From positions 7,182,701 through 7,246,700 of the forward strand of contig NC_037261.1 in NCBI RefSeq assembly GCF_000002425.4: a DNA stretch of 64,000 bases, given 5' to 3'. The translations under genes and the position numbers were made by a program. The notes below the pieces were generated by a model. It did no database searches and was not told where the DNA came from. It saw only the letters and a list, made by a program, of their open reading frames with translations. The stretch is from Physcomitrium patens (lineage: Eukaryota > Streptophyta > Bryopsida > Funariales > Funariaceae). Positions 1 to 64,000 of this stretch are shown in pieces (within the stretch, counting starts at the first letter, position 1; the number at the start of each line of letters is the position of its first letter).

Positions 1-1341
1 AACTTAGGTGCCATCATCGGTGCGTCCATCGGAGGCGTAGCCGCTGTTCTTGCGGCGGCTGCGTTGGTCATCTTTTGTTGCTACAAGAAGAAGACCAAGT
101 CTGACAAGCCTGGCGCACCAAGTCATTGGCTCCCGCTGCCTCTGCACGGCAGCAGTACTGACCACAGCAAAGTGTCGACTAGTTCGGCGAAGAGTGGGAA
201 GAGTGGTGCAGGAAGTTATGTTTCTTCAGTTCCATCCAACCTGGGCAGGTACTTCAGCTTCGCGGAGCTCCAAGAAGCCACGAACAACTTCGACGAGTCT
301 TTGGTTTTGGGAGTGGGTGGATTCGGCAAGGTGTACAAGGGTGAGACTGATGATGGGTCGAAAGTGGCGGTGAAGCGGGGAAACCCCAGGTCAGAGCAGG
401 GTCTAAACGAGTTCCAAACCGAGATAGAGCTTCTGTCGAAACTCCGACATCGGCACCTGGTGTCACTGATAGGGTACTGCGAGGAACACGGTGAGATGAT
501 TCTTGTATATGATTACATGGCCAACGGTCCGCTCAGGGGTCACCTGTATGGAACAGACGAGGCTCCTCTGTCGTGGAAGCAGAGGCTGGAGATTTGTATC
601 GGTGCAGCACGAGGATTGCATTACCTACACACCGGCGCGGCGCAAGGGATCATTCACAGGGATGTGAAAACCACGAACATCCTTCTGGACGAGAACTTCG
701 TTGCCAAGGTGGCTGACTTCGGGTTGTCGAAAATCGGGCCCGCGAATGAAGTCACGCACGTGAGCACAGCCGTGAAGGGCAGCTTCGGGTACCTGGATCC
801 CGAGTATTTCCGCAGACAGCAGCTGACGGAGAAGTCAGACGTGTACTCCTTCGGTGTCGTTCTCATGGAGGTGCTGTGTGCACGACCGGCAATCAATCCG
901 GCCCTTCCTCGAGAGGAGGTGAACTTGGCCGACTGGGCAATCAAGTACCACAAAGCTGGCATGCTGGATAAGATCGTGGATGAGAAGCTGCGGGATACAA
1001 TCAACCCCGACTCGTTGAAAACATTCGGCGACACCGTCGAGAAATGTCTGCAGGAGCGAGGTATCGATCGACCTTCCATGGGTGACGTCCTGTGGAATTT
1101 GGAGTACGCCTTGCAACTACATGAAGCATCTGTGAAGGGCGCCATGTCCAGCCTTGATCAAGGGAACTTTAGCACCGACTCTGATAACAGCCACATGATC
1201 TCCGTGCCGTTGGTTGCACCCAACCTTTTCGATGACTCGTTGACGATGGACATAGAACGAAGAATGCTGGAGGAGACCGCGTCCGAGGACCAATCGGCGA
1301 GCGCCATATTCTCTCAGTTGATCAACGCTCAAGGAAGGTAA
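1..1341 (+). CDS. CrRLK1L receptor-like kinase, 3' part (copy 1)
   Basis: Partial gene; the frame is open from base 1 (446 residues visible). It starts in the transmembrane segment (small and hydrophobic residues, then FCCYKKK as stop-transfer) and continues into a Ser/Gly-rich juxtamembrane stretch and a full Ser/Thr kinase domain. Visible motifs: glycine loop LGVGGFGKVYKG, VAVK lysine, HRDVK catalytic loop, DFGLS, GYLDPEYF activation segment. The domain is that of the Catharanthus RLK1-like (FERONIA/THESEUS) family, plasma-membrane receptors whose malectin-like ectodomain senses cell wall state or RALF peptides; the ectodomain here lies outside the window. Copy 2 at 6207-8989 is nearly identical through the kinase N-lobe and activation segment but differs clearly in the last ~140 residues. 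No stop or frameshift is visible, so the gene looks functional. Confidence 0.95.
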   Translation, partial: NLGAIIGASIGGVAAVLAAAALVIFCCYKKKTKSDKPGAPSHWLPLPLHGSSTDHSKVSTSSAKSGKSGAGSYVSSVPSNLGRYFSFAELQEATNNFDESLVLGVGGFGKVYKGETDDGSKVAVKRGNPRSEQGLNEFQTEIELLSKLRHRHLVSLIGYCEEHGEMILVYDYMANGPLRGHLYGTDEAPLSWKQRLEICIGAARGLHYLHTGAAQGIIHRDVKTTNILLDENFVAKVADFGLSKIGPANEVTHVSTAVKGSFGYLDPEYFRRQQLTEKSDVYSFGVVLMEVLCARPAINPALPREEVNLADWAIKYHKAGMLDKIVDEKLRDTINPDSLKTFGDTVEKCLQERGIDRPSMGDVLWNLEYALQLHEASVKGAMSSLDQGNFSTDSDNSHMISVPLVAPNLFDDSLTMDIERRMLEETASEDQSASAIFSQLINAQGR

Positions 1342-1808
1342 AGCACAGACGATAGGGAGTTGATAAACCACAAGATGAAGGAGGCGGCGAGTATCCAGGA
1401 AGGGATTGTCTGACTGCTGTAGACCGAACAAATGTAGTTGTAGTTGATGTGGTTTTTTACATAAAAAAATAATATTTATGTATCGCTTCATTTGGCTAAC
1501 TTCGAGTTTGATTGGCATTGCGCGAGGTCATCTGGAGTTTGGGTAGTTCTGGGTTTATCAACAAAACTCTGTTGGCTTTGTTTGTGTTGTGGACACGTTG
1601 TAATCCGCTTCGTTTGTAATATGTGTGTGAGGTGTACATTACGAAGTTTGTCATGAAAGTTAAGGTGGTTTCACTGATTCGATTCAACGTAGGCGAAGTA
1701 GTCAAGAATCTGTTGGCACAGCAGGGTCCAATGACTGAGCGTTGGATGGCTATCAATCTCGTGCACCATCTTGTGAAGTAAAATGCAGGTTCGAATAAAA
1801 GTCACTGC
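1342..1808 (+). repeat. 3' flank of CrRLK1L copy 1, duplicated at 8990-9464
   Basis: Non-coding sequence after the stop codon is alignable by eye with the flank of copy 2, with indels and substitutions, up to the shared stretch that ends ...AATAAAAGTCACTGCT in both. Beyond that the two flanks have nothing in common, so this marks the 3' end of the duplicated unit. It probably contains the 3' UTR; an AATAAA-like signal is present near the end. Confidence 0.8.
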
Positions 1809-2103
1809 TGGGGTTGTTTCTGTGTTTATGTTCCAATGAGATATTAATATGCGAGTGCCTGTTGTGGCTCGATCATAAGCATCTTTCAGCAATGTACCTC
1901 ACTCATTGTGGTTTACATATTACAGATCTTCCAACTTTTTTATCCACATTTTAAGCATCTCTTTTTAACACCACCCTCCGCCAATTTGAGCCTCACAAAC
2001 TGTTTGGTGCCTATGCATCTCGTGTGCTGCATGTAGGTGTGTGTGATATTTTCCGGTGTGCTCTGTGGCATGGAAATGGCTGTACTTGAGACTGTAGCAG
2101 GTT

Positions 2104-3600
2104 GTGTTGATTGTTCTCTTTGGGAGCTGCCCGTCGGCCGAAGACAGAATACGGGGCATTTTGATCGCTCCAAAAGGAAGCATCGAAGGGAAGGGCATTG
2201 CTCCAACGACGCAAGTCTCTGGATTATCAGATTCCACAAACACACCTGATGAAGTCACAGACGAGGCTGGCACTCTTGTTGGACACGGATTTTGTGTCCT
2301 GAAACTAAAGGTAGGCATGGCAGACTTTGATGAACTTCGGTTGAAGTAATGATCTACGAACAGGATCTGTACGAGGCAGAGTCCTGTCCACACTATTCAC
2401 ATTTGGAACAGGTATGGGGCTCACAACCCAATGACATCAGCAGACCAACGGCATGATGTTTTGTTGAATGTAGATGCTCAGCCGACGCATTTTGTCAGCT
2501 GCGGCTTTGGGTGATTTAATGCGTTTCTGATAGGGTATGGCTACTTGAATGTCTATCCAGATTGGTCGGCGCGCTACTCCACAATAGGATGCACCAGTCA
2601 CACAATCAGTTAGAGAGGGTGTAGGAGCTGATGGAAAGGTCTGAGCAGACGCAATTCGGAAGGGGTCTCACTAACAGGCCACTGAGTTTGCAAATCTTGT
2701 TAAGGAGTGCGACATAGAATATTTAGAGGTACGGAATCGAACACTTGATCATAAGATGGTCGTTCACTGCAGCAGCACACATGTTAAGAAGACTCCACCG
2801 CAAAGAAAGTACAATTGTTGTCGGTAGTTAATGTCAGAGTCGTTTGCATTAACAATTATTTCCCGAGACTCCAGCAAACGTATATAAATCTACTCTTTGA
2901 CATCCTTTATTCGAGTTACTTCGTGCGAATCAGCGATGCGTAATTTATGTTACTATCTCCTCTGCACAAGAGCAATAGTTTCATTGTTTTATACTGGAGT
3001 GTTAGCAATGTTCGCTTTTTAAACTTATTGGAAAGCCTGGAAATTTCATGATACTCGCAATGTGTACGGGCATGGATTTCAGGTGGATAGCACTTATCAC
3101 CATGTGTAATCTGAAGCAGTTATGTCAGTTTTGAGAGAGCATATTCGTTTCAGAGGACTTCCTCAAATTTTTCTCAGGGTGTGGCATTGTGCAGGAATAT
3201 GTTAAGATCTCAAAAGATATACCGAGATTTTGTAAGGAGAGTGGGATACCTATTGCTTTAGATGAAAGCGTTGACGAGGATACATCGTTCTGGAGTGAAA
3301 TGCTTGAAAGAATTGCATCAGAGGGCGTAATGGCTGTTGTAATTTTTCCTGGTCGCGTGGGATCGTTTGAACAAGCTGTGTCATTGCGGAGTGGGCACAT
3401 AGCCGAGGCATAGTAGCTGTTATCAGCTCAGATATGAAAACAAATATTGGTTTAACTGCTTATGCCCATCTAGTTACTTCTGGTGATGGAAGGTGTCTAT
3501 GGACGCACACATCGAATCAACAGAAAACCTCACGGGATGGTGCTATTACGCATGGGCTGGGTACTTACAAGTGGTCTGTTGGAGACCAGTGAGAGGAAGG
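2104..3600 (+). pseudogene. Remnant of MenC (o-succinylbenzoate synthase) region, PHYLLO-like
   Basis: Pieces of an enolase-superfamily MenC protein are readable in order. Around 2245-2320 a piece reads TPDEVTDEAGTLVGHGF followed by KLKVG, the usual lysine motif. At 3189-3390 another carries FCKESGIPIALDESVDED and a piece ending GRVGSFEQAVSL. From 3387 a shifted frame gives AEWAHSRGIVAVISSDMK and then THGLGTYKW. The frame change near 3385 is explained by one missing base, and the segments expected between 2349 and 3180 are not recognisable, so this is a broken copy. In plants MenC is a module of the chloroplast PHYLLO protein (MenF-MenD-MenC-MenH) of phylloquinone synthesis. No clear MenH or MenD part is seen here. 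Exon borders are uncertain; an acceptor-like TTTTCTCAG precedes the 3189 block. Confidence 0.6.
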
Positions 3601-3846
3601 GGATCGTAAAAGTTTTACACTCATGCACAGTGGACAATGAAGAGGGCCGCGAATTGACCGAAGGCTGCTGGGAGTGTGTAACAACCACAACGGCGGGCAC
3701 TATTTTGAATGAATGGAACTCACTTGCTCCAGATGTTCACCAGCACTGCTTCCACCACGCTGATGAATGGTATTGGTGCCCTTCTCTGTGAGTAATGTTT
3801 ACTTTGGTAATGTTAGGATTTTGGTATTGAAGCACTTTGTGGTCTT

Positions 3847-4194
3847 TCAGTGATCTTTCAGCTCCTCCACGTCGTTAATCCAACTCCACCATCTTTCGGT
3901 TTTGACAGATGTATGCTCGCCTGGATCTCCAGCGATTCGATCAATGCGCGTGTCTGCATATCCGACGCCCGAGAAGTACCATTCTGGGCACGGTATGATT
4001 GTTTTGGTCACAGTAGATGCTATTGAAAATCCAGCCATTTGCGAGGATGAGAGAAATGAACCGAACCCACCTTCATGTATCACCTGAGCAACAGCACTCC
4101 CAAGATTCCCTTCACTAATTTCTATCGTTGAAACAGTGCCAATACTTGCTTCCAATATGTAAACGATAGAAGAAAAAAAATCCACGTATCTCAA
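3847..4194 (-). other. Unidentified open frame, minus strand
   Basis: A 115-codon minus-strand frame ends in a stop at its low-coordinate end. It has a balanced composition with Trp, Tyr and charged residues near the C-terminus (SVKTERWWSWINDVEEL). It reads more like a real terminal exon than like random sequence, but I do not recognise the family and see no second exon. It could be an exon of a decayed gene, or chance. An acceptor-like CTCAG lies inside the frame. Confidence 0.25.
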
Positions 4195-4814
4195 TGCTGA
4201 ATATAAGACTTCAGAACAAAAACGTGACTTTCACACATAGGAAACTGAATTGCATTATTCCCATCGGCAAATTTACATTTTTCATGGAAGATTTTGAGAA
4301 AACTTTGAGATAGTAGCAAAATCTTTTTGCTCTATATTATCTCCTACATGGGTCACAAAAAATTTGCTAAATTCCATGTCACATTCAACCTGGAAGCATT
4401 CGAAGGGATGGGGGGGAGATTCTGACGAAAGCAGCAGTGGCTCCGCCTACTCCGTCGACTCGGTCGCGGGAGGCGCACCCCATGACCGCGAGCACATGAG
4501 CCCCATTAACTTTGCGCACATTACGGCACGGTAACAGGAATCCCACCTTAGAGGCAGACGCCGGTAACAGCGGTGAAGGGGGGGAGAGCGGGACTGGCGA
4601 GGAATGGGGATTCATCCAGCTTCATCGTCATCGCCGAGCTGAAGCAACTGCACAACCAGCTGTGTTGCTGCTGTTCGATGCTGGGCAGGACAACCACGCA
4701 GCTCACCTGCCTGCCTGTTGATCTTTTGCTAGGCCCCTCCGAAACCCCGTCCGTCCGTATCCCGTCAATGGTCACTTGCACTTGTGTGAAGCCATAGCCA
4801 CTGACGCCGTCGCC

Positions 4815-4838
4815 GCTGCTGCTGCTGCTGCTGCTGCT
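4815..4838. repeat. (GCT)8 microsatellite
   Basis: Eight uninterrupted GCT units. On the minus strand this would read as a serine run inside an open frame at 4548-4925, but that frame has no other support. Confidence 0.9.
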
Positions 4839-5126
4839 GATGGTGTGACCGATCAAATGGTTTCGTGACAGTGCCACAGCCCAGGTACTTCGGATCTTTC
4901 CTTTCGACTTACATTTGGGTTTCAATCGGTGGAAGGACTGTATGCGGAGAGCGCGTTTACCGTATCGAGACTGTGGGGGGTTGTGTTTAGTAACCGGGTG
5001 GGTCTCAGAGTGATCTATGAGGACTGGGATGGAGGTCGGATATGGCTCCGTGAGGTGAGAATGCCGGTATTGTAGCTTATATTTGTGCCTGTCAGGGTTG
5101 GAAACGAGGGTTAAGGGTTTCGTATT

Positions 5127-5147
5127 TGTGTGTGTGTGTGTGTGTGT
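5127..5147. repeat. (TG)n microsatellite
   Basis: Uninterrupted TG dinucleotide run of about ten units. Confidence 0.9.
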
Positions 5148-6206
5148 TTCGGAGAGCTGCCCGGAGGCGACGGGGTGTCGTGTTTCGCTTGAAGCCTTAC
5201 AATGTTCGCTTCAGCTCTTCGGTAGAGCATATGGGTCATGATGGAAGTGAGGAAGGGTTCCCAGAGTTCACCACGATTGTTTCTTGACCATAGTGATACC
5301 CTCAAATGCTTCGCCGCGACTGCGAGGGGCTGGTTGTGGAACAGTAGGTTAGAGAATGTGTCTTGTAATGCATGCGATAGGCCACATTCATTTGCCATTC
5401 ACGATACGACAATGGCTGGCATCGTCTGGTGTCTCGGAGAGTGCTTTGTACTGTTCGTAAACGATTTTGGCCCGTGCGTTATCATTGAAATGCTCACTTG
5501 TACTCTGCTTTAGCGGTTCTTATAGTCATCTGCTCAGTGTCGTTTTCTTAAACCAGGGCAAAAATGCCTGCAACCTAGATGGTTGATCCTGCGAACTTAA
5601 CTATGTCCAGCGTTGCAAGCCTCGGTTTTATGTGTTTTGGACCAGTGTGCTTGTTCTTCCTTGTTCCGAGTCAGACAACCTTCCTAGTCGGAATGTTAAC
5701 ATTTCTATCACACACTGAATTCTGTGGTAGTAGCGTCCATGCCGAATGAAGTGGACTTGTAACATCAGCTGAAATATTCGTTGTAAAATCTGCACCCGAT
5801 TCTTCTCGGCTATTTGGATGAAACGAGGGTGACCTAGACTCTGAATGTGCAGGAGTCTTGTTCATGTGATAACTGCAGTTTTGGGTTGTTTCTCGTGCTA
5901 CAAATGATCTGTTACTGAAGCAAGCCAGCTGTTTCAGTTCGGAGTAATTGGTGATCAAGGTGATGAGGCGGAATTCTAACGCCTTGTATGGCTGCAGATC
6001 CAGGTGTAGTAACGAGTTCTGCACCGTAGAGACGGTGTGATGTAAGCAACCAGGGGTTGGTATTTTCCGGTCGACAGAGTTGTAAGAGGAGAATTACAGA
6101 GATACTCGGATACATTTGAGAAGCAATCGGAGGCGTGGTTCTGACCACGCCAAATCAGACATTCAGAGCAGCTCTGGTGCTCCACGGAAAGGACATATCA
6201 GGGAAA

Positions 6207-8989
6207 ATGGGCTATGACAGATGTATACAGATTCTATCGGTTCTTCTTTTGTGCGGGGCGAGTTGGGCGCAGGGTCCTGTAGCGGCGCCAGCCCCGTCTT
6301 TTACACCTGCTGATGCAATTCGTATCGCGTGTGGCTCAGCCTCCGATGTCAAAATTGGCACACGGGTATTTGCAGCTGACAATGTTCCAGGAACAATAAA
6401 AGGAATTGCGGGAACGACTCTTCAGAATAACGGTGCTTTGTCGGCGTACGCTCCACTTCTCACCTCTGCGAGGTTCTTCACTGCTGGATCTAATTACACT
6501 TTCACAGTGAGTCCAGGGAGACATTGGGTTCGCCTGTTCTTCTATCCATTTGCGTTCTCATCTTTCCAGCCAAGTAATTCATTCTTTGACTTGACTGCCA
6601 ACGAGTTCGGTCTTCTCTCCAACTTCAGCGCAGTGACCTTCGTCACCGCAGACAGCCCTTATTTTGTTCGAGAGTACATCCTGAACATTACTTCAAAGGA
6701 ACTCGTTCTTACTTTCATTCCACGGCCAAGTTCGTATGCTTTCATAAACGCCATAGAGATTGTGTCTGCGCCAGATGGAATGGTGCAGGATGGCGCGACT
6801 ATACTGGGTGGAAGCTCTGTCGGTAACTTTGGCCTGAGCCGGTCGGCCCTGGAGACTATGCACCGTATCAATGTTGGGGGAGTCACCGTCACACCGGATG
6901 CTGATTCAGCGAACATGAGCAGGACGTGGATTCCAGATAGTCCGTATTTAATTTTTGGAGCCACAGGCAAAACCGAGTATACCCAAACTCAAGATATCAC
7001 GTACACCAATGTTCCTCAGTAAGTTGCAGCTTGCCCTCGCATGATCATGTTACAGGCCTTTTCATTATAGCTGAGTTCCCAGTATCTTTGATTTGTATCA
7101 GTATGGTGTAGAAGTTTCTAGAGTTGGAAATATGAGCCACTAACTCTGACGGTTGTGATTTCTTTCTTGCCGGATGAAGATATATTGCTCCTGCTGCCGT
7201 TTATGCGTCTGCGCTTACATTATCAGGCAGTGATGTGGTGAACGTCAATTACCAACTCAACTGGAATTTCACAGTGGACCCCGCCTTCGCGTACTTAGTG
7301 CGTTTTCACTTATGCGAGATTGTGTACCAGCGGCTCAATGAGCGTGTTTTCAATATTTACATCAACAACCAGGTCGCTTTTCCAGATCTGGATATAATCG
7401 CTAAAACCACTACTCCCCTCACTCCCTTGTACATGGACTTCATGGTGCCCATGTTCAATAACTATCCAGAAATAAATGTTATGATCGAATCGAGCAAGAC
7501 TGCTCAAAATTACAAGAATGCTATATTGAATGGTCTGGAGATTTTCAAGGTCAACAACTCTCGCTCCAGTCTTGCAGGCCCCAATCGTGTTGTAGTGCCA
7601 GATAATTCCACTGATGGTACACAAACTACAAATTCAAGCTCGAGCTCCAACTTAGGTGCCATCATCGGTGCGTCCATCGGGGGCGTAGCCGCTGTTCTTG
7701 TGGCGGCTGCGTTGGTCATCTTTTGTTGCTACAAGAAGAAGACCAAGTCTGACAAGCCTGGCGCACCAAGTCATTGGCTCCCGCTGCCTCTGCACGGCAG
7801 CAGTACTGACCACAGCAAAGTGTCGACTAGTTCGGCGAAGAGTGGGAAGAGTGGTGCAGGAAGTTATGTTTCTTCAGTTCCATCCAACCTGGGCAGGTAC
7901 TTCAGCTTCGCGGAGCTCCAAGAAGCCACGAACAACTTCGACGAGTCTTTGGTTTTGGGAGTGGGTGGATTCGGCAAGGTGTACAAGGGTGAGATTGACG
8001 ATGGGTCGAAAGTGGCGGTGAAGCGGGGAAACCCCAGGTCAGAGCAGGGTCTAAACGAGTTCCAAACCGAGATAGAGCTTCTGTCGAAACTCCGACATCG
8101 GCACCTGGTGTCACTGATAGGGTACTGCGAGGAACACGGTGAGATGATTCTTGTATACGATTACATGGCCAACGGTCCGCTCAGGGGTCACCTGTACGGA
8201 ACAGACGAGGCTCCTCTGTCGTGGAAGCAGAGGCTGGAGATTTGTATCGGTGCAGCACGAGGATTGCATTACCTACACACCGGCGCGGCGCAAGGGATCA
8301 TTCACAGGGATGTGAAAACCACGAACATCCTTCTGGACGAGAACTTCGTTGCCAAGGTGGCTGACTTCGGGTTGTCGAAAATCGGGCCCGCGAATGAAGT
8401 CACGCACGTGAGCACAGCCGTGAAGGGCAGCTTCGGGTACCTGGATCCCGAGTATTTCCGCAGACAGCAGCTGACGGAGAAGTCAGACGTGTACTCCTTC
8501 GGTGTCGTTCTCATGGAGGTGCTGTGTGCACGACCGGCAATCAATCCGGCCCTTCCTCGAGAGCAAGTGAACATGGCCGAATGGGCAATCAAGTACCAGA
8601 AAGCTGGCATGCTGGATCAGATCGTGGATGAGAAGCTACGGGGTTCAATCAACCCCGACTCGTTGAAAACATTCGGCGACACCGTCGAGAAATGTCTGCA
8701 GGAGCAAGGTATTGATCGACCTTCCATGGGTGACGTCCTGTGGAATTTGGAGTACGCCTTGCAACTACATGAAGCATCTGCTGAAAGTGCCATGTCCAGC
8801 CCAGATCAAGGGAACTTTAGCACCGACTCTGATAACAGCCACATGATCTCCGTGCCGTTGGTTGTACCCAACCTTTTCGATGACTCGATGACAGCGGACA
8901 CTGAACGAAGAATGCTGGAGGAGACCTCGTCCGAGGATCAATCGGCGAGCGCCATATTCTCTCAGTTGGTCAACCCTCAAGGAAGGTAA
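6207..8989 (+). CDS. CrRLK1L receptor-like kinase with malectin-like ectodomain (copy 2, complete)
   Basis: Two coding exons, 6207-7018 and 7180-8989, joined at CA|GTAAGT ... GAAG|A; together 873 residues. The Met at 6207 is chosen because it begins a classic signal peptide (CIQILSVLLLCGASWA); an upstream in-frame Met at 6135 would bury it. The ectodomain (about residues 30-430) is malectin-like, with IACGS at its start, HWVRLFFYPF, and APAAVYASA at the second exon start. A transmembrane helix follows (about residues 490-515), then a Ser-rich juxtamembrane region and a Ser/Thr kinase with LGVGGFGKVYKG, VAVKR, HRDVK, DFGLS and GYLDPEYF. This is the FERONIA/THESEUS/HERCULES family, plasma-membrane receptors for wall integrity and RALF-type signals. 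It lies downstream of, and in the same orientation as, copy 1. All catalytic motifs are intact. Confidence 0.95.
7019..7179 (+). other. Intron of CrRLK1L copy 2
   Basis: GTAAGT donor and a GAAG acceptor after a T-rich tract (TTTCTTTCTTG). Removing it restores the conserved ectodomain stretch across the junction. The intron falls within the ectodomain; many family members in flowering plants are intronless, so it may serve as a lineage marker. Confidence 0.88.
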
Positions 8990-9464
8990 AGCACAGACGA
9001 TAGGGAGTTAATAAACCAGAAGATGAAAGAGGCGGCGAGTATCCAGGAAGGGACTGTCTCACTGCTATAGACCGAACATATGTAGTTGTAATTGATTTTT
9101 CGTTTTTTATTTTTGTTTCCATTTTTTTCATTTTCCTCGTCATTCGGTTTACTTCAAGTTTAATTGGCATTGCGCAAGGTCATCTGGAGTTTGGGTAGTT
9201 CTGGGTTTATCAACAAAACTCTGTTGGCTTTGCTTGTGTTGTGAACACGATGTAATCCTCTTCGTTTGTAAGATGTGTGTGAGGTGTACATTACGAAATT
9301 TGTCACGAAAGTTAAGGTGGTTTCACTGATTCGATTCAACGTAGGCGAAGTAGTCAAGAATCTGTTGACACAGCGGGGTCTAATCACCAGGCGCTGGATG
9401 GCTATCAATCTCGTGCACCATCTTGTGAAGTAAAATGCAGGTCCGAATAAAAGTCACTGCTTGG
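8990..9464 (+). repeat. 3' flank of CrRLK1L copy 2, duplicated from or with 1342-1808
   Basis: Matches the flank of copy 1 with more substitutions and indels than the kinase exon itself. Similarity ends abruptly after the shared AATAAAAGTCACTGCT. It probably includes the 3' UTR and the polyadenylation signal. Confidence 0.8.
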
Positions 9465-12139
9465 GCTAGTCGTTTCTACGCGTCCTTGTGGTTCTCATGA
9501 CATGTCAAGAAATGAGTGCCTATTGTCATGGAATTTAATGTAGTTGTTTGGCTGTATTCGTTTCCTATCCAATTTTTTGGGGGATAGGTGACTATTTCAC
9601 GAGCTGTTCTTTGCGTAAGGACACACAGTAGAGGGTGACGACTATGTCTTGCGAATGAGAATACTACTTTCAAATTATCCTGTTTATTTTAATTTACACC
9701 ACAATCGTGTATTCTTTGCTACATTTTACTACATCTACCTCAAGCTGTGTTATCTCAGTGTATGGCAGGGGCTAGTGTTTAGGTTAACAGGGTCTAAATC
9801 ACAAGAATAAGTAGCTGTAGGGACTACACCTCAATAGCCAACATAAAGTTTTGGAACGCCTTCTGTTGTCAGAGATAGTGATCAAATACCTGCGTCTAGC
9901 CAGAGTGGCCATCAATTTGAGATAAGTCGTAACAATATGAATACAATGGAGAAGAGATGCTTTATGCATTGATTCTTTGTAGAGGTCTTAAGTTGGGTAC
10001 ATCTCACAAGGATATTTGGTAGACTGAACTCAGGACTGGAGTAAGAATTAGTGTTAATGACTTGAGTCGCAAACTTGTTACACTTTGTCGTTCTGCGTAA
10101 TTTTTTATTTCTGTTTTTTATATGAATGAAAGAAATGTGAGTGTTTCCTACACAAGCAACAAATTATATCAAATGAAATAGAAGAGAGAATCAGAGCAAG
10201 AATGGTTGAAAATACAATATCCTGTTGCGGATTGTAGGTATCAAACAATTATTTTTCACTGCACCAATGTCAGTGCCAGGACATGTAAGGCTCACAGTAA
10301 GTTAAAGAATAAACACGTTAATTAGGTTCTGAACTAGGTAAAGAAATATTCCATGAAACATGCTTCGATTCAGTCACATGGCAAATGTACATCAAAACCT
10401 AGCATGATCAATTGGGTCTTGGAGAATAAGGAAATTATTGCTTACAGTCATTTTGTTTAATAAGAAATGCAGATAAGAACACGAGTATTATGAATTATAG
10501 CTGGCTTAAATTAAACATGTGCAAACATCTTTAAATTAGAATGACTCGAAGAGAAATCTACTGTATCAAATTTTACACCTACGTGGTTAAACTTCTGAAA
10601 TAGAGTGCGATGTAAATCACCGATCAGTTTCTATGCACTAATTAAAATCCAAATGTTTGTTCAATCATCTGCTATTTTATGTAGGTTGCATTCATCACCT
10701 GCCTTTTCGTGAATTTTGGTTCACACCGTTGAGTTAGACCAACACTAACTCAGTTAACATCAATTTTAATTTTTCTGACTAAAAAATTTAAATTGAACTA
10801 TGTTAGAAAGGAGAAAACTTTGAAACATTCTCTCAAAACCAACACAACGAGAATTTTCAAAAGTTAACTATTGAAACAAATCGCAGGTGTGAAAAGAGTT
10901 GTGGATAAGACTGAGAACCTATGACCGACGGGTCGGTGGGACCTATACCCGTCTCTTATTGTACAATGTATAGTGTACAGTACAGAGTACGATGAGGACC
11001 AGGTGCAGACAGGCGAGCTCGGCCGGGCCCCGGCGAGGCTATGTCCGAACCCGTTCCGAAGAGTAGTGGCGGAAGATCAGAAGGTGCTGCTGCTCCGACG
11101 CTCAGTGGAATCACAGAATTGTCATCGTCGTCGTTTCGTTCTCGTTGTGTTTCATCTTGTGCACGTCAATCAGCGTTGCGCTGTGTAACGAGGGATTTTT
11201 GCCTTCGACATCAATCCTGGCTCTCTGGGAGTTGGGTCCCGAAAACTAGCAGGGAGGGAAGCGTGAGGTGGTACACCGAGGTACTGTTCTCGAAATGCGC
11301 ACTACCTTTGTTGCGTTGATTGGGTTTTAGGATGGTCGTGAGTTTCTGCGGTTAAACTCTTAGGAAGAATTGGGCACTTGGGTTGTTACGATTTTCCTGA
11401 TACATGCATTGGTTTTTAGCGCACATTTAGACCTATTTCGCTGAGGCGGTGTTGATGTAAGTGGTTTCTGTAAGGTGCTTAATTGCCATCGGTCTGTGGA
11501 ATCGGGATAGGGCGTGTGTTTGGGGGGTTTCCGCGAGCAGAAAAATTTATTTGGGATTCTCTGAAGGAAAAAGTGAATGCATTGCAAGCGAGGGACGATA
11601 ATTACTCTAGAAAATGGGAAGTGTGTTCTTCTTTTTTATCTAGCCGGAATTTTGTAGGCACTTGTTTTAATCTTTAAAAAAATTATATAAAATGAAATGC
11701 CCAATGCTGTGATAATTTTTGTCTGTTTTTTCAAGAAATGATGTTCGTGGATTGTTGGCTGGAGAGCTGATGCCATCCCGATCCTATTCGTGAGTATATT
11801 GTAGGTGTACCTCTTAGTGCAAGCAAGATTTTTTTTTATAATAGGTATCTGGAAAGGATCAAGTAGATGTATTGAGTTCTTCTCTTCACTCCTGGAACTT
11901 AACAGCTGTTGCAATCAGGTTCTACGATCTGAGCATCGAACTGTCCGGAAACAGTCTTCCGTATTTCAAACAAGGAAGATATCAAATTCGTCGCTATCAT
12001 AACCTCAGACTTCTTGTGGAAGTCCTCCTTAGCAACCCTCCCTTGCGAGTTCAGCTAGACATCTTCAGTGAGCTCAGTTACTAGCTTGGATACTCCGTCT
12101 GCATTGAGACGAGCGAAGACCTAGTCAAGGAGAACAGGA
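9465..12139. other. Intergenic region upstream of THIM
   Basis: 9465-10900 is AT-rich with no supported gene. A GC-richer patch at about 10920-11330 resembles a promoter/5' UTR zone, with an open frame from 11041 (MSEPVPKSSGGRSEG) that shows no family signature. It may be the start of the THIM transcript, whose leader could contain an intron; I cannot prove this from sequence. Nothing else is recognised. Confidence 0.4.
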
Positions 12140-13461
12140 ATGACGAGCTTCCGGGAGTTTCGAGGAGTAGAGTCATGGGGAAACGATGCTTGGAAGGCTA
12201 TGTGTAAAGTCAGAGAATCGCAACCTTTGGTTCAGTGTATCACTAACTTCGTAAGCATGGATATCATGGCGAACACACTTCTAGCCGCTGGTGCTTCGCC
12301 AGCTATGGTGCACGCGGTGGAAGAAATCACAGAGTTCACTGCTCTTTCAAATGCTCTCTGCATCAACATTGGGACCTTGTCTCCAAATTGGATTTTTTCC
12401 ATGAAGGTATGAGATTTCAGTCGATATATTGCAGACTACGACACGCAATCGCAGGAACTAGATTGCTAGGTTTGGTGCTTTTAGGCGTTTAGATCAAGTT
12501 CTATGTTGATGAAATTACCTCTGATTCTTCAAGATCCTATGTAGTGTCAAGGGTCGAACAGTCCAGCAAGTACAGATCAAATGCTTAATTGCAGTGCTTC
12601 ATTCCTATCAAACATACTTTCATAAATGCTTTGACTCAGCTAACCACATGAAGCTAATCCAGTGGTTGTTGTGGCTGATGTTGTCGTAAAGGTTGCCGCT
12701 ACTCGTGCGAACGAACTCCAAAAGCCTTGGGTTCTGGACCCAGTAGGCGTTGGAGCAACACGATTTCGCACAGAAAAGTGCATTGAGCTCATCCACTTGA
12801 AGCCAACTGTTATACGCGGAAATGCATCAGAAATCATGGCTGTTGTCGGGGCCTCCACTGGTCCTACGAAGGTTCGCCCTTTCCAAGCTTCTGTTTTATG
12901 TGTGTTATTTATTTATTTGCGTATATCAAACCTTTGTTTTGAACGCGACTTCCAGGGCTCATTGCTTAACATTCCATTCACAATAGTGAATATGCTGTCA
13001 GCTCTATGGTAGCATGTTACGTACATTGCTGCAATGAGCTACTAATGGTTTCATGATCGCGTTTGATCCAGGGTGTGGATAGTACGCAAGCCTCTACGGA
13101 TGCAGTGGAAGCGGCGAAGGAGCTTGCTCGCTTGGCCCATTGTATAGTCGCTGTCTCTGGGGCTGTGGACCTGGTAACTGATGGCAAGCGGGTCCTCGGT
13201 GTGAGCAATGGCGTTGCATTGTTGCAACGAATCACTGCTACAGGCTGTGCTGTCACCTCCCTCATCGCTGCTTTTGTGTCTGTCAACCCCGGTCGTCCCC
13301 TGGAAGCAACAGCCTTCGCTCTAGCATTGTTTGGACTTGCTGCTGAAATTGGTAATGAGAGAGCAAATGGACCTGCGTCTCTTCGGGTTAATATGCTAGA
13401 CGCACTGCATTCTTTAGATGAAACTTCGGTTACGTCTCGGATTAGGATAGCCCAAATATGA
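12140..13461 (+). CDS. THIM: Hydroxyethylthiazole kinase (thiamin salvage)
   Basis: Three exons, 12140-12406, 12692-12871 and 13072-13461, all in phase 0 with GT-AG borders; together 278 residues, close to the usual length of plant THIM. The enzyme phosphorylates 4-methyl-5-(2-hydroxyethyl)thiazole with ATP for reuse in thiamin synthesis. Family signatures: [20 protein letters not shown] with GASPAM near the N-terminus, [10 protein letters not shown], the substrate/ATP loop [33 protein letters not shown] at the third exon start, [11 protein letters not shown], and the anion-hole/catalytic loop around [15 protein letters not shown]. No targeting peptide is obvious, so cytosolic action is likely. 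A branch-point-like CTAAT lies about 30 bases before the last acceptor. The gene appears intact. Confidence 0.95.
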
Positions 13462-16300
13462 AAGTATGTTTTTTTTGTGGGAACCATGTTTTACTGTAAT
13501 TATGTGACCATGTTTTCCTACTTTCTCTTGCAAATCCGGATTCGATTCAGTTGTTTCTCTTAGCTCATCTGCTATATGGTTCATTTGAAAACAGAGTAGC
13601 ATCTCTTTTTGGTCCGCTGTGAATAGAAGTAAACTTTGTCAAGGCACGTATCGATCATTCGCATTGATAATCGTACTGAAGCAAGCGTCCTATTTTCCTA
13701 ACTTGGATATAGACTCACATACATTTCAAGGTAGTGTCAATGATTGTATGTGGGTAAGCCTAAATGTGGAGTTAAGTGAATAAAGGCTTCCGAAAGACAG
13801 GTACTCAAGTAACTCAAGGGTACAGCATGTTTTTAACAGCTCAAGGACAACACTCACACATAATGAAAACCTTCTGTAAGTTCATTACTCTAGCCAAGAG
13901 GAGAGTAATGGCTTCTATTTGAAGATTAGGATGTAATATTTTATTCATTGGTCTTGCAAATACTGGCACAAAACCTGTACCACATCACCAGGTGGGTTGT
14001 GCTGCCCCCCCGGCCACACTACCCACACTACCCACACTTTGTATTGACGAATTAGATGTTGAATACGACAGGAAGTTTATCAATTAAACATGAAATTGTA
14101 GAAGAATGTTTTGGTTCAGGTACATCAATGAAGAAAATAGTGTGTGATGTGCATACAAGTACATTTCATGTGACTGGTTATTTGTATCTTTCTGCATGCA
14201 TTTGCTAAAATGCATTATTGCCAGAATGTGTATCCAAAGGCTATGGAATGTATGTCAGAAAGTTTATCCTCTTATTCTCACATTTGATGTTCTTATTTAT
14301 CATCGTGAGATTTACAATACCTTTTTCTAAGGTCACTTTACCGATTCACAAGCACACAAAAATTGTAAGTAAAATTTCAACATTAGGTACGTCATCTGAT
14401 ATTTTTTTAAGGACCCCCTTGAGATTTTTGATAGAAATGAGGAAATAATAGCTTGAACTTCTAGCTTTGATTATTCATAACCTCATAGCAATGCTTCCAA
14501 ATGGTATTTTTAATTTATATTTTATGATTATACTAATTACAATTTTTTGTATGTCTTTTTTCTTATGAAGATGTCAATTTGAAATTACATTTTCTCTCTG
14601 GATATTATAGACATTCTTTGAAAAGAGTGGCATGATTTTTGTCACTATTAAATAATTTTAATGTCATTATTAATAGTATTGATACTAAATACACAGATTT
14701 CAAAATGTTTAACCTCTTTTAATTTTAATTTTCTCTTCTCTTTTGATTTAAAGTCAATAAATTATAAATTTTATTTTTTAAATATAATAGAATTATATAA
14801 TATGGTATATTTGTTGATTTCTAATGGCAATTCCTCTATTTTAGTTCTATCTACTTCAAGATTATCATTGATTGTAATCCAATTGGCTTTTTTAATTATG
14901 ATTCACCAATATAATTTTTATGATAACCTTTAGAATTAATCTCAATATTCTACTAAATTTTCTTAATTGCAAGCTTAGGATTTTGTTATCATAATTATTT
15001 CATGTAAAACAAAATGCAAATACAAAGTAATAAACAAAATTTGCACAACTTAGAGTTAATTTGATTCTTTGTACTTGTAGCTTTGTACATTCTACACAAC
15101 AACTTGTACTACTTTGCAAATTGTACTTTTATAAATTTACACAATTATCTTCTTTCTCTCATCTTTCAAAAGATTTACATTTTTGAAAAATTATATCATT
15201 ACCTTCTCTTCATTTGATCTTAACTTTGATTAACTACTTCATCTGATTTAGTAACCTGATTTAAATATCAAAATATTTTAAGATTCAACTACAGTATGAC
15301 ATAAAAATAAAATTTATTGTTCAAAATAAAATAGATACTAAAAATCAAATTAATACAATATACTTAATAGTCTACATTAATTTTTATTATTATTAAAATA
15401 GATAATAATCTAAAGTAACAAAATTTACCAAAGTATATTTATAAAAAATAAAAAATAAAAAAACTTACAACATAATCTTGTAACAGAATCTACAGCAATA
15501 TTTCATAATGGTTTTAGCAAGATTTACAATGATAAGAACAATTCAACTAATATTTGGCAAATATATTTTGAAATTAATCATTTTTAAATATTTAAACAAT
15601 ATGAATTTTAATATTTTTATTTTGGTATTTTTTATTGTATTAAAAGGCATCTTTAAAATAGTCTACAAGAATTACTCTTTATATACTAATTATAACAATC
15701 TATAATCAACTTTTGAAATAATCTACAAGCATCATCAATTTCAAAATGACATTAAATACAAAAATATATATAATTTCACTCTGAATAAATTGTATATCAA
15801 ATTAAATAAATTCTGATTGTTATCACTCTAAATTGTATCTTATACATCACCCTTTGCAATTTTTGATATTGATAATATGGAAAAGTTTTAAGTAATTGAA
15901 TTAATGAGTTATTTTAGATTATTTTAATTCTTATAATTATTCACATTTTTCAGTTTATCTACAGTCAAATTAATTAGATTTCTCTTCTTTTTTCTTTTTC
16001 TTAAAGTTGATGCACAAGTTTAATCTTCATAGTTGTAAGTATGTTGTCTTGTATTTTTTTATTTTGAAGACTCGATTTTAGAATAAACTTCGAATATTGT
16101 AAATACATATTGATAAGAATTAAGAACTCTTAGTTAGATAATTCGTCTTAAAATTATTATATTTTTAAAACTGTTTTTTCTCTTCTTCTTTGAATGTGTC
16201 TTTAATAACAAAATTACTTTTCGGTATTTGCATCTCAAAAGCTTAATTCAGCTTCAAGATTTTAACAAAAATGGGACGTATTATTTATTATTTATTATTT
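13462..16300. other. AT-rich intergenic region
   Basis: The first few hundred bases should hold the THIM 3' UTR. From about 14100 the sequence becomes extremely AT-rich, with only short frames rich in Phe, Leu, Ile and Asn. No gene or recognisable transposon domain was seen. A short triple of a CACACTACC unit lies near 14010. Confidence 0.5.
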
Positions 16301-17337
16301 ATTTAATATTATAGACCTCGGATGGTCTGGTACATTGCATGTAGACACGTTTATTTTCTCGTTGGAAGCTTCTGGAATAGAACCTGGCCACCTTTACCGT
16401 GGGCCCTGTTCCGGCGCCGCCCCGTCCGAAAATAGAATGGACTCTCTCACCCTCTCGGTCATTCTTCTGGCCCAGGCCATGCGTGCACGACAAAGAAAAA
16501 TAATAATTAAAATAAAGAAGGCGAACCTTAAACTTAATTTAGGGATTGATAAAATTATGTATATGTAATATACAATCATGTGGGATCATGCTAGATGTGA
16601 CTAGAGTGACCATATTTCACTTTCATTGATATTAAAATGAAAACAATTTAAGAATGACGAAACCTAATTCGCCTCTTATTTTTATACATACGAATTCATC
16701 CATGGATGAATGCGGATGGGAATATGGAACCATATTCGATTCGATCCTCAAACTTGTAGCCGCATACTTCCAGGAAGCTTCAATAGCACTTCGGAGTGAT
16801 TTCGGGTTCGAATCCAGACGAGTGAAGATGGGGATCGTGGGGTGCTGGTAGACCGGCGATGATGAGTGACCTTGTAGACTTCTATTTCAGTATTTGTTTT
16901 GCCTCGTCGTGACTTTTGTGTTTTTGTTTTTTTTTGCGGATTATGGTTGCTGCTGTCATAGTATGCTAGATGTGTGTTGTCTGAAGGTTTGAATGCTCTG
17001 TTTGTTTCTACTATTTTTCTGGTTTTACTCGGCAACGTCTCTCGTTCCTGGTTATGTTAATAGTGTATGTTCATGGCACACAGTTCGAAACGTGAAGATC
17101 TTCTCTAGTTCGAGGATTGGTTGCGAAGGGATTGTATTATCGAGTGTCCGGCTTTGAACGCAGTGATCGAAGTTCTTGTTTCACGTTCATTCGTCTCAGA
17201 GATCCACTCGTTTTCTTGCTGCTACAGCGTGAATTAAAGTGTCAGTCCGCTAAAATGTTTTACGATTGGGAGGAGTTTAATACGTGCTCTGGTAGTTCGA
17301 CAGGCCTCGAGTCAAGGACATTATTATTGGCGACAGG
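16301..17337. other. Intergenic, unassigned
   Basis: Mixed composition. Frames such as 16654-16851 (MTKPNSPLIFIHTNSSMDEC...) look partly protein-like but match no family I recognise. They may be 5' remnants of the coiled-coil pseudogene downstream. Confidence 0.3.
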
Positions 17338-17866
17338 ATGGAGAGTCCTTCGGATTTGGAGAAGCAGATTGGGTGTACTTCTGTAAATGATCGAACGAAG
17401 GACAGTAGAATCGATACGTTGCAACGATGTGTTGAATCTACGACTGCATCTTTGATTTCTGAGCAAGCTAAGCACGCTGAGGCGATGGCACGCAACATGG
17501 AGCTTTAGAGAGAGCTCGAAGAACGAATTTTGCAAGAGCGAGTATTAAGCAAGCAGTTAAATGATCAAGTTATCAAGCATGACCAAAATATGAAAGACAT
17601 GCAGACCTTGTACGAGAACAAAATTCGGAGATTGGTTTCTCTGGTCGAGAATTTTAGAGGCTGCAGAGCAAAGTTTGACTGCACAGCTTGGAGACATCGA
17701 AGTTGAAGCTCTGCAACAATATCGATTCTTCAACGCAGAAAGCACTTCACATTCTCAATCTCTCGCACAGAAGGAGGAAGAGCTATCAGCAGTTCAAGCT
17801 GAACTTGATTCAATACGCAAGAGGAAGGTTTCTGTCAAGGAACCAGTAACCATGAACGTCGCATAA
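17338..17866 (+). pseudogene. Coiled-coil protein pseudogene (kinesin-tail-like)
   Basis: An ATG at 17338 opens MESPSDLEKQIGCTSVNDR..., followed by heptad-rich, strongly helical sequence (TASLISEQAKHAEAMARNMEL). It hits TAG at 17506-17508. The same frame then continues as RELEERILQERVLSKQLND and NKIRRLVSLVENF. Near 17655 a one-base slip moves the coding signal to another frame (EAAEQSLTAQLGDIEVEALQ ... QKEEELSAVQAELDSIRKRK), which stops at 17866. Uninterrupted coiled-coil character on both sides of the stop and the slip argues for a decayed gene. The style resembles stalk/tail regions of plant kinesins, but no motor domain is visible, so that assignment is weak. Confidence 0.5.
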
Positions 17867-20800
17867 CATTTATCGAAGTCCAGGCATCAGGACGATAAAG
17901 CGAGATTGCAATCTAGGTCAATTAGTAGTGGTTTAGAAGGCAACTTACGAAGCTGCATCGATGCAGCAGGAGCTGCTCCTGGAAATTTTGGAAATATCCT
18001 TGCAACAGGAGTGTAAGACCATACAATAAGAGAAGATCAGAGTCCCCTGTCAACTCTGCAGATCGGAGAGTTTGGGTTTTGCTCTTTAGCGAAGGATACG
18101 ACCTACTTCGATTGCTTCACAGGGTTTGTACTATGTGTCCTTTGGTAGACACGAGGCATGGCGATTAACAAAATAGGTTGCGCTGGAACAGATCTTGCGA
18201 ATGCTTTCAGGAGATCGATCGCATGAGTCAGTATTTTAGTGTGTGGCTAGAACGATGGAAATGCTGGGGTAATTCTTTATTTTGTTACACCTTATCGATG
18301 TCGATTGCCGGACTAACTGCTCTATGACCTCAGAAGCAACCACCAATGTTTTGGTTTTCAAAACTGATGGAACATACACAATTTTTCGAAGTTGTAATTC
18401 ATGCCCAAGATTTCAGCGATGGCATGAACTACTGGACATTCATTTGAAGATCGTTGCAGATATGGAAGGCTTCTGTGACGTGAATAGTAATCGATAGTTT
18501 TCGTTGAATGACCGAGTACATGCACCTCAGACTTTCTAAAATATGAAAATTAAAGATTGCGTAGTAGCGGGGTGAAAGGAATATTACGTTTTTGGCTATG
18601 TATCATCTATGTTTGCACTGTGAGACTGGATTTGCAGTAATAGATCTCAAAAGAATTCCCAGCTTGTAATAGAGAGAGTATTTGTCACCTTTGAGCTGAC
18701 TGTGTTCCTCAACAAGGCTTGCCAAGACGGTATGGGGGGAATCCACTCATACATCCTGTTGTCGACTTCTTTGAACCCAGAAATGTATTGCTGTGGAGCG
18801 TTTTTTAAAAACCAAGTAGGTGATGAGAAAAATACCAAGGAAGTCTGGTTTATCCTATCAGAAAGTAAGGTGGATTTTTTACACTAAGATTTGAGTACTT
18901 CACTTTACACGTGTGAGGCTTGGGCATCTGCTCGGTAATGTAATGCAATTCCTCAAACAAAAAGTTCTATGTTCCAGGTTTTCTCGCGTGCCATAGGCAA
19001 CATGGTATGGAAAACTCAAATGCCACGTCTAAATCTTAGGAGGAATGACTAGCTTCCAATCCGCCTATCAACTCAGAGAAAACAGATCTCCACAATGTCA
19101 AGGTCTTCAGCGCGGTGCTTATCAACACAAATTTCATTTCCCACAATCTAATACTCGATCAGGGGATCTTCTGGAACACAATCCGTGCACCAACAGCCAG
19201 TAAAGAAGAGTTCAATGTATCCAGAACTCCAGTCCTGCTAAAGCATCCACTTAATCTTCAACACTCAGGTGCGAGGAGCCATGGCTAGCTACAAGTCACA
19301 GGAAACCTCCAAAAACACACCTCCTCGCAAATGAATAACTGTTTCCTTCGTGTGGACAATATCAATACGCTACGCAAGCATCCAAATCGTCGAAACCTAG
19401 CGACGGAGCCTCAATCCCAGAGACCGAATTTTCCAGCGCAACAGTTCCGAAAGCTTCGATTGAGCGGGTAAAACACGTTCACGGACACCACATGGGGTTT
19501 GAAAGGGGGGATGGATGTTTCATCCATTTGTACGATGATGTAATTCATCATCCATCTGATTGAACGGGAACACTCTTGGAGAGTGACAAGTGTGCGCCCC
19601 CTGTGCACCATCCAATGGGAGCGCTATTCATCGCGATGGGGGGGGGGGGATGGGAACGAAGGAGAGCCACAGAGGAACGAAAGAGAAGAGAACGCGAAGG
19701 GAACGCTCCCTTTTCTACACTTTGCTTGCTCCCAATTCCGTCTACTTTCAAACTTATCGAAATTGGTCCACTTCTCGATCCGCGCACTGATGGCCTTGAG
19801 CTTCAAGGATTGATTAATTTGTTAGGGACGGAGAGTTTCGGATTAGGATTCTAATGAGAGTTTTTTCGCCGAAAACAGTGCCGCATAACCTGAATTAGGT
19901 TGTAATGTGTTGCGATGATTGTGAGGCGTGTTATGGTCTCTAGTGTTTGCTGCGTTTTGGCTTGCCGTTGAGGTTTTTAGTATTTCTGAGAAGGGGCTAC
20001 TCGCACCCGAATTGGAATGCATAAATGCAAGCTTTTGCGCAGTTTTGTCCCGCTCAGTGGCGTTTCTGGTGATTTTGTAGGGTCTTGAGGTTTTTATGTG
20101 TGTTGTGTAGTGGTGTTGTTAGACGTTGCTCACAGTTATGATTTTAATGTTCTGAAAAAGCATCGGAAATTTGAAGTTTCTGCCACAGTTCGACTGGTCG
20201 GGTAGGTAGCAGTACCTGTGTGAGATTTTTGTTTGTCAGTGGAGGAAGGTTTTGAAGGAGATCCAAAGATCATTGCTGGAGGAACTGTTCCTTCAGAGTT
20301 TCAACCGGTGAGCTAAGTTTCTATGTGTTGTTCGGTCCGGTACGGCTTATAGTTATGCCCATTGGGGGAAATTATGAGAATTCCAAAGGGATCCTTGTGA
20401 TAATCTTTGCTTTAGGGTTTTTCGAGTTATTGACTTTTTAATTAGTATAGGTTCTTCATTATCATTATCAAAATATGGTATTCGTTACAAGAAAAGTCTT
20501 CTCTGATAATCACTGGTCATTACGGCCGTTGCAATTTGTCAGGTTAGGGTTCGGACGAAGTTACAGCAATTAGAACCACTTGAATAAGAATTTCACTACA
20601 TCTTTTAGTAGTATTTTGCTTCAAATTATGGCTTTTTTTTTCCCTTTGCTTCTATGCTAGAAATTTACACATCTGTAACCTGTTTCGGTTCTTTTAAGGG
20701 CATTGCTGCAATGGTGCGGGTTACAATTTCCGATTGTATCTGGCGGACTTTCATATTACAATTTTTTTAAGCCACTTCTGTTCTCTTTAAGATATAGTGG

Positions 20801-20913
20801 GAGCAGTAAGCAAGCCTCGATCGATTACTGAAACTTGGTCGAGGTGATGACCGATAGGCATTCAGTCACTTAAGCACTCTTCCACTTCAAAATCACAACC
20901 TGTTCGGGGAGGG
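17867..20913. other. Intergenic region between coiled-coil pseudogene and PRA1 gene
   Basis: No supported gene. Two plus-strand frames, 18282-18497 and about 18650-18887 (ERVFVTFELTVFLNKACQDG and on), look mildly protein-like but are unidentified. The stretch 19560-19860 is purine-rich with a run of ten G. The last few hundred bases before 20914 are presumably PRA1 promoter and 5' UTR. Confidence 0.4.
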
Positions 20914-22709
20914 ATGGCCTTCAATGAAAATCCACTATCGCTGAGCCTCTCTGAGACAGCATTCGAGGCTTGGCTACGCGACAATGGGCACTTGGAAACA
21001 ATCGACCGAACAGGATTGGACCATCATCTACGATTTCCGACACAGAGTTCTTTCAAGGAGCTCTCGAAGGCTGTGAAGTCTAATCCATTTATGACTTTAA
21101 CACGTAAACTATCTGACTGCCGCTCATTATTTCGTTTGTTATTGGATGCTGTTATTTTCGAGAAGGAATGTTTCATACGGTTGGGTATCTTTCACAAGAT
21201 TGATCTACCTAGGGTCATCTTTGCGCTGTCCCTCATTTACGGCAAACGTTGGGCTTGTTGTGCTTGTCATGCTTGATCCAACCCGTCCATGCTTACATCC
21301 CTCTAATTTTCTTTTGGATGGTCTGGCAGTCGACGATTTGCTGAAGAAACCAGTTCCATGGACGGGTGAGTTTTTTGATTGCGGATTTGGTCCAGGAGAA
21401 ACATACTCATGGCCTAGGAGTATTGCTCAAGCGAAGCTACGAATGGATGAAAACATAAGGAGATACACCGGAAACTATGTAATTCTTGTCGCTGTTGTCT
21501 ACTTCATTCTCTTGTAAGCATCTGAAGAGCTATATGCACATTCTCGTTATGGATGTGGGCGCATTTTACTCATTTCCGCTATTGACTGCAAGACATATTG
21601 CATGTATATAATTGAGATGATGTTTGTATTTTCTCACGTAGTACCTTTTGAAGATAATGGTGCGTTGAGCAGATGGCATCTGCACCTGGTCTTACAACAC
21701 TCTGATATCTAAGGAGAAGTATCTAAATCATACGCAGGTATCAAATGCCGCTGGCACTAGTGGGTATTATAGCGCTGATTCTGGTTTGGGACTCTCTGAG
21801 GAGAGCAGGTGATGAATGGGGCCTCGATAGGAATGGTTATGGTTACCGAACACTTGCCTTCGTGGGAAATGGAGGTACAACATTCTGCAATAAATATATA
21901 TATTTTTTCTGGTTTCATTTAGTATTTTCTTTTGTGATTGAACCAGTAAACATATTACAGGTTATGCGGGCTAAAGTTCTGCTGTTTCTGCTGTATGACG
22001 TTAGCTATTCTCTTAGTTTGATTCCGTGCGATTATCTTTGTTTTGAAACGTTTTGTGCTTGCTTGCTGCAGTGACTCTTGTGTTAATGGTGTATTGCAAA
22101 ATAGCACTGGCGCTATTTTGGGCTGGAATTGTCAGCCTGTTAGGTGCATCTTCTCTACTCCTTTAACACTCCTTGCATTCTGAAGTTTCCTCTACCTTTT
22201 TACGTTCGTGATGTTATGAGCTATCACATTGATTCTAAAAAGACATCACTTTATTTTGATGTTGTCAGTGTAATGTGGGTCATGAACTGTTTTTCTTACC
22301 GAATGAAGGCAAGGAGTCAGTCATTGTATGTTTGAGGAAAGAAGCTTATTACCGTAGTTTATGATGCAATAAGATTGATGCATGTCAAGGTGTATCTTTG
22401 ATAACGAGGTACTATTGTTACGATTTTGCAGTTGTTGTCGTGCATAGCTGCTTGAGGAGGATAACTCAACCCAAAGTTGCCAAGTATCCTGCTACCAATG
22501 TGATTGGACACCCTGCTCGGTCATCAGGTGAAAAGCCTCGTCGGTCGTCTACAGAAAGTAAGGAATCAACAGAACCACAAGCGAAGTCTCATCGATCATC
22601 TTCAGACACCAAACGATCAGCGGACGCATCAGTGAAGTCTGGACAGCAGTCTGCACAGAGCAAACAAGTACCAGGACTACCAGTGAAGGTAGTAAAGCTG
22701 AAACAATAG
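20914..22709 (+). CDS. PRA1 family protein (PRA1.H-type), prenylated Rab acceptor
   Basis: Five exons: 20914-21103, 21330-21513, 21738-21874, 22072-22143 and 22432-22709. All have GT-AG borders and compatible phases; 286 residues. The N-terminus FNENPLSLSLSETAFEAWLR matches plant PRA1.H proteins. Across junction 1 the protein reads SNPFMTLT-L-DDLLKKPVPWT. Exon 2 holds the conserved core GPGETYSWPRSIAQAKLRMD and ENIRRYTGNYVILVAV. The hydrophobic core follows (YQMPLALVGIIALILVWDSL; VYCKIALALFWAGIVSLL; VVVVHSCLRRITQPK), then a Ser/Lys-rich tail ending VKVVKLKQ. PRA1 proteins are small multi-pass ER/Golgi membrane proteins that help place prenylated Rab GTPases on membranes. The extended hydrophilic tail is longer than in most PRA1 groups. 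The gene looks intact and stands alone. Confidence 0.92.
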
Positions 22710-23758
22710 AATTGAGGTTCATGTTTGTTGCCAGGCTCTCAACCGTGCAGGACAGAGCCTTGTAGATTTACATGTATTATATGCTCATGAATATTGTCTC
22801 TAGGTACACTGGATTTCTGGGTATTTTGCTGTGGGTAGTCAATGAGAACCACGACTTAAAGCCGTGTGGTGTATAGGCGGTGGAGATTGTAGGTCGTACT
22901 AGGACTTTTACTTCAAATAGATCTGGATGTCTAGTGATAAAGCCCCACGGTGATTGTGTTAATGACCGAAGGGCAATTCCACCTGTGCTGTGCGGAGTGC
23001 TTGAACGGGGTGAAGACATGGTGCTCTTGGCGTAAGCATGTCGATTTTAAGTTAGATTTGTTTATTCTCTTGTCAGGTACCAGTTGCAAATTTTCGCAGG
23101 CTAGTGATACTGATGCGGGGAGTTTTTTATTATCAAGCATCTAAATGATAGTGTTGGATTAAAACTTTGGTATATGGTTTGTGTGATGAGATAGTTTGTC
23201 CTGACAGTACATTACGCTCTTGCATAAGAAACGTTCTTTTGTGCTTAGGTTGTTCTTGTAGATGGCCCTGTTCACTATGTTACATTAAAACGCTTAATGG
23301 AGCTAATCACAGTGCTGCTACGGATTGCACATCATGCAGTGTCACATCCTGCCGCAAAAGTGGTTGTCGTTTATACACCTCAAGCGCAATGAGAGTAATG
23401 TTTCATGACACGCAGAAGACGTACACTTGACTAAGATGATTTACAATGCAGGCTAAATGAATTGTGATCAGCAATGACAAACTCTGATTCATCAACTGTG
23501 CTTCGGAGTAATTGAAATACTTCAAAATCAACGCACTCAGTACTCAAGATAACGTATGACAATACCAAATAAGAGTGCCCGATAGTTCCCGAAAGTGGCA
23601 TGAATTTAAAATTGAAAAGAACAGTATCAACCAAAAATGAATGTTCAGCTACATAACATGTATAACCATCGCTGCAGATAATTGACAAGGGAAGATAAAG
23701 TGATGGTTGCAATAGTACTGAAACCGTATAAGAAATCTTCATCACCAGCATCTGTAGT
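22710..23758. other. Convergent intergenic region (PRA1 3' end / Gag1-like gene 3' end)
   Basis: Two genes converge here, so this should hold both 3' UTRs. No coding sequence was supported; short frames on either strand have no family signal. Confidence 0.5.
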
Positions 23759-25533
23759 CTACTCGTAGAGGCCTTCTTGCTCCCATACATCGACAAGAAA
23801 ATCCACCATCTCCTACAAATTTAGTCCAGTACTGGAGTTGATGAATCATACAAAAATAAATAAATCCATCAACATTGCAGCAGATTAGCATCACCATACT
23901 ATTCTCGCAACAAGGCCTGCGTCAAGAAAACAAGGTTTCGCAGTTCACATGACGGACACAAGATTCAAGATCGGATGCCCTGACTTCACAAATATGAGAC
24001 TCTTCATCTTGACACTCACAGGTAGAGGAATTGGTTGTGAAAATGGTCTACTTGTGCCAAGCAAGTCCTCGTATGTGGTACTCCAGCTGGCATTTCAAGT
24101 AAAAAATAACCACCTTTCAGTCTTCAAACATATCACGACTATTGCAGATATCATTCACAGTTAAGACTCTCCATGATCAGCACTTATTGTACAAGCATAT
24201 AGAAGTTACAACTATACTTGGAGGCTCTTCCCGAACACCACATCCATTTCTGGTCTGCGGCCTGGGCTCTGCAAAGTTCCGAGTGTGGAGTAGGATATAG
24301 TCTAATGTGATGTCATATTACACCAGTGTAAAGACCATAAAAGAACTTAACTAGGCTATATCAGAGCTTCATATGGTTTCATATTGTCATACTAAAGTTA
24401 AGCGTAAGAGTTCTGACTTGTAAAATCTCTAGTATTAAAGGGGTGAAAAAAAAGAAAGACGCACCTTATTACTGGTTCTCTGTGTTGGGCAGGTCGAGGT
24501 CTCTCTCGATTTCTCAACCACTCCCGTCTTCTTTCTGTCCACATTTTCAACGCTGCATAAAGTGCAAACATACAGTAAACGAAATCATCACATGGAATAC
24601 CAAATTCAGAACCAGTAATACAGCATCATCTTTCTGGTAAAAAAATAACGAGTTACGCGCTCACGAATAGGTGAGTTTGTACAAATGAAGAAATACTTCT
24701 AATTTTGATGTCACGGTTAAATACAGCATGTTCATGCAAGGTTATTCAGCTAAGAGTTTTCGTATTCTCAACATGATTGTTAATCATGGCGACAAACAAA
24801 CTTTCGATGAATACTTCATTGATAACTGCTCCAGGGATTTTCATCTTGTGGCAACACATTGAGCATGCAAGATACGACATTCAACACATGAGATTTCATC
24901 ACGCATAAAAGATACAGCACTGGTATAAACATTAAAAAATAAAAAAAAGTACCATGATTTACGAAAGGACTATTCGCGTCATTTTCAGCAGATGCTCGTG
25001 TCTCTGAAATATGGTGGTTGGCAGAAATTGAACTAGAAGGTCTCAAGTGGTGAGCACTGATGCCGTTGTTTTCCATCTCATTGGAACTCGAGGTTTCAAA
25101 TGAATTATTAAGAGGCACTGTTTCACCTTTGTCTGCCCCCAAAGAATCCTTGGTTGACCCTAAGTCTAGTTTCTGAGACTTAGTAAATCGTCCAAAGCAA
25201 TTTCCACACTGTTGCAAGAACAATGAACGTTACAGAAAAAGGTATGAAGTCGATGAAATCCATGTGTAAACTAGGCAAAAAAATAGAACTACTAAACAAC
25301 TATGCAAGGCTACGCCATAACTCATAAGATTTACATAAAGAGGATGCAGAGCCACTAAGTATAATCTCAAAAGAGTAATTCACGTGCTTAGCGCTCTTGG
25401 TTAAAACTGCAGGACATGGACTTCGACATGAACTAAATAGGACTAACCTCCAACATATAAAGATTTTATTAGTTCTTTTAACATGACGAACAGAGTAACA
25501 AGCAGAAGAGAGGGAGATACGCACCCCATACAT
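23759..25533 (-). CDS. Gag1-like clamp domain protein (former DUF4050)
   Basis: Minus-strand gene built from small exons, in coding order: tentative 25533-25525 (Met-Tyr-Gly), 25208-24953, 24552-24465, 24086-24020 and 23812-23759. Phases agree throughout (157 residues). Exon 2 starts CGNCFGRFTKSQK, then a Ser-rich region and SPFVNH. Splicing gives VNH-A-LKMWTERRREWLRN, EPVI-S-WSTTYEDLLGTSR, PFSQPIPL-P, then EMVDFLVDVWEQEGLYE and stop. The WSTTYEDLLGT...PIPLPEMVDFLVDVWEQEGLY block is the hallmark of the plant Gag1-like clamp family, small proteins of unclear function in plants. The last four exons are firm; the first, three-codon exon is the weak point, chosen because it has a GTGCGT donor, the right phase and an ATG. 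The 5' UTR is probably further up, to about 26700. Confidence 0.8.
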
Positions 25534-26900
25534 ACAGCGCACGCAGAGGAGTGAAAGCTTTATCAGCCAAGACCAATCAAGCATACTATATACTCGTTGA
25601 TGAGCCTTCTGTTCTAACTGAGGCCACGTTTAGCCCAATTATTGTATCAATCCTCCATACATAGTAAAACACTTTTGTCATCCTACACCACAGCAATATA
25701 CCTGTCACCACCACATAAAGCTTCCAATACAAAACTAAGCAATTTAAGGGTTTAACTGCGTGGATCTAAGAGCAACGCACTGGTCACAGATCACTGAGGA
25801 GGAGTAAAACGAAGTCTAAATAGATTCAGGAACCCTGCTGCAAAACAGAAACATCATAAAATATGAATTCTTGGTAAGAAGATGAACATGAATGTTTCTC
25901 TTCGAAACACTTACGATCAGCACTGCCCACAACTAATGCCGGTCAGGATGCTTAAGTTTAAAGATAACATGTAGGACCACACACCATTTCCTTTTGAAGA
26001 AGAAGACTCAGCAAATTCAGAAGCCAAAATCGTGCCTGGCCAACAGAACATACAAAAGCCAAGTAAAACATTAGTTTTTAACAAAGCTTGGTAAAAACAG
26101 CAAAAAGCACTCCCCTTCAACAGTAAATATATAAACATATATATATATATATATATATATATGCTTTTTCTTTTCGAGAAGAGAGGATCTAATAATTACA
26201 AGGCTGATCGATAGACAGCTCGAAGAACTACTTCGCTGATGTGATGTTGCAGTAGAAGCTATACAAAAGAGGATCTCAAAAACAGCATATTATACAAATA
26301 AACGAACACGCGATATATGAAGGAGACTTGAGGTATCCACAAACACGCTGCAATAGTTAGCCAGACGAGACTCTTGGAAAGATGAAGAACCAAGGGGAAA
26401 GGCAAAGAGCAAGGAAACACTGCCAACGTTGGTGCAAAGCGCCAGCTCATTGCCCAAGAGAAAAAGAAAAAACACGAACCTTCACAACGACTAATTTCAA
26501 GCTCTCGGCCTGTCGTAATTCCTTGGATGCTCCCTTGCTCCCTGAGATCGCAAAGATCGTAGCACATAGTACCGTTTAAACTTAAACAAACTTTTTTCAC
26601 AGCAGGGAATTCTTGGAGAACCAGAAACGATCACCACCGGCCAGGCACTCGGAGAGCAAGAGCTGTCTATTCGGCGGAGCCGCAACACCCACAAAACAAA
26701 ACAAAGGGAAGGGATTCGAAGGAAGCTTCAGAAAACGCACGCACCCCCCTCATACGTGGATATCCACAAACACATGGAAAAACAAAACAAAATAAACAAA
26801 AAAATCCCTCACATGAAAAGTCGGTCACAACAATTACGGTGAAAAGTTAAAGTAGGGTCTTCCTGTCCGTCAGTTGTGCGCGTGAAACACGATCTTCGAA
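25534..26900 (-). other. Likely 5' UTR introns and promoter of the Gag1-like gene
   Basis: No coding exon could be proven. Composition becomes GC-richer around 26380-26760, fitting a promoter/first-exon zone for the minus-strand gene. It contains an (AT)n run at 26137-26162. Confidence 0.35.
26137..26162. repeat. (AT)n microsatellite
   Basis: Uninterrupted AT dinucleotide run. Confidence 0.9.
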
Positions 26901-27326
26901 ACTGGGTCTTGAAAATTCCCAACAGCGTCACCAAAATCACAAATCAATGAGTGTATGTGTATAGCGATAAGAAGTACCGAAGCAGTCGGGTTGTAAATAT
27001 ACATTTCTACGTTGTTACGAAACGGTTTTTTACGAATTTTGGAGTTTGTTTGTTTGGAACCGTGAATCGTCTGCTTGCTCTAGGTTTTGGACGCGATTCT
27101 CTTGAGTGCTGTGATGCTGCTGCGGTGATATCCTTGATTGCCGGTGTCTTGAATTAGCCTAGTTCTTTTTAATATATTACATGGATGTTGACGAATTGCA
27201 TGCGTTTACAGGTTCATACCAGATGTAATGTGTATATTTTTTCTTTTTCTATTTTTTCCCCTACTGCTCACTTGTCGAAGCAAGTTACCAAGTCTGAAGA
27301 TGTCGCATTTGGCGTCACAAGATTTA

Positions 27327-27329
<3 letters not shown>

Positions 27330-27357
<28 letters not shown>
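27330..27357. repeat. (TA)n microsatellite
   Basis: Uninterrupted TA run. Confidence 0.9.
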
Positions 27358-27615
27358 CAAAAATAAATAAACAATCGACATCTGACCTGACTGTGACTTG
27401 TAGACTAGCCTGGATGCAAGGCATGGATACAACAGTGTTACTGTTTGTTTGTGAGGGAAATATGTTGTCTTTTTGCTACAAAGAGGGGTTTACTGTTATC
27501 TGGGTTTGTAAGAATATTAAGGGGATTCAGACTTGGCCTTTTTGGGTGATATTTCACCTGTGATAAGATTTTGAAGCATCCAATGATATTTTGGAATATC
27601 ACTTGATACTTCACC

Positions 27616-27645
27616 AAATCACCCACCTTGTGAGGTGGGTGATTT
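27616..27645. repeat. Perfect inverted repeat, 13 bp arms
   Basis: AAATCACCCACCT, a four-base TGTG spacer, then its exact reverse complement. The GC-rich arms stand out in AT-rich surroundings and could form a stable cruciform or RNA hairpin. No gene context explains it. Confidence 0.85.
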
Positions 27646-28690
27646 TGAAATCCAAATATCAAAAGAGGGGCCAATGAAATATCAAAAACCTTGTTGCTTG
27701 CCTTAACTCTCTTCCCTTTTTGACTCCATACCACACTACTCTTTGATTTAAATGATACTTCAAAAACTTGAAGGCGGTAATAAAGTTTGAATGGTGATAT
27801 TTTGGATTTGATATTTCAAATGATCTTGGAAATATTAGTATTGAACCCCCAATTTTTTGGTTTTGCAAATACTTCAAGTCTAAATCCACTTATTTATTGG
27901 GTTTAGGATGATGTTTTCATCAGTTTAGGACAACCATCTCACACTTGGTTAATTTATGACAAATCCTCCCTTAGAATATTATTTTTTGGATCAAGTTGGA
28001 ATTGATGATTTTGCTTCATCTCTTTTTGGGCATAAGATAAAGTTATTCTTTTTATTACATAAGCTTATGTTTTGTTTTTGGAAGCATGTTTTCATAGAGT
28101 AGTCACATGTATTTGCAAAGTCCAAAGATTGAATCTAGATGGTAGTAAAGTTGATTATTAGTAGCTTCTTTCTTGTGTTGTCAATTCAAGTCATGATATT
28201 TTTCAGCTTTGCATCTTTTTTTGGGCTACTCTCACTTATAAGCTACCTTCTTTTGTACTATTCTTATTGTCCTTGAGCTATGAGCTACCAAATCATGCGA
28301 GGATGTTGAATTTTTTTGATCATACTTCAAATCTGTATTTAAGTAAATATTTATTTTAAATTTTAATTCTTTCTTTCACGTGGTCTTAGTGTCTATGTCT
28401 CCATGTCAAGTCCAATTACATATGATTTAGTAATAATAAATGATTATCATCTTTTAAGTTTTAGTCTATTGGATCACATATTGTTTTGTTGTTATTCTTG
28501 TCTTTATATTCTAACACAAATGTAAATAATAAAACAATGATGGATATTTATAACTATGTAGATATTTCATATGATAAATTTATTAATAGAATAATCTTAA
28601 TAGCAATAATTTTTATAAAAAAATGTGATTTTGAAAAGTATATTATGTAAAATATATAAAATTGTATTAAATGATGTATACATTATATTC

Positions 28691-28694
<4 letters not shown>

Positions 28695-28723
<29 letters not shown>
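28695..28723. repeat. (TA)n microsatellite
   Basis: Uninterrupted TA run. Confidence 0.9.
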
Positions 28724-28725
<2 letters not shown>

Positions 28726-31700
28726 TTTAAAGAGAACATTTTGCATCCTTTTCTATTTATTTATCTTTGAGTGTTGCACAAATTTTGCCATGATGGATAG
28801 AAAATTAAAATAAATTATTGAAGGTAGGTTGTAGCAAGATAACTCATATTTTATAATAGTTTGTCAAAAGTAATTACCAGCAATAAGAATCTATAATTTC
28901 AACTCCATGATAATACTCTTCACTAATTCATCATAGTAGGCTTGGGTATACTGAAGGTTGAATTTCACTACCTACATTGACATTATAGAAGCAACAACGT
29001 CTTGACTACCTGCTACTAATCCTACACCATTTCCTTCTTTGAAGAATGGTTGCATATGGAATTGTTCCAGTATTGAGATCTTTTAGGAATGTTGTTTTGA
29101 AGATCTCAATGTATGTTTGTTAATGTTATTGACACATCAAATCTACAATAATAATTTCCAAAAATCAAAGCTACTATGCAATAGTGTAGAAATTTGTGCT
29201 CATGAAGTGTTGCAATATTTGATGAATTTGTCAAACAATGCCTTTGATAAAGGGCACATTCATAGACAACACACTCATCAATTATCTTAACTATCTATTT
29301 CTTAACTATCTTTCACAATAGGAGCTAATTTAGAATTTCAAATTAGATGTATCACCTTCACTTTAATTTAATGACAACCAAAAATGGTTTCATTGATGAA
29401 CTTGGTTCCTTGGAATTATATTAAAGCCAAAAAGTAGCACAACAAAACTAGTGCAGCAAAATGTGTGTAGCATGTAGACATTGACAAAAGAAAAGGAAGC
29501 AAAATGGGCCGAAAAGGCCTATCCCAAAATCTACGTAGCTTGTAGTTAGGGCCCCAAATGCACCTCAAAAAATAAAAAAGTAGTGATACCTTATCACCTT
29601 CATTTGTTATTATGAAGAATACATGGATATTCTTAATATTTCAGTATATTTGAGGGATACATATGATATTTTTCCTATATTAATTGAATTAAAAATTTTC
29701 TGAATCAAATTTATCATTTATCTTAGAATTATGAACATTGTATCAAATACAAATATATTAAATTATTAAAATAAGTATATTATCATTATTTTTTGCTAAT
29801 GAAATCAAATATATATAAATTTATTACTAATATATTTTACAAAAGTAAAAGTATAAATTATCTTTATAAAAAATATTTATGTTTATATTAGAATACAATC
29901 ATAATCTAATATTATATAGTTTGCAAAACAAACACAACAAGAATAAAAGATATTATATATAAATAGTAAGTAAATAATAGTCTATTTATATTAAAAATAA
30001 AAATAAAAATATTTTATAATATAAGTAGTTTTATCATAGCTATAATAATCTGTGTACATGTATTGTTGCATTTAGATGCATAATAACAAGTGACCTTAGA
30101 CTTTGATTTTTTTTTCATTTTTTTATACAAATCTTTCTAATGTAATAAGTTTGAAAGAAAAGATTATTCATGAATACATTACCACTGACATGAATATTAA
30201 TATTATTTTTCTTATTTTAATCTTTGAAACAATAATCTCAAAGATAAATATTATATAAAGTATAGTACATTTATATCTACATGAGATTACTATATAACTT
30301 TACTTGTTAATTTATTAGATTTTAAAATTATTCTTGTAATGTTTTAATGCAATGCTCAATTTTTGTTTTTATAAATCTAATGTATGTGTCAAACTATGCA
30401 ATATCCAATTGTGCAGCTTGATAATGCTTTTATGGTTTATTAGAAAAATACAAACAACCAATTAGAAAAGTTGTTGAATAATCTATATGTATATAGGGAG
30501 TGCAAAAACTATTATTGAACTTAAGTTGTCAAGGCATGATTTTTGCCATGTTTTACAAATGTATATGTAAAAGCTATAACAATGACAACTACGGTTCTTG
30601 TAATCCAAGAGGAACCACTAATATATTTGAATCCACCATTTTTAATATAAAAACATTTTATCGCCTTTCAGAAATAGCAAAAAAACTATAATTCTATGGA
30701 TATAAAAAATGTATCATTTAGTAGCAAACACCCCACATTTTCTACAACACTAACTCAATATGTTATATTCCTATATCAACTCAATACCACAGTCAATTAG
30801 AATTTATTTTTTGAGAAATTCAATATCAGCACACATGTCTACAATATTGGATTCTCTCCAAAACTATCTAATATTTTATGAAAAAAAAATAAAAAAAAAA
30901 ATAAAAATCCTAGAACATGTACAATCCCTCCCAAAGTCTTTTTCAGGACCAATTCCAATCCCTCTCAAAATCTTTTTCTTACCCAAGTATGAGGGATACA
31001 GAATATCAAAACATTTCTCTCAACATGATACTTGTGAAACTCTAAAAAATGTACCAATCAAATATGATAAAATTAACTATAGTCCGGACACAACATACTC
31101 AACACTTTAGAAAACTCTCCTATAATCTTACCACAATATGAGATGGGTGAATTCAGATTATAAGTAGCACAACATTTCTTACATGCACAAAGCCTTTCAA
31201 GAAAAATGGAAAAATGAAAAAATAGATCATTCCTAACACGGCATTGACAACTTTGAAACTCTGGACTTATCACTGATCTGAACTGGCATCTATTACCATC
31301 TACAATAACGCGCTCATAGCGAAGCAAAAAAGACGAACAAAGATAAGTACTAAGATGTGTTGGAATATTAATCGAAAATATTCGCATACACAGTTGAACA
31401 GTGGAAAAATTGACATTCTCTTCCAAACACTTGTAGGGATTGCTTACTACACCGAAGCTAACGATCTCACTTTCAATGAAAATGGATTATTAGTAATTTT
31501 ATTAGATTGAAGCGTTAAAGATACGCATGTAGCAAATCCTGCCTACATTTGAGAATATATGCAGCTTACAAAGGGACGGAGAAGAGCACCCATTAAAACT
31601 ACTCCATTAAAATCCTTCACTTCATGATTGAATATTCAAACACCGCATTGAAAGAGCGATGCCATCTGTTGCGCTCACGTATCTCATATTTCAAATCAAA

Positions 31701-31857
31701 CTCGCAATGCCTCCAAGTTCAAGCAGTTCAAGCTCGTATCAGTGAGGATCTCAACTGACAACTGCGGTGCTAGGTCTCGACACGTTATGGCACACAGAAA
31801 AATACGACCTGGATAAGTGGAGCTCTGCAACTCCTCCATTCCCCTTTCCCAGCCACC

Positions 31858-32692
31858 TCAACGAGCAAGAATCTTGGCATCACAAGCAACAATTTTCACC
31901 CGGTCCACAGCTGTAACATCGTTATCTGTTTTAAATGATGCATTCTCCAAGATGAAGGTCCAAACGTTGTCACAGAACCTGTAAGTGTGAAGATGTCCCT
32001 GTTTCGCAATAGAGAATATTTCAAAACAGTTGCGACGAAAAATTGTTTTAAGAACAGAAATATTTAAAGCGACAATGTACGCTGATAGAAAATGACCGAC
32101 ACGACGTACGAATGTTAATCATATTTCTATTCACGTACTGCAACGACTTGAATAGTGTTAGGGTTTTAATTTCGTGAGACCACTAGCTACGGGATGCAAA
32201 AATGTACAGTACACACGTTTGGATATGGACTCAATGCAAAGCTAAGTACTCTCTACGCACTGAGAACTACGTGACTGAGAAACAAAAGAAGCTGAGAAAC
32301 TGTACCTTGAAACTGGTCTTGACCTTCACTTTCGTGCTCAAAGCTTCATTCATTGACTGTTCCATCCAGAAATGCCGTGCGTCAACAATTCAACTCTGGA
32401 CGAATAGAATAGCAACAGACAAGCGCAACACCAGACATCAAGGAACAAACCAGCGTGCTCCTTCACAGCACAACCACATCCTAAGCATGGAAGAAAACCA
32501 AGAGAGAACGAACTCTTCGTCAGAAGCAGGAAGAGAACGACATCCTAGGGTTTAACGGCAAACCCTATCAAACTGCATGAGCACTTTGACAGCGAGCAGA
32601 GGAGAAATCGTGCCGTTGGTAACGAGCTCGTCCAAGGCATCCGTGAGGCTCACTCCGATGGAGGATTTCCTGTACAACTCGTAGCTAGCCAT
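31858..32692 (-). CDS. TFIIA-S: Transcription initiation factor IIA gamma (small) subunit
   Basis: Minus-strand gene with three exons in coding order 32692-32564, 32356-32306 and 31998-31858, all phase 0; 106 residues, the usual size of plant TFIIA gamma. It begins [20 protein letters not shown] and [20 protein letters not shown], the N-terminal four-helix region. The 17-residue middle exon is [17 protein letters not shown]. The last exon, [20 protein letters not shown] through [13 protein letters not shown] and stop, forms the beta-barrel part. TFIIA gamma joins the alpha/beta subunit and stabilises TBP on TATA promoters in the nucleus. Borders are GT-AG on the minus strand (donors GTTTGC and GTACAG; acceptors AACAG and AACAG). 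The exons are too short to show up as long open frames. The gene looks intact. Confidence 0.95.
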
Positions 32693-35600
32693 CTCGCTCG
32701 CTCACCTCGTGAAGTTGGCAAACCTACACCGCAAGCTGACTCAGAACTGTCGATACTCCACCAGACCCGTCGTCCCTTAGCTCAAAATGACCAGCAGCAG
32801 ACGACGAACCCACTGGCAACAAAATTCGACGGCTCCGACGGCGAAGTCCGACACAGCGAGGCACTGAATTGCGACGCTGGGGGTACGTCCAGACACGGTT
32901 GGGCTTTCGTTCCGAAGTAGCTCGAAGTGGTCTATTTCGCAGTGACAGCTCAGCGCGTCATTACGGCGGCTTTATACCCTAGAGGCTCAAGACCTCTACG
33001 CAGTTCGTAGATTCATCCTTCTATGACTTCTCGTAGATACTACTTTCAAAATTATTGAAGATGACTGGTGCACTGCCTTGTCTATTTCTTCACATTCAAT
33101 TAAAGTTTTATGTCTACTTTTAAAGTTTCTCTTGGAGAAGAGAAACCAACTTTTTTTTAACTTTTTTTTGGGAGTGTCGTGGTTTATTTTCTTAGATGAC
33201 TCAAAGACTGTGTTGTGCGATGTGGCTCAACAAAAGGTTCTGTGAATGATTATTTCAAATGTTTAAAATTTAGAGGTTTAAAATTTTTTACTATTATTAC
33301 ACTGTAAAATTTGATTGTATTTTAAAGAGAATCAACATGGTCCATCTTTTATGATAAGATCTGAATTCTTAGAACTTTTCATTAGATTTGAATCGTTGCA
33401 AATTGAAGGAAAAATTGATTTTTAATATTTTTGTTATTCAATAAAATCTTTGCTACAACCCATCAAAGTAAAGATATTATTTTTAAAATTGTGAATATTC
33501 ATACATAATTTCAAATATCTTTTTCACATGTTATCATTGTATTTTAAAACATTTAGTTTTTTCAAACTGTGGAATATTTTTAGTTGCTATGGAAAATGTA
33601 CCTCGAATCACACCAACAAATAAAATATTGAAAAAAAATAGGCTTCTTTACTTTTCAATATTTATTTAGTTTGTTCTACTTTACATAATAGACCTAAATT
33701 TACTTTATAATTGTGTTGGATTCACTAACTATTCCTTTTTTTCTGTTTGCAATATGGCCTTGAACATGTTTAATCTGTGTGATTAATATTTCTATAGAAA
33801 AAAATTTTGAATATAAGAACGAACAATATTTAATATATTCAGTAAGTATTGACTTTACATTATATTTTTAGAATCCATAGACGGTTGGTTTTACAATGAT
33901 TTATGTAAACTGCATCAAAGATATTGGATTGACAATTTTGTATCCCTATTCTATTTTAAACCATAAAAATATATGTATTTTAAAAATGAGGATAAATATC
34001 TTTTACAAATAATAATTTAAAATTATTTTTCTTTTTTCTTTTTTCTTTTTTCAAATCTGTGCTCTTGGTTGTTATTATCAACAAGTCTTTTGCACTATCT
34101 TTCAAACCATGCCAAGATCAAGTTGTAAATATTATTATTCTTTAAATAATATTTTGTTAAAACGGATTTCATGATGGTCCAAAATTAGTATTTATAAAAA
34201 AAGGTTATTTTTGACACACCTATTTTTAAGATTGAGATTATGTAACATTATATAATTTTGTTTTAAAAATTAGATCCAGAATAGGATTTATTTATTATTA
34301 AATGAAAATTATTAAACGTGATAAAACATTCAAAAGTCAATAAAATAAAAGAATATAACAAAAGAACATAAATTTTTATTATAAATTAAAATATTTTGAC
34401 TACTTATAATAATTTATATAATATCTACAATATTTTCATATCAATTCGGCATTTAAGACCAAAATTCTACATTGTAACCTACACAGTCTAAGTTTATTAG
34501 CTCCTTGTATCATTTGAACAACCAAATTTGGGTTATTCCAAAAGATGGGCTACTTACACTAAATAGCCCACCCCAAGAAAGACATGTTGAAGGGTACTTA
34601 GTTTCATGTGTACAGATGCCCAATTGGTTAGACAAAACCAAACTCATATTAAAATCATGTATAAATACAATAGAGTGGCTTGTCATATGTAGATGATTTT
34701 GTCCAACTTATTACTCTAAGGCAACATGAGGGTTGGCAACACACTAGGCAAAAGCCTTCTTCTAATAAATACTAATTAATTTTATTTATTCCTCATCAAT
34801 TGCAAAGGCTGTGTGATTGGCTAAGGTCTTTTTTCTGGAATGAATAAGATTCTAAGTTAAACCTAAGTAGTATTGTAGAAAATTAGGGACATTTATATTT
34901 TGAGCATTTATTTATTTATTATTATTTTTTATCTCTCTTTCATATTTATTCACTTATTTTTTTAAAATATTTTTCTCATTATTTTTCTTTAGCTCATTGA
35001 AGTTTTTTTTTACTTTGCTCATAGAATCTTTAGAATGATGTAGATAGGCAAGAAGAAAAAATCAAGTATGTCTAAAGTTTCTAATGAAATGAAAACTTAA
35101 ATTTACTAATTTGGAGATGGATTTGGTGTAATAAATGTCTAACTTCTATGATTCAACTAATAAAATGGATAAAGTAAAAACTATGAATTCAAGTTCTTAA
35201 AACTATGTGTATTATTAAACTATACATTACTTTATATTGGATCTATTGACAACTTTCTAAGTAATTTCATCTTCTTAATTTGCACACAACATGAAACTCT
35301 TTCAATAAGCCATCAAGCATCATATTATTTATAAAGATTGTCTTTGGCTCCATATCTTTGTTAGTAACAACTATAATATTAGCATAGATAAGAGATTTAT
35401 TAATTAGGATTTTATTAATCATCTTTACAAGTGATTATTTTTTAAAAAAATTCCATTAACAAATTGATTTGACAAACAAACTTCCAATCTAGACTTTTCC
35501 CCCATCCATATATCTATTAATAGACGTGTTTCATCCAAGAGAACAACCCAATGTCAATTGTATGTCTTGGGATGCCCAATTGGAATTGCCTCTATTCAAG

Positions 35601-36220
35601 TTGTTTTAGGTGGGACAACTACACATTGTGTTGTTGAAACCATTTTATTATTATTTTTAGATTGAAAATATTATTCTCTTTACAAATTTTTCATTATGAT
35701 TATAATTATAATATTTTTGTTAAGGTAGATCATTGATGCCGTAGTTGCAATGTGCAACAAAGCCACTTTATTACAGCCTTTGATGCACAATTAGATCAAA
35801 GTATTTTACTATCATTTTTATTTTGTAGCTTACAGCTAAAGCAACTAAATGTATTTTATTGTAGCTTGGGTTGCAATGTGCACATTCCTTTGTCCTAGGA
35901 AGAATCAAAGACACAACTCGTATTTTTTTTGCTCATTGCAACCAAATCACCAACAATATTTGAAATTATTAATGTTTATTTTGCCCCAAATTTTCTATAA
36001 AATAGCATTCCTCATCAATAATATGTTCTGATATCATAGAAACAAAAACAATAACAGAAAAAATTAAACCACTTAAATATTATAACAAGAAATGCATGGA
36101 AGAAAACATTGTCGATTTTCTTCATGTAAAAGTACGTAATATTGGTAAAAATAAAAATAAAATTTAAAAGAACTAAACAAGTGAATGTAGTAACACTCTT
36201 ACCTTGCTAATGTGAAAAGC

Positions 36221-36262
<42 letters not shown>

Positions 36263-37325
36263 ATATGATTTTTTTCATGATTTGAATATTATTTTTCAAT
36301 AAATCTTAATTATTAATTTTCTATTATTTTTATTTTATTTTATTTTGGAAGTCCTAACATCAATCGAGAGGATATAGGAACTAATTAGAAAACTCCTCCG
36401 CAACTGCTAGCAAGTTCATTTGTGTCGGTAGAATTACAGTGCAATTTCCAAAACAATTAAACCTATTCCTTGAACAGATTCACACAACCTCCTCCGCTGT
36501 TTTCTTATGTCACTCTAAATTGATCAATTCATGTGCACCATGCCTCTTTTGAACACAACTTTTCAGAGAAAGCTCGACGAGAGCCAACTCCGACAAAGAT
36601 TATCCAACAAAAAATATCACCCAACGCACTCTTCCCAATTCGTGGGGGTATAGCCGCAAATTAATAGCACATCCGCGATTGAGAGGTGGGTCACTCCGTG
36701 GTGGGCCAGGCCGTTCGAATCAATCAACTCGTGATTTGAAACAGGCAGGTGGCGGTCTCAGCAAGAGAATTACGCCAGACGGCAGCACGGCCGCTCTTTT
36801 CGCAAGCAGTGTGACGCATCACGAAGTCGAAGCTCACAAGTAGGGCTACTTCAGAGTGTCCCGTTGGCCTGTTTCGCAACGACAGCCTTCACATCAGTTT
36901 TGGAAGAACCTCATTCTGAACTTAGGATAGACCACAGCGATCTCGCACCGGGTTTTTCTCTTGGGTATGTAGGTGAAGAGCGTACAGTCCGTGACTGGCT
37001 AGTTTGGTTTCAAGTAGACAGAGATTTGTTCACAGCTTAGCAAGAATTTTCTCGCACTGACATCCTACAAGTTGGTGAGGGACGGGGTTTAATCATCTAC
37101 CCCTCGGTTAAGGTTGTCGTTCGGGTCACTGGAGCGCGTGCGAGAGACCAATTACAGAGATTTACGATCGAAAGTTGTTCATAGAATTCGATTCAGACGC
37201 AACTCTGGCGGTTTTTAGCTGCTGGGTCGACAGTTAAATAGCCTGGTAGAGTAAACACCATCGTTTGGAAACAACCCGAACATAGAGGATCTCAGTTATT
37301 TTTATGCCCGTATCGAGTCTCCGTC
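32693..37325. other. AT-rich intergenic region
   Basis: 32693-33000 is the GC-richer 5' flank of the minus-strand TFIIA gene. About 33000-36350 is very AT-rich with no recognised gene or transposon domain and a long (AT)n run at 36221-36266. About 36360-37325 turns GC-richer again and probably holds promoter and leader of the small gene at 37326. Confidence 0.5.
36221..36266. repeat. (AT)n microsatellite, interrupted
   Basis: Two AT runs separated by a short TTT interruption. Confidence 0.88.
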
Positions 37326-37694
37326 ATGTCGAGGAACCGCGTTGTGTCGCGCAGGACCCGTCAGCAATTACAGGAGGTGGTGGGGGGAGCACTCAACTTA
37401 GTGAAGACGATCTTCATCAATGGAGTGATGGTAATGTTGTTACCAGTCCTGGCGCCCATCTCGCTCGCCGTCCAGCTCTGGAACTCGCTCCCCAGTTTCC
37501 GGCAGGTTCGCAATGCGATTCCTCGGAGTTTCGGCGACCTCTGTAGAATCCCATCCGCAATCTGGAACTCAATCCCCTCTCTCAACCAGTTGTTGAACAT
37601 GTTGGTCAATCTGATCCGGGCAATGGTGCGAGATTACACCACAAGGCTCAGTCCACAAGTCACTGGACAGTCCACACGACAGCCCGCTCTTTGA
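37326..37694 (+). CDS. Orphan small protein with one hydrophobic segment
   Basis: Single open frame of 122 residues in a GC-richer island. A basic N-terminus (MSRNRVVSRRTRQQLQEVVG) is followed by a long hydrophobic stretch (IFINGVMVMLLPVLAPISLA) that could span a membrane. After that come repeated amphipathic pieces with similar spacing (LWNSLPSFRQVRNAIPRSF and IWNSIPSLNQLLNMLVNLI), suggesting an internal duplication of a W-N-S-(L/I)-P-S motif. I recognise no family. Composition and the absence of similar frames nearby favour a real, perhaps lineage-specific gene. An overlapping frame at 37304 is less convincing because it lacks the hydrophobic pattern. Confidence 0.55.
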   Translation: MSRNRVVSRRTRQQLQEVVGGALNLVKTIFINGVMVMLLPVLAPISLAVQLWNSLPSFRQVRNAIPRSFGDLCRIPSAIWNSIPSLNQLLNMLVNLIRAMVRDYTTRLSPQVTGQSTRQPAL

Positions 37695-38290
37695 TTCCTC
37701 TCAATCAAAACTGCTCGCACATCTCACGCGGTTACACACTCACGCCATCATCGATCAGAAGCAACCTACGCGCCTCTAATTTTCGATTTCTGCATCACCG
37801 ACAGACTGCTCCGCCAACCTTCCAGTTCATATTCCAGGAGAGAGACTTTTTCCTTCCTTCACGAGGCGCGAGGAATTTTGAGTTCCATCTCCTCGCAGTC
37901 CTCGTGATCTCCGAAGATGGTCTGATGCAGCAAAAAATCATCGCAGCTTCTAGGTGATACCATTCTAAAGACCTGCTTGTGGTTCATGTAGAGGATTGAG
38001 TTTGCTAGTTTGCAACGTTTTGGGTTGATAAACTGTATATGTACAGCATTTTTATTTTATTTTATTTTATTTTTGGTTTAACATGCCAGTTGTGGTTACG
38101 TGAAGGATTTCATTGTTGTGAAGGGCCAACCGTGCACGCCATTGTTGCATTGGTTGGGGTGTGTATTCATTGATAAGAAGCTTTGGTGTAGCGGATGATG
38201 CAGATTATTTTAGTGAGCGTGTTTGTTGGTCATTTACTGGGAATTCCTGATGAATGTTTGCTATGTTGGTTTGAACATTAGAAGACTGGA
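37695..38290. other. 3' flank of the orphan gene
   Basis: GC-richer to about 37960, then a TTTTATTTTATTTTATTTT tract near 38050 that may be part of the 3' UTR. No other coding region was supported. Confidence 0.4.
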
Positions 38291-38578
38291 TGTTAAATGA
38301 TAATCATCACTTATCCACATGCAAGCAACATTATTCTCCAACAATCTCACAACATCGAAATTCAACTCTAGAATTAAAATTCGTCCCCCTATTTATATGC
38401 TTTTTGAATGGTACCATACTCACCTGTATGCAAAAGCCATCTATGTCACAGGTGTTCCTGCAAGATGCCCAGAGTATTTATGCATTGCCTGTATTCTATT
38501 CCAGAAAAGCATGTCTTCTTTTACTCACAGAAATCATTCACAACAAATCCATGTACCACAAATAAAATGAAATTAACA
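38291..38578 (-). mobile_element. Probable 3' LTR of a copia-like element
   Basis: A 288 bp segment with TGTTAA at one end and TTAACA at the other. The adjoining sequence on the high-coordinate side reads, on the minus strand, as a tail of coding sequence (GTTGTCAAGAAGGTGGAGAA) that ends in a polypurine-like tract just before the LTR, as in Ty1/copia elements. No second copy of this LTR was found in the window. Confidence 0.5.
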
Positions 38579-41500
38579 ATTCTCCACCTTCTTGACAACT
38601 TGAAGATTTTCTTGTGGAGACTGAACAATGGAAATCTTCGATCTATTAGAAACAAAGGCAACTGAGTCCCTGCATACTTGAATCTCATGCCAAAGAGTAT
38701 TGAGGATGTTGATCAAGTAACACAAACAAAACATGATCTTATATCACCTGCTCAAATTCATAACTTCAACTGCAATATCAACTGAAATTGACACCAAATG
38801 TGAGAATCAAGAATACAAAATACATGGAGGGGCTACAGAAATGTTAACGATTAACATCTTGATCACCTTGGAATCCAATCAAAAAATGAACTTTCCTATT
38901 TCATCAACCAATAGTCCATAAATACATAATGTCTTAAGTTAACTGCCAGTTAAGTTTATCATCATTGAGTAGAAGTTTAAGGGGATTGTTGATGTCAAAT
39001 CTATATTGTCAGCCAAGGATGCTTTGTGGTTGTCTTCCTAGATATTCAACATTCCTCCTCAACATGAACATATCTCTTATCTTTTGCAACCATGTTGCAT
39101 GTTAGGAGCAGAGTCTTGCCATTGGAATCTATGTCACATGTAAGTTTTATACTTTCTTGTACTATTATTCTATCTCTTTTGTTACTATATATATTTTAAT
39201 TTAAATTCTATGAATTGTTGCCTATTGTAGTTGTAGATCTTCTTTCTTGCATTATGGATGTTTGGCATTGCACTTAGTTGGTACAGTCACTCCAGTGTAA
39301 AGAGCATCTTGATGAAGAAAATTTCTTTGAGATAAGAGAGAAGAAAGAAAAGACACTAGACTATACCATTACTTCTTGACCTACAATTTTATGTTGTGTG
39401 ATATGTTTATAAATCTTTGTTTCTACTTCAAGTAGCTTGATTATAAAAATGGATGAAAGATTTTAGTGGTTCTAAAAATAGAAGAATCAAATCTTATGAA
39501 GAAGCAAAGTAATGCTTAATAATAAGTTTTTCTAATTCTAGAAGAGATTCTATGTTATCAACTTGTAATAAAGATGTTTTTTATGGTAGAAACTAAATTC
39601 TTGAATTAATTAAAATTTCTTGGTAATCATTTTAAACCTCCTTAGTCTTTACAAATTGTTGTAATAAAAAGTTGACATAAATTTTTTTAATGTATCAACA
39701 ACTGAGCATTAATTGGAATAAAGCTTATTTCTATTGTGCCATCTTTAATCTTTTATTGAAAATAATGGTGTATTTATCAACTTGATACAACTTATATTAT
39801 TACTTGGAATTAAGGTTGGCATATTGATACTCATTTGCAACTCCTTATGTAACCTTCACAAATATGTAAGATCAGAAGGTCATTGAGAGACAATTCAATA
39901 TCATACTTTTGTTCTTAATAGAACTATAGTATCTTGAAGGTTATTGCTCTAGTGAATTGGAGCACCTCTAAATTGATGAAAAATTCTACTAATTAATCTT
40001 CTATTATTTGGATGACAACTAAAATCAACATTTGTAAATGTAAATAATCCTTTGTCTCATCTAATGAATTACATAATATCATAAGCTATAATTTCTTTTA
40101 AGTATCTTAAAATATTTCTTATTGCTTGTAAGTGAGTTTAGCATACAAAGTATTATTGACTATCAAATTGGTACAAAATATTGTCAATGTATAATTCTCT
40201 CTATATGACTTTTTGCATATTAGTATTAGCTCTTAATTATTCTAGATTTATTGCTTTTTAAGGTGATATTAATTCTATCTCATCTTCTACAAAAAAAAAT
40301 CAATATTATCATAGTATTTTTAATTAGTTGTAGGTCCTAACTCACATTACTTCTTGCTTACAAAAAAAAAATCAATAATTTTTTTTTGTGGGTTTTTAAT
40401 TAGAACTATATGTTCATATGCTACTCGTGACTCATTGAAAATGAAATCTTTGCTTAACATTATTTTCTCACTTATTAGATCATATAATCAATAAACTTTA
40501 CTTTTGTCATCATAACTAACACAAATATATTTGTGGATCTTAAAATCTAACTTGTATTTGTTATCTATTAAAATATGAATAAAATCAATTGATCTAATAA
40601 TCCTTAAATGATCAACTACTGGTTTATTTTTAATATACTTTTATTTTAACATAATACCATGATTTGCTTTTGTTAGATTTTGGTTTAATGAATAGTTTAT
40701 TGTGTTAATTAGTTTGCTTTAGAGAAACATTGATAGTCAATTTTCATATACCAAACTATATATTCTTTTTACTATAAAATAATTTCTTCTTTTAGCTATT
40801 TTATTTTTAGTAAGAATTTAAGCTTGTATTAAATGACATCTAATGTCATAAGTTTTTAGAAATATATTAAAATATTTTAAAAAAACCTCGCCTCTTCTTA
40901 TATCTTTTAAGCCATATTTTTAATTTATTTTTTATAGTCGTATATTTGAATTGGTAGTCTAATATTTTACAATCTTTGAACTTATATAAACTATTGTACT
41001 AGTCTTGTTTTTTAAATACTACTATATTATTTTTGATTATATTATCCAATATACAAATATGTTTAGAATAAACATGATTACTTATTTTATATCAACAAAA
41101 AATCTATAGATATAAAATCATATTTGATAGAAGGTGAGTACAAAATATTTGTGATTTTTATTTCACCATCACCAACTTTAAACATTTTCTTTTTCCAAAA
41201 GTTTTATAAAACTCTCTTTCAATTATAATAATATTTTTTTTTATAATTGATTTTATATTTTTAAAATATCTTTTTTTCTAATTACATAAATATTATATTC
41301 AAAATATACATACCACCTATGTGAATTTATCAAATCTATTTCAAGATTTTTTACTTAAATTAAGTTTTTACTATTTAAATCATATTTTTTTGCTAATCAT
41401 GTTAATTTTTTAAAAACTAGGTGGTTCTTTGTAGTAAAAATAGTTATAAGACATATGCGTTGGTTTATTACAAATAAAACAAAATAAGGTATTTTTTTCT

Positions 41501-42440
41501 TCATTTATTTTTTATATTTTATTTTTATATTTGCTATTTTTTCTACTACAATATTTATTACTATTATTACAAAAATTATTATGTCTCACTTATCAATGGC
41601 CAAATCTCCTTTCTTTGCTTCTTCTAAAGAATTGATTATAATTTTTGCATTATGTAATTGCTAATGATTTATCTACAATATCTCCAAAATATAGTACCTT
41701 CATTTGAAGCTTGTGGTTATCATTGATCATCTTTTTAACAATTTGATAAAAAATTAGAAATAATATCAAAGTATTCATATATATGATTAGTTCTTCAAAT
41801 AATTGAAGTAAATAATTTGTTAGAATATTAACCATCATATACTCAAGGACTTTCTTTTTAATTAACTATTATTTAATGTCAATTTTTTGTAAAGTTCTTT
41901 TGCATTCTTCAAATATTTTTCAACATCATATCCTTCCTTCATCTTTATAGAATGAAGTTTTTTTGTTAGTAGAAGAATCTAAGAATGATCTGTACTTTGG
42001 AATGTATTTTGCAACATTTTCCATGCATTGGTTGGATTAGGTTTTTGAACTACTATATCTATAAATTCATCCTTTATAGAAACAAAAAGTCTTATATGAG
42101 TTTTACATATATTTTTTTAAAGAGAAATCTCATTCAATATTAGACCATTAAATATAGTAGCAAAAAAAAGAAGTATTACTTTTATTTTTATAATATGTTA
42201 CAAATCTTTTCTAAAAAGAATAAATTTTATTTTTAATTTTTATACATAGTAGTTGCTCTCTCCTTCAAATTTCTTTGCTTCTTCAATATTAAAGTGTGTT
42301 TTATCTTCAATCATAATATTGTCAAAAAATATTTTTTTTATTTTTATTTATTTTTATTTTTATATTTTGATATCAAATTAGAAATTAACATCTTGATCAT
42401 TCTAGAATCCAATCAAAGAATAAATTTTCTTATTTCATTA
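38579..42440 (-). mobile_element. Decayed Ty1/copia-like retrotransposon internal region
   Basis: On the minus strand near 42300 a gag-like start reads MIEDKTHFNIEEAKKFEGES. Around 42000-42060 a capsid piece reads SIKDEFIDIVVQKPNPTNAW. Near 41900 another reads LHSIKMKEGYDVEKYLKNAK. A zinc-knuckle-like CFICNKPTH lies near 41470. This order is that of a copia gag. Downstream pol parts are too decayed for me to place motifs, and frames are broken by many stops. A segment of about 75 bases near 42388 is repeated near 38848 in the same orientation, at roughly three-quarters identity by eye. Family assignment is moderately secure, boundaries are not. Confidence 0.5.
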
Positions 42441-42450
42441 ATTATTATTC

Positions 42451-42452
<2 letters not shown>

Positions 42453-42482
<30 letters not shown>
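42453..42482. repeat. (AT)n microsatellite
   Basis: Uninterrupted AT run between the copia-like remnant and the inverted LTR fragment. Confidence 0.9.
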
Positions 42483-42483
<1 letters not shown>

Positions 42484-42486
<3 letters not shown>

Positions 42487-42770
42487 GGACATGAATCTTA
42501 AAGAATTAAAAGATCAAGACATTCTTGTGTCACTCAAAAAGATTAGATAATCACTCAAAGATGATATGATATTATACTAGAATGGCTATTGCTAAAGATA
42601 AGAATACTAGAAAGTCTTGAAAATAAGACTAAGAAGTAGAAAGGCATTGACAAGAGTGAAGAAGGCTACACTCTTATTTCTACATATATTCTTAATTAGG
42701 AGCTATGTGGCAATATTCTATAGGACTTCTTAAATGTGTTGACTTTACAAGTCATGTTGTTATGTAGTAA
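42484..42770 (-). mobile_element. Inverted LTR fragment of the older gypsy family
   Basis: The reverse complement matches LTR sequence at 53700-53890 and, over a longer stretch including the tail, 57650-57935. Shared blocks include GAAGCCTTCTTCACTCTTGT (one mismatch in this copy) and CAATAGCCATTC. The copy is diverged and lacks both clean LTR ends. It shows the family also inserted in the opposite orientation close to element 1. Confidence 0.65.
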
Positions 42771-43976
42771 TAAAATTATATAATAAAAAATAAAAATATA
42801 GATGTTATTATAGAAGAGCCTAATTGAAAGACATAATAAAAAAATAAGAATAAATAATAAAAAGATAATAAAAGATTTGGTCATAATACCGCTTTTTGTA
42901 GAAGGAATTTTTATTTATTTTATAGATGCATAAATGAATCAAATCAAAGTAAATGAGATAAGAAATTAATATGTACATATTTAAAATAAAGTTAAAAATA
43001 AGTTAAAGCAAAATTTATCTCAAATTATCAAAAATTGATACCCGAAAAGGACCAATTGTCAATCTATATCAAAATCAGATCCAAAGACACAAAATTATAT
43101 CCATATAGTGACTCTAAGGTTTTTATAGAAATCAAAGATTAAAATTTGAGAGCAAACTTAAGAAAAGATTTTTAAGCATTATTTTTATATTATTTGAATC
43201 AATATTAAGACTTTGAGCGATTTTTAAAATTAATAATGTTCTTCATGGATTTAGACTTTGAAAAATACAAATATGTTCACAAATTTGAAGATTTCTTGAG
43301 TTTTGTGGCATATATATAAATGAAATTTGGGTAGTTTGTTCGTGTGCTTATTATGAATTTGTATGCAAAATTTGAAGTCAATTGAATGGTTAGATTGAAG
43401 CATATGAAGGTTTTTGTAAATTGAAGATTTAGAAATTGGAGTCTGATAGTCAATGAGTGTTTTTAAGATCTTTAGAAATTTATCAATTAGATTAGAGTTA
43501 AAATCATTTATATAAATAATAGATTTTATTTTTTAATATTTATGTAAAATTTAAAAATAATTCAATGATTTAAAAAGGAAATATTGGTGCTTGAAGTTCA
43601 ACATTGAAGTTGGAGTAGGAGGCTACCTTATATCTAATTGGATTATCTTGCATTCCTCTCAATTGACAAGTGTGATCAATTTCATCTTTCTTATGCTTAT
43701 TTTCAACTAAATTATTTATAATTTTTTAAAATTTGAATTGATATTAATGATTCAATTATTACTTATTGAAGTTTAAATCTACTATAGGATTTGTTAAGAA
43801 TTTGTTTAAGATTTAGAGTTTGATTAGGATTTGGTTAGAATTTGGTTAGGATTTCATTTAGGATTTATTTAGGTTTTAGGATTTTATTAGGATTTCAATT
43901 AGATTTTTATATAAGATTTGGTTAAGATTTATTAGGATTTTAATTAGGATTAAATTAATTTAATCCTAATTAAAAT
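42771..43976. other. AT-rich spacer with degenerate TTAGGATTT-type array and palindrome
   Basis: No gene. From about 43787 the sequence is a degenerate array of 'ggatttggtta / aggatttatt' units. It ends in a perfect 40 bp palindrome at 43937-43976, centred on TTAAATTAATTTAA with AGGATT/AATCCT arms, directly against the truncated 5' end of gypsy element 1. Confidence 0.7.
43937..43976. repeat. Perfect 40 bp palindrome
   Basis: All 20 base pairs of the two arms match with no spacer. It sits exactly where recognisable gypsy coding sequence begins. Confidence 0.9.
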
Positions 43977-45759
43977 TAACCATTGTCCAAAGAAGCGATG
44001 CAACCATAAAATGAGGAGTACGGCGATTAAAGAAGACATCATGTCTGAAAAAGAATTTGTCCAGCTATAATAGGGACTATGCGGCTGGAACCTTGTACAA
44101 CGCCTAGTGAAGGTCCTATCCTCTCCTTAGAACCCTCTCTATGTATTACAATAAATGTTATTCTATGACCTAAACATCTCAAAGCCTCTGCCTTGCTAGA
44201 TTCAGGAGCCGTAGTATATTTCTTAGATGAAAAATTTGCTAAAAGACATAGCATATTTTTAGTAAAGAAAACTAAACTTGTTCATATAGAAGTCATAGAT
44301 GGTTGCCAAGTATTACAAAAACTAAGAGATGCAGGACTCTATACCAAGATAAAAAAGTGTGTATTTCACACTACTCAAGTTGACTTCTTAGGATACATCA
44401 TTTCAAATGATGGACTTATGATGGATCCTAAGAAAGTTCAAACTATTATGAATTGGAAGATCCCAAAAACGATAAGAGATGTCTAATATTTTTTGGGATT
44501 TGCCAACTACTATCAGATCTTCATCAAAGACTCCTCTCAAGTTGCATCTCTACTTACACATTTGACTTGTAAAGACAAACTTTAATGGAATCAAGAAGCA
44601 GAAGTAGTATTTGAAGCTTTGAAGACAATCTTTGTTTCTGCACTAATCTTGTATCGGGTCAATTTTTCTAAGCCATTTATTATAGAAACAGATGCATCAG
44701 ACTTTGCTTTGGGTGTATTATTGTCACAAATAGGAACAGATGATAAACTTCATCCAATAGCTTTTTATTTCAGAAAATTTTCAAGAGCCGAGATTAACTA
44801 CGAGATCCACGACAAAGAACTTCTTGCAATCATGGATTTGTTTCAAGAATGGCGCCATTATCTAGAAGGTGCTTCTAGCCCACTCACAGTGTATACGGAT
44901 CACAAGAACCTTGAATATTTTATATCAGCATGTATTTTGAATCATCGCCAAGCCCGTTAGAGTATGTCTTTGTCAAGATTTGAATTCAAGATCACTTATC
45001 GAGTAGGAAAACAAAAAGATTTGTCAAATGCACTCTCTAGACAATCTTATCTTTCACCAAAGGAAAGAGATGCTGCTTTTGATCAACAACGAATAATTCT
45101 CTTCAAGCTAGAGCATCTTCATCTTTGAGCAATGAAATCAATACTAACTGTTGATTCAACTTTCATTAAGCAAGTTCAGTCAAGTATGCCTTCTGATCCT
45201 CTTATTCGTGATATGAATAGAAATCCTTCAAAGCCTCATGATACTTTCAAGTTTGAATTCAATAAGAATCTATTATATTTTGAGGGATTCCTATATGTTC
45301 TAGAATGTGAAGCTCGATTACAAGTTCTTCAAGCTCATCATGACTTTCCAGCAACATGACATTTTGGGTACAATAAAACTTTGGAATTAATATCCAGAAA
45401 CTTTTGGTCCCTACAAATCTGGAAAGTAGTTAAAGATTTTGTACAATCTTGTGATCTTTACTCAAGATCAAAAATTCCTCAACCTTGCGGACTTCTTCAA
45501 CCATTACCCATTCCAAAACAACCATTGTCTTCTATTTCTATGGATTTTATCATGGATCTTCCAATCTCAGATTCTTATGGCTTTATATTCGTGATAGTAG
45601 ATCATTTTACCAAGATGGCACATTTTGTACCATATACAAAATCTATCATAAGTGAAGAAATAGCTAAGCTCTTTCTTGACAATATCTATCGTTATCATGG
45701 ATTACTCAAGGATATTATATCAGATAGGGGAACTCAATTTGTATCAAGATTTTGGCGGA
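43977..45759 (+). pseudogene. Gypsy element 1, left part of gag-pol (truncated, interrupted)
   Basis: Starts inside the gag zinc knuckle (HCPKK). The protease then follows with an intact DSGA core (LLDSGAVVYFLDEKFAKRH, read across frame breaks) to KLVHIEVIDG, directly joined to the reverse transcriptase thumb (VLQKLRDAGLYTKIKK). The RT palm of about 1 kb has therefore been deleted near 44316. RNase H (ETDASDFALGVLLSQIGTD ... YTDHKNLEYFISA) and the integrase N-terminus and core ([21 protein letters not shown]) follow. Several stops interrupt the frame. Coding stops at 45759, where element 2 is inserted; the remainder resumes at 52049 with [14 protein letters not shown]. Element 1 is thus older than element 2. 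Confidence 0.85.
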
Positions 45760-45798
45760 TGTTAGGGACATATTCCTTAGAACTTTCTAGAGAGAAGT

Positions 45799-46045
45799 TT
45801 CTAGAACCTTCTAGAAAACAAGCCTCTAGAACCTTCTAGAAGAGAAGCCTCTGGAACCTTTTAGAGAGAAGTTTCCAGAAGCTTCTAGAAAGGAAGTCTC
45901 TGGAACCTTCTAGAAGAGAAGTTTCTAGAAGCTTCTAGAAAGGAATCCCCTGGAACTTTCTAGAAGCTTCCTAGTTAATAGAAGTAGCTCGAGAAGTTTC
46001 TAGAACCTTCTAAAAAGGAAGCCTCTGGAATCTTCTAGAAGCTTC
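45799..46045 (+). promoter_or_regulatory. Heat shock element array in the LTR promoter
   Basis: Alternating GAA/TTC pentamers at the spacing bound by heat shock factor trimers. Perfect four-unit sites lie at 45799-45816, 45873-45890, 45923-45940, 45953-45970 and 46028-46045, with three-unit sites at 45829-45841, 45903-45915 and 45998-46010. All lie 40-290 bases upstream of the LTR TATA box. The same array is in the 3' LTR. That these sites confer heat induction is inference from the known HSE consensus and from heat-responsive plant retrotransposons such as ONSEN. Confidence 0.75.
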
Positions 46046-46086
46046 CTAGTTAATAGAAGTAGTTCGAGAAGCTTCATAAGTAGGAG

Positions 46087-46094
46087 TATATATA
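46087..46094 (+). promoter_or_regulatory. TATA box of the 5' LTR
   Basis: TATATATA followed by GG, preceded by the HSE array and followed by the R/U5-like pyrimidine-rich part of the LTR. The equivalent position in the 3' LTR is conserved. Confidence 0.75.
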
Positions 46095-46254
46095 GGAATC
46101 GAGGCTGAAGAGTTCTTCAGTCTCGACAACACATCTCTTGGAGTTCTAGCTCACTTTTCTTGTGTTGTTCTTGTACTCATCTATTTAATCTAGTTCTGCC
46201 ACTTCTTCTTGAACTTCTTCTTAGATTTCAAGTCTGTATTTTGTGTCCGTGACA

Positions 46255-46534
46255 GTTTGTCGAGACTGCACTAACTTGAGATATCAGAGCTAGTTCTTTC
46301 TTAGTAGAGTGTGGATTACCCCTCTACTTGAAGGTATACTAGCATTTTTTAGAGGTTGCGGATTACCCTCCTCTAAGCTGATACTTTTTCTGTTACAATA
46401 TTGGAGTCTTATTCTTCTTGGAGAGAGTGGATTACCCCTCTTCTTGAAATTCTTAAGGCGTTTTATAGGTTGTGGATTACCCTCCTATAAACCAATATTG
46501 CCTCTTATAGGGTCATTTTTGTCCTTCTTTTAGA
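46255..46534 (+). promoter_or_regulatory. Leader of gypsy element 2 with four GGATTACC stem-loops
   Basis: The 280 bases between LTR and gag hold a tandem duplication of about 115 bases, each unit with two stem-loops whose loops contain GGATTACC. Stem-loop A1: AGTAGAG (46303-46309) with CTCTACT (46322-46328). B1: TTAGAGG (46349-46355) with CCTCTAA (46370-46376). A2 near 46424-46441 is weaker. B2: TTATAGG (46463-46469) with CCTATAA (46484-46490). B1 and B2 differ by a compensated G-C to T-A pair. A primer-site-like GATATCAGAGC lies at 46280-46290, resembling the initiator-Met tRNA site, but 25 bases from the LTR rather than adjacent. Confidence 0.7.
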
Positions 46535-47560
46535 ATGGCTGGAGGTCAAGACATTAGTATGACAAAAAGTTCGGAGTCTAAGTTAGATGCTATTATGAAT
46601 GCCATCGCTACGTTATCACAAAGAACTGCAGAGATTGAAGGAGTGGTGGCAAGGCTTCATAATGATGGAGTATCTGGGATAGCACAATCTAAACTACACT
46701 AGCCTCAAATTTTGGCACTTGGAGAAACAACTTTACCTCAGGTTCGACAAGAACCACTAGTTCTACAACATAAGGAGCCTCGAGTTAGCCTTCCAGATAA
46801 GTTTGATGGAACACGTTCCAAGTTTCGAGGATTCGTCAATCAAATCAGGTTAATAATGGTTTTACAGCCCGAACGATATCCAACGGAGGAGTCACGTGGT
46901 GGGCTTGTTGGAACCTTACTTACGGGACAAGCTCTATCATGGTTTGCTCCTTTGTTTGAGAAACGATTATCCATATTAAACAACTTCGAAACCTCTTTGG
47001 AAGCATTTGCGGAAGCATTTGGTGAACACGATAAGGTTCGATGGGCTACAACAAAGATCCGGTCGCTACGACAAGGGATGCGTTCTACATCAGTCTATGC
47101 TTCGGATTTCAGGCAATTAGTATGCGACATCAATTGGGATGAAGAAGCGTTGATGAGTCAATTCTATTGGGGTTTAAGAGATGATGTGAAGGATTTGCTG
47201 TTAACTCTTTCTGATCCACGAACGCTCAATGAAGCCATTAGTCAAGCTGTGAAGTGTGACAATCGCCTATTCCAACGTCACCAAGACCAACGCTCAAGAC
47301 AACATACAATTCACCATGCTCCAACTATGTCGACAAGCGGTGTGAATTCGCATTGAGAGGTGGAAGACATGTAAATTGATGCGGTACGTATCAAATCTCT
47401 TACTATAGAAGAAAAAAAGCAACGTATGTAGGAAAATTTATGCTTGTATTGTGGTGGAGAAGGCCACAAAGTCGAAAACTGCCCCAAAAAGCAAAATCGA
47501 GGCATAGTCAAGACTAAGGGAGTATTTGTTCAGGAAAACGAGGATGCCCAGCCACAGTAG
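46535..47560 (+). pseudogene. gag of gypsy element 2 (four internal stops)
   Basis: ATG at 46535 begins MAGGQDISMTKSSESKLDAI. The capsid-like middle (KFRGFVNQIRLIMVLQPERY; LLTGQALSWFAPLFEK) resembles the retrotransposon gag domain. The CCHC zinc knuckle CLYCGGEGHKVENC is at 47441-47482, and the frame ends at TAG 47558-47560. Stops within the frame: TAG 46700, TGA 47354, TAA 47372, TAG 47429. Each lies one transition from a sense codon, so the protein was recently intact. The pol frame is open from 47509 and lies -1 relative to gag, giving about 50 bases of overlap, as in elements that reach pol by -1 frameshifting. Confidence 0.85.
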
Positions 47561-50500
47561 AAACCGTGCGGCTGGACAATGAAATATCCCAACAACAATC
47601 AGGTTCCTTTCTTTCTGCCCAACCTGCACTTTGTTTTACAATCCCTCTGTTTATCGGCCCTCAAAAACTGAGAACCTTAGCACTACTAGACTCAAGAGAA
47701 TCTACTTATTTTATAGACGAAGAATTTGCAAAGCGTCATAAGATCCCTTTAGTACAAAAATCAAAACTTGTTCATGTTGAGGTCATAGATGGGCGACCTT
47801 TATTGTCTAGTAGCATCACCCATGAATCAAAACCTATAGAAGTAATGTTTAAAGACCATAGTAGTCATATTATTTTTAATATTATTAGAACCCCATCAAA
47901 TCCTATTATTCTTGGTCTTTCTTGGTTGGAAAAATATAATCCATTGATAGATTGGAGGTTGCGGAAGATGACTTTTCCCACAAAACCACCTAAGAAAAAA
48001 CCTAGTAAAAAACCTCGAAAAAAGAAATCCTTATTCATTGGAGCAAGAGCGTTTATAAGATCATCTAAGGAAGGCACTCCATTTGTCATTTATGCGGCTC
48101 CAACTACCGAGGAGAAGATCTCAACAGCAAGTATACCGGAGCAATATAAAGATTTTGAAGACGTGTTTCAAAAGAAGAACGCCGACATACTACCGGAACA
48201 CCGACCATATGATTGTGCCATAGATTTGCAAGAAGGAGCACAACCACTTTTTGGCCCAATCTACAATCTATCGCAAACGGAGTTGGCAGAGTTACGAAAG
48301 TACATCGACGAGAATCTAGCCAAGAACTTCATTCGTCATTCAAAATCATCAGCTGGAGCACCCATCTTATTTGTGAAGAAGAAAGATGGATCATTACGGA
48401 TGTGTGTGGACTATCGAGGCCTCAACAAGGTAACAAAGAAAAATCGTTATCCATTACCCTTGATTTCTAGTCTCTTAGAACAACTTGGACATGCGAAGAT
48501 CTTTACAAAAATTGATCTAAGGGGAGCTTATAATCTCGTATGAATCAAGGAAGGAGATGAGTGGAAGACAGCATTCCGTACAAGGTATGGTCATTTCGAA
48601 TATAATGTCATGCCTTTTGGTCTTACCAATGCTCCAGCGGTTTTCCAACATATGATGAATGACATCTTTCGAGAACACCTCGACGATTTTGTTGTCATCT
48701 ACTTGGACGATATTCTAATATTCTCTAAAAACGAAGAAGAGCATGAGGAGCATGTTCGTTTGGTGTTGGAGAAACTACGCAAGCGAGGACTATATGCCAA
48801 ATTAGAAAAGTGTTTATTTCACCAGACGGAGATGGAATTTTTGGGGTTCATTGCGACTACAGAAGGTTTGAAGATGGACCCCAAGAAAGTAGAAGCAATC
48901 ATGTCTTGGGAGATTCCGAAGACGGTTAGAGACGTACAATGCTTTCTTGATTTTGCTAACTTCTATCGGATCTTGATCAAGAATTATTCTCAAGTTGCTG
49001 CTCCTCTCACTCGATTAACATGCAAGGATAAGTTGGAATGGGGACCTTTGGTGGAGAAGGCGTTTCAAGATTTGAAGACAACATTTACTACAGCTCCAAT
49101 TTTGGTACATCCAGACTTTACAAAGGCCTTCCATTTAGAAACTGATGCTTCAGATTTTGCTTTGGGAGCTGTGCTTTCACAAATGAGTGAAGATAAGAAG
49201 CTCCATCCAGTTGCATTCTATTCTCGGAAGTTCTCTGCTGCTGAAATCAATTATGAGATCCACGATAAGGAACTTCTTGCTATAGTGGATTCTTTCAAAG
49301 AATGGCGTCACTTTCTTGAAGGAGCTGCACATCCAGTAACCGTATATACGGATCACAAGAATTTGGAGTATTTCATGACGGCTCGAGTTTTAAATCGGCG
49401 TCAAGCTCGGTGGAATATGTCGCTATTTAGATTCGATTTTGTTATCACTTATCGACCTGGAAGGCAGCAACGACTATCCGATGCTTTATCAAGGAGATCG
49501 TATCTTGCACCAAAGGCTGGAGAAGCAGCGTTTGATCAACAATGTACAACGTTATTGAAGCTAGAGAGATTTCAACTTTGTGCTACTATTGTATCATTTG
49601 ATGGTGACTTCCTAAACCAGGTACGTGCTATGACCATTAAAGATTCAGTAGCCATTGATATCAAGCAACGTACCAATGACGACAAGTTCAAGGTGGAGGG
49701 AGATCTTTTATACTTTGAAGAGCGATTGTACATTCCAAAAGGACTAGCACGACTCCGAGTTCTTCAATCTCGCCATGATTTTCCAACTGCGGGACATTTT
49801 GGATTCAACAAGACCTTGGAGCTTATTTCCCGAGATTTTTGGTGGCCCCAAATGTAGAAGGATGTGAAAGATTTTGTCCTCTCCTATGATATCTGTTCAA
49901 GATCTAAGAATCCTCGGCATCGCTCTTATGGACTTCTACAGCCATTGCCAATTCCACGTCAACCATGGTCTTCTATTCCTATGGACTTCATCACGGACTC
50001 GCCATCATCAAACTCATTTGACAGCATCTTTGTCGTAATAGATCGGCTTATAAAAATGGCACACTTTGTTCCTTGTAAGAAGACATCGTCCAGTGAAGTC
50101 ACAGCAAGACTCTTTCTCGATAATGTGTATCGATATCATGGACTACCAGATGATATCATATTAGATCGAGGTACCCAGTTCGTGTCAAAGTTTTGGAGAT
50201 CTCTCTTTGATATATTGAAGGTGGATATCAAGCTTTCTTCAGCTTTTCATCCTCAAACTGATGGCCAAACGGAACGGGTGAACCAAGTCTTGGAGCAGTA
50301 CTTACGATGCAGCATCAACTATCAGCAAGACGATTGGACTGCATATCTACCGCTAGCCGAGTTTACATATAACAACACCCTCCATGCGTCGACTCAACAA
50401 ACACCATTCTTTTCCAACTATGGGTATCATCCGAAGCTTGATTTATTGAGTCCGTCAACAAATAACAATCCAGCAGCTGAAGGATTTGCGAAGCAACTAT

Positions 50501-51036
50501 CAGAGCTTCAAACTATGTTGAAGCTTCAATTACAATCCACTCAAGAATCCTATAAGACGTCTGCAGATAGATTTCGGAATCCAGCACCTACTTTCAAAGT
50601 TGGAGACAAAGCCTGGCTTCTTCGACGAAATATCAAGACCAAGCGACCATGTGATAAGTTGGACTATCGAAGATTGGGACCATTTATCATCCAGAAGCAA
50701 ATTAATCCAGTGGCATACCGGCTGGAGTTACCGGCCTCGATGAAGGTACATCCAGTCTTTCATGTTTCTCTGTTGGAACCTTATCGAGAGTCATCTTTTC
50801 TTGGAAGAGTGCAATGTCCGCCACCTAGTATTGAAATCGAGAACCACGAAGAATACGAGGTTGAAAAGGTATTGGATTCACGGCGAAGGTGGGGAAAGTT
50901 AGAATATCTTGTTCATTGGTGCGGCTATGACATTAATGAGCGAACGTGGGAGCCAGCTGAAAATCTTGCAAATGCGCCACAAAAGGTACAGGAGTTTCAT
51001 CAACGACATCCCGATAAACCTAAATCAATTCGATGA
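47509..51036 (+). pseudogene. pol of gypsy element 2: protease, RT, RNase H, integrase, chromodomain
   Basis: Nearly intact polyprotein with two stops: TGA at 48541 (expected Arg in NLVRIKEGDEW) and TAG at 49855 (Trp expected from relatives). Order: aspartic protease ALLDSREST near 47685, where the catalytic DSG has become DSR; RT with [33 protein letters not shown] and the catalytic YLDD; RNase H with TDASDFALGAVLSQM and HDKELLAI; integrase with a zinc-binding start (HDFPTAGHFG ... CSRSK, first Cys of the CxxC replaced by Tyr), catalytic Asp in [19 protein letters not shown], and Glu in [13 protein letters not shown]. At the C-terminus is a chromodomain ([30 protein letters not shown]), which defines a chromovirus and probably steers integration to marked chromatin. 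The element copies itself through RNA. Confidence 0.95.
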
Positions 51037-51152
51037 TAGCTTCTTTCTGAAGCTTGTTCTGCCAACAATATAAGAAAAGGGGAGAGCACCAGCAAAATTC
51101 ATAGTTGATGTAGTTATTTTCTCCAAGATAGATCGTAGTTTGGTCTTTTGAT

Positions 51153-51506
51153 ATGGATAGCCAAGAGATAGATACTATGCTAGTCAGAGTATCGCAACGG
51201 AGTAGCTCACGAAGGCGATCCCGAGATGAAGAACTACATGTACCACGATGACGACGGAGGATACCGAGTAACCGATCACTGGTGATCGTATTTGAGATCG
51301 AGCCTACTTACGATGGTCAACTAGAAGGCGTGTTTGCAGGACAATTTCACAATGAGGACACGGAAGTTCATGCTTGGTCAGAAGTCGAAGGCGTGGGCCA
51401 CTACCATTGGCTTCAAGGGTCGATGAACCACTTGCCTCGTGAACAACAGTTGGAGTTCATAGCAGAAGTTATGCGACAGATCTTTATTTTCTTGCGTTGG
51501 TACTGA
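51153..51506 (+). pseudogene. Extra small ORF between pol and 3' LTR (gypsy element 2)
   Basis: ATG at 51153 opens MDSQEIDTMLVRVSQRSS, then an Arg/Ser-rich stretch (SRRRSRDEELHVPR). A single TGA at 51249 (probably from CGA) follows, and the frame stays open to 51506, about 117 codons in all. The C-terminal half carries YDGQLEGVFAGQF and YHWLQGSMNHLPREQ. A related frame occurs at the same place in the diverged element 1 (53077-53397) with YLWLRGPINHLRREQ, so the ORF was probably under selection. I recognise no known domain. It is not an envelope gene: no signal peptide or transmembrane segment is visible. Confidence 0.65.
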
Positions 51507-51553
51507 TCAACAACATTGCTTCTCAGAGACCTCGAAGCTAAAGGAGGAGGTGA

Positions 51554-52048
51554 TGTTAGGGACATATTCTTTAGAACTTTCTAGAGAGAAGTTTCTAGAA
51601 CCTTCTAGAAAACAAGCCTCTAGAACCTTCTAGAAGAGAAGCCTCTGGAACCTTTTAGAAAGAAGTTTCTAGAAGCTTCTAGAAAAGAAGTCTCTGGAAC
51701 CTTCTAGAAGAGAAGTTTCTAGAAGCTTCTAGAAAGGAATCCCCTGGAACTTTCTAGAAGCTTCCTAGTTAATAGAAGTAGCTCGAGAAGTTTCTAGAAC
51801 CTTCTAGAAAGGAAGCCTCTGGAACCTTCTAGAAGCTTCCTAGTTAATAGAAGTAGCTCGAGAAGCTTCCTAAGTAGGAGTATATATAGGGATCGAGGCT
51901 GAAGAGTTCTTCAGTCTCAACAACACATCTCTTGGAGTTCTAGCTCACCTTTCTAGTGTTGTTCTTGTACTCATCTGTTTAATCTAGTTCTGCCACTTCT
52001 TCTTGAACTTCTTGTTAGATTTCAAGTCTGTATTTTGTGTCCGTGACA
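51554..52048 (+). mobile_element. 3' LTR of gypsy element 2 (495 bp)
   Basis: Preceded by a polypurine tract (AAAGGAGGAGGTGA). Same ends, length, HSE array and TATA box as the 5' LTR. The sequence after it resumes the integrase frame of element 1. Confidence 0.95.
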
Positions 52049-52880
52049 GCGAACTCTTTTCAAGATTCTAAAAGTGGATATAAAACTATCTTCGATATTC
52101 CATCCTCAAACTAATCGACAAACGGAGCATGTTAATCAAGTTTTGGAGCAGTATTTAAGATGTACCATTAACTACTAATAAGATGATTGGACAACTCTTT
52201 TACCATTGGCAGAGTTTACTTATAATAACATGGTACATTCTTCTACAAAACAAACACCTTTCTTTACTAATTATGGTTATCATCCATGACTTGATACTTT
52301 TGACTTTTCAAAAGTTGATAATCTTGTTGCGAAAGATTTGACAATTCATTTGTCAGAGCTACATGCAACGATGAAGGCATAGTTAAAAGAAGCTCAAGAA
52401 CAACAAAAAGTCAATGCGGATGTCTATCGAAATAAACAACCACCATTCTATATGGGTGATAAGATATGATTACTTTGTCATAATATCAAGACCACTCGTC
52501 TTTGTGACAAGTTGAACTATCGAAGGCTTAGACTATTTTCTATTTTTGTACAAATCAATCCAATTGCATATCGTTTATATCTACCAGAGTCAATAAAAAT
52601 CCATCCAGTATTTCACATGTCTCTTCTTGAACCATACAAGACAAAGGACATACCAAAAAGAAGACAAGGTCCACCTCCTCTTATAGAAGTGGACAATAAT
52701 GAAGAGTTTAAAGTCGAAGAAGTCTTTGATTCAAGGCGACACCGAAATAAATTAGAATATCTTGTCCATTGGCATGGATTTGATATTAGTGAATGCACAT
52801 GGCAGCCAATAAAGAATCTTATAAATACAGCAAAGGCGGTGGAGGCTTTTCATCGACGACATCCATCAAAATCAAGATGA
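52049..52880 (+). pseudogene. Gypsy element 1, right part: integrase end and chromodomain
   Basis: Continues the interrupted integrase: [20 protein letters not shown], then [14 protein letters not shown], a decayed stretch with stops at about 52175, 52290 and 52380, and an intact tail from 52512 (FHMSLLEPYKTKDIPKRRQG) to the chromodomain (FKVEEVFDSRRHRNKLEYLV; HRRHPSKSR). Together with 43977-45759 it forms one older chromovirus split by element 2. Confidence 0.88.
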
Positions 52881-53076
52881 AAACCTTCCTTTTAAAAGAA
52901 ACAAGATCTAAGGAAGATAACATTCTACTTTCAATCCTTGTTTGTAGCTTCTTTGTAGTTGTGACACTCAGGAAATAGAGAACCAACAACCAGCAGATTC
53001 GACTCAAGAGCCTTTGTTTGCTGATCTGTCAGATAAGACATTATGATTGTCACAACCTTCAAGACGATGGAATTGA

Positions 53077-53397
53077 GATGAAGATCTTCAAGAACAATAT
53101 GTTCTTCCTCGAATAGATGGCGAGATACAATGCATTTGGTATCACGACCTTGGAAGGGACTCCAGATATTTGGTGATTTTACTAGAAGTAGGAACAACTC
53201 CTGATGGTGTTCCAAATATTTTATTCGAAGGAAGTTATGAAGGCCTCAACAATGATCAAATAATTGGGTGGTCTTCTTGCCTTGGTATGACACAGTACCT
53301 ATGGTTGAGAGGTCCTATCAATCATCTTCGAAGAGAACAAAGATCAAAGTATGTGGCGAATACAATTCGTCACATCATAGATTTTCTCAACATATGA
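53077..53397 (+). pseudogene. Extra small ORF of gypsy element 1
   Basis: Open frame of about 106 codons after a TGA at 53074, starting DEDLQEQYVLPRIDGE and ending FLNI. It lies between chromodomain and LTR, as in element 2, and shares with it the V-I-L/F-E start of the conserved part, the spaced Trp-Gly-Tyr-Trp-Leu pattern (YLWLRGPINHLRREQ) and an alpha-helical end (ANTIRHIIDFL versus AEVMRQIFIFL). Upstream of the TGA the frame still shows SQPSRRWN, matching the basic SRRRSR part of the element 2 ORF. Unknown function. Confidence 0.6.
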
Positions 53398-53438
53398 TTA
53401 TCACTCCTCGAAGAACTCGTTCCTAGAAAGGGAGGTAA

Positions 53439-53997
53439 TGTCACAGACATATGCATGTAAGCCAATAATTACATGTATAAATAGATAGAAGTAAGTAAAA
53501 GTTGATAAAAATAAGTTAATTCTATAGTATTTGGTATAGAAGCTTTCTAGAAGCTTCATAGACGCTGCTTTGACTTTATAGGTATCTTTAATTGACTTTT
53601 TGGAATTAGAAACGTGGTCAAAAAGTTGGCCATGTGCCACACATGTTGTTAGCTTGAAGACCAAGCTAACTATGTGGCCCATACATAGAAAAATTAGCCT
53701 TGTAAGTCAACACATATGTCCTACAAAATCAACACATATTGGAGGTCCGATAGAACATCGCCATGTAGTCCCTAGTTAGATAGTATATATAAAAACAAGA
53801 GTGAAGCCTTCTTCACTCTTGTCAACTCCTTTCTTGCTTCTAGTCTAGTTTCAAGGGTCTCTAGTTTTCTTGGCTTTTGGCAATAGCCATTCTAGTTTCT
53901 TTATTAATAATTATATCAAGTTATTTCTATTTTGTCATCTTTCTATGAAAGAAGTCTTACTTGTTTATTTGTCTTTATGATGTTCTTCTCTTTGACA
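53439..53997 (+). mobile_element. LTR of the older gypsy family (559 bp)
   Basis: Follows a polypurine tract (AGAAAGGGAGGTAA) after element 1. It begins TGTCACAGACATATG and ends TTTGACA, giving TGTCA/TGACA inverted ends. It holds a TATA box (GTATATATAAAAAC near 53782) and one three-unit HSE at 53545-53557. It serves as 3' LTR of element 1; gag of element 3 starts within a few bases after it, so the two may share it. Related but diverged LTR sequence is at 57650-57935 and, inverted, at 42484-42770. Confidence 0.75.
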
Positions 53998-54000
53998 CCT

Positions 54001-57000
54001 ATGGAAGAAATCCAGAGTCTACATTAAGAAGTTGTGCTAATGAGAGAAACAAGTTGGTCAGCCTTACAATCAAATTCAGGGGGTCTTACTTCTACAAGTT
54101 CAAGAGAGGCAAGAATATCTATGCTCAAGAAGTTTGATGAAACAAGATCAAAATTTTGAGAGTTTTTACAACAAGTTAAGTTCTACTTAAGGTTACATCC
54201 TTTCCAATATATAGAATTTACTCAAGTTGGCTTCATAGGCACACTTCTATCTAGAAGTGCTCCTTCTTGGTTTGCACCTTTGATAGAAAAAGATTCAGAA
54301 CTTTTTTATGATTTAAATTCATTCTTAAAAGTATTTACAGCCACATTTTGAGAAATTAATCGAGAACGAGTAGCAGAGACTAAATTCTTATCTTTATGAT
54401 AAAGATCATGATTAGCCACCACATATGCTGCTGAATTCTAAAATCTTGCTTGCGATGTGGACTGGAATGACAAAGCACTTATTAATCAATATTGATATAG
54501 GTTGAAGGATAGCATCAAAGATTGCTTATTAAGGATGCCAAAAGCAAAATCTTTGGAATAATTTATTGTTCAAGCTATTACATAGGACAATCAATTATTT
54601 GAAAGGTATTTAAGAGCAAAGACTTGGCTGAAGAGGAATAAGTCAAGTAATGGCAGCAACTCCCAAGTTTTTTGAAACATATTCATTAAGGCCAGAACTT
54701 ATACAAAATATTATGATATGTTTTAAACCTTTCACAGAGTAAGAAAAATTTCAAAGTCACTAAGCCGATTTGTGTTAATATTGTGGAGGAGCTAAGCAAA
54801 CTACTCAACATTGTCAAAAGAAGCAACATAATTATAAAATGAGGAGCACAATTACCAAAGAAGATAATGTATGGAAAAATGAGTTTCTCGAGCTATAATA
54901 GGAATCTTGCAGTTGAAATCATGTACAACACCTAGTAAAGGTCTTACTCTCGCCTTAAACCCTTCATCTTGTTTTATTATAGATGTGTATTTAGGATCTA
55001 AAAATTACAAAGTCTTTGGCTTATTAGATTCAAGAGCCTTCAACAAATCTCTGCGGAGGCTCTTGAATGTGTAAGGATTATTGAAGACCTAATAAGATCA
55101 CCATCAAAAATAGGTATCCTTTGTTGTTGATTTTAAGACTTCTTGACCAACTCAATCAAGCAAAGATCTATATCAAAATAGATCTACGAGGAGCATATAA
55201 CTTAATTTGTATCAAAAAAAGGAGATGAATGGAAGACTTCTTTTCAAACTAAGTATGGACATTTTGAATATAATGTCATGCCTTTTGGATTCACAAATTC
55301 ATCGATTGCTTTTCAAAATCTTATGAATGATGTTTTTTGTGAATTTCTAGATGATTTTATCATTTGTTATTTAGACTACATTCTAATCTACTCTAAGAAT
55401 ACATAAGAACATGAACTTCACATTTGTCGTGTATTACAAAAACTTAAAGATGTAGGATTATATGCCAAAATGAAAAAGTGTGTAGTCTACACTACTCAAG
55501 TTGACTTTTTAAGGTACATCATTTCCAATAAAGACCTTATAATGGATCCAAAGAAGGTCCAAACTACCATAGATTGGAAGATTCCAAAAACAATACAAGA
55601 TGTGCAATACTTTTTGGGCTTTGCTAATTATTACCAAATCTTTATCCAAAACTTTTTTCAAGTTGTAGCTCTACTTATACGTTTGACTTGTAAAGACAAA
55701 CTTGAGTGGAATAAAGAAGTCAAAGCATCGTTTGTTGCTTTGAAGAAGAAATTTATTTTTGTACCAATTTATATCGTGTCGACTTTTATGAGGCATTCTT
55801 TATAAAAACAAATGCATCAAATTTTGCCTTGGGTATAATATTGTCACAAATAGGAATAAATGACGAACTCCATCCAATATCTTTTTATTCCAAGAAACTT
55901 TTACCAGCCAAAATTAACTATGAGATCCATGATAAAGAACTTCTTGTAATTATAGATTCATTTTAAGAATGACATCATTATTTAGAAGGTAATTCAAGTC
56001 CAGTCATAATATATACAAATCACAAGAACCTCAAGTATTTCATATCTATGCATGTTTTAAATTGTCGCAAAGCTCGTTGGAGCATTTCATTATTAAGATT
56101 TGATTTCAAGATCACATATCAACTTGAAAAATAACAAGGTTTATCACATGTTCTTTCTAGATGCTCTTATCTTGCACCAAATGAAAGAAATACATCTTTT
56201 GATCAACAAAGAACAATTTTCTTGAAGCTAGAGCATTTTCATCTTCAAGCAATGAAATCAATATTGATTGTTGATTTGACCTTTGTCAAATAAATTCAAT
56301 CAAATATGTCCTCTGACCCTCTTATTCATGATATCAAGAATATTTTTTCTAAGTTTCATGATGTTTCAAAGTTTGAGTTCAAGGACAACCTACTTTATTT
56401 TGAAAGATGCATATATATTTAAAAAGAAGTACATTTACATATTCTTCAAGCATGTCATGACTTTTCAGCAGTAAGACATTTTAGATACAATAAGACTTTA
56501 GAGCTTATATATAGAGATTTTTAGTGGCTGCAAATGTGAAAGGTAATAAAAGACTTTGTCTAATCATGTGACATTTGTTTAAGATCAAAAATTCCCCATC
56601 ATCAATCCTATAGACTTCTCCAATTATTGCCTATACTTAAACAACCATGGTCTTTCATTTCTATGGATTTTATTATACATCTTTCAAGTTTAAGTTCATA
56701 TGACTCTATATTCGTAATTGTAGATTGCTTCACCAAAATGGCACATTTTATAATATGTATAAAATCTATTTCAAGTAAAAAAATAGCTAAGCTTTTCATT
56801 GACAATATTTATCGCTATCATGGATTGTCAAAGGATATTATATCGGATAAGGAGACTCAATTTGTATCAAGATTCAAGATAACCCTATTCAAGATTTTAA
56901 AGATGGATATAAAGCTCTCTTTGGCTTTTCATCCTCAAACTGATGAGCAAACAAAACGGGTGAATCAAATTCTAGAATAGTTTTTGAAGTCTACCATCAA

Positions 57001-57640
57001 CTATTATCAAGATGATTGGACAGCTCTTTTACGATTAACAGAGTTTGCATACAATAATTTGATACATTCTTCTACTCAACAAACACTTTTCTTTGTCAAT
57101 TATGGTTATCATCCACAACTTGATACTTTTGACTTTTCAAAAGTTGATAATCTTGCGATGGAAGATTTAGCAAATCATTTGTCGAAGCTACATGCAACAA
57201 TAAAGATGCAATTAAAGAAAGCTCAAGAATGAAAAAAGACTAATGTACATGCCTATCGCAATGAGCAACTCAATTCAACGTAGGTCACAAGGTATAGTTA
57301 CTTCATTACAATATCAAGACTACTTGTGATTGTGATAAGTTGGACTATTGTAGGCTAGGACCTTTTCTTATTTGTAAACAAATCAATCCTATTGCTTATC
57401 AATTATATCTATAAAGATCGACCCTAGATTTCATGTGTTCCTTCTTGAGCCGTACAAGACAATGAATATCTCAAGAAGAAGACAAATATCCCATCTCCTC
57501 CTATAGAAGTAGATAATAATAAAGAATTTGAAGTGGAAGAAGTCGTAGACTCAAGGTGGTGCCAAAATAGGTTGGAACATATTGTTCATTGGCATGCATA
57601 TGATATTAGTGAATATACATAGAAACCATTAAAGACATGC
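54001..57640 (+). pseudogene. Gypsy element 3: decayed gag-pol
   Basis: A heavily decayed relative of element 1. gag from 54001 (MEEIQSLH, then SALQSNSGGLTSTSSREARI and a capsid-like region) and a zinc knuckle near 54780 (YCGGAKQTTQHC). The protease is mostly lost. RT from about 55110 ([13 protein letters not shown] remnant, YNVMPFGFTN, LDYILIYSKN where the DD pair reads DY), RNase H at about 55800-56060 with many breaks, integrase from about 56620 (PWSFISMDFIIHLSS; DIISDKETQFVSRF; FHPQTDEQTKRVNQ). The chromodomain is at 57510-57620 (FEVEEVVDSR...). It lacks the extra 3' ORF and the first part of its 3' LTR; a deletion joins the chromodomain to mid-LTR sequence near 57640. Confidence 0.8.
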
Positions 57641-57935
57641 AAGTTAAGGCATGTAGTTAGCAAAGTCAATATGTTTTGGAGGTCCTATAGGACATTGCTA
57701 CGTAACTCATAATTAAGAATATATATAGAGGCAAAAATGAAGCCTTCTTCACTCTTATCAATGTCTTTTTAGTCCTTAGTCTTGTTTCAAGACTTTCTAG
57801 TCTTCTTGTTTTTTGACAATAGCCATTCCAGTTCAATATTATATCACCTTTGAGTGACTCTCTAGTTCCTTTCAATGATATAAGAGTGTATTGAAGTTTT
57901 TCTTTCTTCAAGATTCATATCCTTGATACATGGTA
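57641..57935 (+). mobile_element. Truncated LTR after gypsy element 3
   Basis: Matches 53700-53890 (shared GAAGCCTTCTTCACTCTT and CAATAGCCATTC) and extends with a tail found only in the inverted copy at 42484-42770. The LTR start is missing. Confidence 0.65.
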
Positions 57936-58457
57936 TAATCCATGTATCATGGATGTCGGATCTTACTTCTATAACTAGATATGAATTTAAGTTAATCCAC
58001 ATGCATTGAACATTTTTGTGCATGAATCTATTTCTTTTGTATAGTCAAAAAATATTCTCATGTAGAATAGTTCACTTATGTAGTAATTTTGTATATTGTA
58101 ATAACTTTTTAATTCATATGGTTATTTTTACTAATATTTTTAGATTGAATATTGGTATGACTTTGAGATAGTTTTATGATATAAAAATTGTATATGAATT
58201 ACACAATGTAATTGGAATTTGTAGTTCAAAATAATGGATATTTATTTGTTATTTGTTTTGTATCATAAGTAAAAGATTACATATTCACACAATAAATGAA
58301 GAAAAGAGTTAAGAAATAACTTTATTAATTGTTCAAAAATATTAAATGAGTATATTTTTCTTATCACTTAATAAAATTGAATAAAAAAAACTAATATTAT
58401 ATTATATTATTTTTTTACATTAATTTAAAAGATTTATATCATATGTGTGTGTATGTG

Positions 58458-58459
<2 letters not shown>

Positions 58460-58489
<30 letters not shown>
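58460..58489. repeat. (AT)n microsatellite
   Basis: Uninterrupted AT run, preceded by a short GT-rich stretch. Confidence 0.9.
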
Positions 58490-58492
<3 letters not shown>

Positions 58493-58628
58493 TTATATAT
58501 TTTTACTTTAAATTATATGATTGGATTTTTTAAAATAACTTTAATTTTTTATGCATAAAATAAATAATTCCAAATCTTTATATTCAATGTTAGAATGCTT
58601 AATGATTCAAGATTACTTCAATAAGGAA

Positions 58629-58652
58629 TATATATATATATATATATATATA
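58629..58652. repeat. (AT)n microsatellite
   Basis: Uninterrupted AT run followed by a CATA repeat tract. Confidence 0.9.
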
Positions 58653-59090
58653 GATATGCATACATACATACATATATATATATCTTTTTATTATACTTTA
58701 TTCTTTCAAAGTTCATGATAGACCAATTAGTAATTCTTTGTTTGTTTTGCAATCTCTAAGCAAAAAGAAATAGACTATGTTGAAATAAATTCCATACTAG
58801 TTTTTTTTAATCTAAATGCATTTTCCAACTTTCAATAGGTAATACATTTAATTTCATAATTTATACATGTGTAGTTGTTTGATACTACACATGTAATCAT
58901 TTTAAAAATTTAGAATGATTGTGTGCAAAAATAAAGAAACATCCCATGATAATTATATACACAAGCATATAAAACCTCCAAATTACAAACATGTATTTGT
59001 GAGTTTTTTACAATGGTGTATTATATCCTTAAAATATATTCATTCTTTTTATTGAAAGAAGGTGGAAGAATGTTGAGCTTTTTTCCTTCA

Positions 59091-59562
59091 TTACTTTAAA
59101 GGAAAATATCATGGATATCCTTAAAATTTGCCAAAATATCCAGAATACCCCTCTTTTGTGATAATTGCAAATCTGCCCTTCAATATGATAAGTTATAACC
59201 TTCTTGTTTTTAGATGCAATTAGAGCCCAAAGCATGTGTTATGCAAATTTTGGCTCAACACTTGGTCTCACATCTTGGGCACCTCACAATAATGAATCTT
59301 AGAGGCTTTTTTGCCTAGAAACACAAGAAGAAATTTGACAACGAATGGTTGTCAAAACCTCAATGTCGTTAGGAACGACTGTCTCCACTGGTATCTTCTA
59401 GGGCCCATCGACACATGAAATGACTCTTGTGGCAATGTTGCCAAAATCTTTGAACTCTCCAATTTGACAATCACAGAGGAAGACAAATCGCAATCAGTGG
59501 AGCAAAGTATTCTTGATATTGTGACAAATTTCAGGGGCATTTATGATATTTTTCCTTACTTT
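59091..59562. mobile_element. Possible short non-autonomous element with imperfect inverted ends
   Basis: The left end carries GGAAAATATCATGGATATCC; the right end, read in reverse complement, carries GGAAAAATATCATAAATGCC. That gives an imperfect inverted repeat of about 20 bases around 470 bp with no coding capacity. A similar end motif occurs at 29655-29690. No clear target duplication could be fixed, so this is tentative. Confidence 0.3.
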
Positions 59563-59999
59563 AATACATTATTATTATTATCATTATTTTTATTTTTCTT
59601 CTTTATTGCAATGAAGTTTTGAACAGGAAGTTGAATCTGGTCACATTATACATCGTTCTAAAATGCTTTTTATTCTGATTTGATAAATCAAGCATCATGT
59701 TTGTTCAAATTAAACGAAGCTAATGTTCCCCAGAATACCCAAACAGTAATCCGATTTTTTATAAAAATAAAAAGAAAAACTACACTACCTCGCAACTCCA
59801 GGGCTACTTCTGGAGTAGATTCAGAAGAGTGTCCCTCAAGCATTTCACGTCCTCTAGAGCTGTTAACGATCCCATGTTTTTGATGCTCTTTAATACAGTC
59901 CAACTAAGCAATTGGGCCGCCAAGAAATCAAAGAGAAAGCAGTGTGCGTTAAGTGAAACATATCAAGCACCTTCAAGCGTTGAATCCACGACTCTTTCT

Positions 60000-61590
60000 A
60001 GCTTTTGTGTGATGACAACCTTCTTCTGACGATCCAAGGCAGACCTGAATGTGCGAGTTAAAACATCCAAATTCAAGTTAGTCTTTGCGTAGGTGTCGTG
60101 GATTCAGATCACCTACATGCAAAGGATTTCACCATGTTGTTCGCAATAGGTAGGGACATCCAAAGATGCTTTCCTGATCTGTAACGGATTAAAGAAATTA
60201 CTTTATCTGAGGTTCTGGCTGTGGAAGTCTTTAAAAGTATCTTGTAAATCTTACACGTCTGTCACAACGGAATGGAAGTCATTGCTGCCTGCTGTAGAGA
60301 TCACAAGGCTCTGATTTAGTGCTGATGTGTGTCGTGAAAAAAGAAACAAGGTTTAATGCGATTGGGGATTCATGGGTCAATATCGTGGCTTTGTCCTGGA
60401 GTACAACCACTGTAGCAAAAAAAATTTAAAAACCCGCCCTCTGCACACTCACTCAGCAAGTCTTTTGACGTAAACTCACGTCACGGTAGAGCTGAGTATA
60501 GGGACAAGTTGTCCCTATACACTGCACCGATCGACTTGGTCAGATCATTAATCGGAACCCAGTTCTTGAACAATAGCATGAATACCTTCGAGGCCTTATT
60601 GTCAGTGCAGCTTACCACTTTTTCCTTGAGCAGCCTAGAAGCAAGTTAAGAATAAAAAACCATCTGTGTGTTCCAAGTCTGACCTCCACGTTCCAGCCCT
60701 CGTCAACAAGATTATCTTCTGGACCATTGCAATCACATGTTCCGCGCTCCTAACATAAACAAGGACGTTTGACCCATAGTAATCTAATCCTTAAACAAAA
60801 AGTTGCCGGGTGGATTTGGTACTAGCAAATAAACAGCTGCTTTACTTGAAGGTTGAGTGCAATTACCTCAGATGCCCTGAACAAACCATTCACGTTCGAT
60901 TGACCAGAATGCGATCCGGCATAAATTGAACACAAAAGTAAAGTCACCCTCGAGCTCATTCCTACACACATCATTCGCTGCTCAATGCACCCAGCACCTT
61001 TCATAGCATGGAAAATGTGGGTGATGCATTTGGTTTTGCCAAGAAGTTACCGTATGAAGAAGGCAAATCATCTGCCTGTTCCACCAGTATGACGACCAAG
61101 GTTCGAAGAGTTTGAATGGGGAACTGTAAACCTGAACATTCTTCAAAATCGCCGTGATGCATGCATGGGTTGAATCCAAGATGATTTGACTTAACAGACT
61201 CTCGCCTGTTCCCAGGAAAATATCCGCAGAATCCCGCTGCTCATGTGAAACCCTCCCTCACAACCTCCTCTGTATTTTTCGTCAAGGACGTAGTAGCAAA
61301 GATTGTTTGCAGCCCCTACAGAGATGCACAGAACCTTGTCACCATCTGCGATGAAACCCTAATTGTAACCCATTATGATCAAAGTGCAGCCTGCTCTCAT
61401 TTCAAATGTCTAAACGCATTACTAAGATGTGATTCTGGACGTGTACCTCCAAGCAAATTCGAAACAAGTACATTGGAAGTATCTTCGCAGAATCGAAATT
61501 TCCATCCGCAACAATCTCGTCGAAACCACTTGGTATTTCAGCCTCACCAGACGTGGTCCCAAATGTACTGATACGATTTTCTCATGCAGA
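60000..61590 (-). pseudogene. Broken coding remnants of an unidentified gene, minus strand
   Basis: Minus-strand stretches with strong protein character appear in order from high to low coordinates. They include GEAEIPSGFDEIVADGNFDS (about 61540), SNHLGFNPCMHHGDFEE then LRTLVVILVEQADDLPSSYG (about 61190-61060), LFKNWVPINDLTKSIGAVYR (about 60550), KASLDVPTYCEQHGEIL (about 60160) and TRTFRSALDRQKKVVITQKL (about 60040). Some ends look like splice sites, but stops and frame changes separate the pieces. I do not recognise the family. It could be a multi-exon gene with many short exons or a pseudogene; interruptions inside otherwise good blocks favour the latter. Confidence 0.35.
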
Positions 61591-62877
61591 CTCCTAATGC
61601 CTAATCTTAAACCTAAACATCCCTCCTCCTAAATCTCATAACCTCTATTTTCAAAAATTTCCACCACACTACCAAATGAGCTAAAACAAAAAGGTATAAT
61701 TCACGACATGAGCTCTCTCGACTTCCAAGAGTCTACCAAAGGAAGCAACTCCATAACCATCCAAAATAAACCCCGCGTTCAACCTCCGCTATGATCTTCC
61801 AACAAAAGTCAATGCCACTCCGAATGAAACCTGGCATCCTAGGTCCTTCTCGAAGACGGGTAGCAACATCACCGTTGCGTCCAAAATCTCGAATTCTGCG
61901 AAAAGCCGGCAACAAATCCGCAGAAATATGGAAAAAGCTCACCAGCACGTGAGCTATCAAGACGAAATCGGCTCTAGATTTCAAGCAGCTCAGCTCGTCG
62001 AACGCAACTACACCGCAATGACCGCAACCACTGTAGAGATGGAGGTCGGTGATAATAAATGCTGGGAGCGCACCGACTACGATTTTGATGGGCAGGCAGA
62101 GGATGACGGGATTCGGTGCTGTGAATGCGGCGATTCCAAAGCTGCGCGGCGCCGAGCTCGCAAGTTCGAGGCCCTCCCGGGAAAACGAGGAGGACCAAGT
62201 GGGGCCGACGTGGACCCACTAATCCCTCCACGTGTGCAGGGCAATCGGCCCTCCAGCTTCCGAGGCCACTCCTGTGACCGAATGCATCAATTCCTGCCAC
62301 GTCGGATTAATTCCATTCCTCTACTTTTACTTTACCGCGGATGGTTCCTTAAAGAGAAAATTTCAAAACTACCCCTGGAACATAAAGAATACATCCTATT
62401 CTTGATAATAGCACACATACCCCTCAATTTTGTCATAATTTTTAAATCTATCTGTGTCTGATAATTTATCACAAAATTTCCGATTTTACATTCAAATGGG
62501 CCCAAGCCGCGTGCACTGCGGCCCTTTTCTGTTGTTTTCGTCCGTTTCTGCAGTTCTCTCCCAAACATTGTGCTGTGGCTAAGGTTGCCTGCCGCGGTCC
62601 TCGCTGCCACCACCACCCTGCTCTCACCTCCCGCAGCATCCCGTCCTCCGTCGCTTCCTGCGGCTCTCTCTCCCCGCACCACAGCATCTAGTGGTTTCTC
62701 GAGTTGCAGGTAATATTCACTTAACTTTGGAACATCACAACAATTCTCAAAATCCTGAGGAGCGATACACAACTTTTGGATCTCAGGTGACACATGTATT
62801 GCAATTGATGTATCTCATTGTGATAGTTCATGTTTGCATCCTATTGTCAATGTGCCTAGCCAACTCTTGTCAATTAA
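61591..62877. other. GC-richer region, unassigned
   Basis: Contains a plus-strand frame 61928-62461 (MEKAHQHVSYQDEIGSRFQA...RCCECGDSKAARRRARKFEA) and an overlapping minus-strand frame 61974-62300; neither shows a family signature and I cannot choose between them. A CACGTG G-box-like site lies near 61946 and an ACGTG core near 62229. The 62500-62710 stretch is pyrimidine-rich and ends in a good donor-like GCAG|GTAATA, fitting a leader exon for the frame at 62878. Confidence 0.3.
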
Positions 62878-64000
62878 TGGCAGCCTCAAACTCAGAAAAT
62901 TGCAAGCATCACGCCACCTGTTTCTATTGCCACAAGTAGAAACCAAGCCCTTGGAACCAGAATTAAAGCTTTCATGCATAAGCGAAACAGCTCCATTGAG
63001 GTTGAAACTGTAACCCTCATTCGGGCTGCAACCTCCGAACCAAGTGAGATTGATGGTGGCAGCACTGATATCATAGAAATGCCCTCTAACATTCCTTCTG
63101 GCTCCTTCTCAATTCAATGTCCTGGAAAAGAGGAACCCTCGTATTTTATCCCTGATCCTAGGAGAAGATCTAATGCAAAGAAATACAAGGACAGTAGCAC
63201 ACCGTTTTGCAAGGAGAGGGAGGCAATAATGTCCAACTCCAAAGTTAAGACGCCATACATGAGATTCTTAAGGATGAGGAAACCATGTAACATCAGCAAG
63301 ATCTATTTCATTGAGAAGTCCCGTGCTGACAGAGAGGCTACCATGACTGATCACTCCGGGTACCCCAGCAGCATGGAGCATTTCTCGGAGGTGAAGGTGT
63401 GCACTGACTCTTTAAAGACAAATATGCAGCTGTTCCCTGACATGGCATACGTTGTGCACAACATCGTTCATGAGAAGACCATTATTGACAGTTGTAACGC
63501 AACCACTCAACTTCAGGATAACAGCCAAAAACAGATAGTCGGAAAGGATTTTGCAGAAAACCTCAGTTTCTCAAAATTGCAAGACGAGGTGACACTCAGA
63601 CATGGGTGCAGGTCCCAGAGTGCGACAGCACCAATGCCTCCGAAGTAGTACTCTAAGAATAATTCATGGTTGGGCAATTTCAAACTCACCAAGTGGCCTA
63701 AGAAATCAAGAAAAACCATGGTTAGCGAGCAGGATCATGTTTCAGTCGACAACTTAGAACACGACCCAGCTTCATTGCCTCGGTTTGAACAAGAGTTTGT
63801 GGATCCAAGTGACACTTCCACCACCCTGTCGATTAGGAAAGAGCGCCCACAGATAGATCTGAAAACGGCTCTCCTCCAAGAGTAATCTCCTTTGACAGGA
63901 TCCTTGCTTGAAAATCACCGCAGCATCCTTGCCTCCGGTCGTCCTGTCAGCGGTAGCCAATCTTGCAGACAAGATGCCAGTATTCTCATGAATGTCAACA
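62878..64000 (+). pseudogene. Long unidentified frame with two stops, runs off the window
   Basis: Open in one frame from 62878 to the end apart from TAG at 63646 and TAA at 63883. An acceptor-like AATGGCAG lies at the start, so the segment may be an internal exon. Readable parts include TSRNQALGTRIKAFMHKRNS, TDIIEMPSNIPSGSFSIQC, FIPDPRRRSNAKKYKDSSTP and KLTKWPKKSRKTMVSEQD. It is a hydrophilic, Ser/Lys-rich protein with no transmembrane segment and no domain I know. Both stops are one transition from Gln codons, suggesting recent loss of function. A start at Met 62974 would give a 224-residue protein ending at the first stop. Confidence 0.4.

Follow-up and report, generated by a model that had tools for sequence, protein, structure and literature searches.

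We found that the U3 region of both long terminal repeats (LTRs) of a Ty3/gypsy chromovirus in the moss Physcomitrium patens contains a dense array of heat shock elements (HSEs), which lies upstream of a TATA box and is kept as at least one four-unit site in all parsed copies of our samples. Run counts and Pfam domains support, for both LTRs, the presence of such an array in the U3 of a chromovirus, which had been put forward in an initial annotation of this DNA. We tentatively propose that the array is a genuine cluster of HSF sites that would act as an enhancer part of the U3 promoter of a Tcn1-type chromovirus that is very abundant in the moss and is most likely the family described as RLG1, and that it is not a simple heat-on switch, a reading to which we assign a probability of about 0.45.

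Results

The element (element 2) occupies 6,289 bp (45760–52048) of the window, by which we mean the whole 64,000-nucleotide stretch of DNA analysed here, and all of its stranded features are on the forward strand. Alignment of the two LTRs placed the 5′ LTR, which has the form TG...CA, at 45760–46254 and the 3′ LTR at 51554–52048, each 495 bp long, with 14 differing positions between them and a K2P distance of 0.029. By visual inspection, the flanking sequences GCGGA and GCGAA resemble an imperfect target duplication of 5 bp, and element 2 lies within an older gypsy element, having been inserted into its integrase gene (45360–45755). The Pfam analysis indicated a gag ORF piece at 46703–47353 (Retrotrans_gag and Ty3_capsid), the protease and the start of RT at 47518–48540 (RVP_2, with RVT_1 slightly below the curated cut-off), RT, RNase H and the start of the integrase at 48544–49854, and the integrase core, a Tf2-like SH3 domain and a chromodomain at 49858–51033 (SH3_Tf2-1 and Chromo above their cut-offs, rve slightly below). 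The chromodomain, C-terminal on the integrase, was matched by PF00385 at 3.7e-17, and the Tf2-1-like SH3 domain by PF24626 at 6.5e-20. A polypurine tract, recognised from its sequence, precedes the 3′ LTR at 51540–51550. Because stop codons split the pol region into three ORFs of one frame, this copy probably cannot function autonomously. Elsewhere in the window, a gene for a malectin-like receptor kinase is represented by ORFs at 6120–8989.

An HSE run was defined as a series of strictly alternating GAA and TTC units with unit starts 5 bp apart. By this run count, the 5′ LTR has nine strand-neutral runs of at least three units (36 units), six of which have at least four: three five-unit runs (45794–45816, 45868–45890 and 45918–45940), three four-unit runs (45953–45970, 45993–46010 and 46028–46045) and three three-unit runs (45829–45841, 45903–45915 and 46063–46075, the last adjoining the TATA box). 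The initial annotation had named five four-unit sites and spoken of additional three-unit sites; all five four-unit sites were found at their stated positions, three of them being in fact five-unit runs, and its count was too low in that the sixth run of at least four units, at 45993–46010, had been missed. The array is also kept in the 3′ LTR, as had been noted, with eight runs of at least three units (34 units), six of them of at least four, and the window minus element 2 (57,711 bases) has two runs of at least three units and none of at least four.

None of 5,000 dinucleotide shuffles and none of 5,000 unit-preserving shuffles of U3 matched the observed run counts. For a tandem repeat such as this array, a fairer test than a shuffle of the whole U3 is to treat it as one duplicated founder of 25–50 bp; when five founders were shuffled 20,000 times each, a run of at least four units was contained in 0.01–0.06% of the shuffled founders and a run of at least three units in 0.38–0.54%. 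The comparison with repeat composition that the initial annotation had raised thus gives an HSE density above expectation. Successive units are spaced by 5 bp in 32 of 48 cases, and 28 of these 32 alternate. The spacers are of the forms TTC-TA-GAA and GAA-GC/CC/GT-TTC, TA filling 10 of the 13 TTC-NN-GAA spacers of the 5′ LTR and 12 of the 13 of the 3′ LTR. As RNA, the array folds much better than its shuffles (z −5.8; 0 of 200 shuffles), as would be expected if the U3 at the 3′ end of the transcript formed long hairpins for dimerisation, packaging, 3′-end formation or siRNA production. We regard such an RNA-level role as very improbable, since an alternating GAA/TTC array is always self-complementary, so that the HSE pattern itself accounts for the fold, and a hairpin needs no 5-bp phase.

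The TATA box (TATATATA) was found at 46087–46094, where the initial annotation had placed it. The 12 nt at 46118–46129 are the exact complement of a 12-nt self-priming primer-binding site at 46257–46268, 2 nt beyond the 5′ LTR, and as this complementarity fixes the start of R, the 5′ end of the transcript is placed at about 46118. This putative start is about 31 bp past the TATA box and has the array about 40–325 bp upstream of it, with four-pentamer HSEs present there in six runs of at least four units. The 12-mer at the R start is exact in 88 of 107 parsed LTR entries and has at most one mismatch in 105 of the 107, a set that includes one wrong parse (L054). The self-priming arrangement is known from Tcn1-clade elements of mosses and club-mosses, as described in PMC6317226.

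To sample copies, we used sequence outside the array and fetched the 30 best R-U5 matches (the window LTR among them) and 20 exact polypurine junctions. As a result, at least one site of at least four units was present in 49 of 49 parsed LTRs of the 50 fetched, both samples being biased to close copies; retention by other genomic copies, a point left to be checked by the initial annotation, is thus borne out for such copies. A run of at least four units was seen in 30 of 30 LTRs of the R-U5 sample, with four or more such runs in 19, and in 19 of 19 parsed LTRs (20 fetched) of the junction sample, with four or more in 1. Since the two samples differ in this way, the dense array is one of several U3 types. 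The LTR set comprises 107 parsed entries, 102 of them distinct (L054, a false boundary, is counted without being a type; L089 and L100 are not in it, as their boundaries did not parse), and is divided into type 1 (65 distinct LTRs, 12–44 units, 392–580 bp), type 2 (4 distinct LTRs, 8–15 units) and type 3 (32 distinct LTRs, 4–14 units in just one to three runs). The parsed copies of 495 bp have four to six runs of at least four units. Mean distances between types 1 and 3 are 0.34 in U3 and 0.105 in R-U5, and those between types 1 and 2, the latter represented by four LTRs, are 0.35 and 0.04; in the 472-bp class of type 3, R-U5 is almost identical to that of the window LTR, and when L012 is compared with the window LTR, R-U5 is again almost identical and mid-U3 very different. 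Because U3 is distant while R-U5 is close between the types, U3 modules seem to have been exchanged between lineages or subfamilies.

The array has tandem periods of 25, 50 and 74–75 bp. The LTR start is unchanged in 51 type-1 entries, of which 39 have a length of 495 bp, 8 fall on a 25-bp ladder (395, 420–421, 445–446 and 520 bp) and 4 lie off it (488, 505, 565 and 580 bp); furthermore, L112 and L131, which belong to a single element, are set apart by a 50-bp block. These periods and length classes support the earlier suggestion that local tandem duplication built the array, which may have expanded by duplication of a pentamer-phased unit of about 25 bp. Short LTRs of about 310–435 bp with 7–16 units include four older pairs (K2P 0.050–0.083) and one young pair, L139/L140 (0.022). 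In L114 and L117, relatives with short LTRs, some 100 bp including the LTR terminus are tandemly duplicated, which leaves HSEs 101 bp apart.

The initial annotation had derived the growth of the array from a comparison with the older LTR at 53439–53997, and this argument fails because that LTR belongs to a different LTR family. Its lone three-unit site (53545–53557) was confirmed by the run count, and what it has in common with the element 2 LTR is a 56-bp core-promoter stretch (75%) and short HSE-like matches; sharing little else, it was ruled out as the ancestor of the array. Its junction has 1,722 genome matches within 3 mismatches, exact in 5, and it represents a second, older LTR family of similar general kind. 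Fragments related to the older LTR are present at 42576–42746 (inverted) and 57615–57833, with identities of 80% and 74%, and probably derive from further gypsy elements.

Growth by tandem duplication is also what would be expected of a neutral, replication-driven repeat, in which a 25-bp palindromic unit spread by slippage or template switching in reverse transcription and the resemblance to HSEs is merely inherited from a single older site that was functional and lay close to the start of the LTR. The steps of about 25 bp between length classes and the 50-bp block that distinguishes L112 from L131 are consistent with it, and so are the equal youth of few-site types and the outcome of a constraint test on shared versus singleton variants in 45 distinct 495-bp LTRs. 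In this test, the GAA/TTC cores did not differ significantly from the other U3 positions (Fisher p = 0.18) or from R-U5 (p = 0.23), and 44 of 315 circular shifts were equally or more extreme. Purifying selection on the cores is thus not supported by these overall tests; the A/T core positions are the least variable (diversity 0.0031 vs 0.0137 in other U3), and the G/C core positions are not less variable (0.057 vs 0.059). The possibility that dense arrays are simply the youngest was rejected, K2P being 0.010–0.067 for dense pairs (10 pairs, global alignment; the 0.067 pair falls to 0.017 in local alignment) and 0.007–0.041 for sparse type-3 pairs (6 pairs). The correlation of units with age was −0.38 (Spearman, p = 0.055) in 26 LTR pairs, of which the dense ones were partly selected for closeness to a young LTR, and −0.14 (p = 0.73) in 9 pairs for which possession of an HSE was the sole sampling criterion. 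As type-3 LTRs are as numerous and as young, the success of the family needs no dense array. Because no selection on the sites was demonstrated, the neutral-repeat explanation keeps some weight; we nevertheless judge it unlikely, given the rarity of runs of at least four units in shuffled founders and the 5-bp, mostly alternating unit spacing.

The genome scanned amounts to 470 Mb in 101 contigs; its plastid psaB product agrees at 733 of 733 residues with the PDB chains 6l35_B and 8htu_B, which belong to photosystem I of P. patens. Within 3 mismatches, the polypurine/3′-LTR junction has 2,735 genome matches and the 5′-LTR/primer-site junction 2,707, and the reversed control of each has 0. At G000:C1:24867448 and 24867496, two exact polypurine/3′-LTR junctions were found 48 bp apart, perhaps by tandem duplication of the junction. 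The perfect four-unit HSE GAANNTTCNNGAANNTTC occurs at 11,443 genome sites as compared with 81 for its reversed control, and that of the other phase, TTCNNGAANNTTCNNGAA, at 8,121 as compared with 114; each five-unit run holds one of either phase, and the phases overlap in longer runs. From the first listed GAANNTTCNNGAANNTTC sites, on contig C1 below 1.8 Mb, 39 clusters were delimited by eye and alternate ones were examined (n = 19). Judged by LTR termini, 11 of the 19 are inside LTRs of the element 2 family, BLAST places 7 further clusters in LTRs of this family that are shorter or have diverged, and L115 is the sole one outside, so that 18 of 19 are inside in this one stretch of C1. This proportion, from one contig, suggests that most perfect four-unit HSEs of the P. 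patens genome are transposon-derived, which, if the sample holds, matters for scans of moss promoters for heat elements. TATA-proximal patterns gave counts of 974 type-1 and 1,050 type-3 LTRs, and a 69-bp stretch of the dense type has 301 exact genome copies. Because of these 301 copies, and because the 974 type-1 matches include short arrays such as those of L139/L140 (12 units), we conclude that dense LTRs number in the hundreds.

Regarding the identity of the family, element 2 has Tcn1-clade features, namely a chromodomain on the integrase and self-priming in place of a tRNA primer-binding site. By eye, its chromodomain has Y, W and Y at what we take to be the cage positions of a group I aromatic cage. 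An aromatic cage is reported for 95% of Tcn1 elements (PMC6317226). Among the 120 matches listed of 6,945 for the RT–RNase H ORF, the organism-named minority was fungal, vertebrate and amoebal, and none was from a seed plant. RLG1 is described as the most abundant P. patens family, in which 5,092 copies are complete; it predominates among the gypsy families with a chromodomain in this moss, and its youngest copies are expressed (PMC7466625). The copy number, the chromodomain and the Tcn1 features including self-priming make it very probable that the element 2 family is RLG1, an assignment made by abundance and features; the junction counts place the family in the thousands, and its abundance was compared with that of one other family, the older LTR family of the window. 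RLG2, which is induced by heat and ABA, was excluded by its copy number of 529 complete copies, 25 of them close to its RNA (PMC7466625). It is improbable that the element is a member of RLG3 or of some other gypsy family that has a chromodomain, in which case the report of heat repression discussed below would be inapplicable and the identity would be compatible with any other reading of the array. RLG3 is described in the same source as polymorphic, with no detected expression (PMC7466625). The 2,735 and 2,707 junction copies fit a family with the complete-copy number of RLG1, and not that of RLG2.

Discussion

HSEs in LTRs are customarily interpreted as a heat-on switch. RLG1, however, is reported to be expressed in unstressed protonema and to be repressed by heat shock, UV-B and protoplasting (PMC7466625). 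Heat induction of the element, as proposed in the initial annotation, is therefore doubtful in its simplest form and, if the family is RLG1, contradicted at the family level. Because the RNA is on in growing protonema and down after heat, we suppose that the array chiefly exploits HSF that is active in growing filaments even without stress. HSF trimers would bind the array co-operatively at its distance of about 40–325 bp from the start, which would make transcription from the LTR HSF-dependent; in heat, transcription would fall, either because class A HSFs are attenuated or because class B HSFs, acting as heat-induced repressors, occupy the same sites. We infer both the binding of HSF and the direction of the heat response. 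In an early heat-induced module of P. patens, the motif GAAGYTCTAGA, matched to HSFA1E, is reported in the promoters of 49 of the 100 top genes (PMC7073223), and the two forms of array spacer resemble this motif. The host genome has eight matches to the HSF DNA-binding domain, each covering the first 59–60 of 100 profile positions. Four HsfB2-like genes are described in P. patens, two of them up at 1 h at 37 °C, and repression by HsfB2-like proteins is considered possible but untested by the authors of that report (PMC7073223).

A doubtful alternative, which still deserves some weight, is an ONSEN-like switch, in which heat acts via class A HSFs to induce the dense type-1 copies strongly and perhaps transiently, and this induction is hidden in family-level RNA because other U3 types give most of the transcripts or because the time point missed it; the RNA assembly of RLG1 may indeed average over U3 types. 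ONSEN, which uses few HSEs, as the initial annotation had stated, is reported to be induced as much as roughly thousand-fold with a single 4P and a single gap HSE in each LTR (PMC5059998), compared with six runs of at least four units in the window LTR, and the dense copies, with 301 exact matches of the 69-bp stretch, are in the hundreds. The array is also CG-poor, with 1 CG in 266 bp (45780–46045; o/e 0.09, as compared with 0.81 in the element interior), which recalls the ONSEN promoter, described as free of CG and CHG (PMC3907296). However, the array keeps 5 CHG in the 266 bp and is thus CG-depleted without being CHG-free, and the HSE-poor older LTR in the window is likewise CG-poor (o/e 0.26). 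Moreover, data that indicate repression of RLG1 by heat shock (PMC7466625) could hardly have overlooked hundreds of strongly induced LTRs. We consider a growth-phase HSF enhancer more likely than masked heat induction of the dense copies.

If the family is RLG1 and heat shuts RLG1 down, the number of HSEs does not predict the direction of the response, and probably either the transposon has co-opted HSF for its expression during growth or repressor HSFs hold it off. A bolder view, which we hold to be quite unlikely, is that the likely dominant retrotransposon of the moss has made the HSE both a non-heat enhancer and the main genomic reservoir, or sink, of strong HSF sites; nearly 20,000 scattered four-unit matches (phases overlapping) could in that case tune the HSF that is free for host heat genes. 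To our knowledge, the array is among the densest of its kind.

According to the sources cited here, HSE-bearing LTRs, heat-induced gypsy transcripts and transposon-supplied HSEs are already known. That gypsy elements can respond to heat was known before, since heat-induced Ty3/gypsy transcripts of Cryptomeria japonica and Scots pine are covered in a review (PMC9780303), the main text of which contains neither 'HSE' nor 'heat shock element'. The main text of PMC7466625 likewise does not contain 'heat shock element', 'motif' or 'subfamil'. Among the literature matches listed, at the level of titles and abstract openings, none described a chromovirus with four to six runs of at least four units per LTR, hundreds of such LTRs and a response of opposite sign.

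Like the present family, Helitrons of Caenorhabditis supply many genomic HSEs in dense clusters; they are, however, DNA transposons for which HSF-1 binding and heat up-regulation have been shown (PMC6927752), whereas the sites of the array are predicted ones. The LTR retrotransposons TCN3 and TCN12 of the fungus Cryptococcus also have putative HSEs, just two in the LTR of TCN3 and one in that of TCN12, and they mobilise at 37 °C (PMC12810828), a temperature response opposite to the one reported for RLG1. Another close parallel is ONSEN/COPIA78, a Ty1/copia element of Brassicaceae, which has a four-pentamer HSE in an LTR promoter with few CG sites and in which the HSE arose through duplication of a shorter proto-site (PMC3907296, PMC5059998). 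ONSEN has eight full-length copies in A. thaliana and a proven HSF-dependent heat induction (PMC3907296, PMC5059998), whereas the element described here is a gypsy chromovirus with four to six runs of at least four units per 495-bp LTR and hundreds of dense LTRs, and the RNA data for its likely family, RLG1, indicate repression by heat (PMC7466625).
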